Origin: a virus
Direction: 5' to 3' (one strand)
IMG/VR virus record: IMGVR_UViG_3300030103_001002
Location: 426 to 42,746 of that record
Length of the DNA stretch: 42,321 nucleotides
Shown piece after piece: positions 1-42,321 of the stretch. The notes under the pieces were generated by a model. That model saw only the letters and a program-made list of their open reading frames with translations, made no database searches and was not told the DNA's origin. The position numbers were made by a program, and so were the translations under genes. How positions within the stretch are numbered: the first letter of the stretch is position 1; each line of letters starts with the position of its first letter.

Positions 1-2
1 GT

Positions 3-2879
3 CTTAAGAAACGTCCTCCTGCAGAGTTTGTAGGGACTTTATCTAATGCTAATACCTCTGGTCATTGGTATGAGATATTGAGAGATGGGGATGAAAAATA
101 TATTATACAAATAACTCCCAGTCTTACAGGTAGTATACCTATAAGAGTATGGGATCTAGCAGATGGTACTGAAAAATCTCTGACAAATTCAAGCGGAGAT
201 TCTATATTTAGTTATTTAGCAGGAGCTACAGCACCATATTCAGTAACTACAATACAAGACTATACACTTATAGCTAACCCAAATAAGACTGTAGCTGAGT
301 CTAGTGGCACTACAGCTGCCCCTATTTTAAATGGAGATTATTCATATGCAAGGCTTGATACTGTTGCTTATAATACTGAATACATTTTATATAGCGGTAC
401 TGCACCCACCCCTCAAACCTTTTTTAGAGTTACTTCTGTTAAAGTAGACAGACTTGACGGTAGTACTGAGGTTGGCCCCACATGGGATTCAACTGACACA
501 GATCAATCTAAATCTGGTACGTTAACTTGGTCATTTAGTGGTGGTGCTAACGTAAGTGGTGCTCAATCTGATACTGAGAATATTGAAGGTAATTTATCAG
601 TAAATGGTACAAGTTATATTGATTCAAATACAGCAAACTATCAGGGTAATAATAGTACTGATAGAGACGATTTTTTAGGATATACACAAAACTACAAGAC
701 AAGATATACTGCAACTGTAACATTAAGAGACGGTGGTTTAATTAAAAATACATCTAAGAGTAATGCGGAAGGTAGATCTATTACAGTTAGTATTGAGGGT
801 ATAAACTATCGTATTTCAGTTGAAGCTGTAGAACCTGTCACCACATATGAAGGCGTGTCAAATATAGCTTTTTTCAAAAGTCCAAGGAATCCAGATAATG
901 GTACTTTATCCATGCTATCTATTCTTAATGGTATAAAAACTGCAGTTAACAGTAGTTTGGCTAACGTAACAGCTGAAGTTATAGGTAGTGGTTTGTTTTT
1001 AAATGGCACAGCTGCGGATAGTGTAAACTTTCTTGGTGGTGCTGTAAACGAAAACATGAGTGTAATAGGTCAAAAAGCACAAGATATTAGTAGATTACCA
1101 GCTATGAATAAACATGGTTACGTAGTTCAAATATCAAATACGGCTGACTTAGATACCGATGATTACTATGTTAAATTTGTAGCTGATAATGGCACTTCTG
1201 GAGCTGGTAGTTACGAAGAAACTGTACGTCCTCATAATTTTGCTGGTACGTCTGCATCTGATGCAATGAAAGCTGGATTTGATCCTGCTACAATGCCACA
1301 CGCATTAATAAATAATCGTAATGGTACATTTACTTTTGCTAAATTAGATTTATCTTTTGGTAATGCACAAGGTAATCAAAACTATTGGAAAGATAGAACA
1401 GTTGGTGATAATGAATCTAATCCATTTCCAACAATACTTGGTAAAGAAATAACTGAAATGTTTTTTCACAGAAACAGATTAGGTTTGATTGCTAATGAAC
1501 AAGTTATAATGAGTCAGCCTGGGCAATATTTTAATTTATTTATTGTCTCAGCTATAGCAGCGAGTGACGATAACCCAATAGATATAACTGTATCAGATAT
1601 AAAACCTGCATTTATTAATCATACATTACCTATAAATAAAGGTGTAATGATGTTTAGTGATAATGGTCAATTTTTACTTTTTACTGAGTCAGATATATTT
1701 AGTCCTAAAACTGTTAGATTAAAAAAGATAGCTAGTTATGAATGTGATGCTAGTATACAACCTGTAGATTTAGGTACTTCTGTTTTATTTACATCTAATG
1801 TATCTGCATATGCTAGAGCATTTGAAGCTACAGTTGTAGATGATGATACACCTCCTAAAATTGTAGAACAAACTAGAGTTGTACCAGAGTTTTTACCTAA
1901 AGATATTACAAAATCTACTAACTCTGCATCTATTGGTATAACAACCTATGGTAAAAAAGGTGATAGTACAGTATATCACTACAAATACTATGATGCTGGT
2001 AATACTAGAGAACAATCTGCATGGTATAGCTGGACACTTACAGGAACTATGCAACACATGTTATATACAGGTGGTAGTTTCTTTACTGTGACTTTACATG
2101 ATAGTAACTATAAACTTTGTAGATACGAGTATGTTGCAGATGCTGATGCTACTAGAGCCTATGTATTAGGTGGTACAGCATCTGATGTTGGTTCAGCACT
2201 TAAAACTGCAAGACAGTTTGAGGCACATTTAGATAATATGACTATAGCTACAAACGTAGCTGGGTCAGCTCAAACAACTACAGCTCCAGAAAAAACTGTA
2301 CTTACAATACCATATACACCCGCAAACACTACAAATTTATTTATGGTAGGTTTGTCTGGTAATGACAGTGATGGTAATTCTATTGCTGGCACTGTAAGGG
2401 CAGCTGATGCTGTAGGGACTAATAGTGTTACGTTTAACAATATAAACTTGCATAGTGCAGCTAAAGTAGCTGTAGGTTACAGATACACAAGCACTATTGA
2501 ACTACCAACATACTACATCAATCTAGGTAATAATGCGTATGATACAGATGGTGACTTACGTATATCAGGTATAAACTTTGAAATGGGTGTAGGTGGCCCT
2601 ATGGAGTTTCATCTAACATCACCATTTACTTACATAGATTCTAGTGGTAATACTACAAAGGACATTGACGATTATGTACAATTTGAGTCTGGTATACTAT
2701 CTAATTCTAGTGTATTTGATAAGCCTCCTGCAGACTTAGCTAAAAGTGTTAGAGTACCAGTGCAAAGAAAGAATGAGAAATATACATTACAAATAAAAAT
2801 ACCAGACCCTTTTTCTACTGCCTTAATCTCAGCAAGCTGGGACGGCATTTACAACCCAAGACGACATGTACGTAGGTAA
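3..2879 (+). CDS. Tail tubular protein B (T7 gp12-like), 5' partial
   Basis: Structural protein of the short tail (nozzle) through which DNA leaves the particle. The reading frame is open to the first bases of the window, so the true start lies upstream. The first residues (LKKRPPAEFVG) match the near-N-terminal KRP..EF motif of T7 gp12-type proteins, which suggests only a few tens of residues are missing. The 950-odd visible residues are rich in Ser, Thr and Gly, as expected for a beta-rich nozzle protein. It overlaps the next gene by 14 bases and is followed by internal core proteins exactly as in T7. The T7 gp12 assignment rests on the N-terminal motif, length and gene order. Confidence 0.88.
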   Translation, partial: LKKRPPAEFVGTLSNANTSGHWYEILRDGDEKYIIQITPSLTGSIPIRVWDLADGTEKSLTNSSGDSIFSYLAGATAPYSVTTIQDYTLIANPNKTVAESSGTTAAPILNGDYSYARLDTVAYNTEYILYSGTAPTPQTFFRVTSVKVDRLDGSTEVGPTWDSTDTDQSKSGTLTWSFSGGANVSGAQSDTENIEGNLSVNGTSYIDSNTANYQGNNSTDRDDFLGYTQNYKTRYTATVTLRDGGLIKNTSKSNAEGRSITVSIEGINYRISVEAVEPVTTYEGVSNIAFFKSPRNPDNGTLSMLSILNGIKTAVNSSLANVTAEVIGSGLFLNGTAADSVNFLGGAVNENMSVIGQKAQDISRLPAMNKHGYVVQISNTADLDTDDYYVKFVADNGTSGAGSYEETVRPHNFAGTSASDAMKAGFDPATMPHALINNRNGTFTFAKLDLSFGNAQGNQNYWKDRTVGDNESNPFPTILGKEITEMFFHRNRLGLIANEQVIMSQPGQYFNLFIVSAIAASDDNPIDITVSDIKPAFINHTLPINKGVMMFSDNGQFLLFTESDIFSPKTVRLKKIASYECDASIQPVDLGTSVLFTSNVSAYARAFEATVVDDDTPPKIVEQTRVVPEFLPKDITKSTNSASIGITTYGKKGDSTVYHYKYYDAGNTREQSAWYSWTLTGTMQHMLYTGGSFFTVTLHDSNYKLCRYEYVADADATRAYVLGGTASDVGSALKTARQFEAHLDNMTIATNVAGSAQTTTAPEKTVLTIPYTPANTTNLFMVGLSGNDSDGNSIAGTVRAADAVGTNSVTFNNINLHSAAKVAVGYRYTSTIELPTYYINLGNNAYDTDGDLRISGINFEMGVGGPMEFHLTSPFTYIDSSGNTTKDIDDYVQFESGILSNSSVFDKPPADLAKSVRVPVQRKNEKYTLQIKIPDPFSTALISASWDGIYNPRRHVRR

Positions 2880-3309
2880 GTATATTCAGCCTTGCACTCC
2901 AGAGTTAGCTTTGGAGGTAGGGCTGAACTTACGTTTTGAAGATAAACGTGAGGCAGAACAAACAACAGGATTGCATGCACCCGCAGCGGTATTGCAAGCA
3001 CATCTCAACTCTACATATTCTGTGTTTTTCAAGGTTCCCAACGGCAAGACTGCTGGAGTGGCAGGAGTAACCTCTTCACATGCAATATGGATGTTATGTA
3101 CTGATGCTAGTACAGAGTATCCACATACATTTGTAAAAGAGGCTAAACGCTGGATAGCCAGCCTATCTAATCCTTATTTACACAACTATGCAGACATGCG
3201 TAATGAGCAACACATCAAATTGCTCAAACTGCTAAAGTTTAACTTCTTAAATTACACAGTTTACAATGGTGTACCCCTTATTGAATTTTACAAACTATGT
3301 GTACAGTAA
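2866..3309 (+). CDS. gp13-like virion-associated protein with GNAT-like fold
   Basis: 147 residues in the position of T7 gene 13, between tail tubular protein B and gp14. The C-terminal half has the pattern of a GNAT acetyltransferase-like domain seen in T7-type gp13 proteins: KEAKRWI, then a Tyr, then ADMRNEQHIKLLKLLKFNF, where the RN..H.K.LK..GF-type helix is typical. The gene starts within gp12 (ATG at 2866) and ends 13 bases into gp14. Whether it has any acetyltransferase activity cannot be judged. In T7 the counterpart is needed for internal virion assembly. Confidence 0.65.
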   Translation: MYVGKYIQPCTPELALEVGLNLRFEDKREAEQTTGLHAPAAVLQAHLNSTYSVFFKVPNGKTAGVAGVTSSHAIWMLCTDASTEYPHTFVKEAKRWIASLSNPYLHNYADMRNEQHIKLLKLLKFNFLNYTVYNGVPLIEFYKLCVQ

Positions 3310-4046
3310 CACTCGCTTTAGCTGGTATATCAGGTGTCGGGACTGCAATGGCAGATCGCTCGGCAAAGATGGCACAATACCGAGCACAAAAAGCAGCGGT
3401 AGATAGGTCAAACTATCAAGCAAAGCAGGACTATCTTAACAAGATACAAATTTCTGCTTTTAAAGATCAACAAAAACAAGATTTATTTAAAGCACAACTA
3501 GATGCTCAATCTGCGTCCGTCACAGCGATGGAACGTCAGAAGGACATCAACCAATTAGAACAATCAAGAGCTTCAACAGCTAATCAACTAAAATTACAAG
3601 AAAAAGTTGCAGAGGCTGCGTTTGAAGGACAACAAAAATTAGCAGAATCTATACGAGCACAAGGTACAATACTAGCTAGTGGTATGTCAGCTGGACAGTC
3701 TACTATGCTAACCTTAACTGACCAAGAACGTCAATTAGGTCAAGAACAGGCTGCAGTAAATGCAAGTTTATTTAATGCAAGGCAGTCGTTTGGCTTACAA
3801 GAATATAACACACTTCTTAGCCAGTACGCTGCAGATTCTCAAGCATATAACAGTGTCATAGCTGCACCTATGGCTCCTGTTGCTGAGTTTAAGACTGTCA
3901 GACCAATCAAAATGGCAGCACCCGAAAAACCAAGCATGTTAGGGTCGATTATGACAGGCTTTAGTGCAGCAGTAAAAACTGGATCAGGCATTGGTCATGC
4001 TAGTGGTAATCCAGATCTACCTTGGTGGAGTACAGAAAAAGGCTAA
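3297..4046 (+). CDS. Internal virion protein (T7 gp14-like)
   Basis: 249 residues. An N-terminal hydrophobic and Ala/Gly-rich segment (LALAGISGVGTAMAD) is followed by a long Gln/Lys/Ala-rich region predicted to be helical, for example the stretch with repeated QKQD, QLEQ and LKLQEK. T7 gp14 is ejected into the host envelope and forms the outer-membrane part of the DNA channel. A short hydrophobic start plus coiled helices fits that. The assignment is mainly by position and composition. Its stop overlaps the next ATG by one base (TAATG). Confidence 0.72.
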   Translation: MCTVTLALAGISGVGTAMADRSAKMAQYRAQKAAVDRSNYQAKQDYLNKIQISAFKDQQKQDLFKAQLDAQSASVTAMERQKDINQLEQSRASTANQLKLQEKVAEAAFEGQQKLAESIRAQGTILASGMSAGQSTMLTLTDQERQLGQEQAAVNASLFNARQSFGLQEYNTLLSQYAADSQAYNSVIAAPMAPVAEFKTVRPIKMAAPEKPSMLGSIMTGFSAAVKTGSGIGHASGNPDLPWWSTEKG

Positions 4047-7000
4047 TGGGAAAAGGATTTCGCAGACAAGGTGAGTGGCAAGTTGGATTTACTCAACGAA
4101 AAATTGCTGACATCACTAAGAAAAAATTACAAGAAGCAAAACTACTTGAAGCATCTCAAAAAGAAGAGATCAAAAAAAGAGTTGCAAATGCAAACGAACA
4201 AGCACAAGAAGAGCAACGTCAAACAAACAACATTATTAGAGTATCTAATTACGAAGCACAGTTAGCTAGTAACTTTAGTAATACTTTACGAGGTTTGCTT
4301 ACAGATACCATACCTAGTTTAGCTAAAACTCAAATAGCTTATTCTAATGCTCAAGGAGCTGCAGCTAGGATGGAAGAAGAATTAGAAACTCAAAAACCTA
4401 TAGATGATGAAAACGAGTTAGATCCAGATGATCCAGCTGCTGGTAATTTTGGTCTAACAGAGGGTAGAGGTTTTGATGCAGTCAAAGCTGCTGGAGATCA
4501 ACAACTTAGTATTACTAAAACAGGTAATGATTTAGCTACTAAATTAGAAAATAGTAATGATCCATTTGGTAAAGAAAAAGCTAGAAAGGTAAGAGGTATA
4601 TTTTCTGGAGCATATAATTATGGTTATGAGGTTAGAGATAAAGCACTTAAGGTAGAAGGGTTTAGTGCTCATTTTGATAATGAGTTAAGAACAAATAGTA
4701 CTAGATTAGTAGATAATAATGGTGTAGAGTTTGCAATAAATGATGCTAACCTAACTAAAAATCAATTAGCTGTAGCTGGTAACTATATACTAGATCAATG
4801 GAAAGAAGAAAATAGAAGTAATTTAAGTGATGTAAGTGTTGATAAATTACTTATACAACCAGCTAGAAAGGTACTAAAAACTAATTTAAAAGAACGCTTT
4901 ACAGCTCTTGATAATGAGTTTGCTGCTAGTCAAGTTGAAGGTACAAAGCTACTACTTACCAACTCTCTAGATAACGTCCCAGGAGCACCAGAATTATCTG
5001 ACATTCTAAACAGTTACGTTAGTTTAGTCAGACCACATCTTAAGGCAACTAAGGATTCATCTATTGGTAATCAAGCTGTAACACAAATAGAAGATCTTAT
5101 TAAGGATGCTTTTGCTCGTTCTAAAAACCCAGACTTATTACATAAAAGATTGAACTATGCTTTGTCTATAAAAGGTGACACACCTGCAGGATTTAAGAGT
5201 CTAGCAGACTTACACCCAAATAGATTTAGCACTACATCAATTACAATGTTAAAACAGTATGCTGTATCAGAAACTTATAAACGTAGTAAAAGTTTTCAAA
5301 CAGCTAATGTACAAACAAGTGTAACTAACTATATACAAGAACAAAGAGATTTACCTAAAGAAGAAAGAGCAACAGAAAGTGATAAACTAGCTTTTGCTGG
5401 TGAGTTACTTAAGAATAACCCTCTAGCGTCAAAAGATGCTATTGATAATATAAGTAGATTATTTATAGATCCAGTAGATGCTTATGATACAGTAGGTGTT
5501 TTAAAAGGTAAGATAATAGATAACGGTGCGTTAACTGCTGAGGATATACTAGATCCAACACTAGACTCAGATGTAGTCAAAGAATTTTTAGAACAACAAC
5601 CAAATGTACAGGTAGTAGATCAATTATTTCCAGAGTCTGAAAAGAAAGATGTAGAAGATCAGGCTAAATCATTTCAACAATTTTTAGCTAGTAAATCTAA
5701 GGCATACACAATAGATGTATATGGTGATGTACAAGACTCTTCTGGTACATTTGGTATAGCATATACTAGATTTATGTCTGAAATTAAAAATAATGCTTAC
5801 AAAATACAAGCTGCTGCTAAAGGTGAAGGTCAAACCTTAACTTTTGGTGAGGCTTTACGTGAAGCTGATCGTCAGATGAGAGGTCTAATAAATGCAGGTA
5901 TTGCAGATAAAGACAGCATTTACTTTGTAAATACTAATGGAGAAGGTATATATGGTGGTTTTCAAAATGTATTAAATGATAGAGGTTTACCAGCTTTTTA
6001 CAAGCCTGTAAATGTCAAAGACATAATAGCAGAGATTAAGTCAAACGAGTTAACTGTAGAAGATCAGATAACAAATAAGGTAGAGTTGGATGATGGTGGC
6101 ATGCTAACAGATCCAAACGTAGCTCGTATAGCACAGGTAATGAAAGTACCAGAGTATGACTTTTCTAAGTACCAGTCCAAAGCATTTGGTCTTGACTTTG
6201 GTTATGAAGCACCTATAAACTATGAAGCACTAAAAGATTTACTACAAAACTCGGAAGGTGCTAATACTTTATCAGATCTACAGTCTAAGGGTAATACAAG
6301 CGTCAAAGCTATAGATCGTGCATTTAATGATTTCTATGGTCTAAATCATAGAAGTCTTACTAACGCATGGAAAGGTATGAACTTTGAGTCTGTTATTAGA
6401 AATGAAATTACAGCTAAAGGTTTAGAACTTGATGCGGGTGAGTTAGCACTGGTAGATGGTAAGAAACATGTAGGTCATGCTTTAGTAGGTATTACAGATA
6501 AATTTGGTATTGCTAGATCAGATTATGGTATTGGTAATAGTTTAGTACATACAGGTGTTGATATAGGTACAACCTCTACTCCTGGATTTCATACTGCATT
6601 TAATATACAAGACGGTGTAGTTGTTGCTAATGCTAGTCATCCTAAGTATGGTGTATATATTGACATACAAAATAAAGATGGAGTTGTTTATAGATTTGCA
6701 CATCTAAAAAACTACAACCCTGCACTTAAAGTAGGTGCTCCATATAATGGTGAAGTTATAGGTGAAATAGGTAACACAGGTGCAAGTACAAGTGAACATT
6801 TACATTTTGAAAAAATTGTAGATGGTAAACAAATAGATCCTACAGAGGATTTGAACAAGTTGACTATTGGAAAAAGAATTGAACCTACTATTGGTAAATA
6901 TCCAATCACAAAAAGAATGTTAGCACGTCTAGCAGGTGACAAAGGAGAAGAAAATCCAATACGTAATCTAAATATTGCTAAGGCAATACATCGTTATAAA

Positions 7001-7216
7001 AATGATGAGTTAGTACAAAAAGATGTATGGGACTATCTTAATAAAGTATCTTGGAACGCAGCAATGCGTAAATCAAATGGAGATACATATATGGCTACTA
7101 GATACCATATAGCATACATATTAAGAGGTAATATGGATTTGTACAACCTTCCTACAATACGAGCTTTTTCTAATAAGTATATACACAAACTTAGAACACA
7201 AGGAATCTTAGATTAA
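4046..7216 (+). CDS. Internal core protein (gp15-like) with M23 metallopeptidase domain
   Basis: 1056 residues, starting at the ATG that overlaps the gp14 stop; an in-frame upstream ATG at 4022 lies inside gp14 and is less likely. The first 800 residues are mostly helical and charged. Around residues 833-920 is a lysostaphin-type (M23/LytM) fold: HTGVDIG with the first His and Asp, then a Gly-rich strand ending VYRFAHL, then HLHFE with the HxH metal motif. M23 peptidases cut peptide crosslinks in peptidoglycan, so this part probably opens the wall during DNA ejection. In T7 the wall-cutting domain is a transglycosylase at the start of gp16. Here the gp16-like neighbour does not begin with such a domain. 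Confidence 0.82.
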   Translation: MGKGFRRQGEWQVGFTQRKIADITKKKLQEAKLLEASQKEEIKKRVANANEQAQEEQRQTNNIIRVSNYEAQLASNFSNTLRGLLTDTIPSLAKTQIAYSNAQGAAARMEEELETQKPIDDENELDPDDPAAGNFGLTEGRGFDAVKAAGDQQLSITKTGNDLATKLENSNDPFGKEKARKVRGIFSGAYNYGYEVRDKALKVEGFSAHFDNELRTNSTRLVDNNGVEFAINDANLTKNQLAVAGNYILDQWKEENRSNLSDVSVDKLLIQPARKVLKTNLKERFTALDNEFAASQVEGTKLLLTNSLDNVPGAPELSDILNSYVSLVRPHLKATKDSSIGNQAVTQIEDLIKDAFARSKNPDLLHKRLNYALSIKGDTPAGFKSLADLHPNRFSTTSITMLKQYAVSETYKRSKSFQTANVQTSVTNYIQEQRDLPKEERATESDKLAFAGELLKNNPLASKDAIDNISRLFIDPVDAYDTVGVLKGKIIDNGALTAEDILDPTLDSDVVKEFLEQQPNVQVVDQLFPESEKKDVEDQAKSFQQFLASKSKAYTIDVYGDVQDSSGTFGIAYTRFMSEIKNNAYKIQAAAKGEGQTLTFGEALREADRQMRGLINAGIADKDSIYFVNTNGEGIYGGFQNVLNDRGLPAFYKPVNVKDIIAEIKSNELTVEDQITNKVELDDGGMLTDPNVARIAQVMKVPEYDFSKYQSKAFGLDFGYEAPINYEALKDLLQNSEGANTLSDLQSKGNTSVKAIDRAFNDFYGLNHRSLTNAWKGMNFESVIRNEITAKGLELDAGELALVDGKKHVGHALVGITDKFGIARSDYGIGNSLVHTGVDIGTTSTPGFHTAFNIQDGVVVANASHPKYGVYIDIQNKDGVVYRFAHLKNYNPALKVGAPYNGEVIGEIGNTGASTSEHLHFEKIVDGKQIDPTEDLNKLTIGKRIEPTIGKYPITKRMLARLAGDKGEENPIRNLNIAKAIHRYKNDELVQKDVWDYLNKVSWNAAMRKSNGDTYMATRYHIAYILRGNMDLYNLPTIRAFSNKYIHKLRTQGILD

Positions 7217-10200
7217 TGGATGAAAAACTAGAAAATTCGATGCCTATGGGTGGCGAAGGTGAAATAGTTGAAGAAGAAGAGTTAGAGCTACCTAATTTAT
7301 CAGATGTAGGTAGCCCTCAACTAGAAGCTCTAAAACAGAGTCAAGAAGGTGGCGGTATTCTTAATCAACTTAGTGAAGGCATACAAAATGTTCAAGCTCA
7401 AGCTAGAGATTTTATTGACAATACATTTCAAGGAGATCAAAGATCTTTAGAAGAAATAAAAGAAGATCGTCAAATTATAGCAGATGAAGGTAGACAAAGA
7501 TTAGATGAATCTCAACAGGTTCTTAATGCGTCTACCAATCCTGTAGCTGAAGGCATTAGATCTACCGTAGGCGGTACTATAGATGCTGCAGAAAGTGTAG
7601 GTAGTTTTTTAAAACTATCAAAAGATACTATGGATACAGGTCTTAACACAGTATTAGGTAAGGCTGTAGATCCAGAAACAAATCCTTTTAGTGAAGAATA
7701 TCAAGGTGGTAGTTACTTTGAAGTACCAGATATTTATGAACCAGAAAACACTACAAATATAGGTAAACTTGCTAGAGGTCTAGTAGAGTTTGGTTTACTA
7801 ACTAGATGGACAGGTGGTGTTGGAGGTCTTGGTGTAGCTAAGACAGGTCTTACAAAAGCCCCGCTAGTCAGATCAGCTGGAGCTTTTATAGCAGGTAACA
7901 AACCACTACAGTTTTTAGCAGCTGGTACTAAAATATCTGCTGAGGGTGCGTTTGCAGAACTTATATCAGAATCATCAGAATATGCTAATATTGCTAACTT
8001 AGCCCAAGAATATACACCTTGGTTGCTACCTGGAATTATGCAAAGATTAGCTATAGATGAGGATGATACTGCATGGGAAGCTAGACTCAAGACTGTAACA
8101 GCAGGAGCTGGACTTAATCATATAGGTTATTTCTTTAGTGCTTTTATTCGTGGTGGTTATAAAGTTGCACGTACAACAGCTAGAGAAGCAATTAAAAAAG
8201 GTAAGTCTGTAAAGGAAGCAATAAAACTTGGAAATGATGCTGGTACAAAAGAATTTAAACGTGCCATGCTTCAAGAGGTTTTAAATGCTGAAAGAGGTGC
8301 AAATAAATTAGCAGAGGTCAAACTCAACCAAGGTGTTGGTATCGACCCCGCAGACCCGTTTGATAAGTATATACGTAGACATTTAGATGAAGAAGATCTT
8401 AAGGCTTATGATAATGCTTTAAATGATGTAGAAACATCTAACCTAGATCAAAGAATTGAAGCTCAAGGTACAATACAAGAGTTACAACAGAGAGCACAAT
8501 CTAACGGATCAGCTAAGGGTGATGTATGGAATGATGACAGATACTCTAGTACCAACTTAGATTCTGAAAATGCTGGTAGACAACCAGACCCTACTGTTAA
8601 CCCAGACCAGTTTGATGACTATGAGAAAGTAAGTTATGTCAAAGAAGTCAATGCAGTAGAAAATGTTGTAGATCAAGCAAAGAAATCTCCAGATATACAA
8701 TCAACATTATTTGATGAAGCTGACATTTTAAAAGAAGTTAGTGGCCCTATACATAATGCTGAAAAAATTACCAAAGATGTTATTGAACGAGTTTCGGGTG
8801 GTGACAAAAATTTGGAAGAAATTTTTACAGAAGTTATAGATGACATTACCACACAGATGTCAAAAAAATATAGTCCAGCAGATTATGAAGATTTAGCAAT
8901 ACAAGCTGTAAAAAGAGCTGAACCTATATTACAAAGAATAGGTGATTTTACAAAGGGTGATCGTACAAGTTTGCTAAATACTTACAAAAAAAGTATTAGT
9001 AAAGGAACTAAATTAGGTACAAAAGAGTACAGACGTTACTCTTATGGTTTAGATAAGAATGGTAAAGCTAGATATATTGATACCATAGGCCCTATACAAA
9101 AAGACGCTAACATGATTATTCTTAAATCGTTAGCACAAACCATGTCTAACTTAGCTACAGGTTCATTAGAAATTAAAAACAGTCTAACAGTAATGAAAAA
9201 CTTTGAAAAGTTAGCTGATCTTATGAAGTTAGTTACAGTTAAGACTAAAGAGTATACATATGCTTGGGGTATTGATGGTCAACTACAACAAGGTAACGTC
9301 AAGTTACTTGATAAATTACAAGCTCGTAAACGTGGCTCTGCTATAGCTGAGGCTGCAGCGGATGCTGACAAGTTACATGAAAACTTGATTGGTCTAGTAA
9401 GACAAGGTTACAAAACAGGTGATATGCAGCCTGTTGAAGATCTTATAACTATATTTCACTTGTCAGATGGTGACGTATTAGCTATAGAAGATATAGCAAC
9501 CTACCTAAAATCAAGAGTTTTTGGTGGTAGTTTTATGGGTTACACTGGTAAAAAAGGTCAAAGATTTAAAACTGTACCATCTAAATTGATACAGGAGTTA
9601 TACGGTATATCATTTAATGGTTTGTTGGGTAGAATTAAAACACCTGTAAAAGCAGTTGCTAACACTGGTTTTTTAGCTGTATATCCACAAGTTATGAAAG
9701 CGGTGGCGTTTATTAGTCCAGTAAGCCCATCTAAATTTATGAAAAAACCAGGCTTCCAAAACCCAGAACAGCTTAAAAGACAAACAGCGTCAGCTTTATT
9801 TCAATTAGATGCAGCTACAAAAAATCTTAGTGATACTCTAAGCGTATTTATTAGAAACTATAAGCTAGGACTAAAGGGTAAAGATATGGATTATGTTGGT
9901 AAGTACGCAATACAAAGGCGTAGTGCTAACTGGAAAGGTTTGAAATATTTTAAAGATAAGTATGCTAACGATAAAATGACCCAAATAGGTTATAGCGTTG
10001 CTAATCTTTTTCATGATTTTAATACACATCCTATCTCACGTCACTCAACTATTGCTATGGGTGCAGGTGATGCTGCAGCAAGATATAATATTGGTATGCA
10101 GAGACTAGCTGAAGAAGCATTTAATGAAGCTATGGATATGGGTGTAGATATAGCAGATTTTAAAAAGTTTCAGCCAAAATTTGAAGAGTTATTTGAAAAG

Positions 10201-11712
10201 AAAATATTTAGAATAAAAGATGTAGAACTAGATAACGGCACTACTATGAAAGTTAAGGTTGTTACAGACAGACTTGCTCAATTAGGTGGTGACAAAGCTA
10301 CACTTACAAGTAACTTAGACGGTGTTGCTAAACAGTTTACTAACTTATTAGCTGCACTTCCAGGATCTTCACTGTTTTTTAAGTTTGTGACACCTGCAGT
10401 TAACGGTCTTAAGATTACATTTGACCACACACCCTTTGCACTTGCCTTAAATAAAAAGTATCATGCTATGTTACGTGGTGATATGGTAGAGCTTGAAAAG
10501 CTAGGTATAACTGAAAGGACACTGCCTGGGCAGATAGCAGAGATTGAAGGTAAAGTACAATTTGGTATGGGTCTAACAGCCTTATTTACCCTTCTAGCTA
10601 TGCAAGGTAAGATAACAGGTGATCTACCTAGAGAGCCTGGAGAAAGAGAAATGTGGCAACAAGCGGGTATAAAACCAACATCATTCTCATTTGGTGTACC
10701 ATTTACAGATCAACGTGCTTATATCGACTATAGAGGTGCTGAAATATGGTCAAACATTGCTAGAACTGTAGCTAATTTAGTTGGAGATGCAGATGTTTTA
10801 GGAGAATCTTTGGTTAGTGAAAATCTAACAAGAATATCTTTTGTTGCTGGTAGTTTGCTAGTGGACAATGGCCCTTTATCTGGATTAACTGATTTCGCCA
10901 ACGTATTTTCTGCAGAAAAACCAGAAAGCCTTATTACAGGAAGTCTTGCCAACGTAGGTGGTAGTTTTATGCCATATAGTGGTAGTTTTGGTGATTTTGC
11001 TGAACTTGTAGATGGTAGTATGAAAGAATTAGTATCAATTAACGAAAAAGCAGCATATAGAGCGTCTGTAATTAGACCATTTTTACCACAAAGATATGAC
11101 ATATATAATGAAGAACGTCAACCTAAAAAATTAAGAAACAGACCAGATAATGTTTTACTAAGATTATTTAGTATGGTTTCTCCTATAGGTATAGATTTTG
11201 AAAAGAAAGATCCTGTTACTGATGCTTTAGTAGATATTAGATACAACGTTAACGCAAACCTTACACAGATAGATGGTGTAGAACTCACTGGCCCAGAGCA
11301 ATCTGAGGTACAAAGAATACTTGCTACTGATAAACGGTTTAGATCAGAGCTAGAACGTGTTATAAATAGTAAACAGTTCAAAAGTAGTCTAGAAGCATAC
11401 AGATCACAAAACAGAAAAGTCGATAAAGGTATGTTTTCTAAAGATGGAGTACTTGGTCTTGTGGGTGACGAAGCGGGTGGCTATAACTATAAGAATGAAG
11501 TGTTCTATGAGTTAGTTGATGCCGTACATACAGACGCTAAGAAGAGAGCAATAGAAATAATGAAAGGCAACTATGCCGATAGTGGTGATCCTAAGACATT
11601 AACCAATAGGATTAATGAAAGAAAGACAAAGACACAACTACAACAAAACCAAGATTTCACCGTCAAGGATATTAACAAGGTCATAGACGATCTTAGAAAA
11701 CCTGGATATTAA
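7216..11712 (+). CDS. Internal core protein (T7 gp16-like), very large
   Basis: 1498 residues, the longest gene here and in the place of T7 gene 16 between gp15 and the tail fibre. T7 gp16 is ejected and spans the inner membrane to help pull DNA in. The N-terminus is acidic (a run of Glu near residue 20) and lacks the SLT transglycosylase motif of T7 gp16. Hydrophobic stretches occur near residues 190-240 (GLLTRWTGGVGGLGVAK and onward), 1060-1080 (LLAALPGSSLFFKFVTPAV) and near 1115 (GMGLTALFTLLAMQG), which could contact membrane. The start ATG overlaps the previous stop by one base. Confidence 0.8.
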   Translation: MDEKLENSMPMGGEGEIVEEEELELPNLSDVGSPQLEALKQSQEGGGILNQLSEGIQNVQAQARDFIDNTFQGDQRSLEEIKEDRQIIADEGRQRLDESQQVLNASTNPVAEGIRSTVGGTIDAAESVGSFLKLSKDTMDTGLNTVLGKAVDPETNPFSEEYQGGSYFEVPDIYEPENTTNIGKLARGLVEFGLLTRWTGGVGGLGVAKTGLTKAPLVRSAGAFIAGNKPLQFLAAGTKISAEGAFAELISESSEYANIANLAQEYTPWLLPGIMQRLAIDEDDTAWEARLKTVTAGAGLNHIGYFFSAFIRGGYKVARTTAREAIKKGKSVKEAIKLGNDAGTKEFKRAMLQEVLNAERGANKLAEVKLNQGVGIDPADPFDKYIRRHLDEEDLKAYDNALNDVETSNLDQRIEAQGTIQELQQRAQSNGSAKGDVWNDDRYSSTNLDSENAGRQPDPTVNPDQFDDYEKVSYVKEVNAVENVVDQAKKSPDIQSTLFDEADILKEVSGPIHNAEKITKDVIERVSGGDKNLEEIFTEVIDDITTQMSKKYSPADYEDLAIQAVKRAEPILQRIGDFTKGDRTSLLNTYKKSISKGTKLGTKEYRRYSYGLDKNGKARYIDTIGPIQKDANMIILKSLAQTMSNLATGSLEIKNSLTVMKNFEKLADLMKLVTVKTKEYTYAWGIDGQLQQGNVKLLDKLQARKRGSAIAEAAADADKLHENLIGLVRQGYKTGDMQPVEDLITIFHLSDGDVLAIEDIATYLKSRVFGGSFMGYTGKKGQRFKTVPSKLIQELYGISFNGLLGRIKTPVKAVANTGFLAVYPQVMKAVAFISPVSPSKFMKKPGFQNPEQLKRQTASALFQLDAATKNLSDTLSVFIRNYKLGLKGKDMDYVGKYAIQRRSANWKGLKYFKDKYANDKMTQIGYSVANLFHDFNTHPISRHSTIAMGAGDAAARYNIGMQRLAEEAFNEAMDMGVDIADFKKFQPKFEELFEKKIFRIKDVELDNGTTMKVKVVTDRLAQLGGDKATLTSNLDGVAKQFTNLLAALPGSSLFFKFVTPAVNGLKITFDHTPFALALNKKYHAMLRGDMVELEKLGITERTLPGQIAEIEGKVQFGMGLTALFTLLAMQGKITGDLPREPGEREMWQQAGIKPTSFSFGVPFTDQRAYIDYRGAEIWSNIARTVANLVGDADVLGESLVSENLTRISFVAGSLLVDNGPLSGLTDFANVFSAEKPESLITGSLANVGGSFMPYSGSFGDFAELVDGSMKELVSINEKAAYRASVIRPFLPQRYDIYNEERQPKKLRNRPDNVLLRLFSMVSPIGIDFEKKDPVTDALVDIRYNVNANLTQIDGVELTGPEQSEVQRILATDKRFRSELERVINSKQFKSSLEAYRSQNRKVDKGMFSKDGVLGLVGDEAGGYNYKNEVFYELVDAVHTDAKKRAIEIMKGNYADSGDPKTLTNRINERKTKTQLQQNQDFTVKDINKVIDDLRKPGY

Positions 11713-11736
11713 CCGATTCTTTAACATTGATTATCA

Positions 11737-13917
11737 ATGGCAGTTACAACTAAAAAACTTTTCCCTGCCACGTCTAATGCAACTACAACTGTATTTAGTC
11801 CTGTCGGGATACAACTGAATAACCAAGATGATCTAGATGTATATGTCACATTGTCGGGTGGTACTAGAGTGCTACAGCTACGCCAGTCTACTGGTAGTAC
11901 TGCACAGTCTAGTCACCCACAGGTGAATAATACAGATGGATTATACTTTCCTGCAGTTTCAGCAGGTACAACTTTATACAACTACACACTATCCAGCGAT
12001 AACAATACAATTACATTTAACTCTGCACTACCTAGTGGGGCAGTAGTTTTCTGTGAGCGTAGGACAAGAGATGCAGATAGTTCATATACTAGCTTTGCTA
12101 GTGGCAGTACCATTAGAGCTACTGACCTTAACAACTCATCTACTGAATCTAACTTTACAGCACAGGATGCTAGAAACAAAGCTTTTGATTTAGAAGGTAA
12201 ACTATTTAATGGTTCTGCTGATGGTAGTATAAAAACAAAACTAGATGGTATTGAAGCTAATGCTACTCAAGATCAAACTGCTAGTGAAATACGAGCTTTA
12301 GTTGAGTCTGCTAGTGACAGTAATGTATTCACTGACGCAGACCATAGTAAACTTAATGGTATAGAAGCGTCAGCCACGGCAGATCAGACTAACTCAGAAA
12401 TCAAAACTGCATACGAAGCAAATAGTAATACTAATGCTTATACAGATGCAGAGAAGACAAAACTTTCTGGAATTGAAACGTCAGCTACAGCCGACCAAAC
12501 TGGAGCTGAAATAAAAACAGCGTATGAAGGAGAAGCAAATACTAATGCCTTCACTGATGCAGAAAAGACAAAACTATCTGGTATCGCTACTGGAGCTGAT
12601 GTAACCTCATCTAATTCAGTAGGAGCATTAAATGATGTAGATCTAACAGGTGTAGCTGATAACAAAATTCTTAAATATCAGGCATCAAGTTCTAAATTTG
12701 TTATTGCTGATGATACAGGTGGAGGTGGAGGATCTAGTACATTTACTGGACTTTCTGATTCACCAACAAACTACACAGGAGCAGCCGGTAAAACTTTAAA
12801 AGTTAACTCTGCTGGAAATGCTATTGAGTTTGTTACTGTAGCTACTGATGTTGTTGATGACACTACACCACAACTTGGTGGTAACTTAGATGTTCAAGCA
12901 AGTGAAATTACTACAAGCACAACCAACGGTAACATTAAGTTAACTCCTGATGGCACAGGAAAGGTAGAAATAAAAGGTAACGGTAGTAATGATGCTCAAA
13001 TAGTCCTTAACTGTGGCAACAATAGTCATGGTCAAACTATCAAAGCACCTCCTCATAGTGCTGGTGTAACTAACACATTCACGTTGCCAGCTACTAATAT
13101 AAGCACTCTTGGAAGTGCTGGTGCGGCTATAAGAGTAAATCAAAGTGGTGAGTTACTTTTTGATACTAATAGTAGGTACGTTGTTGGACAGGATATTAGT
13201 GTAACGGCTGCTGGAAAAGGAATTAGACTTGGACAAGGTAATGTAATTGAATTTGATTCAGATAATACTAATACCGAGCACATCAGTTTTAAAGGTCCAA
13301 ACTCTTTAACAAAAACAAGTGACTTTACTCTTCCAGAAGATGGTAGTGCTGGTCAGTTTTTAAAAACAGATGGTAGTGGTGTATTAAGTTTTGGTACTGT
13401 TTTTACAGATCTAGTCGGTGACACATCACCACAACTAGGTGGTAACTTAGATACTAATGGTAATAATATTTCTTGGGGTGATGCTGAGACAGCTAACTTT
13501 GGAGATAATACTGATTTACAAATTTATCATAGTACTGACAACATTATTAAAAATGCTCAGACAGGAAAAAGTTTAAAAATAATTTCAGCTAATAATAATG
13601 TCGCAGCAGTTTTTGAAGATAATGCTTCAGTTGAACTTTACGAAGCTGGATCTAAAAAACTTGAGACTTCAAGCACTGGTATTACCGTAACAGGTACAGT
13701 CGTTGCAACATCTTACACAGGTGACGGCTCTAACCTTACAGGTATATCAACAAGTCCAACTGCGGATACAGGTGGAGCAATATTCCAAAACAGTCAAACA
13801 ATAAGTGCATCTCACACAATTCCAACAGGGTCGAATGGAATGAGTGCTGGTCCTGTGACTATAAACAACGGAGTTACTTTAACTATCAGTACTGGTAGTG
13901 CTTACACAATAGTTTAA
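11737..13917 (+). CDS. Tail fibre protein (T7 gp17-like N-terminus)
   Basis: 726 residues. The first 150 or so form a T7-type tail-fibre attachment domain: MAVTTKKLFPATSN start, a LYNYTLSSDNNTITF-type strand and an ERRTRDAD segment that joins the fibre to the tail. Three 37-residue repeats follow (about residues 168-278). The rest carries modular beta-structure repeats common in marine phage fibres, such as two DTTPQLGGNLD/DTSPQLGGNLD motifs and a SYTGDGSNLTGI motif near the end. The C-terminal part should contact the host receptor. It begins 24 bases after gp16 and is followed by several shorter fibre-like genes. Confidence 0.88.
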   Translation: MAVTTKKLFPATSNATTTVFSPVGIQLNNQDDLDVYVTLSGGTRVLQLRQSTGSTAQSSHPQVNNTDGLYFPAVSAGTTLYNYTLSSDNNTITFNSALPSGAVVFCERRTRDADSSYTSFASGSTIRATDLNNSSTESNFTAQDARNKAFDLEGKLFNGSADGSIKTKLDGIEANATQDQTASEIRALVESASDSNVFTDADHSKLNGIEASATADQTNSEIKTAYEANSNTNAYTDAEKTKLSGIETSATADQTGAEIKTAYEGEANTNAFTDAEKTKLSGIATGADVTSSNSVGALNDVDLTGVADNKILKYQASSSKFVIADDTGGGGGSSTFTGLSDSPTNYTGAAGKTLKVNSAGNAIEFVTVATDVVDDTTPQLGGNLDVQASEITTSTTNGNIKLTPDGTGKVEIKGNGSNDAQIVLNCGNNSHGQTIKAPPHSAGVTNTFTLPATNISTLGSAGAAIRVNQSGELLFDTNSRYVVGQDISVTAAGKGIRLGQGNVIEFDSDNTNTEHISFKGPNSLTKTSDFTLPEDGSAGQFLKTDGSGVLSFGTVFTDLVGDTSPQLGGNLDTNGNNISWGDAETANFGDNTDLQIYHSTDNIIKNAQTGKSLKIISANNNVAAVFEDNASVELYEAGSKKLETSSTGITVTGTVVATSYTGDGSNLTGISTSPTADTGGAIFQNSQTISASHTIPTGSNGMSAGPVTINNGVTLTISTGSAYTIV
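12238..12570 (+). repeat. Three 111-bp coding repeats in the tail fibre
   Basis: Three consecutive 37-residue units beginning KLDGIEANATQDQT, KLNGIEASATADQT and KLSGIETSATADQT, each ending in F/Y-TDA-(D/E)-(H/K)-(S/T). A fourth truncated start (KLSGIATGAD) follows. The units start at 12238, 12349 and 12460. Such repeats form a trimeric fibre shaft and can vary in number by recombination. Confidence 0.85.
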
Positions 13918-13919
13918 TT

Positions 13920-14441
13920 ATGGCAATAACAATAAACGGAAACGGTACAATAACCGGCTACACACCCACAACAATTAGTGGAACTTTGTCTAAATCTAAC
14001 CTGCCTGCTGGAACTATATTGCAAACAGTTAGAGTTAATACAAGTTCTTCTCAACAAATTTCCAACAACTCTACTTGGACAGATACTGCTTTAACATTAA
14101 ATATTACACCAGAATTTAGTAACAGTTTAATTTTTCTTACCCTTTATTGCAGATGGGGTAATGATACATCTGCAAGTAATGGTCTTAGATTAATTAAAGA
14201 TAGTACTACTGTAGTTGATGGTAATAGCAATTTTTTACATAATGTTGCTTACAACGTTAATACAAATAGACCTGTCGAAGATGGTGCTTACGCTTTTTTT
14301 GATACTGCTGGAGGAACGTCTGCAATTAATTATAAAATTCAATGCCGTGTAACTAACGGACACTTTACATTTAATGGTCGAGGTGGTGAAACAAATGATC
14401 CTAAAACTTGTTATTTGATAGCACAGGAAATAAAAGCATGA
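13920..14441 (+). CDS. Accessory tail fibre or receptor-binding protein
   Basis: 173 residues, starting two bases after the fibre gene stop. The N-terminus (MAITINGNGTITGYTP) is a short beta segment common to phage fibre tips. The remaining sequence is rich in aromatic, Ser, Thr and Asn residues in alternating strands (LIFLTLYCRWGND, INYKIQCRV), resembling a small jelly-roll domain. I cannot name a specific family. Position between the main fibre and other fibre-type genes suggests a host-contact protein. Confidence 0.6.
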   Translation: MAITINGNGTITGYTPTTISGTLSKSNLPAGTILQTVRVNTSSSQQISNNSTWTDTALTLNITPEFSNSLIFLTLYCRWGNDTSASNGLRLIKDSTTVVDGNSNFLHNVAYNVNTNRPVEDGAYAFFDTAGGTSAINYKIQCRVTNGHFTFNGRGGETNDPKTCYLIAQEIKA

Positions 14442-15052
14442 GTTCAATAAAATTAAAACATTCGGGTGGTAACAGCGTATCGCTAAACCCACCTTCATCT
14501 GCACCTACATCTAGTGACGTAGCTTTTAAGTTACCTAATGCTGATGGTAGTAGTGGACAATATATGAAAACTGATGGATCTGGTAATTTATCTTTTGCAA
14601 CTGCAGTTGCTGGAATTTCAATGATGGATCAATGGAGAATTACGAATGATAATAGTAAAAATGGTGGTGACATAATAGATAGTGGTTGGGAAAGAAATGA
14701 TACTTATTTTGCACAAATAGGAAGCGGAATGACAGAATCTAGTGGTGTCTTTACCTTTCCCTCTACTGGAATATATTTGATAATGTCTCAATTACAAATG
14801 CACAGTAGTGCAGATTACGCTGGAATAAAACTAGAAATGAGTGCAAATAGTGGCAGTAGTTATAATACTATTAGTTACGGTTTGAATAAAACAAGTGGAT
14901 ATAGTGGGTTAAGTATGCACGCAATATTAGATGTAACTGATGCAAGTACACATAGATTACGAATGCAAGCTGTAAATAACTCCTCAACACAATATTCTGG
15001 AGGGGATTATCATAGAACAGGTCTCACATTCATACGTTTGGGAGATACATAA
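14438..15052 (+). CDS. Fibre-type protein with C1q/TNF-like C-terminal domain
   Basis: 204 residues from the ATG at 14438, which overlaps the previous stop (ATGA). The N-terminal 55 residues (MSSIKLKHSGGNSVSLNPPS, then FKLPNADGSSGQYMKTDGSG) form an attachment module seen in many cyanophage fibre proteins; a similar QFLKTDGSGVLSFG stretch is in the main fibre. The C-terminal 130 residues, including GVFTFPSTGIYLIM and the ending GLTFIRLGD, look like a C1q/TNF-type jelly roll. Probable host-recognition role, by inference. Confidence 0.65.
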   Translation: MSSIKLKHSGGNSVSLNPPSSAPTSSDVAFKLPNADGSSGQYMKTDGSGNLSFATAVAGISMMDQWRITNDNSKNGGDIIDSGWERNDTYFAQIGSGMTESSGVFTFPSTGIYLIMSQLQMHSSADYAGIKLEMSANSGSSYNTISYGLNKTSGYSGLSMHAILDVTDASTHRLRMQAVNNSSTQYSGGDYHRTGLTFIRLGDT

Positions 15053-15420
15053 TGTTTTATTACAAAGTAGATGCACTTGCAAGTTTAAAACCTAATAAAC
15101 AATGGAGTAGACGAGCAGAAGATGATGATTATTCTGGTTTTGTATGGGATGAAGGCGAAACCATTCCAACTGATGCTGAAATAGAAGCAGAATTATTAAG
15201 ATTAACAAATGCAGAACCTATGAGACTTTTAAGACTAGAAAGAGATGCAAGATTAGCAAAAACAGATTGGATGAGTTTTTCAGATTCTCCTGCAATGTCA
15301 GATGATTGGAAAACTTATAGACAGGCACTTAGAGATTTACCAGCTAGTGCATCACCTAAAGTAGGTGCAGATGGTCATTTAGATATGTCATCCGTTACTT
15401 TTCCAACGGAGCCTAGTTAA
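15052..15420 (+). CDS. Tail fibre assembly chaperone-like protein
   Basis: 122 residues. The C-terminal part has the pattern of the phage tail assembly chaperone family found beside fibre genes: RLERDARLAKTDWMS, then DDWKTYRQALRDLPA. The key features are the R..RD..L..TDW and W..YRQALRDLP blocks. Such proteins usually help fold or attach fibres. The start overlaps the previous stop by one base (TAATG) and the stop abuts the next ATG. Confidence 0.65.
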   Translation: MFYYKVDALASLKPNKQWSRRAEDDDYSGFVWDEGETIPTDAEIEAELLRLTNAEPMRLLRLERDARLAKTDWMSFSDSPAMSDDWKTYRQALRDLPASASPKVGADGHLDMSSVTFPTEPS

Positions 15421-16539
15421 ATGAGTACATTAAAAGTAGACGGAATCCGTTCCAATTCCGCATCAAGTGATGCCATAACTTTAGATGGTAATGGCAAATG
15501 TGCCGTAACAGGTACAACAATAACAGCAGACACAGGTAAGTTTACTAATATACCTAATCGTAATTTGATAATTAACGGAGCTATGCAAGTAGCCGTCCGT
15601 GCTACGTCATCCACAGGAAATGGTTATGGAGACTTAGATCGTTGGAAACATGAATATGCTGGAACTGATGAAGCACCAACATTTGCTCAGTCAGCTGTAG
15701 TGTCAAGCGATTCTGGTGATAACCCTTTTGCAAAAGGAATTACAAATTGTACAAAAATAACAAATGGAAACCAAACAGGTGGATTTCAAAATAACAGGCT
15801 TTTAAACTTCAATCAAAATATAGAAGCACAAAATGTAAGAAATAGTGGTTGGAATTATAACTCAAGCTCAAGTTTTCTAACCTTATCTTATTATGTAAAA
15901 GCGAGTGTAAGCCAAGAATATTTTGGATTTATAAAAACAGTAGACGGTACAAATTACATTTATCCGTTTAGTTTAGGAACATTAACTGCTAATACTTGGA
16001 CAAAAATAACAAAGACAATTCCTGGAAATTCTAATTTGCAGATTGATAATAACAACGGAAGTGGTTTTCAAGTTTTTCCGATATTTTTTGGTGGTACAAA
16101 CTACACAGCATCATCAGTTACTAATGACGCATGGGCAACTTGGGCATCAGCTTCAAGAAGCAAAGACCAACCTTCATCATGGTGGGAAACAGATAATGCG
16201 ACATTTGAAATTACAGGAGTTCAATTAGAAGTTTCAGATTATGCCACCTCATACGAATTTAAATCCTACGCACAGGAGCTTGAATCTTGTAAAAGATATT
16301 ACCAAAAAGATGTAAGTACCAGAGCATATTGGGGTAGTGGTAACACGGCTGGCAGACAGTTCCCTGTAAGATTTGAGAAAGAAATGAGAGCTACTCCAAC
16401 CATAAGTTTTACGAATACTACAGCAGATGGTGGTGGATCATTTTCTGCAAGTCATGCAAGTACACAAGGATATAATCATTACATGAGCTCAAGTGGAAGA
16501 TTTTACGAATGGAGAGTTATTGCCGAGAGTGAATTATGA
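15421..16539 (+). CDS. Fibre-like protein with probable carbohydrate-binding domain
   Basis: 372 residues. The N-terminus MSTLKVDGIRSNSASSDAI is the usual attachment module of cyanophage structural proteins. From about residue 42 (NRNLIINGAMQVAVRAT) the sequence follows a domain common to phage fibre and neck proteins: NLIINGAM, YGDLDRWKH, ITNCTKITN, and later WWETDNATFEITGVQLEV with YEFKSYAQELESCKRYYQK. That pattern belongs to a beta-sandwich, carbohydrate-binding-like module. Likely role in surface recognition. Confidence 0.68.
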   Translation: MSTLKVDGIRSNSASSDAITLDGNGKCAVTGTTITADTGKFTNIPNRNLIINGAMQVAVRATSSTGNGYGDLDRWKHEYAGTDEAPTFAQSAVVSSDSGDNPFAKGITNCTKITNGNQTGGFQNNRLLNFNQNIEAQNVRNSGWNYNSSSSFLTLSYYVKASVSQEYFGFIKTVDGTNYIYPFSLGTLTANTWTKITKTIPGNSNLQIDNNNGSGFQVFPIFFGGTNYTASSVTNDAWATWASASRSKDQPSSWWETDNATFEITGVQLEVSDYATSYEFKSYAQELESCKRYYQKDVSTRAYWGSGNTAGRQFPVRFEKEMRATPTISFTNTTADGGGSFSASHASTQGYNHYMSSSGRFYEWRVIAESEL

Positions 16540-16742
16540 AAATTAAAACTGCAAAGTATAAAGGAACTCTTAAATGGGATTCCGAAAAAGGAGAATTGGT
16601 TTACGACAATTCAGTAAACGATAATATTATTGCGATTATTGATGATCAAGAAATGTTTGTACCTATTGATGATGAGAATATACACTATAAAGCTATTTTA
16701 AAATGGGTAGCAGAAGGTAATACTATAGACCCTGCTGGGTAG
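16536..16742 (+). CDS. Small hypothetical protein
   Basis: 68 residues, ATG overlapping the previous stop by four bases. Acidic, with alternating charged and hydrophobic residues (GELVYDNSVNDNIIAII, WVAEGNTIDPAG). The last residues resemble short proteins encoded next to fibre genes in cyanophages. No function can be read from the sequence. Confidence 0.6.
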   Translation: MKIKTAKYKGTLKWDSEKGELVYDNSVNDNIIAIIDDQEMFVPIDDENIHYKAILKWVAEGNTIDPAG

Positions 16743-17110
16743 TGGACTTACCCACAATAATAATTCCACCAGTAGACAATATAGAAACAATATCAATACC
16801 TTTACCAACAGCTGATGTTCCTAGTTATGTACCTATGGTAATACCTCCTAGTGATCTTAAAGAACCAGAAGGTACAAAAGCAGAAACTACAGAAACTACG
16901 GAACAACCAGCACCAAGTATAAATATACCAATGATAAACATAGATGTACCACTACCTACCTCAGAAGTAGTAGTGGCTGCAAGCTATGCAGCGGTATCTG
17001 CCGTAGCGGTCACTACGTTTGCTCAACCATTTTTTGACACCATAAAGAAAAAAATACAAAAGTTTATACAAGGTAAAATAAACAAATGGAAGAAAAGAAA
17101 AAAAACTTAG
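16742..17110 (+). CDS. Hypothetical Pro/Thr-rich protein with one hydrophobic segment
   Basis: 122 residues starting with GTG at 16742, which overlaps the previous TAG by one base. The first 75 residues are rich in Pro, Ile and Thr (PTIIIPPVDN, SINIPMINIDVPLPT). A hydrophobic stretch follows (VVVAASYAAVSAVAVTTFAQP), then a strongly basic tail (KKKIQKFIQGKINKWKKRKK). One membrane span with a basic end is plausible. Just ahead of the holin candidate, it may belong to a lysis group. No family recognised. Confidence 0.55.
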   Translation: MDLPTIIIPPVDNIETISIPLPTADVPSYVPMVIPPSDLKEPEGTKAETTETTEQPAPSINIPMINIDVPLPTSEVVVAASYAAVSAVAVTTFAQPFFDTIKKKIQKFIQGKINKWKKRKKT

Positions 17111-17388
17111 TTACTAAACTAAAAGACATTGCTGAGGACAAAGAACATCAAATAGAAATATTAGGTACTTTTGTCCGATTAGGTGTTGTTGTCTGGTCTG
17201 GTTTTATTATTACCATGAACTATGTAGAAATTCCTATGGTTAAAAAAGCTGGGAACAGTGACATTACTTTTGTGGCCAGCGTTTTTACGGGAGCTTTGGC
17301 CACATTTGGTTTGACGACTGGTAAAAACGGAAACAGTAAACCGCCTGTTTGCCCAATGGCAAAGAAACAAGACACTCCAAAAACATGA
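17086..17388 (+). CDS. Holin candidate, small two-span membrane protein
   Basis: 100 residues. A charged N-terminus is followed by two hydrophobic segments, about residues 27-45 (LGTFVRLGVVVWSGFIITM) and 60-77 (ITFVASVFTGALATFGLT), and then a Lys-rich tail. Size and two-span topology fit phage holins, which permeabilise the inner membrane at the end of infection. It lies between fibre genes and terminase, a usual late position. The role is inferred from topology and place only. Overlaps both neighbours (25 and 4 bases). Confidence 0.55.
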   Translation: MEEKKKNLVTKLKDIAEDKEHQIEILGTFVRLGVVVWSGFIITMNYVEIPMVKKAGNSDITFVASVFTGALATFGLTTGKNGNSKPPVCPMAKKQDTPKT

Positions 17389-17747
17389 CTAAATGGATAA
17401 TACTCTTGACTTTGTTGTCCCCCGCAATATCAAAAGCAAATACTGTCACGCCTCAGTTTACAACAGGGTCGATGCAGTCGACAACGACAACAAACCAAGT
17501 AATAACAGAGACTATCGAGCACGACATCAAGGGTGCAGCCGTGACAACTTACAGTGGTACAAACATAACAGTTGGCGGTACTGGTGGTATAGGTTCAGAC
17601 AATGCAACCTACACACCAACAACCAACGCAGCAGACTGGGATCTACAGATTACAGAAAGAACAGCTGGAACGATAGAAACAATCTCAATAGAAAGAGAAA
17701 TCGAAACAGACAGTACCACTACATCCTACTCTATCTTCTCTCAATAA
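17385..17747 (+). CDS. Secreted or periplasmic hypothetical protein
   Basis: 120 residues from the ATG at 17385 (overlapping the holin-candidate stop). It begins with a clear signal peptide, MTKWIILLTLLSPAISKA, with a likely cut after SKA. The mature part is rich in Thr, Ile and Gly (TTYSGTNITVGGTGGIGSDN) with no recognisable domain. An export signal on a late phage protein beside a holin candidate suggests action on the envelope, for instance in lysis. No spanin or endolysin motif can be seen. Confidence 0.6.
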   Translation: MTKWIILLTLLSPAISKANTVTPQFTTGSMQSTTTTNQVITETIEHDIKGAAVTTYSGTNITVGGTGGIGSDNATYTPTTNAADWDLQITERTAGTIETISIEREIETDSTTTSYSIFSQ

Positions 17748-18259
17748 CTTCACCCGCTTTTGCGGAGGGAGAAACACATAATAATAGTAACCCTGTGGCA
17801 GCTGCTACGGGAAATGTCACCAATCAGGCAGTACAATTCCAGAATAATGGTGCACAAAGTAGGCAATTTTTTGGCCCAAATATAAGTTGTAATGGCAGTA
17901 CAATGACATTTCAACCTTTTTATATGGGTAATCATGCCAAACCACTTGATGAGTTTATGCAGCCTACTAGCTATACCTTAGCAGAAAACTGGGGTTTCCA
18001 AATTAACTTTATGGTTCCCTTAGACAAATCAGGTTACAAACAGTGTAAAGAGATTGCTAAACGGCAAGAAGAAAAGATGAGGCTCGACTACGAGCTTGTA
18101 CGTGCACTTAAATGTGCAGAGTTACAACAAAAAGGGTTTACGATACGCCCTGGAACCCGTGTCTATGGCATGTGTTCTGACATCGTACCTATACAATCGT
18201 TAATTAAACAAAATGTTAGCACTACTAAAACCAATCGTTTTAACTTTTTTAAAAAGTGA
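17723..18259 (+). CDS. Secreted hypothetical protein with unusual or missing start codon
   Basis: About 178 residues when read from ATC at 17723. The first residues ILLYLLSITSPAFA^EGE form a convincing signal peptide, and the body (four Cys; FQPFYMGNHAKPLDEF, ENWGFQINFMVPLD, KMRLDYELVRALKCAELQ) looks like a genuine conserved protein. No ATG, GTG or TTG lies at the right place; the same frame runs upstream to 17393 but there it shadows other genes. Either a rare ATC start is used, or ribosomes arrive by a -1 shift from the preceding gene, which overlaps by 25 bases. The last 47 bases overlap the next small gene. Confidence 0.5.
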   Translation: MLLYLLSITSPAFAEGETHNNSNPVAAATGNVTNQAVQFQNNGAQSRQFFGPNISCNGSTMTFQPFYMGNHAKPLDEFMQPTSYTLAENWGFQINFMVPLDKSGYKQCKEIAKRQEEKMRLDYELVRALKCAELQQKGFTIRPGTRVYGMCSDIVPIQSLIKQNVSTTKTNRFNFFKK

Positions 18260-18371
18260 GAAATTTAAATTATTTGTACTTGACTTGCTAGAAAAGTTAT
18301 CTAAAGAAAGCGATAATGACCTTGATGACAAAGCAGTAGAATTTATTAAGAGAGGATTAAAAGTTGAGTAA
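18213..18371 (+). CDS. Small hypothetical protein (52 aa)
   Basis: Starts with ATG at 18213 inside the end of the secreted protein gene and ends TAA at 18371, overlapping the small terminase TTG start by eight bases. N-terminal half hydrophobic (MLALLKPIVLTFL, FKLFVLDLLEKL), C-terminal half charged (KESDNDLDDKAVEF). Short, but it fills the only gap before the terminase and uses neighbour-like codons. No function assigned. Confidence 0.6.
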   Translation: MLALLKPIVLTFLKSEKFKLFVLDLLEKLSKESDNDLDDKAVEFIKRGLKVE

Positions 18372-18609
18372 AAGAGCAGGAGAAGAACAGTTTAACGAAC
18401 TACATAAGTTAGTTACAACTGAGCTTATAGACAGAATACGTAGCGGTGAAGCTACTACCGCTGACCTAAAAGCTGCTGCTGATTGGCTCTATAAAAACGA
18501 CATAACAGGTGTAGCCTTTGATACATCACCTTTATCGCAACTGGCAGACATTATGCCAGATGTTGACTTTGAAACAGTCCAAAAATCGGTAATTAGAAAT
18601 GGCTCCTAG
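18364..18609 (+). CDS. Terminase small subunit (T7 gp18-like)
   Basis: 81 residues with a TTG start at 18364. The sequence ELHKLVTTELIDRIRSGEAT, then TTADLKAAADWLYKNDITGV, matches the short helical DNA-packaging proteins of T7-type phages (L.....L...I.SGEATT.DL.AA..WL...N.I). The small subunit recognises DNA and regulates the large subunit during packaging of concatemers. Here the large subunit is not adjacent; three small genes lie between them, one an HNH endonuclease. Confidence 0.78.
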   Translation: MSKRAGEEQFNELHKLVTTELIDRIRSGEATTADLKAAADWLYKNDITGVAFDTSPLSQLADIMPDVDFETVQKSVIRNGS

Positions 18610-18868
18610 AAGATTACCACGTAAACAACTTAAGCGAAGTGCAAGAAACTACAGGGATAACCCCGCATCCAGAGCAAAGAAAAACGCATACAACAGAAAG
18701 CGTAACAAATCTAAAGAAGCCATTGCCTACAGAGTGGAACTTAAAAGAGCCCGTAGAAAAGCGGGGGCAGAAGGCAAGGGCGGTAAGGATTTTTCACACA
18801 CTAAATCAGGAAAATTAGTACGTGAAAGCGTTTCAAAAAATAGAGCTAGAAACAGAAGCAGAAAATGA
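18599..18868 (+). CDS. Small basic protein of unknown role
   Basis: 89 residues, about 40% Lys plus Arg. The central and C-terminal pattern (RARRKAGAEGKGGKDFSHTK, then LVRESVSKNRARNRSRK) resembles a family of small cyanophage proteins with a GKD..H motif and a basic SKNR.R tail, which may be a degenerate HNH-like nucleic-acid-binding unit. Overlaps the terminase small subunit by 11 bases and the HNH gene by four. Confidence 0.6.
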   Translation: MAPRRLPRKQLKRSARNYRDNPASRAKKNAYNRKRNKSKEAIAYRVELKRARRKAGAEGKGGKDFSHTKSGKLVRESVSKNRARNRSRK

Positions 18869-19194
18869 CACCAGTACTTCCTACTTATAAACATTACACA
18901 CAAAACTTAATAGTTATGACATCAACAGACGCTAAAAAACTCTGGAGAAAAGCTATTAAGGAGGCAAACAATTATGAATGTATCTATTGCGGAGAAAGAC
19001 ATCATGAATATGATCTTACCATTGACCATGTACATCCCAGATGTTTGGGAGGTTGTTCCCATACTAGAAATTGTGTTCCAGCCTGTAGGAGGTGTAATCA
19101 AGAAAAAGGAAGCCTTGACTGGTTAACGTGGTTTAGAAATAACTTCCCACCAAACCCACTACGAGAAAACCTAATATTAGATTGGATTAAATGA
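18865..19194 (+). CDS. HNH endonuclease
   Basis: 109 residues. A zinc-bound HNH/McrA-like domain is visible: CIYCGERHHEYDLTIDHVHP, then an RNCVPACRRCNQEKGSLDW block. The two CxxC pairs bind zinc, and the DHVHP segment holds the catalytic His. HNH proteins next to terminase genes can assist cutting of packaged DNA, or be homing endonucleases. A second Met at residue 18 (MTSTDAK) could be the start, but the ATG at 18865 overlaps the previous stop tightly and is preferred. Confidence 0.85.
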   Translation: MTPVLPTYKHYTQNLIVMTSTDAKKLWRKAIKEANNYECIYCGERHHEYDLTIDHVHPRCLGGCSHTRNCVPACRRCNQEKGSLDWLTWFRNNFPPNPLRENLILDWIK

Positions 19195-19469
19195 ACAAAC
19201 TATTTAACCCTAATAAGCTACTATTACAGGAACTAAAAGACATTGCATATGCTACACCTCGCCCAGTTCGTTGGGCTATGGTGTGGTTTTTGCTATGGCT
19301 AGAACCTCAATATGTAGACTACAAAGCCAAAAAAGCTGTAGATGATGCCGTTAAAGAGTATCACAGACTATGTGATTTCTGTGAAGAATGGCGTAATGAA
19401 CCTGGGGTAAAGGTTATACCATCTGAAGTTAAAGGTTTAGATGATATGAGTATAAACTATGAAGATTGA
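19191..19469 (+). CDS. Hypothetical protein ahead of large terminase
   Basis: 92 residues. A tryptophan-rich hydrophobic stretch (RWAMVWFLLWLEPQYVDYKA) is followed by a charged helix with a Cys pair (LCDFCEEW). Starts in the HNH stop (ATGA) and ends 11 bases inside the terminase gene. The position corresponds to the small gp18.5/18.7 genes of T7, but I see no homology to spanins. No function assigned. Confidence 0.55.
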   Translation: MNKLFNPNKLLLQELKDIAYATPRPVRWAMVWFLLWLEPQYVDYKAKKAVDDAVKEYHRLCDFCEEWRNEPGVKVIPSEVKGLDDMSINYED

Positions 19470-21186
19470 AGAACAACTCCAAAAAGACTTTAGGTATTTT
19501 CTTACCGCTGTTTGGACACATTTAAACTTACCAGCTCCTACAAGAGCACAATTATGTATAGCGGAATATTTACAACATGGGCCTAAAAGACTTCAAATCC
19601 AAGCGTTTAGGGGTGTGGGTAAGTCTTGGATTACTGCTGCATTTGTTCTTTGGACTCTTTTCAATGACCCTGATAAAAAAATTATGGTTGTCTCCGCAAG
19701 TAAAGACAGAGCAGACAGCTTTTCTATTTTTTGCCAAAGATTGATACTAGAAGTACCTTGGTTATCACAACTAAAACCGAAAAATGATGACCAGCGGTGG
19801 TCTCGTATATCGTTTGATGTAGGGCCAGCTGCTCCACACCAAGCACCCTCAGTTAAGTCTGTGGGTATTACAGGGCAGCTAACAGGGTCTAGAGCAGACC
19901 TTATGGTACTAGATGATGTCGAAGTACCTAATAACAGTATGACGGAGCTACAACGTGAAAAACTCTTACAACTTGTTACTGAATGTGAGTCTATTCTTAC
20001 TCCTAAACGTGACTCTCGTATTATGTTTCTTGGTACTCCTCAAACAACATTCACTGTCTATAATAAGCTAAGGGAACGTAGCTATAGACCATTTGTTTGG
20101 CCAGCTAGATACCCACGTAAACTAGCTATGTATGATGGTTTGTTGGCTCCACAGCTAGTAGAGGACTTAGAAAAGTCAGATATGGCGTGGAAACCTACAG
20201 ATACACGTTTTAAAGAGGAAGACTTACTAGATAGAGAAGCATCTATGGGTAGATCTAACTTTATGCTGCAGTTTATGCTAGATACTAGCCTATCTGACGC
20301 AGAAAAGTTCCCATTAAAGTTTGCAGACCTTATAGTCACACCCGTAAACCCCACACATGCACCAGAAAATATTATTTGGTGCTCTAGCCCAGACAATATA
20401 GTTAAAGGCTTACCTTGTGCGGGGCTCCCAGGAGACTATTGGTACAGCCCAATGCAGATACAAGGTGAATGGGTTGAGTATGCAGAGACTATATGTTCGG
20501 TAGACCCCTCTGGAAGGGGCTCAGATGAGACTGTAGCATGCTTCCTATCACAGTTAAATGGATTTATATACCTGCATGAAATATACGCTACTAGAGACGG
20601 TTATAGTGACAAGACATTATTAGACATATTAAGGAGATGCCGTAAATATGGTGCGAGTACGCTGCTCATCGAGAGTAACTTTGGCGATGGTATTGTATCA
20701 GAGCTATTTAGAAAACACTGTCAGACAACAAAGACAAACATTAACATAGAGGAGACTAGAGCTAATGTCCGTAAAGAAGATAGGATTATTAGTAGCCTTG
20801 AGCCTGTCTTTAATCAGCATAGGCTGGTTATTGACCCCAAGGTTATTGAATGGGATTATGCGTCAAATGCTGATGAAGCGACTGAAAATAGATTCCAATA
20901 TATGCTTGCTTACCAAATCAGCAGAATGTGTAGAGAAAAAGGTGCCGTTCGACACGATGACAGAATTGACTCCCTTGCCCAAGGAGTTAAATGGTTCACC
21001 GATGCTCTCGCCATTTCAGCCCAACAGCAAATAAAAGACAGACGAAGAGAAGAATGGTTAGACCATCTAGAAGCTTGGATGGATGATCCTCAAGCTGAAG
21101 CTAATCATATGGTGTTGGGATTGGATTTAGACCAACGTAAAGAGGCTAGAGGATTAGCTACAGGGAAGGATATGACTTGGATGTGA
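19459..21186 (+). CDS. terL: Terminase large subunit (T7 gp19-like)
   Basis: 575 residues. ATPase motor and nuclease that packages DNA through the portal. The Walker A-type loop is RGVGKSW at residues 51-57, Walker B is LMVLDDVE at about 148-155, and a coupling motif IMFLGTPQT follows. The C-terminal RNase H-like nuclease has its first Asp in CSVDPSGRGSDET and later acidic residues in HDDRIDSLAQ. Length and motif order fit T7 gp19. The gene is followed by strong hairpins and then the long intergenic region, as expected at the right end of a T7-type genome. Confidence 0.95.
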   Translation: MKIEEQLQKDFRYFLTAVWTHLNLPAPTRAQLCIAEYLQHGPKRLQIQAFRGVGKSWITAAFVLWTLFNDPDKKIMVVSASKDRADSFSIFCQRLILEVPWLSQLKPKNDDQRWSRISFDVGPAAPHQAPSVKSVGITGQLTGSRADLMVLDDVEVPNNSMTELQREKLLQLVTECESILTPKRDSRIMFLGTPQTTFTVYNKLRERSYRPFVWPARYPRKLAMYDGLLAPQLVEDLEKSDMAWKPTDTRFKEEDLLDREASMGRSNFMLQFMLDTSLSDAEKFPLKFADLIVTPVNPTHAPENIIWCSSPDNIVKGLPCAGLPGDYWYSPMQIQGEWVEYAETICSVDPSGRGSDETVACFLSQLNGFIYLHEIYATRDGYSDKTLLDILRRCRKYGASTLLIESNFGDGIVSELFRKHCQTTKTNINIEETRANVRKEDRIISSLEPVFNQHRLVIDPKVIEWDYASNADEATENRFQYMLAYQISRMCREKGAVRHDDRIDSLAQGVKWFTDALAISAQQQIKDRRREEWLDHLEAWMDDPQAEANHMVLGLDLDQRKEARGLATGKDMTWM

Positions 21187-21190
21187 AGAT

Positions 21191-21214
21191 ACCCCATCAT
21201 AATACACGGGGAAG
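21191..21214 (+). repeat. 24-bp repeat shared with the RNA polymerase gene
   Basis: ACCCCATCATAATACACGG followed by GGAAG sits just after the terminase stop. The same 24 bases with one mismatch (AGAAG) occur inside the RNA polymerase gene at 27128-27151. The copy in the polymerase is coding (NPIIIHGEA); the copy here is not. Confidence 0.8.
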
Positions 21215-21246
21215 TGGTGCTCCTCGTGGGTGGAAACAGCGGTCAA

Positions 21247-21300
21247 GAGGGGAAGATGATTTCATCACTCCCCCTCTACTACACGAGTTACCCGCTCGTG
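21247..21300 (+). terminator. Tandem hairpins after the large terminase
   Basis: Two inverted repeats lie 60 bases past the terminase stop. The first is GAGGGG (21247-21252) with CCCCTC (21271-21276), enclosing GATGA/TCATC. The second is CACGAG (21282-21287) with CTCGTG (21295-21300) around a 7-base loop. They are placed to end or process late transcripts. There is no strong U-tract, so RNase processing is an alternative to intrinsic termination. Confidence 0.5.
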
Positions 21301-21363
21301 CTACTATTTAACATACTCATACTAACCCTATACTACCTTTGTACTGTTTGTACTGTACGTAGG

Positions 21364-21449
21364 GGGGCTTGAGGGGTGTCTTAAATTTTGGCAAAATTGT
21401 TTGTGGGGTATTCTAACGCGCGTTACTGGTCGTTACCCCCGCAAGCCCC
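21364..21449. repeat. Nested inverted repeats in the genome-end junction
   Basis: GGGGCTTG (21364-21371) is the exact reverse complement of CAAGCCCC (21442-21449), and the match extends inward after one mismatch by GGGG/CCCC. Inside lie a perfect hairpin AATTTT-GGC-AAAATT (21384-21398) and a perfect 12-base palindrome TAACGCGCGTTA (21414-21425). This G+C-rich structure stands out in AT-rich surroundings. Candidate concatemer junction, packaging site or regulatory structure. Confidence 0.6.
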
Positions 21450-21541
21450 AGGTCATGATATGCTGACAATAGGTATTTTTACTCATTGACATATAACATT
21501 TTTTATAGTACCTCGCGGGGTTCGGTTATCAACACTTGAAT

Positions 21542-21605
21542 AAAAACGATTATCATTATCATTTTTCAGGAATATGGGTATAAATGAAAATGATTATCAT
21601 TATCA
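21542..21605. promoter_or_regulatory. Two Fur-box-like repeats
   Basis: The 14-mer GATTATCATTATCA occurs at 21548-21561 and again at 21592-21605. Extended to 19 bases, the second reads GAAAATGATTATCATTATC (21586-21604), which matches 17 of 19 positions of the classical Fur box GATAATGATAATCATTATC. The first (21542-21560) matches 15 of 19. Fur represses iron genes in cyanobacteria as in other bacteria. Binding here is inference; AT-rich iterons of an origin are an alternative. Confidence 0.45.
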
Positions 21606-21640
21606 AAAAGACTTGCGGGGTTTTGGCGGCATCTGTATTA

Positions 21641-21756
21641 ACACTATACAAATGTTCGGTTAACCACACTATACAGAATTGTTACGATCCCCACACGTCT
21701 CATATGAGTCTTATTTAGTGTGTCATCAAGTCAATACATATATATGGACACTATAT
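21641..21756 (+). promoter_or_regulatory. Three CACTATA-cored repeats, candidate phage promoters
   Basis: ACACTATACA occurs at 21641-21650 and 21666-21675, and ACACTATA again at 21749-21756. CACTATA is also the core of the T7 class III promoter just before the start site. Clustering of three copies within 116 bases of intergenic DNA, upstream of the early genes, suggests promoter elements for the phage polymerase or host factor sites. The flanks are not otherwise T7-like, so this stays tentative. Confidence 0.3.
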
Positions 21757-21794
21757 ATAAGCATAGTTTATGTGGGATATAAGGCTTTTTAATA

Positions 21795-22160
21795 GTGATT
21801 AAGGAGAATCCACAAATAAATATTTTTAAGTGTAATAAATCGGCGTATCGAGCAAAACCAGGAGAGGGTCAATTCTCAATAAGAAGAATTAATGAGAATC
21901 AACAAGGAGTATTAATGAGAATCAATAAGCCAATATTATTGAGAAACGAAAATGGTTATCGTTTTCATTCTCATCAGTCTACGGTCAATCTCAACCTAAG
22001 AACCCAGTCAGCCACTATCACTAATACGCTGATCGCAAAGGGACTCTATATATATAAAAAATGGAAATGTGTTGAATTGCTGACAAAACCAGGCGGTAGG
22101 TTGACAGGCTCAAATAGTGTTGGCATGATAGGTACATCAATCACGAACAACGCTTATTAA
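21795..22160 (+). CDS. Doubtful open reading frame in the repeat region
   Basis: 121 codons from GTG at 21795. It reads through the AATGAGAATC repeats and the 21940-21973 palindrome, so part of the translation (RRINENQQGVLMRINKP) simply reflects repeated DNA. No domain, signal peptide or recognisable family is visible. An AAGGAG Shine-Dalgarno-like element lies inside, not ahead of, the start. Probably not a gene; listed because nothing else fills this stretch. Confidence 0.2.
   Translation: MIKENPQINIFKCNKSAYRAKPGEGQFSIRRINENQQGVLMRINKPILLRNENGYRFHSHQSTVNLNLRTQSATITNTLIAKGLYIYKKWKCVELLTKPGGRLTGSNSVGMIGTSITNNAY
21888..21925 (+). repeat. 15-bp direct repeat ATTAATGAGAATCAA
   Basis: Exact copies at 21888-21902 and 21911-21925, spaced 23 bases start to start. 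AATGAGAATC resembles half of a Fur-type operator and continues the pattern seen at 21542-21605. It falls inside a weak open reading frame. Confidence 0.65.
21940..21973. promoter_or_regulatory. Near-palindrome, hairpin or Fur-box-like operator
   Basis: TGAGAA (21940-21945) pairs with TTCTCA (21968-21973), and GAAAA (21948-21952) with TTTTC (21962-21966). The inner 19-mer GAAAATGGTTATCGTTTTC matches 14 of 19 positions of the Fur-box consensus and is itself nearly symmetrical. It could be a protein operator or an RNA hairpin. Confidence 0.4.
22101..22129 (+). promoter_or_regulatory. Possible host sigma70-type early promoter
   Basis: A perfect -35 box TTGACA (22101-22106) is followed after 17 bases by CATGAT (22124-22129), matching 4 of 6 positions of TATAAT. 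It points toward the early genes that begin 380 bases downstream, where a T7-like phage needs host-read promoters. Confidence 0.35.
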
Positions 22161-22459
22161 ACAACAACAACTACAGTCAAACCGAGGGGGGTGGAAATTT
22201 AGACTGATACACATAGTGAGGTCTAACGGGTGGGCTGGATAGACCGTTAAAAGCAGAAAAGGATTTAGCAAATCAATTTATTTACCAAGTCTATAGACTG
22301 CCAACAGTCCACTTTTTACAAGTGATAAAATACTTTTATAGGCTTTTCATGCGGTAGGTCGTCCAACTATCACTCACACCGATTACTAACGAATGTTGAC
22401 GTTGAGTATTTATACTCTTATCCGTCCCTATACCTTACCAGTACAATATGCATATAGTT

Positions 22460-22487
22460 GCAAGTTCAATTCTTGCATACCGCACCA
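22460..22487 (+). other. 3' end of a tRNA gene, candidate attP core
   Basis: The sequence has the exact layout of a tRNA 3' end: a 5-bp T-stem GCAAG/CTTGC around the 7-base T-loop TTCAATT, then the 7-base acceptor strand ATACCGC, discriminator A and CCA (22485-22487). The rest of a tRNA is absent: no GCGGTAT acceptor strand or D-arm lies at normal distance. Related podovirus P-SSP7 carries a stretch identical to part of a host tRNA gene as a presumed integration site. No integrase gene is visible in this window. Confidence 0.6.
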
Positions 22488-22506
22488 CACTAAACCAAAT
22501 CAAATT

Positions 22507-23130
22507 GTGACCTATTCCCAACTATCACACAATGCACGTGAGATTGTCGCCAAGTTTACGCTTGCCACGTCTCAAGAAGTGCAGCTAGGTTGTGACTGGT
22601 ATCCGTCCGCTCTCAAGATTGCCGCACGCATTGGCGAGACTTATGGCGTATCAGCTGAGACCGTAGCAGGTGTTATAGCTGCCCTATCACCTAATAACAG
22701 ATGGGAGCGTAACATTATAGACGCTGAGTCTATCATCAAATGCTGGCGTGCTGGCGGTACTCGTTCTGACCTACTAGCCGTAAAAGTATGTACCTATGGC
22801 AAAATGAAAGAGAAAGCTGTGGACATACTGCTCACACGTATACCTATTGCCACTATCCTCAAGGGCAAAAAGATTGTTGAGTTTTTCAACTGCATCACCA
22901 ACCCCGCACTCAATGACGTGTGTATTGACGGGCATGCCTATTCCGTATGGTTCGGGCAACGCTTGACTATGAAAGAAGTTCCACCTATTGGCGTGAAGCT
23001 GCGTGCACAAATCAAGACTGATTATCGTGACGCTACTGCCTTCATCAATGAGGAGCTAGGCGAGCACTACACCGCAGCCACTATTCAAGCCATCACTTGG
23101 GTTACACACAAACGTATCTACAATGTCTAA
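22507..23130 (+). CDS. Early protein, possible HhH-type DNA glycosylase-like family
   Basis: 207 residues from GTG at 22507. The frame is open further upstream to 22393, but that part translates the tRNA fragment and is unlikely to be protein. Conserved-looking blocks are GCDWYPSALKIA, VAGVIAALSPNNRWERNI, ILKGKKIVEFFNCI, CIDGHAYSVWFG and IQAITWVTHKR. This order occurs in a phage protein family of unknown function, and the alternation of helices with K-x-x-x-F and D-x-H-A resembles helix-hairpin-helix DNA glycosylases. That fold is a guess. It ends 8 bases into the next gene and lies two genes upstream of a cytosine methyltransferase. Confidence 0.6.
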   Translation: MTYSQLSHNAREIVAKFTLATSQEVQLGCDWYPSALKIAARIGETYGVSAETVAGVIAALSPNNRWERNIIDAESIIKCWRAGGTRSDLLAVKVCTYGKMKEKAVDILLTRIPIATILKGKKIVEFFNCITNPALNDVCIDGHAYSVWFGQRLTMKEVPPIGVKLRAQIKTDYRDATAFINEELGEHYTAATIQAITWVTHKRIYNV

Positions 23131-23396
23131 ACAACTCACACTCATGCCCATACTTGACGGTTCTGTATTCGTCAACAAAAACGTCATCAATGACCCAGTC
23201 CTTCTATCCGTACTTACTGACCTCCATGACAGAAACTACCAATTCCCAACCCAAGAAGTCGAACGCTGGTACTTCGATACCGTCAAAGGACTCTCACGTA
23301 CTCCCAGATGCAGAGGCTGAACGCAGACGTGTATTCTATCGTAAGATGGCATACATCGAGATGAAAAAACTACGCCCCAAACACCCACACGTATGA
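23123..23396 (+). CDS. Small early protein, readable only with a +1 frameshift
   Basis: ATG at 23123 overlaps the stop of the previous gene, and the reading frame runs to TGA at 23320. A second frame, +1 relative to it, carries a protein-like C-terminus (DAEAERRRVFYRKMAYIEMK) ending at 23396, where TGA overlaps the methyltransferase ATG. Both ends therefore fit a single gene of about 90 residues if the ribosome moves +1 near 23303-23306, for example at CCC-A, giving SRTP-DAEAERRR. Explanations are a one-base sequencing error, a real mutation, or programmed +1 frameshifting. No family recognised. Confidence 0.5.
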
Positions 23397-24283
23397 GAGT
23401 ACTAGACCTATTCTCTGGCATAGGTGGCTTCGCCTATGCTGGACACCTCCTCGGTGGTTTCACTACCCTCGACTTTGTAGAGATTGACCCATACTGTCAA
23501 AAGATTCTACGCAAAAACTTCCCTAACGTACCTATCCATGATGACATCACGACATTTGACACATCTTACAGATTCGGTGAGTACGATCTCATCACAGCTG
23601 GATTCCCATGCCAAGACCTCAGCTCGGCTGGCAAACAAGCTGGACTGGGAGCTGGCACTCGCAGTGGCTTGTTCTACAGGGTTATGCAGATCGCTCGGCA
23701 AGTTCGACCTAAGTACATCCTCCTCGAAAATGTTGCAAATACCATTAGTCACAGCAACGGGCAAACCTTCCAACAAATCCTCCACGAAATTGCCAAAAGC
23801 GGGTATAATGCTGAGTGGGGCATTGTATCAGCACGAGACGTGGGTGGCTGCCACCTCCGCAAACGCATCTGGATTATTGCCTACGCCAACGACCCAAGAT
23901 ACTATCGCACATCCAAATGCCAAGATAACAGCAAATGGACGGAGACTATCGCAGACAGGTACAAGTCACAGCCTCAACCTACAGGACAAGCTCACCCTGT
24001 TGCCAACACCACGAGCGTCAGAGTGGAAGGGCATAGGGGTCAAGGGCAGCAAGAGCAGCTTGCGTTGGCAGAAACAGGGCTACTTGACTGGAGTGATACA
24101 GGAATCCGACTCAGTTCCGACTGGCGAACCTATGCATCTCAACCCATGCTTCGTAGAGGAGATGATGGGCTATCCCGTAGGGTGGACAGACTTAAATGCT
24201 TAGGCAATACAATATGTCCGCAAACCGCAACAATTCCACTCAATCGTATCAAACAACTTGACGCTCTCCTCCAGCATAGCTAA
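23393..24283 (+). CDS. DNA C5-cytosine methyltransferase
   Basis: 296 residues. Transfers a methyl group from SAM to cytosine C5, probably to protect phage DNA or alter recognition. The motifs are in order: I (MRVLDLFSGIGGF, residues 1-13), acidic residue ending strand 2 (VEIDP), IV with the catalytic PCQ at 72-74, VI ENV at 112-114, VIII LRKR at 155-158, and a C-terminal GDDGLSRRVDRLKCLGN block with motif IX/X residues (LGNTICPQ). The target-recognition part (about 165-255) is short and repeats a VANTTS-like motif. The +1 frame over the same DNA also reads like a methyltransferase C-terminus. ATG overlaps the previous stop by four bases. Confidence 0.9.
   Translation: MRVLDLFSGIGGFAYAGHLLGGFTTLDFVEIDPYCQKILRKNFPNVPIHDDITTFDTSYRFGEYDLITAGFPCQDLSSAGKQAGLGAGTRSGLFYRVMQIARQVRPKYILLENVANTISHSNGQTFQQILHEIAKSGYNAEWGIVSARDVGGCHLRKRIWIIAYANDPRYYRTSKCQDNSKWTETIADRYKSQPQPTGQAHPVANTTSVRVEGHRGQGQQEQLALAETGLLDWSDTGIRLSSDWRTYASQPMLRRGDDGLSRRVDRLKCLGNTICPQTATIPLNRIKQLDALLQHS
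23865..24203 (+). other. Second, methyltransferase-like reading of the same DNA in the +1 frame
   Basis: In the +1 frame the DNA encoding the methyltransferase target-recognition region reads ASGLLPTPTTQD, SQTGTSHSLNLQDKL, LLPTPRASEWKG, LNPCFVEEMMGYPVGWTDL and then stops. These LLPTP-x-A repeats and the FVE.MMG.P.GWT.L ending are typical of another class of phage C5 methyltransferase C-termini. The two readings line up motif by motif (IWIIAYAND with SGLLPTPTT; DDGLSRRVDR with MMGYPVGWTD). It is not shown to be translated; reaching it needs a frameshift from the 23393 frame. Confidence 0.35.
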
Positions 24284-24284
24284 T

Positions 24285-24620
24285 ATGTTGGATGAGGGTC
24301 TCACCCTCTGTTGTTCACCACTTATCATCATGCAACCAAAGTCACGTACTTCCACATGCGTCAAGACTGTTGACGTATCTCCACTCACTGGCACAGCCAT
24401 TGTTGAGTTCTTAACTGGTACACGCTACGAGTACAACAACGTATCTCGCAGAGCTATTGCCAATCTACTTGCACAACCTAACATGAGTCTTGGCTTCTGG
24501 GTCAACGCTAATTGTAAGGTTAAAGGTGTTAAGTGTAGAGAGATCACACCTACATCTTTCTACAAACAAAAACTTGCAAAGGTCAGACTTGTGCAAGAAC
24601 CTGTACTTCCTCAAATCTAA
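24285..24620 (+). CDS. KTSC-domain-like small protein
   Basis: 111 residues from ATG at 24285, one base after the methyltransferase stop; ATG at 24330 is an alternative start. Residues 30-75 (VDVSPLTGTAIVEFLTGTRY, then YNNVSRRAIANLLAQ) follow the KTSC pattern: a beta strand, a G-x-x-Y-x-Y-x-x-V turn, a helix and then an S-x-G-x-W-V-N segment. KTSC domains occur in phage and bacterial proteins, often fused to nucleic-acid enzymes; the role is unknown. Confidence 0.55.
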   Translation: MLDEGLTLCCSPLIIMQPKSRTSTCVKTVDVSPLTGTAIVEFLTGTRYEYNNVSRRAIANLLAQPNMSLGFWVNANCKVKGVKCREITPTSFYKQKLAKVRLVQEPVLPQI

Positions 24621-24820
24621 TGCCAACCATGACTGTTACTTTTGACCGCAGTGTAGCCTCCTCTATCTTGGAGGCTGGCTACTCCTATACACCATCTGGA
24701 AATTCCACTATCGCTGTGGATTTCGATTCAGACAGAGACATCTACGATGCACTAGCTGACGCTGGGCTTAACCACATTGCAGACTCTGTGATCTACACCA
24801 ATTACTATGAAGTTAATTGA
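24620..24820 (+). CDS. Small hypothetical early protein
   Basis: 66 residues, ATG overlapping the previous stop by one base. Acidic, with a likely beta-helix arrangement (MTVTFDRSVASSILEAGYSY, ADAGLNHIADSVIY). Ends 14 bases inside the endonuclease VII gene. No family recognised. Confidence 0.55.
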   Translation: MPTMTVTFDRSVASSILEAGYSYTPSGNSTIAVDFDSDRDIYDALADAGLNHIADSVIYTNYYEVN

Positions 24821-25187
24821 AAGTGAGATCCAAGAAGCCTACAAATCAGGACAGGCTAAACAGTGCAAAGAGTGTGGAGATCTCAAACTTCTCAAAGACT
24901 TTCCGCTCTTCAGTACTGCGGGAGCAGGTCGCAAGAATACTTGCAAGCATTGCTCCAACCACCAAGCAACGGTCAGACGTAGACTGAGACGGCAGCATCC
25001 TGTACCTGCCCCAGGCGATTGCCCAGCATGCGGTAGGCATACTACTAACTGGGTTCTTGACCACGATCACAAAACTGACAGATTCAGAGGCTACATCTGC
25101 GACTCCTGCAACGTAGCTTTTGGTAAGTTTGGTGACGACCCTTCCACAATGCAACGCTCACTTACTTGGCTTCAATCACATGGCTGA
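24807..25187 (+). CDS. Endonuclease VII-like Holliday junction resolvase
   Basis: 126 residues. The fold is that of T4 endonuclease VII (His-Me finger nuclease with a zinc site): CKECGDLKLLKDFP and CKHCSNHQ supply zinc ligands, CPACGR a second pair, and LDHDHKTDRFRGYICDSCN the active site with the DHDH and N residues, followed by GKFGDD. These enzymes cut branched DNA during packaging or recombination. Unusually, a T7-type endonuclease I is also encoded at 29231. Confidence 0.88.
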   Translation: MKLIESEIQEAYKSGQAKQCKECGDLKLLKDFPLFSTAGAGRKNTCKHCSNHQATVRRRLRRQHPVPAPGDCPACGRHTTNWVLDHDHKTDRFRGYICDSCNVAFGKFGDDPSTMQRSLTWLQSHG

Positions 25188-25440
25188 CATTATCGACCTC
25201 AAACCAAAAGAAGAACAGCAGTACATCCAAACCTTTGACTGCTGTGACGACCCGATTGTCTTTACAATCACACGACATTCTCCATACTTAGATGATGGTA
25301 CGATATGTGGAGTGTTTGATTCCATTGACACCACAATGGTTAGACTCAGACGTATCATGCAAAGTCCAAGAGACGGTGACAAGTTCATTGTTGAGGCACA
25401 CAACCTACGCAACATCAACCAAGAGGAGGACTTGAATTGA
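25180..25440 (+). CDS. Small hypothetical early protein
   Basis: 86 residues from the ATG at 25180, overlapping the endonuclease VII stop. Contains a Cys pair (FDCCDDPIVF) and alternating charged and hydrophobic residues (VRLRRIMQSPRDGDKFIVEA). Upstream in-frame codons lie in the preceding gene and are rejected. Function unknown. Confidence 0.55.
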   Translation: MADIIDLKPKEEQQYIQTFDCCDDPIVFTITRHSPYLDDGTICGVFDSIDTTMVRLRRIMQSPRDGDKFIVEAHNLRNINQEEDLN

Positions 25441-25565
25441 GTACACCACACGCACAAGAACGCCTCGAAACTATCTTTGAGGAGGTAAAGGCTGCTTTCC
25501 CTTATTACGATGAGGAAAGGCAAGCTGAGATTGCCATGAAAAGATTTGATGAAGAGCTTGTATGA
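25437..25565 (+). CDS. Very small hypothetical protein (42 aa)
   Basis: TTG start at 25437 overlapping the previous TGA by four bases, GAGG-rich upstream. It is strongly acidic and helical (ERLETIFEEVKAAFPYYDEE). The stop overlaps the next ATG (TATGA). Tight overlaps at both ends support it as a real gene; no function visible. Confidence 0.5.
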   Translation: MSTPHAQERLETIFEEVKAAFPYYDEERQAEIAMKRFDEELV

Positions 25566-25678
25566 AAGCGTGCCTCATTATGCTTGCCATCTCATTGTCC
25601 ATGCAGAGCTGCCAGTACGTAGTTTACATGCACAATAAGGACAACCCACCAACTAAAAATCAAATACGAATCTGGTAA
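25562..25678 (+). CDS. Possible small lipoprotein (38 aa)
   Basis: Starts MKACLIMLAISLSMQSCQYV: a Lys, a hydrophobic core and then MQSC, which is a weak lipobox with the Cys at residue 17. The mature part would be only about 22 residues (ending NQIRIW). Phage lipoproteins of this size include spanin outer subunits and superinfection-exclusion factors, but this is an early-region gene and no partner is evident. The lipobox lacks the usual Leu and Ala/Gly, so confidence is modest. Confidence 0.4.
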   Translation: MKACLIMLAISLSMQSCQYVVYMHNKDNPPTKNQIRIW

Positions 25679-25679
25679 C

Positions 25680-25973
25680 ATGAGAAAAGACCCATTTGAA
25701 AACCGAATACGAGAGCTAAACAAGTGGCGTGCCACAGACGAACTTACTCAAGTCACGTTTGATATGGGTCACGAGGCAGCTCTCACCTGGGATCTTCCCG
25801 CAGCTTATGTATGTGTCGTCCGAGCTGTAAAGCAAGACGGCACTATACAAGAAAAAGCATACCGCCAAGCCACTGCAGCAAAACGGTTCATGAAAGGTTT
25901 ACTCATGAATGATGATGACTATGTTGTCATGACTAGCAATGCTGTAATGGATACCCAACATGACATACCATGA
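25680..25973 (+). CDS. Hypothetical early protein
   Basis: 97 residues, starting one base after the previous stop. The N-terminal part is charged (FENRIRELNKWRATDE), the middle hydrophobic (LPAAYVCVVRAVKQDG), and a Lys/Arg-containing helix follows (QATAAKRFMKGLL). Ends overlapping the next ATG by four bases. No recognisable family. Confidence 0.55.
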   Translation: MRKDPFENRIRELNKWRATDELTQVTFDMGHEAALTWDLPAAYVCVVRAVKQDGTIQEKAYRQATAAKRFMKGLLMNDDDYVVMTSNAVMDTQHDIP

Positions 25974-26239
25974 ATCCACACGATTTATCCGAGATACTTG
26001 ATCGACTCGGTTACTACATAGATGATGAGACAGGTGAGGTGATGCTAGAAATAGATCCCTGTGGCCCTCCCATCATTGACAACCTAATGGTTATACTTGC
26101 AGCTCAAGGGTTGCTACAAACTAAACGTAATCCAGAGTATGAAGTAGGTTTTTACTTACCAAACTGGAAATGTTTTGATAACATGGAGGAGTACTGTAAA
26201 GTGTTTCCCTACGAACCCCAATGTAAACTCTATGACTAA
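25970..26239 (+). CDS. Hypothetical early protein
   Basis: 89 residues, acidic (MNPHDLSEILDRLGYYIDDE) with three Cys in the second half (DPCGPP, NWKCFDNMEEYC, PQCKLYD). Placed just ahead of the RNA polymerase. Function unknown. Confidence 0.55.
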   Translation: MNPHDLSEILDRLGYYIDDETGEVMLEIDPCGPPIIDNLMVILAAQGLLQTKRNPEYEVGFYLPNWKCFDNMEEYCKVFPYEPQCKLYD

Positions 26240-26486
26240 TTTGACACAACGACAAATTGACCGCTTAGATGATTATGAATACTCTCTTTTCCTAGCTTAT
26301 GGTGACTCATTCAGACCTACATCGACAGTTTCTACTAGAACAGGAAGCGATCAGCTGTGGGAGGCAAAGGCTTCACGATTCCATAGAGAAACTAGAAGGC
26401 AAATCCTACGCTTCCGCAAGCGTTTATGGGGTGTCATCAATCAGAGAGGCACTACCCTATCTTATTACCAAGGTCGAAAGTACTAA
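26232..26486 (+). CDS. Possible gene overlapping the RNA polymerase start
   Basis: 84 codons from ATG at 26232, of which the last 188 bases lie in a different frame inside the start of the RNA polymerase gene. The first 22 residues (MTNLTQRQIDRLDDYEYSLF) cover DNA not used by another gene, but the rest shadows polymerase codons and is Arg-rich in the way shadow frames often are. It may be a short real gene, a leader for translational coupling, or nothing. Confidence 0.3.
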   Translation: MTNLTQRQIDRLDDYEYSLFLAYGDSFRPTSTVSTRTGSDQLWEAKASRFHRETRRQILRFRKRLWGVINQRGTTLSYYQGRKY

Positions 26487-28647
26487 GTTTAAACTTAAAA
26501 CAGGTCAAGCTGGTAAGTTTTACAAAGACATAGCTCTTTACCTTGATGACCTCGAACCTCTAGCCATCGCAACTATTCTACTCAAGATCACATTTGACAG
26601 AGTATTTAGCACACAGAGAGGAGCTAACCTTATCACTCCTATGCTGGTTGCTCTTGGCTCTGCACTTGAATCAGAGTGTAAGTTCAGATGGTACAAGAAA
26701 GAACATCCTGCGTTGATGCACTACATCAGTGAGAAATACTTTCATAACTCATGTGGTACACGACAAAAAGAGATCATAGCTAGTCAGAAGTTTGGACAAC
26801 GTGACATCAGATGGCAGCCCTGGAATATCAAAACCAAGACATCACTTGGCAGGTGGGGTCTATTAATTGTTATGGAAACTACACAGTGGTTTTCTGTTAA
26901 CAAACGTAAGACACATCGCAAACGATATGAATACAGGGTAGTTCCTACTGATTTGTTTAATCAAAGACGAGCTGAACTCATAAAATCTGCTGAGTTATTT
27001 GCTGGTATACCTTGGCCAATGCTAGTCGTACCAGACGATTGGGGGTACAATGATGATGGTACTATTATCTACGGTGGTTACTTGACTAACCGTATGATGA
27101 AGGGTCATGATCTTACTCGAAAGGGAAACCCCATCATAATACACGGAGAAGCACCGATGAACTTCTTAAACAAGTTACAGCGGGTCAAGTACTGTGTTAA
27201 TCAGCACGTGCTGCACATAGCAGATAAGATGAGGTTGAGAGGTAGAATTATAGGTAAGTTTATACCTATTAGTCCTACCACGAAGTTACCACGTCCTGTA
27301 GATGCAGACGAAAATCAGGAGAGCAACCTAGCTTGGAGACGAGCTATGGCAGAGGCTCACAATGCTGATCGAATAAACTTCAAACGATCAGTGCGGACAC
27401 GCACACAGTTAGAAGCTGCTGAGAAGTTTAAGGATGATGTCTTTTATTTATGTTGGTCTTTCGACTACAGAGGTAGAGCATATCCTATACCAGCCTTCCT
27501 AACACCACAAGACACAGACTTTGGTAAAGCATTATTGCGATTTGCTGATGAGTCTAGTGTGACAGATGAGGCAGAACTCTGGTTATCTTTCCAAGTAGCT
27601 ACCACCTACGGACTGGACAAAGAAACACTAGAGGACAGACATCAATGGGTGTCTGATAACACTGACCTTATAACCAAGGTCGCTACCGACCCAGAAGGAT
27701 ATTTACACCTTTGGGAAGAAGTTGACGAGCCTTGGCAATTTATGGCTGCTTGTCATGAATACTACCACTGCTGTATAGCTAAAGACAAGAAAACAACTGG
27801 TCTTATGGTTGCAGTTGATGCAACATGCTCTGGTCTACAGATCCTTGCTGGTCTAGCTAGAGACAAAAGCACAGCAGAGCTTGTAAATGTCGTACCTAGT
27901 AGTAAACCTAGTGACGCTTACAAAGCGGTGGCTGAGAAAGCAAAAGAGTTCTTACCTACATACATGCACCGTTGGATGAACAGATCCGTGTGCAAACGCA
28001 CGGTAATGACCATACCATACAATGCTACTAAGGATAGTAGTCGTAAGTACATACGTGAAGCATTACTTGAAGAGGGTATCGACCCCACAAAGGACGAGCT
28101 CACACAGGTCGTAAACGCTGTATACAACAGCATGGACTCTATAGTCCCAGGGCCAATGCAAGTGATGCGATGGATAAAGAAACATGTCGGACTTTACATC
28201 AGAAATGGTGCTAAAGAAGTTGAATGGGTCACACCGTCTGGGTTTATTGTCAATCAAAAAAGAGACGACATCGAAACCAAACAGATGGAGCTGCAGTTGT
28301 TAGGACGTACTTGTGTAAGATTACCTACTGGTAAAACTACACCAAGTCCTACTAAACATAAGTCTAGCACTGCCCCAAATTACATTCATTCATTCGATGC
28401 TTCGATTCTTCACAGATCATTTACTCAATTCGATGAACCATTCACAGTCATACATGACTCTGTTCTTTGCAGAGCAGGAGATATGGGAACACTCAATCGC
28501 CTTGTGCGAGAGACCTATACCAATATTTTTTCCGAAGAGTGTTGGCTCTCCAAATTTGCAGAGACAATCAATGCCTCAGAACCACCACCAATCGTTGGGA
28601 CACTAGACCCAAAGGTTGTATCTAATTCCACCTATTTTTTCTGTTAA
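26299..28647 (+). CDS. T7-like single-subunit RNA polymerase
   Basis: 782 residues, about 100 shorter than T7 gp1. It transcribes middle and late phage genes. Motifs in order: N-terminal EKLEGKSYASASVYG block; FDYRGRAYPIP (T7 FDWRGR); the catalytic Asp in VDATCSGLQILAGLAR; the fingers helix RSVCKRTVMTIPYNAT holding the T7 Lys631 and Tyr639 equivalents; and the palm HDS in FTVIHDSVL with its catalytic Asp. It ends with an FxC-type tail rather than the T7 Phe-Ala. A TAG just upstream rules out an earlier start. It carries at 27128 the repeat found again after the terminase. Confidence 0.96.
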   Translation: MVTHSDLHRQFLLEQEAISCGRQRLHDSIEKLEGKSYASASVYGVSSIREALPYLITKVESTKFKLKTGQAGKFYKDIALYLDDLEPLAIATILLKITFDRVFSTQRGANLITPMLVALGSALESECKFRWYKKEHPALMHYISEKYFHNSCGTRQKEIIASQKFGQRDIRWQPWNIKTKTSLGRWGLLIVMETTQWFSVNKRKTHRKRYEYRVVPTDLFNQRRAELIKSAELFAGIPWPMLVVPDDWGYNDDGTIIYGGYLTNRMMKGHDLTRKGNPIIIHGEAPMNFLNKLQRVKYCVNQHVLHIADKMRLRGRIIGKFIPISPTTKLPRPVDADENQESNLAWRRAMAEAHNADRINFKRSVRTRTQLEAAEKFKDDVFYLCWSFDYRGRAYPIPAFLTPQDTDFGKALLRFADESSVTDEAELWLSFQVATTYGLDKETLEDRHQWVSDNTDLITKVATDPEGYLHLWEEVDEPWQFMAACHEYYHCCIAKDKKTTGLMVAVDATCSGLQILAGLARDKSTAELVNVVPSSKPSDAYKAVAEKAKEFLPTYMHRWMNRSVCKRTVMTIPYNATKDSSRKYIREALLEEGIDPTKDELTQVVNAVYNSMDSIVPGPMQVMRWIKKHVGLYIRNGAKEVEWVTPSGFIVNQKRDDIETKQMELQLLGRTCVRLPTGKTTPSPTKHKSSTAPNYIHSFDASILHRSFTQFDEPFTVIHDSVLCRAGDMGTLNRLVRETYTNIFSEECWLSKFAETINASEPPPIVGTLDPKVVSNSTYFFC
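27128..27151 (+). repeat. Second copy of the 24-bp repeat, inside the RNA polymerase gene
   Basis: Identical to 21191-21214 except for one base (A at 27147). In frame it encodes part of NPIIIHGEAPMNF, so this copy is constrained by protein sequence and is likely the source of the intergenic copy if one derives from the other. Confidence 0.8.
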
Positions 28648-28649
28648 TT

Positions 28650-29231
28650 ATGAACACCCACGTAACTCAAGAACCAGTAACACTTGATGGCTTTCAAGCC
28701 GTACTCAAGCCTGGCGAATGGGGCTACAAGCTATCCGCACTTGTTCAAGAGGATTTAATTAGTACACTTGAAGAAGAGCGTGAGTCAGCTCTAGAATGGG
28801 CTAGAAGCAAGGCTAAGAACCCAAAGAGGGTTACAGTCAAGCCAGAGCCTTGGGAAGAGCTAGACAATCAGAAAGGTACATACCACATTCGTTTCAGCTG
28901 GAGAGATGGCGACAAGATCATACCAGTCGTTGTTGATACAGAAGGAACACAAATTCAAGACAAAGACACACCAGTCTACAGCGGTAGTAAAGTTAAGTTA
29001 GCTTTCTTCCAAAAACCATATGTCTTACCAAGCGGTGACATCGGTACATCATTGAAACTAAAAGCAGTACAAGTTGTTAGTCTTAACAGCGGAGCTGGTG
29101 TAGTAGACAATGGTGACATGACAGCCGAGGATGCCTCAGAGCTATTTGGTAAGTCAACTGGATTTAAGGTCGAAGATCCTAATGTTGTAGCAGATGGAAC
29201 TCCCAGCTCTGTAGAAGAGGACGACTTCTAA
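28650..29231 (+). CDS. Single-stranded DNA-binding protein (T7 gp2.5-like)
   Basis: 193 residues. OB-fold region with strands such as TYHIRFSWRDGDKIIPVVVD and KVKLAFFQKPYVLPSGDIGT, and an acidic C-terminal tail ending SSVEEDDF. The acidic tail with a final Phe is the feature by which T7 gp2.5 contacts polymerase and helicase. Starts two bases after the polymerase stop and ends at the next ATG. Confidence 0.88.
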   Translation: MNTHVTQEPVTLDGFQAVLKPGEWGYKLSALVQEDLISTLEEERESALEWARSKAKNPKRVTVKPEPWEELDNQKGTYHIRFSWRDGDKIIPVVVDTEGTQIQDKDTPVYSGSKVKLAFFQKPYVLPSGDIGTSLKLKAVQVVSLNSGAGVVDNGDMTAEDASELFGKSTGFKVEDPNVVADGTPSSVEEDDF

Positions 29232-29575
29232 TGCGTAGTCATTTGGAAGAGCAGGTTGCTGACTTGCTTGACGAGATGAAAGTACCATACCAGTATGAGG
29301 GCGAAAAGCTGACATACACCATAGAAGCTAAGTACATCCCTGATTTTAAGGTTGGGGATGTCTACTTAGAAACTAAAGGTTACTTTCCTCCAGAGCAAAG
29401 ACGCAAGATGAAAGCTGTGAAAGCAGCTAACCCAGACCTTGATATTCGTATCATCTTTCAATCCCCTCACAATAAAATAAACAAGCGTTCTAAAACTACC
29501 TACTCCATGTGGGCAGAAAAGAATGGTTTTCCTTGGTGTGCTTATTATGCAATCCCAGTTGACTGGCTCAGATGA
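29231..29575 (+). CDS. Endonuclease I, T7 gp3-like Holliday junction resolvase
   Basis: 114 residues. The PD-(D/E)xK nuclease core is clear: YIPDFKVGDVYLETKGYFPP contains the catalytic Asp, Glu and Lys (PDF...ETKG), followed by RRKMKAVKAANPDLDIRIIF and NKINKRSKTTYSMWAEKNGF, both typical of T7 endonuclease I. It debranches replicating DNA and degrades host DNA. It overlaps the primase-helicase by 29 bases. Confidence 0.92.
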   Translation: MRSHLEEQVADLLDEMKVPYQYEGEKLTYTIEAKYIPDFKVGDVYLETKGYFPPEQRRKMKAVKAANPDLDIRIIFQSPHNKINKRSKTTYSMWAEKNGFPWCAYYAIPVDWLR

Positions 29576-31142
29576 ATCAACATTCTTATATCACTCCAGC
29601 TGTCCTAGCTGTGGTTCGTCAGACGGTAATTCCGTGTATTCTGATGGACACACTTATTGCTTTGTATGCAATGCTTATAGTTCTGGAGGAGATGACGATA
29701 GTGGCAAACCCAAACAAACCGCAATGCTCAAAGGTAATCCTATTAAATTAGGAAAAAGAGGCTTGTCTGAAGAGACATGCCGTAAATATCGCATCCACAA
29801 GGACGGAGATACCCTTCGTATGCACTATTTTGACAAAAACGGTCAAGTTTGTGCAGCAAAAGTCAAAACGAAGGACAAAGACTTCTGGATGGAGGGTAAC
29901 AACACCGACTCTCAACTTTTTGGGCAAAATTTATTCCCAGATAAGGGTACAAGGCTTACCATATATGAAGGAGAGCTCGATGCAGCCTCTGGATGGGAAG
30001 CACAACCCAAATGGCCTCATGTATCCATACCAAATGGTGCAAAGGCTGCAAAGAAGGCATTACAAAGGGTTTTAGACCTGCTTCAAAACTATGAAGAGGT
30101 TGTTTTATTCTTTGATAATGATGAGGCTGGTAGACAGGCAGCACAAGAATGTGCGGAGCTACTACCGCCTGGAAAAGCAAAGATTGCAAGGCTTGAGAAG
30201 TACAAAGATGCTTCTGATGCACTACAAGCTGGCGACTCCGAGGCAATCAGACGTGCAATCTGGGATGCTAAAACATACAGACCAGACGGCATTGTTGATG
30301 CTAAATCTTTGCTTGAATTAATTACCACACCTACACCCCCCGCTGACCATGACTATCCATTCCAAGGACTCCAAGAAAAGTTACATGGCATACGATATGG
30401 AGAACTTATCACAATTACTGCAGGATCTGGAACAGGAAAATCATCCTTTTGCAGAGCCCTTGCAAGTGACCTTCTTAATAAAGGAGAACGGGTTGGTTAC
30501 TTGGCGTTGGAAGAATCTAACAGGAGATCTGCTCTTGGATTGATGTCTGCATCGCTAGGAAGATCTTATCATCTTGGAGAATATGAACGAACAGAACTCG
30601 AATACGCCTACAACAGTACTATTGCTAATTGGAATCTTTTTCTCTTCGATGGCTTTGGCAGTTATGACCCTAATACGATCTATTCACGAATCGAATACCT
30701 TGCCTGTGGATTGGAGTGTCGTATTATATTCCTCGATCATCTGAGTATATTGCTCAGTGGATTGGACGGAGATGAGAGACGTATGATAGATCAGACGATG
30801 ACCAAACTACGATCACTTGTTGAACGTACAGGCATTACCCTGTTTCTAGTCTCGCACCTTAGACGTACACAATCAGATCAGAACCATGAGGAGGGAGCCC
30901 GTATTACTCTTGGACAACTGCGAGGATCTGCTGCGATTGCACAGTTATCTGACACAGTTATTGCCCTCGAACGGGATCAACAGGATCCAAGCAAACGAGA
31001 TACTACGACTGTTAGAGTCCTCAAGAATCGTCATTCTGGGGAAGTTGGTATTGCCAACGAATTAACTTACCACCTTGAAACATGCACCTTTGAAGAAAAT
31101 GAAGCTACGCCCGACTTCAACCCAAGCACAGACTTCGGTTAA
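29547..31142 (+). CDS. Primase-helicase (T7 gp4-like)
   Basis: 531 residues from ATG at 29547 (an ATG at 29523 is possible but lies deeper in endonuclease I). N-terminal zinc site CPSCGSSDGNSVYSDGHTYC plus FVC; TOPRIM primase core with TIYEGELDAASGW and VVLFFDNDEAGRQA; and a DnaB-family helicase domain with Walker A GSGTGKSSF, Walker B IIFLDHLSILL and the ISA-type SHLRR segment. It unwinds DNA and lays down primers at the fork. The length is close to T7 gp4 (566). Confidence 0.95.
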   Translation: MQSQLTGSDESTFLYHSSCPSCGSSDGNSVYSDGHTYCFVCNAYSSGGDDDSGKPKQTAMLKGNPIKLGKRGLSEETCRKYRIHKDGDTLRMHYFDKNGQVCAAKVKTKDKDFWMEGNNTDSQLFGQNLFPDKGTRLTIYEGELDAASGWEAQPKWPHVSIPNGAKAAKKALQRVLDLLQNYEEVVLFFDNDEAGRQAAQECAELLPPGKAKIARLEKYKDASDALQAGDSEAIRRAIWDAKTYRPDGIVDAKSLLELITTPTPPADHDYPFQGLQEKLHGIRYGELITITAGSGTGKSSFCRALASDLLNKGERVGYLALEESNRRSALGLMSASLGRSYHLGEYERTELEYAYNSTIANWNLFLFDGFGSYDPNTIYSRIEYLACGLECRIIFLDHLSILLSGLDGDERRMIDQTMTKLRSLVERTGITLFLVSHLRRTQSDQNHEEGARITLGQLRGSAAIAQLSDTVIALERDQQDPSKRDTTTVRVLKNRHSGEVGIANELTYHLETCTFEENEATPDFNPSTDFG

Positions 31143-31653
31143 TCTAGCTTTTGATATAGAAACAGATGGTATCGACTCAACTCAAATACATTGTGTTGTA
31201 ACTCAAGACTTAAACACTGGTTTAGTTACTGAGTATAATGACCAGCCAACACCAAACTACAGCGTTGTTAATGCAGTTAATGAGCTGGAAGTGGCTGACA
31301 ATATCATTTCACACAATGGTATTATGTTTGACATACCAGAAATTAAAAAGCACTTTCCTTTTTTTGAAGGCAAGGCAAAACACTGGGACACTTTAATACT
31401 CAGTAGATTTTTCCATCCAAATTTATTAGACATTGACCTTAGACGTAAGTGGGCTATGATGCCAGCTCGTCTGTATGGTTCACACAGTCTCGAAGCCTAT
31501 GGTTACAGACTAAGATGTTTCAAAGATGGGTTTGGAAAGACGACTGACTGGAAGGAGTGGTCGCCAGAGATGCAGGAATACTGCAAAAAAGACGTTGTTA
31601 TCCTCGCTAAACTATGGACACATTTCCAAAAATCGCTGAAAGCGTTGTCCTAG
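31099..31653 (+). CDS. DNA polymerase 3'-5' exonuclease part (split gene)
   Basis: 184 residues from ATG at 31099; a TTG at 31075 is possible but deeper in the helicase gene. Exonuclease motifs are Exo I FDIETDG, Exo II NIISHNGIMFDIPE and Exo III YCKKDVVILAK. The gene stops just after Exo III, where family A polymerases normally continue into the polymerase domain. The next reading frame, -1 relative to it, carries that domain and overlaps by 40 bases. The two may be separate subunits or joined by frameshifting. Confidence 0.85.
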   Translation: MKLRPTSTQAQTSVNLAFDIETDGIDSTQIHCVVTQDLNTGLVTEYNDQPTPNYSVVNAVNELEVADNIISHNGIMFDIPEIKKHFPFFEGKAKHWDTLILSRFFHPNLLDIDLRRKWAMMPARLYGSHSLEAYGYRLRCFKDGFGKTTDWKEWSPEMQEYCKKDVVILAKLWTHFQKSLKALS

Positions 31654-32882
31654 AGCATCAAATAGCACAGCTGATGGCTGAACAAAAGACCATAGGCTGG
31701 CCATTTGACGTACGAAAGGCACAGGAACTAGAGAACCAACTCCTTACAGAGCTGGAGAAACTACGAAAGAAGGCTGAAAAAATCTGCCACTACGTTCCAC
31801 ACAACTTGTTTACTCCAAAGAGAGATAACAAGAAACAAGGTTACTTTGCTGGAGCAGAAATGCAAAGGCTGAAGGAATTTAATCCTAGCAGTAGAGAACA
31901 CATAGCATGGTGGTTTAAAACTTTTCAAAGTTGGAAGCCTACCAAACTCACACCGACTGGTAAAGCAGTTATTGATGAGACAGTTCTCAAAGAGATAGGA
32001 ACAGAAGAGGCGTTGGTATTTCTAAATATTCTGGTCATTCAGAAAAAGTTAGGAATGTTATCCCAAGGAACCAATGCTTGGTTGAAGCTAGTCAAGGATG
32101 GCAGACTTCACCACTCTTGCTTTATCGGTGCGGTGACTCACCGAATGGCACATTCACACCCAAATCTTGCACAAGTAAGTTCGGACAAGGATTGCCGTGA
32201 ATTATTTATCACCAACCCAACTTGGAAGCTAGTAGATAGCGACCTTGCTGGGATCGAGTTAAGATTATTTGCCCACTATTTAGCCAGATATGATGGCGGT
32301 AGGTATGCAAAGATCTTACTAGAACAAGACATTCACCAAGTCAATGCAGAAAAAATTGGAATCTCTCGCAGACAAGTCAAGACAATTACTTATTGTTTCT
32401 TGTATGGAGGGGGCGACCAAAAACTTGGATTATCTTTTGACAATATGCTCCCCCTCGAAAAGGCGAAGAAGAAGGGGGCAGAGATTAGGAGAGCTTATAT
32501 GGATGCTATTCCAGGGCTTGAAGATCTTGTTAAGGATACTCGCAGAGTTGCTGAAAGAGGTAGCATACGTGCTATTGACAAACGCCAAATACTTGTGGAC
32601 AAAGAACACAAGGCGTTGAACTGCCTCTTACAGGGGTCGGCAGCGGTTGTCGCAAAGCGGTGGCTGCTACTAACAGACCATAATCTACGTATGAGTATGT
32701 TCAATCATGAACGGTATGCGTTTGTCCATGACGAACAAGTATTAGGTGCTCCACATCTTGTTGCCCATGACGTAGCTGAGGTTTGTAAACTATCTGCATT
32801 ACAGGCTGGTGAGTATTACAATATACGATTGCCCATAGAAGCTGACGCACAAGTTGGTGACAACTGGGCAGAGGTACACTAA
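31614..32882 (+). CDS. DNA polymerase, family A polymerase part (split gene)
   Basis: 422 residues beginning MDTFPKIAESVVLEHQIAQL inside the end of the exonuclease frame. Polymerase motif A is KLVDSDLAGIELRLFAHYLA, motif B (O helix) is RRQVKTITYCFLYGGG with Arg, Lys and Tyr, and motif C is FVHDEQV with catalytic Asp-Glu. Together with the exonuclease part it totals about 600 residues, shorter than T7 gp5 (704). No obvious thioredoxin-binding insertion was recognised. Confidence 0.9.
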   Translation: MDTFPKIAESVVLEHQIAQLMAEQKTIGWPFDVRKAQELENQLLTELEKLRKKAEKICHYVPHNLFTPKRDNKKQGYFAGAEMQRLKEFNPSSREHIAWWFKTFQSWKPTKLTPTGKAVIDETVLKEIGTEEALVFLNILVIQKKLGMLSQGTNAWLKLVKDGRLHHSCFIGAVTHRMAHSHPNLAQVSSDKDCRELFITNPTWKLVDSDLAGIELRLFAHYLARYDGGRYAKILLEQDIHQVNAEKIGISRRQVKTITYCFLYGGGDQKLGLSFDNMLPLEKAKKKGAEIRRAYMDAIPGLEDLVKDTRRVAERGSIRAIDKRQILVDKEHKALNCLLQGSAAVVAKRWLLLTDHNLRMSMFNHERYAFVHDEQVLGAPHLVAHDVAEVCKLSALQAGEYYNIRLPIEADAQVGDNWAEVH

Positions 32883-33598
32883 TGTTATTAATTGACTCTG
32901 ATTTCCTAGCTTACAAAGCTGCACAAGCCTGTGAGATTGGTATAGATTTTGGAGAGGATGTCATTATCGCTCAGTCACAGTTCAGTGAAGTACTGAAAGT
33001 ATTTCATAATGAACTAAACAAAGTGACTAAGGCTATGATGGAGGACGACTTCATACTATATTTCTCAAGCACTCAAAATTTTAGAAAGAAAATTTATCCC
33101 GACTACAAGGGACATAGAATGAAACGTAAGCCCCTTGGCTATAAGCGTTTAGTAAATTACTGTAGAGAAAACCACAATTTCAAACTGATCGAAGGACTAG
33201 AGGCAGATGACACCATTGGCATCGAGGCTACACGCCACCCAGATCCTAGTAATATTATTGTCAGTCCAGACAAAGACATGAGACAGATACCTTCTGTTCT
33301 ATGGAATATGACTGATGATGTAGTAGAGATCACTGAACAAGAGGGGGACAAATGGCATCTAATACAGAGCCTAAGCGGAGACCCTACAGATGGTTACTCT
33401 GGTTGCCCTGGAATAGGAGTGAAGAGAGCAACAGAATTACTAAACAAAAATGAAAACCAGTGGGAGGCAGTGTGTAAAGCCTATAGAGATAGAGGGTTAT
33501 CGGACGATGACGCTTTGCTCAATGCACGATTAGCTAAGATCTTGCGTAACGAAAACTATGACCATGACCGTAACCAACCCATTCTTTGGAATCCTTAA
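32882..33598 (+). CDS. 5'-3' exonuclease (T7 gp6-like)
   Basis: 238 residues of the FEN/PIN nuclease family. Metal-binding Asp and Glu residues appear in LLIDSDFLAYKA, LIEGLEADDTIGIEA and IIVSPDKDMRQI, and the helix-hairpin-helix DNA-binding element is GYSGCPGIGVKRATELL. It removes RNA primers and degrades host DNA to nucleotides, which the reductase downstream can use. ATG overlaps the polymerase stop by one base. Confidence 0.92.
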   Translation: MLLIDSDFLAYKAAQACEIGIDFGEDVIIAQSQFSEVLKVFHNELNKVTKAMMEDDFILYFSSTQNFRKKIYPDYKGHRMKRKPLGYKRLVNYCRENHNFKLIEGLEADDTIGIEATRHPDPSNIIVSPDKDMRQIPSVLWNMTDDVVEITEQEGDKWHLIQSLSGDPTDGYSGCPGIGVKRATELLNKNENQWEAVCKAYRDRGLSDDDALLNARLAKILRNENYDHDRNQPILWNP

Positions 33599-33600
33599 AC

Positions 33601-34989
33601 ATGTTAAACGATTTGTTTCCACACCCTTTGATAGCTAGAACTGGTAGGATAGACAGCTGGATAAAGAATCCAGATGGACGCTTACCTGTCAGCTGTACAG
33701 TATTCGTAGTCGATGACAGCATCGAGGGTGATAATGGAATAGAAGCAAGCTGGCGTTTTGTCAGTCACGCATTAAGATTTGGAGCGGGTGTAGCAGTACA
33801 CCTCTCTAAGATTAGACCTAACGGTCACACTAATGAAAAGGGACTTGTAGCTAGTGGCCCTGTATCATTTGGTAAAGTATACTCTGCACTCAACGAGACT
33901 ATTCGTAGAGGTGGAGTCTATAAAAATGGAGCTTGTGTTCTTCATCTTGACTTAGATCATGATGATGTACTAGAGTTCATTACTACACCAAGACATGAAC
34001 TACCTTGGGTAAAAAGGTGTGTAGATCTTACCCCAGAAATGTGGAAGAATACACCTTATAAAAAAGAGTTGCTAGAAGGAATTAAATCTGGTGACATATG
34101 GTTAAACAAAATTAAGTATCAACATGGAGAACGAATCTACTCAAACGTCTGTCTTGAAGTTTACTTGCCCTCACGAGGCACGTGCTTGTTACAGCATGTC
34201 AGTCTCGGTGCCTGTACTCTCGGAAACATGCAAGAGGGTTTCGTTGAAGCTATGTCCGAATTGTGTGATCTCCATGCACGGACAGGTGTTGGAGAATCTG
34301 GAGAATACCTTGCCCCATCACTTGACAGACAAGTGGGGCTTGGGATGCTCGGTCTTGCCAACCTCCTCAGAAGATATGAAGTAACCTACAAAGAGTTTGG
34401 TGAAGCATTAGAAAGAGTTAATAATGGTTTAACACCACGAGAGGGAACTGCAGCTAAACTAGCATTTGCTTTAAAACGAAGTATCATAGCAGCAGCAGAT
34501 GTAGCACGTGCACACGGTATGGATAGAGCTTTTGCTATAGCCCCTACTGCATCATGTAGTTACAACACCAAAGATCTTGATGGGTTTACATCCTGTCCTG
34601 AGATTGCACCACCGATAGCTCGAAGCGTTGACCGTGATAGCGGTACGTTTGGAGTTACATCATATGATTATGGCGATGTGGAGATCGCCTCAGAAGTTGG
34701 ATGGGATGCGTACAAGCGTGTCGCAGATGGCATCATGACATTACTCCACAAGACGGGACTTCTTCACGGATACTCATTTAACTCTTGGAGTGATGTAGTA
34801 ACCTACGACAATGCGTTCGTTGAAGAGTGGCTGGACAGCCCCCAAACATCTTTATATTATTCCCTCCAAGTTATGGGTGATACACAAGATAAGTCCAGTG
34901 CGTACGCTGCATTAGATGAAGGTGATGTAGACGATTACTTGAGTGGGATACTTAAACCCGAAATCAAGTGCATAGGTTGTGAAGAATGA
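33601..34989 (+). CDS. nrdA: Ribonucleotide reductase large subunit, short class I-like form
   Basis: 462 residues, much shorter than bacterial NrdA (about 760) because the ATP-cone and N-terminal part are missing. Active-site residues are all present: Cys32 in LPVSC, the Asn-x-Cys-x-Glu motif SNVCLE (Asn182, Cys184, Glu186), the partner Cys205 in LGACTLGN, a Tyr pair in SLYYSLQV and a C-terminal CIGCEE for re-reduction. APTASCSY is the phosphate-binding loop. It converts ribonucleotides to deoxyribonucleotides for phage replication. With the ferritin-like gene just downstream it fits class I rather than the class II label often used for such phages. Confidence 0.88.
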   Translation: MLNDLFPHPLIARTGRIDSWIKNPDGRLPVSCTVFVVDDSIEGDNGIEASWRFVSHALRFGAGVAVHLSKIRPNGHTNEKGLVASGPVSFGKVYSALNETIRRGGVYKNGACVLHLDLDHDDVLEFITTPRHELPWVKRCVDLTPEMWKNTPYKKELLEGIKSGDIWLNKIKYQHGERIYSNVCLEVYLPSRGTCLLQHVSLGACTLGNMQEGFVEAMSELCDLHARTGVGESGEYLAPSLDRQVGLGMLGLANLLRRYEVTYKEFGEALERVNNGLTPREGTAAKLAFALKRSIIAAADVARAHGMDRAFAIAPTASCSYNTKDLDGFTSCPEIAPPIARSVDRDSGTFGVTSYDYGDVEIASEVGWDAYKRVADGIMTLLHKTGLLHGYSFNSWSDVVTYDNAFVEEWLDSPQTSLYYSLQVMGDTQDKSSAYAALDEGDVDDYLSGILKPEIKCIGCEE

Positions 34990-35702
34990 ACCCTTATGAA
35001 AAATTATTTCAACGGAAGCGAAAGTGGACTCCCGTTAAACCTACCAAAGGTAAACTCCTTGACGGTAGTGAAGAAGCCATCTACCGTGCTCTTGCAATAC
35101 GGCATATGGAGCTACCTGTTGGTACCTTTATTACGGAAACCCTTAGTAAAGAGGTTCCCGATATTGCTAGACTACTTCTCGAAGATAATGTAAAAGATGA
35201 GGAGCGACATGATGTTGCCCTCAACTACATTGCTGATGTTCACGGACTAGATGAGAAGGCAGAAAAAGAAGCAAAACTTTTACGTGATGCTTGGATAGCA
35301 CACCCAGACCATACTATATTAAAAGCATTGGTAGCAGAACGTGCAATATTCTTTGTTATTTTACCTTTCAATCGCTTTTGTGGCGATGCTGCTCTTAGGA
35401 CAGTATCGGCTGACATTTCCAGAGATGAACAAATCCACGTTGCTTGTAATAGTCTTGTATGTGCTGACATGGGCTTACGCCCTAGTGCTTCTTTGGACAA
35501 ACTTAGGAAAGCTACAATTAATTGGATTTTTGAGCCCTTAAAAACAAAAGCAACAAACAAACATTTAAACAGAAAATTTTGGACAGATTGTAGTGATCGT
35601 CTAATGTATGAGGGTAAAGCCCCAGAACTTTCTGACACTAAACGAGCACGTATGCCCGCATTTTTTGAACATGCAAACACCAACTTACCACAGTACTCTT
35701 GA
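34986..35702 (+). CDS. nrdB: Ribonucleotide reductase small-subunit-like diiron protein
   Basis: 238 residues in a ferritin-like helical bundle. Candidate metal ligands are Glu42, Glu72 and His75 (DEERHD), Glu119 (VAERAIFF), and Glu148 and His151 (DEQIH). In class I beta subunits a radical Tyr stands four residues after the first His; here that residue is Leu79 (HDVAL). The subunit may thus use a metal-based radical, as in tyrosine-less beta subunits. ATG overlaps nrdA by four bases, so the pair is co-translated. Family identity rests on motifs and context. Confidence 0.75.
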   Translation: MNPYEKLFQRKRKWTPVKPTKGKLLDGSEEAIYRALAIRHMELPVGTFITETLSKEVPDIARLLLEDNVKDEERHDVALNYIADVHGLDEKAEKEAKLLRDAWIAHPDHTILKALVAERAIFFVILPFNRFCGDAALRTVSADISRDEQIHVACNSLVCADMGLRPSASLDKLRKATINWIFEPLKTKATNKHLNRKFWTDCSDRLMYEGKAPELSDTKRARMPAFFEHANTNLPQYS

Positions 35703-35853
35703 CTGGGGACGAATCGAAAAGATCGTTGATGAACTCGACCAGCAGTTTCCAGACAAGTTTCCAGACCACAACCTATCAGAAAAAGCAATATCTTATAGGG
35801 CTGGTCAACTATCAATTATTAGAATATTAAAAAATAAACTCAAAGGAGAATAA
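35671..35853 (+). CDS. Small hypothetical protein (60 aa)
   Basis: From ATG at 35671, inside the last 32 bases of nrdB; earlier in-frame codons belong to the nrdB shadow. Charged, helical (WGRIEKIVDELDQQFPDKFP, LSIIRILKNKLKGE). An AAAGGAGA Shine-Dalgarno for the following gene lies at its end. Function unknown. Confidence 0.55.
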   Translation: MQTPTYHSTLDWGRIEKIVDELDQQFPDKFPDHNLSEKAISYRAGQLSIIRILKNKLKGE

Positions 35854-35855
35854 TT

Positions 35856-36185
35856 ATGTGCCTTCCAGGTCTATTTGGTGGTCGAAATTCCACTCCACCG
35901 CCTCCACCTGTACCAGCCCCACCATCCACTCCACCGCCCCCACAGCCTGTACAAACAGCTCCTACACCTGTGCCAGAGGCTCCCACACCTACTCCTACTT
36001 CAGAGGATGAGACAAAGAGAAAGGCAAAGGTAACAGCCAAGAAGGTTGCTAAGAAAGCAGCTAGACGAGGCACTACCCAGTTACAAACTAAGAAACCTAA
36101 ATCAGGTGGTCTTAGAGGTATCTCTACTGGAAGTGGTACTAATACTGCATCTGGTGGCAGTGGAACTGGAGGATCTTACAGCTAA
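35856..36185 (+). CDS. Pro-rich protein before the portal (T7 gp7.3-like position)
   Basis: 109 residues with a good AAGGAG ribosome site ahead. N-terminal MCLPGLFGGR, then a proline-rich stretch (PPPPPVPAPPSTPPPP), a Lys/Ala-rich helix (AKVTAKKVAKKAARRGTTQL) and a Gly/Ser-rich tail. Position just upstream of the portal and the RRGT..L segment recall T7 gp7.3, a virion protein needed for tail assembly and adsorption. Assignment is tentative. Confidence 0.5.
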   Translation: MCLPGLFGGRNSTPPPPPVPAPPSTPPPPQPVQTAPTPVPEAPTPTPTSEDETKRKAKVTAKKVAKKAARRGTTQLQTKKPKSGGLRGISTGSGTNTASGGSGTGGSYS

Positions 36186-37762
36186 TGAAAAACGCACGGC
36201 AGCGATACCAAGAGTTATCGAGTCACCGTGAACAGTTTTTAGACGTTGCTTATGAGTGTGCGGAACTAACACTTCCCACACTCCTAATGCGTAATGAAGG
36301 TGATGCTTTGTATCAAAGTTTTACCACGCCTTGGCAATCAGTCGGAGCCAAAGGAGTAACCACACTTAGTTCTAAACTAATGCTTGGACTCTTACCTCCT
36401 AGCACGTCATTTTTTAAACTGCAAGTAGACGATTCTAAACTAGGTGAAGAAGTACCTGCCGAAGCAAAGAGCGAGTTAGATCTCAGCTTTGCAAAAGTAG
36501 AACGTATGATTATGGATAGCATAGCAGGTTCTACCGACAGAGTTCAAATCTTTGCAGCCTTAAAACACCTTGTTGTTACTGGTAATGCTCTGATATATAT
36601 GAGTAAGCAAGGTATGAAAGTCTACCCTCTCAATCGCTATGTAGTAGAAAGAGATGGTAACGGTGAAGTAATTGAAATAGTCACGAAAGAAAGAGTCAGT
36701 AAAAAATTATTAGGTATCCCAGAACTGGATGATAATGTTAATGATGATTCAAAGGGTGATTACAAAGGAAGTAAAGATGTAGATGTATATACATGTGTAA
36801 AGATGACAGACAACGGATGGCGTTGGCATCAAGAAGCTAACGACACAATCCTACCAGACAGCGTAGGTAAGGCTCCCAAGGACAAAACTCCTTGGCTACC
36901 ATTACGTTTTGTCACCGTTGATGGAGAAGATTACGGACGTTCTAGGGTCGAGGAGTTCCTTGGCGACTTAAAATCTTTAGAGGCATTGATGCAAGCTATA
37001 GTAGAAGGTAGTGCAGCAGCAGCAAAAGTTGTGTTTACTGTATCACCCTCAAGTACAACAAAGCCAGCATCATTAGCTAACGCAGGTAATGGAGCTATCA
37101 TACAAGGTAGACCAGATGATATAGGTGTAGTACAGGTCGGTAAAACTGCAGACTTTCAAACAGCATATCAGATGATAAACATGCTGGAGAAAAGATTGTC
37201 AGAAGCATTCTTAATTTTGACTCCAAGACAGTCTGAACGTACTACAGCAGAAGAGGTTAGGATGACACAGATGGAGCTAGAGAGACAGCTGGGTGGACTG
37301 TTCAGCTTGTTAACTACTGAGTTCCTAATACCCTACCTCAAAAGAAAGATGCACACCCTTACACAGTCTAAAGAAATACCAGAACTACCTAAGTCTTTGG
37401 TAAGACCTACTATTGTTGCAGGTATAAATGCACTTGGTAGAGGTCAAGACAGAGAGGCTCTGATGCAATTCATAACAACCATAGCACAGACTATGGGGCC
37501 AGAGGCTTTAGCTCAGTTCTTGAAACCTGATGAAGCCATCAAACGTCTTGCTGCAGCTCAAGGTATTGACATGCTTAACTTAGTTAAAACTAATGAGGAG
37601 CGTCAAGCTGAACAAGAGCAAGCAATGCAAGCACAACAAATGCAGTCACTAACAGATCAAGCTGGTAAGCTGGCTAACGCTCCAATGTTAGATCCATCTA
37701 AGAATCCAGAGGCACTTGAAGCTGTTAATGCTATCGCTACACAACAACAACCACAAGAATAA
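36185..37762 (+). CDS. Portal protein, head-tail connector (T7 gp8-like)
   Basis: 525 residues, close to T7 gp8 (536). Recognisable blocks are QSFTTPWQSVGAKGVTTLSS, LMLGLLPPSTSFFKLQVDD, LVVTGNALIYMSKQGM, KSLEALMQAIVEGSAAAAKV and LTPRQSERTTAEEVRMTQME, in the order found in T7-type portals. It forms the twelve-fold ring through which DNA enters and leaves. The Gln-rich C-terminus (QAEQEQAMQAQQMQS) probably faces the tail or scaffold. Overlaps both neighbours by one base. Confidence 0.95.
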   Translation: MKNARQRYQELSSHREQFLDVAYECAELTLPTLLMRNEGDALYQSFTTPWQSVGAKGVTTLSSKLMLGLLPPSTSFFKLQVDDSKLGEEVPAEAKSELDLSFAKVERMIMDSIAGSTDRVQIFAALKHLVVTGNALIYMSKQGMKVYPLNRYVVERDGNGEVIEIVTKERVSKKLLGIPELDDNVNDDSKGDYKGSKDVDVYTCVKMTDNGWRWHQEANDTILPDSVGKAPKDKTPWLPLRFVTVDGEDYGRSRVEEFLGDLKSLEALMQAIVEGSAAAAKVVFTVSPSSTTKPASLANAGNGAIIQGRPDDIGVVQVGKTADFQTAYQMINMLEKRLSEAFLILTPRQSERTTAEEVRMTQMELERQLGGLFSLLTTEFLIPYLKRKMHTLTQSKEIPELPKSLVRPTIVAGINALGRGQDREALMQFITTIAQTMGPEALAQFLKPDEAIKRLAAAQGIDMLNLVKTNEERQAEQEQAMQAQQMQSLTDQAGKLANAPMLDPSKNPEALEAVNAIATQQQPQE

Positions 37763-38607
37763 TGGCAGAAACAATCCGCTACGATACCTCAGATGACCCT
37801 GTAGTAGCACAATCTATTGCAGAAAAAGAAGCTGAGTCTTTAAAGATCGGTGAAGAACTTATGTCTAAGCAAGATAAAATGCTTGCTGGTAAGTATAAGA
37901 GTGCCGAAGATTTAGAAGCAGCATATCTTGAACTACAGAAAAAATTAGGTGATGCACCTGTAACAGAAAATATAGAGCCAACAACAGAAACAGAATATCA
38001 ACTTTATACTGATGATGGTAATGTTAACTATGATACAGCTAACGAACTATATGGTGAACAGTTAGGTAATTTATTTAAGTCAAATGAAATAGATCCATTC
38101 GAGATGTCTAAACATTTTGAAGAAAACAATGGCACATTATCAGATGACATGTATGATAAGTTAGCTACTGCTGGCTTGAATAAAGAAATAGTTGATAATT
38201 ATTTAGCAGGGGTAAAGGGTCAGTTGGGTACAGAGCCACAACAACCTGTGTTATCTGATGCAGAAGTAAAAGATTTGAAAAACATAGCTGGTGGTGAACA
38301 AGAATATGAACAGCTCATGAATTGGGCGGGTAATAATCTTACAGAACAAGATGCCAAAAGCTATGATGAAGTCCTAGCTACTGGTAATAAAGCAGCTATA
38401 TCATTTGCAGTTAAAGCACTTATGGGACAATACGAGGACGCTAATGGGCGTGATTCAAATATAGTTACTGGCAAGGAGTCATCTACTGAAAATTACAGAA
38501 GTATGGCAGAAGTTGTCAGAGACATGAATAAACCAGAATATCAAACTGATGAAGCGTTCAGAGATGACGTTATCAGAAAACTTGCACAATCAAATTTAAA
38601 AGTATAG
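37762..38607 (+). CDS. Capsid assembly scaffold (T7 gp9-like)
   Basis: 281 residues, acidic and helical, in the gp9 position directly after the portal. The segment MLAGKYKSAEDLEAAYLELQ (the GKYKS.EDLE.AY.ELQ motif) is a hallmark of T7-type scaffolds. The C-terminus (AFRDDVIRKLAQSNLKV) is a short basic helix that would bind capsid protein during assembly. In T7 the capsid gene follows at once; here a 2.8-kb insert with basic proteins and photosynthesis genes separates them. Confidence 0.88.
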   Translation: MAETIRYDTSDDPVVAQSIAEKEAESLKIGEELMSKQDKMLAGKYKSAEDLEAAYLELQKKLGDAPVTENIEPTTETEYQLYTDDGNVNYDTANELYGEQLGNLFKSNEIDPFEMSKHFEENNGTLSDDMYDKLATAGLNKEIVDNYLAGVKGQLGTEPQQPVLSDAEVKDLKNIAGGEQEYEQLMNWAGNNLTEQDAKSYDEVLATGNKAAISFAVKALMGQYEDANGRDSNIVTGKESSTENYRSMAEVVRDMNKPEYQTDEAFRDDVIRKLAQSNLKV

Positions 38608-38617
38608 GAGATTAATT

Positions 38618-38746
38618 ATGCCAATGGGTAAGGGTACTTACGGAGGTAAGAAAGGCAGACCACCTGCAAAAGGTAAAAAAGGTATGAGCAAAGGTATGTC
38701 AAAACTACCTGCGGCTGTACGTAAAAAAATCTTGAAGAAAAAATAA
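38618..38746 (+). CDS. Small Lys/Gly-rich basic protein (42 aa)
   Basis: Preceded by a strong GGAG ribosome site eight bases ahead of ATG at 38618. Composed almost entirely of Lys, Gly, Pro and small residues (MGKGTYGGKKGRPPAKGKKG, VRKKILKKK). First of a run of basic proteins. May bind nucleic acid or the acidic scaffold; no family assigned. Its stop overlaps the next ATG. Confidence 0.55.
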   Translation: MPMGKGTYGGKKGRPPAKGKKGMSKGMSKLPAAVRKKILKKK

Positions 38747-38808
38747 TGGCAAAAAAATGCCCTTGTAATCATGGCAAGAAAAAGAAGCGTAAGCCTAAGT
38801 ATAGGTAG
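38746..38808 (+). CDS. Possible 20-residue peptide
   Basis: ATG at 38746 overlaps the previous TAA; the peptide MAKKCPCNHGKKKKRKPKYR has a CxC-x-H cluster and a basic tail. Too short to judge alone. It overlaps the next gene by 38 bases and may serve only to couple translation. Confidence 0.25.
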   Translation: MAKKCPCNHGKKKKRKPKYR

Positions 38809-39016
38809 AGGCGAGAAGTCCCGTAAGGGTGGTCTCACTGCTAAGGGTAGAGCGAAATATAATCGTGCAACTGGCTCCAACCTCAAGGCTCCACAGCCTG
38901 GGGGTGGTGCACGTAAGCGTTCCTTTTGTGCTCGCATGAAAGGTAACAAAGGGCCAATGAGAAAAAACGGAAAGCCAACCCGTAAAGCGTTGGCACTACG
39001 CAGATGGAAATGTTAA
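38771..39016 (+). CDS. Small basic cyanophage protein (81 aa)
   Basis: Very basic; contains KSRKGGLTAKGRAKYNRATG, SFCARMKGNKGPMRKNGKP and TRKALALRRWKC, a pattern I recognise from a conserved small protein of cyanophages and cyanobacteria with unknown function. Two Cys, near the middle and at the end. A nucleic-acid-binding role is likely from charge alone. Confidence 0.65.
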   Translation: MARKRSVSLSIGRGEKSRKGGLTAKGRAKYNRATGSNLKAPQPGGGARKRSFCARMKGNKGPMRKNGKPTRKALALRRWKC

Positions 39017-39181
39017 ATGGCTAAACTATGTGCCCGTGGAAAAGCAGCTGCAAAAAGAAAGTTTAAGGTATACCCCTCAGCATATGCAAATGCGTATGGT
39101 GTGAAGGTATGTAAAGGACAAGTAAAATCGGGCGGTAAAAGAAAAACTGCTAAAGGATACACTAGAGGTAAACGGAAGTAA
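39017..39181 (+). CDS. Small basic protein (54 aa)
   Basis: ATG at 39017, TAA sharing its last base with the next ATG. The sequence MAKLCARGKAAAKRKFKVYP, then SAYANAYGVKVCKG, is typical of short cyanophage proteins with the CARGK...KVYPSAYAN motif. Two Cys about 27 residues apart, Lys- and Gly-rich end. Function unknown. Confidence 0.6.
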   Translation: MAKLCARGKAAAKRKFKVYPSAYANAYGVKVCKGQVKSGGKRKTAKGYTRGKRK

Positions 39182-39333
39182 TGGCAACATTAACTAAACG
39201 CCAACAAGATACTCTTAAGAAACACTCTAAACACCACTCTTCTAAACATATGGCTATGATGCGTAAAGAGATGAGAGCTGGTAAAAGTTTTACAGCAGCA
39301 CACAAAAAAGCACAGAAGGCAGTAGGTAAATGA
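39181..39333 (+). CDS. Small basic His/Lys-rich protein (50 aa)
   Basis: ATG at 39181, stop overlapping the next ATG (ATGA). Sequence features are LKKHSKHHSSKHMAMMRKEM and GKSFTAAHKKAQKAVGK. It is shorter than the usual gene cut-off but fits exactly between neighbours. The second half resembles the GKSF..AH..A..KVGK motif of small phage proteins. Confidence 0.58.
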   Translation: MATLTKRQQDTLKKHSKHHSSKHMAMMRKEMRAGKSFTAAHKKAQKAVGK

Positions 39334-39566
39334 GTTTAAAAAGATGGTTTAAAGAGAAGTGGGTGGACGTAAAAACTGGTAAGCCATGTGGCAGACAGAA
39401 AGGCGAAAAGCGTAAAAGCTACCCCGCTTGTCGTCCATCTCGAAGAGTATCCTCTAAGACACCAAAGACTACCAAAGAAATGTCTAAGGGTGAAAAATCA
39501 AAGTTTAGAAAAACTAAAACAAGTTCACGTAGAATTAACTACAACCATAAACGAAGAAAACGATAA
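39330..39566 (+). CDS. Small basic protein with DUF5872-like motif (78 aa)
   Basis: Contains LKRWFKEKWVDVKTGKPCGR, then RKSYPACRPSRRVSSKTPKT, a motif order of a domain of unknown function known from cyanophages and algal viruses (WF.EKWVD..TGKPCGR, YPACRPS.RVS..TP.T). Two conserved Cys suggest metal or disulfide. Last of the basic cluster, 50 bases ahead of hli. Confidence 0.68.
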   Translation: MSLKRWFKEKWVDVKTGKPCGRQKGEKRKSYPACRPSRRVSSKTPKTTKEMSKGEKSKFRKTKTSSRRINYNHKRRKR

Positions 39567-39572
39567 CTAAAC

Positions 39573-39595
39573 GTGGGTTCTAAGGGCGATCCCAC
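39573..39595 (+). promoter_or_regulatory. Short hairpin ahead of hli
   Basis: GTGGG (39573-39577) pairs with CCCAC (39591-39595) over a 13-base loop, in the 50-base gap between the basic genes and hli. It could mark a processing or attenuation point for the photosynthesis genes. Confidence 0.3.
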
Positions 39596-39616
39596 AACAA
39601 CAAAACCTTACAAAAA

Positions 39617-39787
39617 ATGAACAACATTTTCCCAAACGAAACACAACCAATTATCATGAATCATAATCATTCACACGATCAATGGCATGTTGCAGAAGAG
39701 ACTAACGGTAGATTAGCTATGATAGGCTTCGCTGCTGCTCTTGGCTCTTACATATTTACTGGTCAAATTATACCTGGAATTTTTTAA
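39617..39787 (+). CDS. hli: High-light-inducible protein
   Basis: 56 residues. The C-terminal chlorophyll-binding helix motif AEETNGRLAMIGFAAALGSY (the E..NGR.AM.GF signature) identifies the family. Hli proteins sit in thylakoid membranes as single-span helices and protect photosystems, often beside newly made D1. The N-terminal part is unusually His/Asn-rich (MNHNHSHDQWH). Its stop is immediately followed by the psbA ATG, so the two are co-expressed during infection. Confidence 0.93.
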   Translation: MNNIFPNETQPIIMNHNHSHDQWHVAEETNGRLAMIGFAAALGSYIFTGQIIPGIF

Positions 39788-40864
39788 ATGGCTGCAATTA
39801 CATTATCAAAACCAAATACTAATTGGCAGGAATTTTGTAAGTGGGTAACAAACACAAATAACCGCCTCTACGTGGGGTGGTTTGGTGTGTTAATGATACC
39901 TTGCTTACTAACTGCTACAACATGTTTTATACTCGCCTTTATTGCTGCACCTCCTGTGGACATAGATGGCATACGTGAACCAGTAGCTGGCTCATTACTC
40001 TATGGAAACAACATCATATCTGGAGCGGTCGTACCCTCCTCAAACGCAATCGGACTACATTTCTATCCCATCTGGGAAGCAGCAACACTTGACGAATGGC
40101 TCTATAACGGAGGGCCATACCAGCTCATTATCTTCCACTTCCTTATCGGTGCATTGTCTTACATGGGACGACAATGGGAACTTAGTTATAGATTAGGAAT
40201 GAGACCTTGGATATTTGTTGCTTACTCAGCTCCAGTATCAGCTGCACTAGCAGTGTTTCTCGTCTACCCTTTCGGGCAGGGGAGTTTCAGTGATGGTATG
40301 CCTCTTGGTATTTCTGGTACTTTTAACTTCATGTTTGTATTCCAAGCAGAACATAATATCCTTATGCACCCGTTCCATATGCTCGGTGTTGCTGGGGTAT
40401 TCGGTGGATCTCTTTTCGCTGCTATGCACGGAAGTTTGGTTACTTCCTCGCTTGTTGCAGAAACAACAGAAGAAGTATCTCAGAACTACGGCTATAAGTT
40501 TGGTCAAGAAGACGAGACTTATAACATCGTAGCTGCACACGGTTACTTTGGTAGACTTATTTTTCAATATGCTTCTTTCAATAATTCTCGTGCTTTACAT
40601 TTTTTTCTTGGTGCTTGGCCCGTGGTTGGCATATGGCTCACAAGTATGGGAATCTGCACAATGGCTTTCAATCTTAACGGCTTTAACTTTAACCAGTCAA
40701 TAGTTGACACTAATGGTAAAGTTATTCCTACTTGGGCTGACGTTGTAAACAGACAGAACCTAGGTATGGAAGTAATGCACGAGCGTAACGCTCACAACTT
40801 CCCACTCGATTTAGCAGCAGCTAAGTCTACAAATATTGCACTAACAGTTCCAGAAATTGGTTGA
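39788..40864 (+). CDS. psbA: Photosystem II D1 protein
   Basis: 358 residues, full length. The thylakoid reaction-centre protein that turns over fastest in light; phage copies keep photosynthesis running while host synthesis stops. Landmarks are Tyr160 in LVYPFG (the redox-active tyrosine), His in [12 protein letters not shown] (chlorophyll and iron ligands), and the end [11 protein letters not shown], where the precursor is normally cut, leaving a 14-residue tail ending PEIG. Residue 129 in GRQWEL is Gln, the low-light (D1:1) form. Placement between scaffold and capsid follows the P-SSP7 arrangement. Confidence 0.99.
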
Positions 40865-40953
40865 AAAATTTGTTTTATATTTAACATTAATAACTAATCT
40901 ATTTATATGTTCTGGTGTCTTAAGGCATTGGAACAATTTACCAAAAGATGACA

Positions 40954-41020
40954 CGTCCGTTCATCCTTCGGGACGCATGACACCAAAGCATGGAACGGGG
41001 CTTTGGTACTGAGGTAGGAT
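40954..41020 (+). ncRNA. Candidate glutamine-II riboswitch (Downstream-peptide RNA)
   Basis: CCGTTC (40957-40962) pairs with GAACGG (40993-40998). Inside it lies the hairpin TCC-TTCG-GGA (40964-40973). ACCAAAGC (40982-40989), in the enclosed strand, pairs with GCTTTGGT (41000-41007) downstream, making an H-type pseudoknot. The CGTTCATCC...GGACGCATGA...GGAACGGG backbone, and the position just ahead of a short peptide gene, match my memory of the Downstream-peptide class of cyanobacteria and marine phages, which senses glutamine. The ribosome site GAGGTAGG follows the pseudoknot closely, so ligand binding could control translation. Confidence 0.65.
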
Positions 41021-41021
41021 T

Positions 41022-41129
41022 ATGACTCAAGTAGAACTCCAAGCTCGTGTTAAAGAGCAAAGAGATTACACAAGAGCTATGAAACTTAAGTATCGTGGCA
41101 TCGCTTACATACCAAAATATGAAAAGTAA
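41022..41129 (+). CDS. Short peptide controlled by the riboswitch candidate (35 aa)
   Basis: ATG at 41022, with GAGGTAGG ending a few bases ahead. The peptide has a charged helix (MTQVELQARVKEQRDYTRAM) and then LKYRGIAYIPKYEK, whose L-x-YRG-x-x-Y core matches a short domain of unknown function (DUF4278-like) found in cyanobacteria. Peptides of this kind under glutamine riboswitches can affect nitrogen metabolism in cyanobacteria; that role is inference here. Confidence 0.65.
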   Translation: MTQVELQARVKEQRDYTRAMKLKYRGIAYIPKYEK

Positions 41130-41235
41130 GTTTATAGGGTTGGCATTATTTGCCACCCTTTTTTTATATCTAGAGTGGAAACCCATTCTAACTTATATAG
41201 GAGAAGAGACACCTCAGAGTCGGATCTCTTCTTAA
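41119..41235 (+). CDS. Possible single-span membrane peptide (38 aa)
   Basis: ATG at 41119 within the end of the preceding peptide gene. The sequence MKSKFIGLALFATLFLYLEW is a basic start plus a membrane span, followed by a short polar tail ending in RISS. The reading frame overlaps a hairpin (41203-41231). Could be a real small membrane protein or chance coding in the capsid leader. Confidence 0.4.
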   Translation: MKSKFIGLALFATLFLYLEWKPILTYIGEETPQSRISS

Positions 41236-41280
41236 TTGGCATTTGCCCTCTACGGAGGATACCTTTTGCCGTCATGACGG
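41203..41280 (+). promoter_or_regulatory. Hairpin-rich leader upstream of the major capsid gene
   Basis: Three structures in a row: GAAGAGA/TCTCTTC (41203-41209 with 41225-41231), CCTC-TACG-GAGG with a stable UNCG-type tetraloop (41247-41258), and the perfect 12-base palindrome CCGTCATGACGG (41269-41280). These suggest RNase processing or transcription-stop sites that set capsid mRNA level, as around T7 gene 10. Confidence 0.45.
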
Positions 41281-41374
41281 TGGGATAGACCACACTCAGT
41301 TTAAGTCTTAGCTGATACAATTAAGATTTCTATAAAACTAGATCTAGAAACGATACATATAACCTAACAATATA

Positions 41375-42321
41375 ATGGCACAACAGTCAACAAACAACCC
41401 AGCTTCACAAACCTTTCTGGGTAGAATCAATACAGCGACAAACGCTACAAATAACAGAGACCTTTATTTAAAGTTGTTCTCAGGTGAGATGTTTACTGGA
41501 TTCCAGAGGGAAACAATCGCACGTGATTTAGTCATGAAGCGTACGTTAACCAACGGTAAGAGTTTACAGTTCATCTACACTGGACGCACAAGTGCGGAAT
41601 ACCACACACCTGGCAACAGTATATTAGGAAACTCTGACAAAACTCCACCAGTAGCTGAGAAAACAATTACAGTCGATGACCTATTAATCAGCTCGGCTTT
41701 TGTATATGAGCTAGATGAAACCCTGTCACACTATGAGTTGAGGGGCGAAATTTCCAAGAAGATTGGATATGCTCTTGCTCAAAAATATGACAGATTAATT
41801 TTCAGAGCTATTGCTAAAGGTGCTAGACAGGCTTCTCCAGTATCCCTCAGTGGATTCATAGAGCCAGGTGGTACACAAATTCAAGTTGGTGCAGGTTCTG
41901 ACGCTGACGATGCTCTTGATGATGATAAGTTAGTAACAGCATTTTATGATGCTGCAGCAGCTTTAGATGAAAAAGGAGTTTCTGATGATGGTCGGGTTGC
42001 CGTACTAAACCCACGTCAGTACTATTCACTTATAAAAGGTGCTGGTTCTAACGGACTAATTAACAGAGACGTACAAGGTACATCTTTACAAAGCGGAAAT
42101 GGTGTAATTGAAATTGCAGGTATTCAAATCTACAAGTCAATGAACGCTCCATTCTTCTCTAAGTATGGTACTAAGTATGCCCCTAACTCTGGTGCATCAG
42201 CTGGAACTGACCTTGCTACAGGCGATCCTGGAAATACAGGTTCATTTGTATCTGAGTCAATCGAAACAGCTACAACAGTTACAGGTAACAACTATGGCCC
42301 ACGCCAAAACTACGGTGCTGC
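41375..42321 (+). CDS. Major capsid protein (T7 gp10-like), 3' partial
   Basis: 315 residues visible before the window ends without a stop. The start MAQQSTNNPASQTFLGRINT, then LYLKLFSGEMFTGFQRETIA and RTLTNGKSLQFIYTGRTSAE, follow T7-type HK97-fold capsid proteins; VLNPRQYYSLIKGAGSNGLI and FFSKYGTKYAPNSGASAG continue the match. About 50-60 residues should be missing, judging from usual lengths near 375. The adjacent next genes (tail tubular protein A, start of B) are outside the window. Confidence 0.95.
   Translation, partial: MAQQSTNNPASQTFLGRINTATNATNNRDLYLKLFSGEMFTGFQRETIARDLVMKRTLTNGKSLQFIYTGRTSAEYHTPGNSILGNSDKTPPVAEKTITVDDLLISSAFVYELDETLSHYELRGEISKKIGYALAQKYDRLIFRAIAKGARQASPVSLSGFIEPGGTQIQVGAGSDADDALDDDKLVTAFYDAAAALDEKGVSDDGRVAVLNPRQYYSLIKGAGSNGLINRDVQGTSLQSGNGVIEIAGIQIYKSMNAPFFSKYGTKYAPNSGASAGTDLATGDPGNTGSFVSESIETATTVTGNNYGPRQNYGA

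Follow-up and report, generated by a model that had tools for sequence, protein, structure and literature searches.

Nested genes in two reading frames of a podophage probably encode complementary subunits of one C5 cytosine methyltransferase

A C5 cytosine methyltransferase of the podophage studied here appears to be encoded by nested genes in two frames of the same DNA, whose products, alpha and beta, would be complementary and form one active enzyme; we give this reading a probability of about 0.86. The DNA analyzed, referred to as the window, is a stretch of 42,321 nucleotides (positions 426 to 42,746 of the virus record IMGVR_UViG_3300030103_001002); the source record has 42,746 bases and carries a T7-like RNA polymerase and a T7-type terminase. 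According to the model, the two genes lie on one strand; frame 0 would encode alpha, in which a weakly constrained linker joins the catalytic domain (motifs I-VIII) to motif X, the element that completes the SAM-binding domain, and the +1 frame would encode beta, with an N-terminal part derived from the DNA of the catalytic domain followed by the target-recognition region and motif IX. We infer the expression, assembly, activity and specificity of both chains: translation of beta would most likely begin at an internal start codon of its own, alpha and beta would assemble into one active methyltransferase, and this enzyme would most likely protect the phage DNA from host restriction, given that phage methyltransferases usually do so. 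Both frames are maintained by selection and alpha is devoid of motif IX; judged by its sequence, beta is a homologue of the C-terminal half of single-chain relatives that occur naturally. The features of the region are the following.

23393..24283, + strand: alpha, C5 cytosine methyltransferase subunit of 296 aa with motifs I-VIII and X (PF00145, phrog_363, structure match to M.HhaI)
23481..24203, + strand: beta, +1 open reading frame with the recognition region and motif IX, 240 codons from stop to stop including the stop codon
23538..24203, + strand: most likely beta coding sequence, with the first ATG as candidate start (second ATG at 23541; similarly placed ATG in S-H1, L008 and L009)
23603..23617, + strand: alpha motif IV, FPCQD, with the catalytic cysteine (P and C invariant in 48 alphas)
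23726..23740, + strand: alpha motif VI, ENV (E and N invariant in 48 alphas)
23852..23872, + strand: alpha motif VIII, HLRKRIW, beyond which the conserved frame passes from alpha to beta (substitution classes flip)
23868..23894, + strand: beta SGLLPTPTT, where the recognition region begins
23969..24193, + strand: alpha residues 193-267, linker that the beta recognition region overprints (pLDDT mostly under 50)
23997..24020, + strand: beta LLPTPRAS, second LPTP element (P156, T157 and P158 at least 90% conserved)
24138..24176, + strand: beta motif IX, LNPCFVEEMMGYP (L201, N202, P203, V206, M210 and G211 invariant in 59 betas)
24197..24283, + strand: alpha motif X, CLGNTICPQ, and C-terminal helix, where frame 0 is again the constrained frame (pLDDT 81-94)

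Residues 1-188 of alpha match PF00145 (E 3e-48), and the protein matches phrog_363 (E 9e-70); against C5 enzymes of the PDB, including M.HhaI, the match extends only to motif VIII, about position 166 of 284 profile positions. The alpha model superposes on the catalytic domain of M.HhaI over approximately 168 columns with an rmsd of 1.7; it is confident at residues 1-170 and at the motif X helix, and the stretch between these is predicted to be disordered. Alpha has the SAM-binding catalytic domain of a C5 methyltransferase, including its PCQ and ENV motifs; motifs IX and X, in contrast, are not both in the catalytic chain, since X is in alpha and IX is found only in the +1 frame. Motif IX was recognized in frame 0 in none of the 78 loci sampled by alpha, nor in the PCQ frame of any of the 152 loci sampled through beta; single-frame relatives with motif IX in the catalytic chain do exist in mycobacterio- and gordoniaphages. 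A preliminary description of this DNA had assigned frame 0 to an intact C5 methyltransferase; the residues LKCLGN proposed as its end are internal, and the protein continues to position 24283, with the C-terminus ...TICPQTATIPLNRIKQLDALLQHS.

The same description had noticed that the +1 frame reads as a second methyltransferase C-terminus. Its frame-0 protein and +1 peptides are exact, with an offset of one base: IWIIAYAND (23867-23893) lies over SGLLPTPTT (23868-23894), PVANTTSV (23996-24019) over LLPTPRAS (23997-24020), and GDDGLSRRVDR (24158-24190) over MMGYPVGWTD (24162-24191). This C-terminus is real and belongs to a conserved methyltransferase family, but the open frame is longer than was claimed (23481-24203, 240 codons, with the stop codon at 24201-24203), and therefore most of the alpha catalytic domain is overlapped too. 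Residues 16-237 of beta match phrog_1008, annotated as 'DNA methyltransferase' (E 1.8e-14), a family matched by 65 out of 65 betas; a tblastn search with the beta translation matched 88 phage records, and the comparison with phage S-H1 gave 33% over 234 aa (E 6e-22). The preliminary description would have taken a lack of methyltransferase homologues, or hits to shadow frames only, as a sign of coincidence; the +1 translation does have such homologues, and some of them are single-frame enzymes or free-standing genes and not shadow annotations. Nothing useful was found with the beta sequence in Pfam, NCBIfam or the PDB, and the AlphaFold model of this chain is of low quality (pLDDT 57). LLPTP elements and LNPCFVEEMMGYPVGWTDL are present in beta, and its segment LNPCFVEEMMGYP corresponds to the motif IX-X part of the single-chain protein RitaG gp71; given that natural single-chain fusions carry this segment, it is read as the recognition/IX part of a methyltransferase. 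The role of the N-terminal part of beta is less certain than that of the recognition part, because the constraint in the catalytic overlap belongs mostly to alpha. The number of LPTP elements varies among beta recognition regions (L007, L027, L043 and others), which suggests a modular gain and loss of units in this part of the protein.

The +1 frame is open far beyond chance. For the gene in the window, it was open in none of 500 alpha-preserving shuffles, in which synonymous codons are permuted within the gene, so that the frame-0 protein and the codon usage are kept and the codon order is broken. No stop was seen in the +1 frame versus 4.8 expected, and 18 were present in the +2 frame; this count is bounded by the open frame itself and hence biased, and therefore stops were recounted between fixed alpha landmarks and by sampling through alpha only. 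Across 189 motif-bounded loci there were 45 beta-frame stops versus 876 from the alpha-preserving shuffles, and 160 loci were fully open in beta versus 7 expected, with 2138 stops in the +2 frame; these loci are best-scoring matches, not a random sample, and are partly related. Among viral loci sampled through alpha alone, beta was fully open in 75 of 78. Ordinary C5 methyltransferases served as a control that comprises four usable bacterial genes and two of phages: the four genes, taken from the same bacterial genomes, had 31 beta-frame stops versus 44 expected, whereas the nested ones had 0 versus 38, and the two phage genes had 17 and 25. Codon-usage log-odds against other genes of the window did not clearly separate the alpha and beta frames.

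Both frames are constrained and the stronger constraint changes frame at motif VIII, as revealed by the patterns of codon positions, substitution classes and fourfold-degenerate sites. The divergence of alpha fourfold-degenerate sites is 52% before and after the overlap, and falls to 33% in the catalytic overlap (p 3e-7) and to 16% in the recognition overlap (p 5e-21). In the pooled data, changes that alter beta and are silent in alpha occur at 1.98 times the expected number in the catalytic part and at 0.84 times in the recognition part; for changes that alter alpha and are silent in beta, the values are 0.74 and 1.49, respectively. In pairs of relatives, the fastest codon position is the third of frame 0 up to motif VIII, the first of frame 0 (the third of beta) from motif VIII to the end of beta, and afterwards the third of frame 0 again. 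When the window is compared with L009, the three codon positions differ by 0.115/0.077/0.323 across the catalytic overlap and by 0.257/0.073/0.083 across the recognition part; in the latter, 4 beta-only changes were seen versus 10.3 expected and 25 alpha-only changes versus 10.1, and the amino-acid difference is 8% for beta and 31% for alpha. The alignments were built on the alpha protein, which disfavours beta in this comparison of the two frames.

Internal initiation is the likely way in which beta is made across the family, given the enrichment of ATG codons preceded by a Shine-Dalgarno sequence and the double start found in one subgroup. Upstream of the PCQ motif, 56 loci have an ATG with a Shine-Dalgarno match of at least 5 bases (8.7 expected), and 26 have one with a match of at least 6 (2.3 expected). 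A subgroup represented in phages, Pseudomonas, Acinetobacter and Rhizobiales has alphas that start with ATGAATGAG, which places the ATG of beta four bases after that of alpha; the double start ATGAATGA is found in 16 of 16 MNEL alphas, all of which use AAT and not AAC, although these loci are related and do not represent 16 independent events. In the window no Shine-Dalgarno sequence is visible for the start of either alpha or beta, and for this reason the beta start listed above is only a candidate. The double start is also seen, as GTGAATGAG, in L286 (E. coli PCP07014, 1200-1961), a prophage methyltransferase marked in RefSeq as a pseudogene, with an internal stop that is present in both alpha and beta; since the stop disrupts both frames, this locus is uninformative on which of them matters.

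The two parts of the enzyme are found in several natural forms. Sampling through beta gave 152 loci: 145 nested, 7 split or truncated and none fused, always with the identical relative frame. RitaG gp71, in contrast, is a single chain in which PF00145 spans positions 1-317 of the model and residues 177-361 match phrog_1008 (E 6e-65); Tweety gp72 and Lton gp60 are single-frame fusions that resemble it. Phanphagia shows 96% identity with RitaG over the first 185 aa, but its alpha stops early and the C-terminal segment of the RitaG type is a separate gene in the +1 frame (gp66); thus, nearly the same segment is in the alpha frame in one phage and in the +1 frame in the other, which bears out the earlier suggestion that the two C-termini are related by a frame change. 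In Firecracker and in L045/L087, alpha terminates downstream of motif VIII, and beta is the chain that carries motif X; the frame-0 sequence beneath beta has numerous stops in L045. The Flavobacteriales contig L178 has an alpha that retains motifs I-VIII and X and, behind it, beta as a gene of its own; the relic of beta in the +1 frame of alpha is broken and many stops interrupt the relic of alpha beneath the beta gene, a pattern that looks as it would after a duplication with the loss of one function per copy. From the location of the constraint and from the fused relatives we infer that each chain may be half ancestral and half overprinted. In L189/L191 (Bacteroides, 1777-2893), a stop interrupts alpha downstream of motif VIII, beta is intact and the later part of alpha is open again to near motif X; alpha may be truncated here, or the gene may be decaying.

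Taken together, alpha and beta are most likely two subunits and not alternative recognition versions made by frameshifting, given that beta is probably started internally. Such alternative versions, made by ribosomal frameshifting, were the second of two ideas offered in the preliminary description. A programmed +1 frameshift after motif VIII, by which some ribosomes would produce a fused catalytic and recognition protein, agrees with the existence of single-chain relatives, with the fact that a single +1 shift would rebuild a complete enzyme in the split forms such as L045, L002 and L283, and with the absence of a Shine-Dalgarno sequence for beta in the window. However, beta is in the +1 frame, the shifted product of the nested form would be devoid of motif X, beta starts that bear a Shine-Dalgarno sequence are enriched about six-fold, one subgroup has the 4-base double start, and in L178 beta is a separate gene; moreover, a shift at that point requires no constraint on the N-terminal part of beta, where constraint is observed. 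For these reasons frameshifting is not the best explanation, and we consider it unlikely, though less firmly for the window itself, given that neither frame shows a Shine-Dalgarno sequence there.

It is very improbable that the locus encodes two alternative methyltransferases, with a full-length alpha that acts alone on one site and a beta that provides a second specificity. Alpha is indeed open throughout the recognition region, and the predicted recognition domain of M.EcoHK31I lies in alpha (PMC3404938); nevertheless, alpha residues 193-267 are largely predicted to be disordered, they change faster than beta in the same DNA (between the window and L009, 31% of the amino acids differ in alpha and 8% in beta), and frame 0 has no motif IX. 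The idea that the two frames are alternative recognition versions is not supported, since the frame-0 part is poorly conserved, predicted to be disordered and without motif IX, and the +1 part is conserved and has it. Finally, the +1 frame could be a by-product of the alpha sequence and its codon usage, and the family entries shadow annotations; in line with this, SHAKTS and SSSKM of the window beta, and DFPAKTS and SSWKTSQ of its relatives, overlie the invariant FPCQD and ENV of alpha. Such a coincidence can hardly be the explanation, and for the family it is refuted by the shuffles (45 stops versus 876), by the constraint on alpha synonymous sites, by the better conservation of the recognition region in the +1 frame, and by the existence of single-frame and free-standing versions of beta.

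The two-subunit arrangement can be placed among known enzymes. In M.AquI, motifs I-VIII are on one chain and motifs IX-X on the other, and M.EaeI is an isoschizomer of M.EcoHK31I (YGGCCR). For M.EcoHK31I, it was reportedly described by Lee, Kam and Shaw in 1995 that the beta gene is inside the alpha gene in a different frame. M.AquI and M.EcoHK31I are known two-polypeptide C5 methyltransferases, and the latter has motifs I-VIII and X on the larger chain and motif IX on the smaller one, with the predicted recognition domain placed in alpha (PMC3404938). The partition of motifs in the window matches the one described for M.EcoHK31I: alpha has motifs I-VIII and X, motif IX is on a separate, smaller polypeptide, and the beta gene is nested in alpha in another frame, as occurs also in 145 of the 152 classified loci. 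Because of this partition and of the nesting reported for M.EcoHK31I, the pair is most likely a new, phage-borne member of the same kind; it differs in that its conserved recognition region appears to be in beta and not in alpha, and in that it belongs to a podophage, whereas M.EcoHK31I is known from a bacterial restriction-modification system. M.AquI resembles the window in that the recognition/IX part and the catalytic motifs I-VIII are on different polypeptides; however, alpha of the window keeps motif X and nearly the whole beta gene lies inside the alpha gene, and it is in L002, L045 and L283 that motifs IX and X are both on the second polypeptide, as in M.AquI. The monomeric enzymes M.HhaI and M.HaeIII have the catalytic fold in common with alpha, but in the window the recognition domain and motif IX are in the other frame.

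It is fairly probable that nested dual-frame pairs represent a major class of C5 methyltransferases of phages and prophages, spread over many phyla, in which each chain would be half overprinted, both parts would be under selection, and the forms would interchange repeatedly. If this is true, they would rank with the longest and most widely distributed same-strand overlaps so far known from bacteria and their viruses; the alpha linker would be a shadow of the recognition domain, and the N-terminal part of beta a shadow of the catalytic domain. In the literature searched, we found no description of a wide distribution of the nested pair; it is this breadth that seems to be undescribed so far. 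PHROG holds phrog_363 (alpha) and phrog_1008 (beta) as two separate 'DNA methyltransferase' families, and the entries examined do not state that one DNA usually encodes both. Records of Paenibacillus larvae phages annotate both overlapping frames as methyltransferases, and in an analysis of 48 genomes of these phages a table has two neighbouring DNA-cytosine methyltransferase entries (PMC6070908). At the sensitivity used, few members of the family were found in plasmids (4 records).

In phages and prophages the nested arrangement is widespread, and most often its annotation is wrong: as a rule, gene callers retain a single frame, so that records show a methyltransferase without a recognition domain, a 'hypothetical protein' or a pseudogene, and the annotated frame cloned alone would probably yield an inactive enzyme. 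In L003 (Microcystis phage Mwe-JY08, 392-652), alpha and beta are both open, yet the annotation covers no more than a fragment of beta, as a 'hypothetical protein'; this is an example of a wrong-frame annotation. With one enzyme in nested, split, fused and duplicated forms, the family offers a natural laboratory for the birth, upkeep and separation of overlapping genes, and what the overprinted halves do becomes a testable question. It also offers naturally two-part methyltransferases for targeted-methylation work, in which M.EcoHK31I is already in use (PMC3439449).

No restriction enzyme was recognized among the few neighbouring genes that were checked around the methyltransferase pair. About 500 bases downstream of it, at 24807-25187, the window encodes a recombination endonuclease VII (PF02945, E 2e-13). 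Directly upstream of alpha (22393-23130) there is a DUF7178 protein of 245 residues (PF23802, E 5e-47) whose function is unassigned, and in S-H1 a hypothetical protein is likewise located immediately upstream of alpha.

Follow-up and report, generated by a model that had tools for sequence, protein, structure and literature searches.

A glutamine-II riboswitch and a single-unit YRG microprotein gene upstream of the capsid gene in T7-like cyanophages

The stretch of viral DNA analysed here (the window; 42,321 nucleotides of a viral record of 42,746 bases in total) carries a glutamine-II riboswitch aptamer followed directly by a gene for a 35-residue YRG peptide, and both lie between psbA and the major capsid protein gene. 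We consider it likely that this RNA is a functional type 2 switch, in which glutamine turns on the translation of a one-unit YRG microprotein that most likely acts on the target of the host YRG proteins. PHROG profile matches revealed genes for the portal or T7-type connector, scaffold, hli, psbA and capsid in the window. The connector, scaffold, hli, psbA and capsid genes thus place the source among the T7-like cyanophages, and the phage origin proposed in a first-pass annotation of the sequence holds. No real tRNA or tmRNA was found across the window. The elements around the switch are as follows.

39788..40864, + strand: psbA (photosystem II D1), the upstream neighbour (phrog_182, E 1.6e-191)
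40908..40935, + strand: 12-bp hairpin UGUUCUGGUGUC-UUAA-GGCAUUGGAACA, located past the psbA stop and ahead of the aptamer (RNA fold of 40865-41135)
40955..41007, + strand: glutamine-II (type 2 glutamine, Downstream-peptide) riboswitch aptamer (RF01704, 50.0 bits, E 2.5e-9)
41022..41129, + strand: gene for a 35-aa YRG / DUF4278-like peptide (ORF translation, DUF4278 score, homologues)
41137..41165, + strand: intrinsic terminator-like hairpin plus T-run, 3' of the peptide gene
41375..42319, + strand: major capsid protein gene, which leaves the window at its end (phrog_27239, E 6e-81)

RF01704 was the sole gathering-level Rfam match in the whole window by cmscan (50.0 bits, well above the cut-off of 33), and the match was reproduced in a separate cmscan of 40800-41250. 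The first-pass annotation had placed a Downstream-peptide RNA at 40954-41020 and had suggested running the covariance models of this class and of the glnA RNA; the search bore out both the class and the position. The Glutamine-I (glnA) RNA was rejected, as its Rfam model gave no match in the window or in 40800-41250, and the matches to the L20 leader and STnc390 in the latter stretch (E 1-3) were attributed to chance. The following parts of the aptamer were recognised.

40958..40962, + strand: 5' pseudoknot strand CGUUC, equal to C1-C5 of the crystal numbering (sequence mapped to PMC6698751)
40964..40973, + strand: stem-loop P1, UCC-UUCG-GGA (RF01704 match, covariation)
40974..40976, + strand: linking-strand C17-G18-C19, which belong to the glutamine site of the crystal structure (PMC6698751 mapping)
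40982..41007, + strand: second stem (called P2 in PMC6698751), formed by ACCAAAGC and GCUUUGGU around the 3' pseudoknot strand

Stem 1 pairs U40964-C40966 with G40971-A40973, stem 2 pairs A40982-C40989 with G41000-U41007 (8 pairs), and the 3' pseudoknot strand GAACG lies inside the second stem at 40993-40997. In the crystal structure, glutamine is contacted by C1, G2, G18, C19, C39, G40 and G41 (PMC6698751). When the window was mapped to this structure, all 7 contact nucleotides were found to be kept (C40958, G40959, G40975, C40976, C40996, G40997 and G40998).

When viral contigs were searched with a sequence pattern, at least 120 stretches matched. Five chance matches without T7-like phage genes (L010, L022, L032, L046 and L049) were removed, and the host-like locus L059 was also left out of the phage set. 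The search pattern had fixed the pseudoknot strands, and the covariation test covers the two stems alone. Among the matches listed, 104 of 109 distinct phage aptamers, with 33 distinct 5' strands, kept five or more contiguous pairs in stem 2, compared with 19 on average and 29 at most when strands were swapped between loci (500 trials); as the loci share kinship, 104 of 109 is not a tally of independent events. Stem 1 kept at least 3 pairs in 105 of the 109 listed aptamers against 70 (maximum 77) with swapped strands. The pairing excess of stem 2 is far above the composition-level expectation. Compensatory changes are thus present in the phage homologues, and their absence was the outcome that the first-pass annotation had named as speaking against its assignment.

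A gathering-level RF01704 aptamer was present in 15 of 17 T7-like cyanophage regions examined, including P-SSP7, P-SSP2, 9515-10a, S-CBP1 and S-TIP28; these regions were picked by similarity to the window, which makes 15/17 a biased frequency. Among the isolate annotations that were checked, none marks the aptamer, and many either omit the YRG ORF or label it hypothetical. In P-SSP7 (L127, 1708-1827), the annotated 39-codon hypothetical PSSP7_028 runs up to the 5' edge of the riboswitch, and the 17-codon YRG ORF behind the riboswitch has no annotation.

The surroundings of the switch were then compared among the matches listed. The downstream neighbour was the major capsid gene in 94 of the 95 loci with enough sequence to test, whereas psbA lay upstream of the riboswitch in 44 of 68. 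S-TIP28 and MedDCM-OCT-S28-C3 possess the switch and the peptide, with psbA absent from the region examined. The constant psbA linkage of a phage auxiliary photosynthesis cassette was therefore not found in these loci, and the tie to photosynthesis suggested earlier for this locus is weak; the fixed neighbour is the capsid gene. No sigma-70 promoter-like site was found around the aptamer on the + strand, and this absence is compatible with transcription of the switch together with psbA. The hairpin at 40908-40935 has no U-run, and the flank TTGGAACAAYTTACCAAAAGATGACACGTC near it is common to locus L094. The terminator-like hairpin after the peptide ORF was seen in 2 of the 121 loci listed (the window phage and one other), so a terminator was rejected as a general feature 3' of the peptide.

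The peptide ORF of the window starts 24 nt past the aptamer core and carries the motif KYRGIAY. A YRG ORF follows the aptamer in at least 124 phage loci, and its start lies 22-32 nt (mode 24-25) past the invariant CATGGAACG. Across the 97 distinct phage peptides tabulated among the matches listed, Y-R-G-x-x-Y was invariant, in agreement with the YRG-type peptide of 35 residues recognised at first. Meanwhile, pN/pS was 0.21 over 334 pairs of the phage YRG ORFs listed, and the differences at the 1st/2nd/3rd codon positions were 767/672/1477, with the third about twice the first or second. Hence the low pN/pS, the third-position excess and the invariant motif together establish the YRG ORF as a real coding gene. 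Against Pfam DUF4278 (PF14105, a model of 57 positions), the window peptide with its single YRG unit scored 24.8 bits (E 2.9e-5), below the cut-off of 25.3, and 18 of 36 phage peptides matched at E 0.01 or better. No PDB relative of the phage or host YRG peptide was found at E 10.

In host genomes, the same aptamer stands ahead of YRG proteins among the matches listed, and 19 of 21 host YRG relatives matched DUF4278. The host proteins have 33-72 aa and mostly 2-3 units, and one of them, at 33 aa, is as long as the peptide described for Yfr6 (PMC2518516). In contrast, the phage peptides are single-unit and, in the loci listed, fall into two length classes of 13-22 and 29-42 codons, barring two longer outliers. 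A profile-profile comparison aligned the phage unit to the last host YRG unit (E 2.6e-6). Because the host proteins mostly contain two or three units and the phage peptide contains one, which aligns on the last host unit, the phage peptide is a one-unit version.

The module might be regarded as a host-derived passenger, an inherited riboswitch-peptide cassette whose function is lost, since it is lost or halved in some phages. S-B28 has neither aptamer nor YRG ORF in the stretch examined, and in S-SBP1 (L135, about 1770-1940) the 5' half of the aptamer is gone (no CGUUCA, no stem 1) while the YRG ORF is intact. However, covariation and purifying selection extend over highly diverged phages, and the cassette is kept in 15/17 regions that had been selected for their similarity to the window. 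A functionless passenger is therefore very improbable. S-SBP1 is a natural riboswitch-loss variant. As its peptide is retained without the 5' half of the aptamer, glutamine gating of the peptide is not universal.

The passages of PMC6316151 on this class state that Downstream-peptide aptamers bind L-glutamine, and that a Prochlorococcus copy activates expression on binding. By analogy, we infer that the window copy binds glutamine, works in the ON direction and controls translation, for which a candidate ribosome-binding site is available.

41011..41014, + strand: probable Shine-Dalgarno GAGG (sequence; constant aptamer-start spacing in phages)

AGGA at 41016-41019 likewise lies near the start codon, and the constant aptamer-start distance in phages fits translational control. 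When glutamine is high in the infected cell, the aptamer pseudoknot would close, the ribosome-binding site 4-12 nt past the last stem would become usable, and the YRG microprotein would be translated. The product, a single-unit version of the host riboswitch-controlled DUF4278 proteins, would most likely act on the own target of the host YRG proteins in nitrogen-replete cells. It has been proposed in the structural paper that the ligand stabilises the pseudoknot against a competing fold which hides the ribosome-binding site (PMC6698751). In nested folds of 119 leaders, which omit the pseudoknot energy, no anti-Shine-Dalgarno arrangement was found, and the accessibility of the start region was 0.403 in free folds versus 0.409 in aptamer-constrained folds. 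Sequestration of the Shine-Dalgarno by the aptamer, considered as a candidate, was not visible in these nested folds. As folding did not recover the competing fold, switching at the ribosome-binding site is presumed rather than seen.

We regard the peptide as most likely a nitrogen-state microprotein, while its action on host nitrogen metabolism is put forward tentatively. Glutamine synthetase and PII-related proteins, which the first-pass annotation had named as possible binding partners, are hypothetical targets. Another explanation is that the peptide mimics the glutamine synthetase inactivating factors, so that the phage would throttle the host glutamine synthetase at high glutamine. It draws on the host IF17, which bears DUF4278 under glutamine-riboswitch control (PMC6316151), and on the phage peptides themselves, which are rich in arginine/lysine and match DUF4278 in 18/36 cases. 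However, IF17 has been described as not needing its DUF4278 part to inactivate glutamine synthetase (PMC6316151). The IF17 precedent is therefore weak, and a YRG unit alone is no evidence of an inhibitor. A comparison with the NCBIfam models gave no inactivating-factor (IF7/IF17) match to the phage peptide. IF7 and IF17 consist of 65 and 149 aa, and the phage peptides are far shorter. Moreover, the benefit to a phage of throttling nitrogen assimilation is not obvious. Such mimicry is thus quite improbable, and a microprotein acting on the host YRG target is preferred.

BLAST revealed a second strongly conserved noncoding block in the intergenic region, right before the capsid gene. This block and its 5' neighbour are given below.

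41202..41232, + strand: hairpin AGAAGAGA-CACCUCAGAGUCGGA-UCUCUUCU with a conserved loop
41236..41296, + strand: pre-capsid RNA, a structured element ahead of the capsid gene (model R1, 82.9 bits; covariation)

The pre-capsid RNA was present in the window, L127, L128, L131, L137 and about 100 other loci, and 41236-41296 matched no Rfam family. In a four-helix model of 54 distinct sequences, 95.1% of the paired cells were paired, as against 82.0% after shuffling and at most 60% after sliding, the slid comparison being flattering as the model was drawn from the tested sequences. Double changes (88 versus 22 shuffled) and the covariation score (0.316 versus 0.081 in the control) pointed the same way; the shuffling control ignores the kinship of the sequences, and the shuffled and slid controls agree in direction. 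One helix bears a palindromic 4-nt loop (CUAG, CAUG, UCGA, AUAU, UAUA or CCGG) in nearly all variants. This RNA is apparently undescribed and may be a separate RNA family.

Across phages, the 15-nt loop CACCUCAGAGUCGGA of the 41202-41232 hairpin is nearly invariant and its stem is freely variable. In many relatives, the place of this hairpin is taken by one resembling a tRNA T-arm or by a genuine tRNA-Gly. The pre-capsid RNA was preceded by the CACCUCAGAGUCGGA-loop hairpin or close variants in 57 loci listed and by a T-arm-shaped hairpin, to which the former looks unrelated, in 46. Of these 46 listed T-arm loci, 25 have an acceptor-like complement 5 nt or more in length, compared with 10.8 (maximum 18) after swapping. 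In NATL1A-7 (L137), a true tRNA-Gly at 4240-4310 directly abuts the pre-capsid RNA at 4311-4371. A truncated tRNA-like fold (T-arm plus acceptor-like stem) overlaps the YRG stop codon in relatives, for example in P-SSP7 (L127) before 1994. The pre-capsid RNA and the tRNA-like fold probably serve the capsid message as a leader and as a site of RNA processing.

The T-arm-like hairpin starts 5-14 nt past the peptide stop in 39 of 48 loci listed, so terminating ribosomes would contact it. This arrangement, the capsid gene as downstream neighbour in 94/95 loci listed and peptides down to 13 aa would suit a leader-peptide coupling, in which glutamine-gated YRG translation refolds or processes the RNA up to the capsid gene and thereby sets capsid expression in cis. 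However, selection on the peptide amino acids is strong and goes beyond mere reading, the host copies are located elsewhere, genes intervene before the capsid in 9515-10a, P-SSP10 and NATL1A-7, and in the window a terminator-like hairpin stands between the ORF and the capsid gene. We therefore consider coupling in cis unlikely. It is a rather remote prospect that the whole psbA-capsid stretch forms one composite RNA device of riboswitch, YRG ORF, tRNA-like fold and structured RNA. In many relatives, the YRG stop codon would then sit within the tRNA-like fold, abutting the structured RNA that heads the capsid message, and the nutrient state would set capsid mRNA processing and translation.

Riboswitches have been called rare in phages in the part of PMC9004378 that concerns them. 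Here, a metabolite switch and a microprotein of down to 13 residues are kept in most of the T7-like cyanophage regions examined, including the laboratory models P-SSP7 and S-CBP1. Phage sensing of the host nitrogen status thereby becomes directly testable, and the presence of one rather than two or three YRG units offers a comparative handle on the function of the host riboswitch-controlled DUF4278 peptides.

Compared with known systems, the window RNA resembles Glutamine-II RF01704 in its two stems, its CGUUC/GAACG pseudoknot, its contact nucleotides and the short YRG ORF directly 3'. The linking strand differs, being mostly CGCAUG in phage copies and CGCAGUUCGA or near it in most host copies. 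Yfr6 and the other YRG peptides of Prochlorococcus/Synechococcus share the aptamer class, the YRGxxY core and a start spacing like that of the phages, but in phages the YRG gene goes together with the capsid gene, and the host copies are located elsewhere. Yfr6 RNA drops upon nitrogen depletion (PMC1242208). In MED4, phage infection leads to an early increase of Yfr14, which is antisense to Yfr6, and of an RNA antisense to a Yfr6-like gene (PMC2518516), which suggests that the host YRG genes are a contact point during infection. The gifB/IF17 system of Synechocystis likewise uses glutamine to activate a small protein with DUF4278, as proposed for the phage (PMC6316151). However, its riboswitch is of type 1, unlike the type 2 of the window, and the part of IF17 that inactivates glutamine synthetase lies outside DUF4278; the phage peptide is too small to hold such a part. 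Phage-encoded glutamine riboswitches have been noted in T4-like cyanophages, methylophage Melnitz and pelagiphage Mosig, which belong to other phage groups, and the Melnitz copy is glnA RNA-like and sits beside a tmRNA gene; the riboswitch passages of these descriptions do not mention a YRG microprotein before the capsid gene (PMC9964418, PMC9602691, PMC9004378). No earlier report of the riboswitch-YRG module in T7-like cyanophages was found in the open-access literature. The window module is the viral counterpart of a switch that had been described in the hosts, and it is widespread and mostly unannotated.
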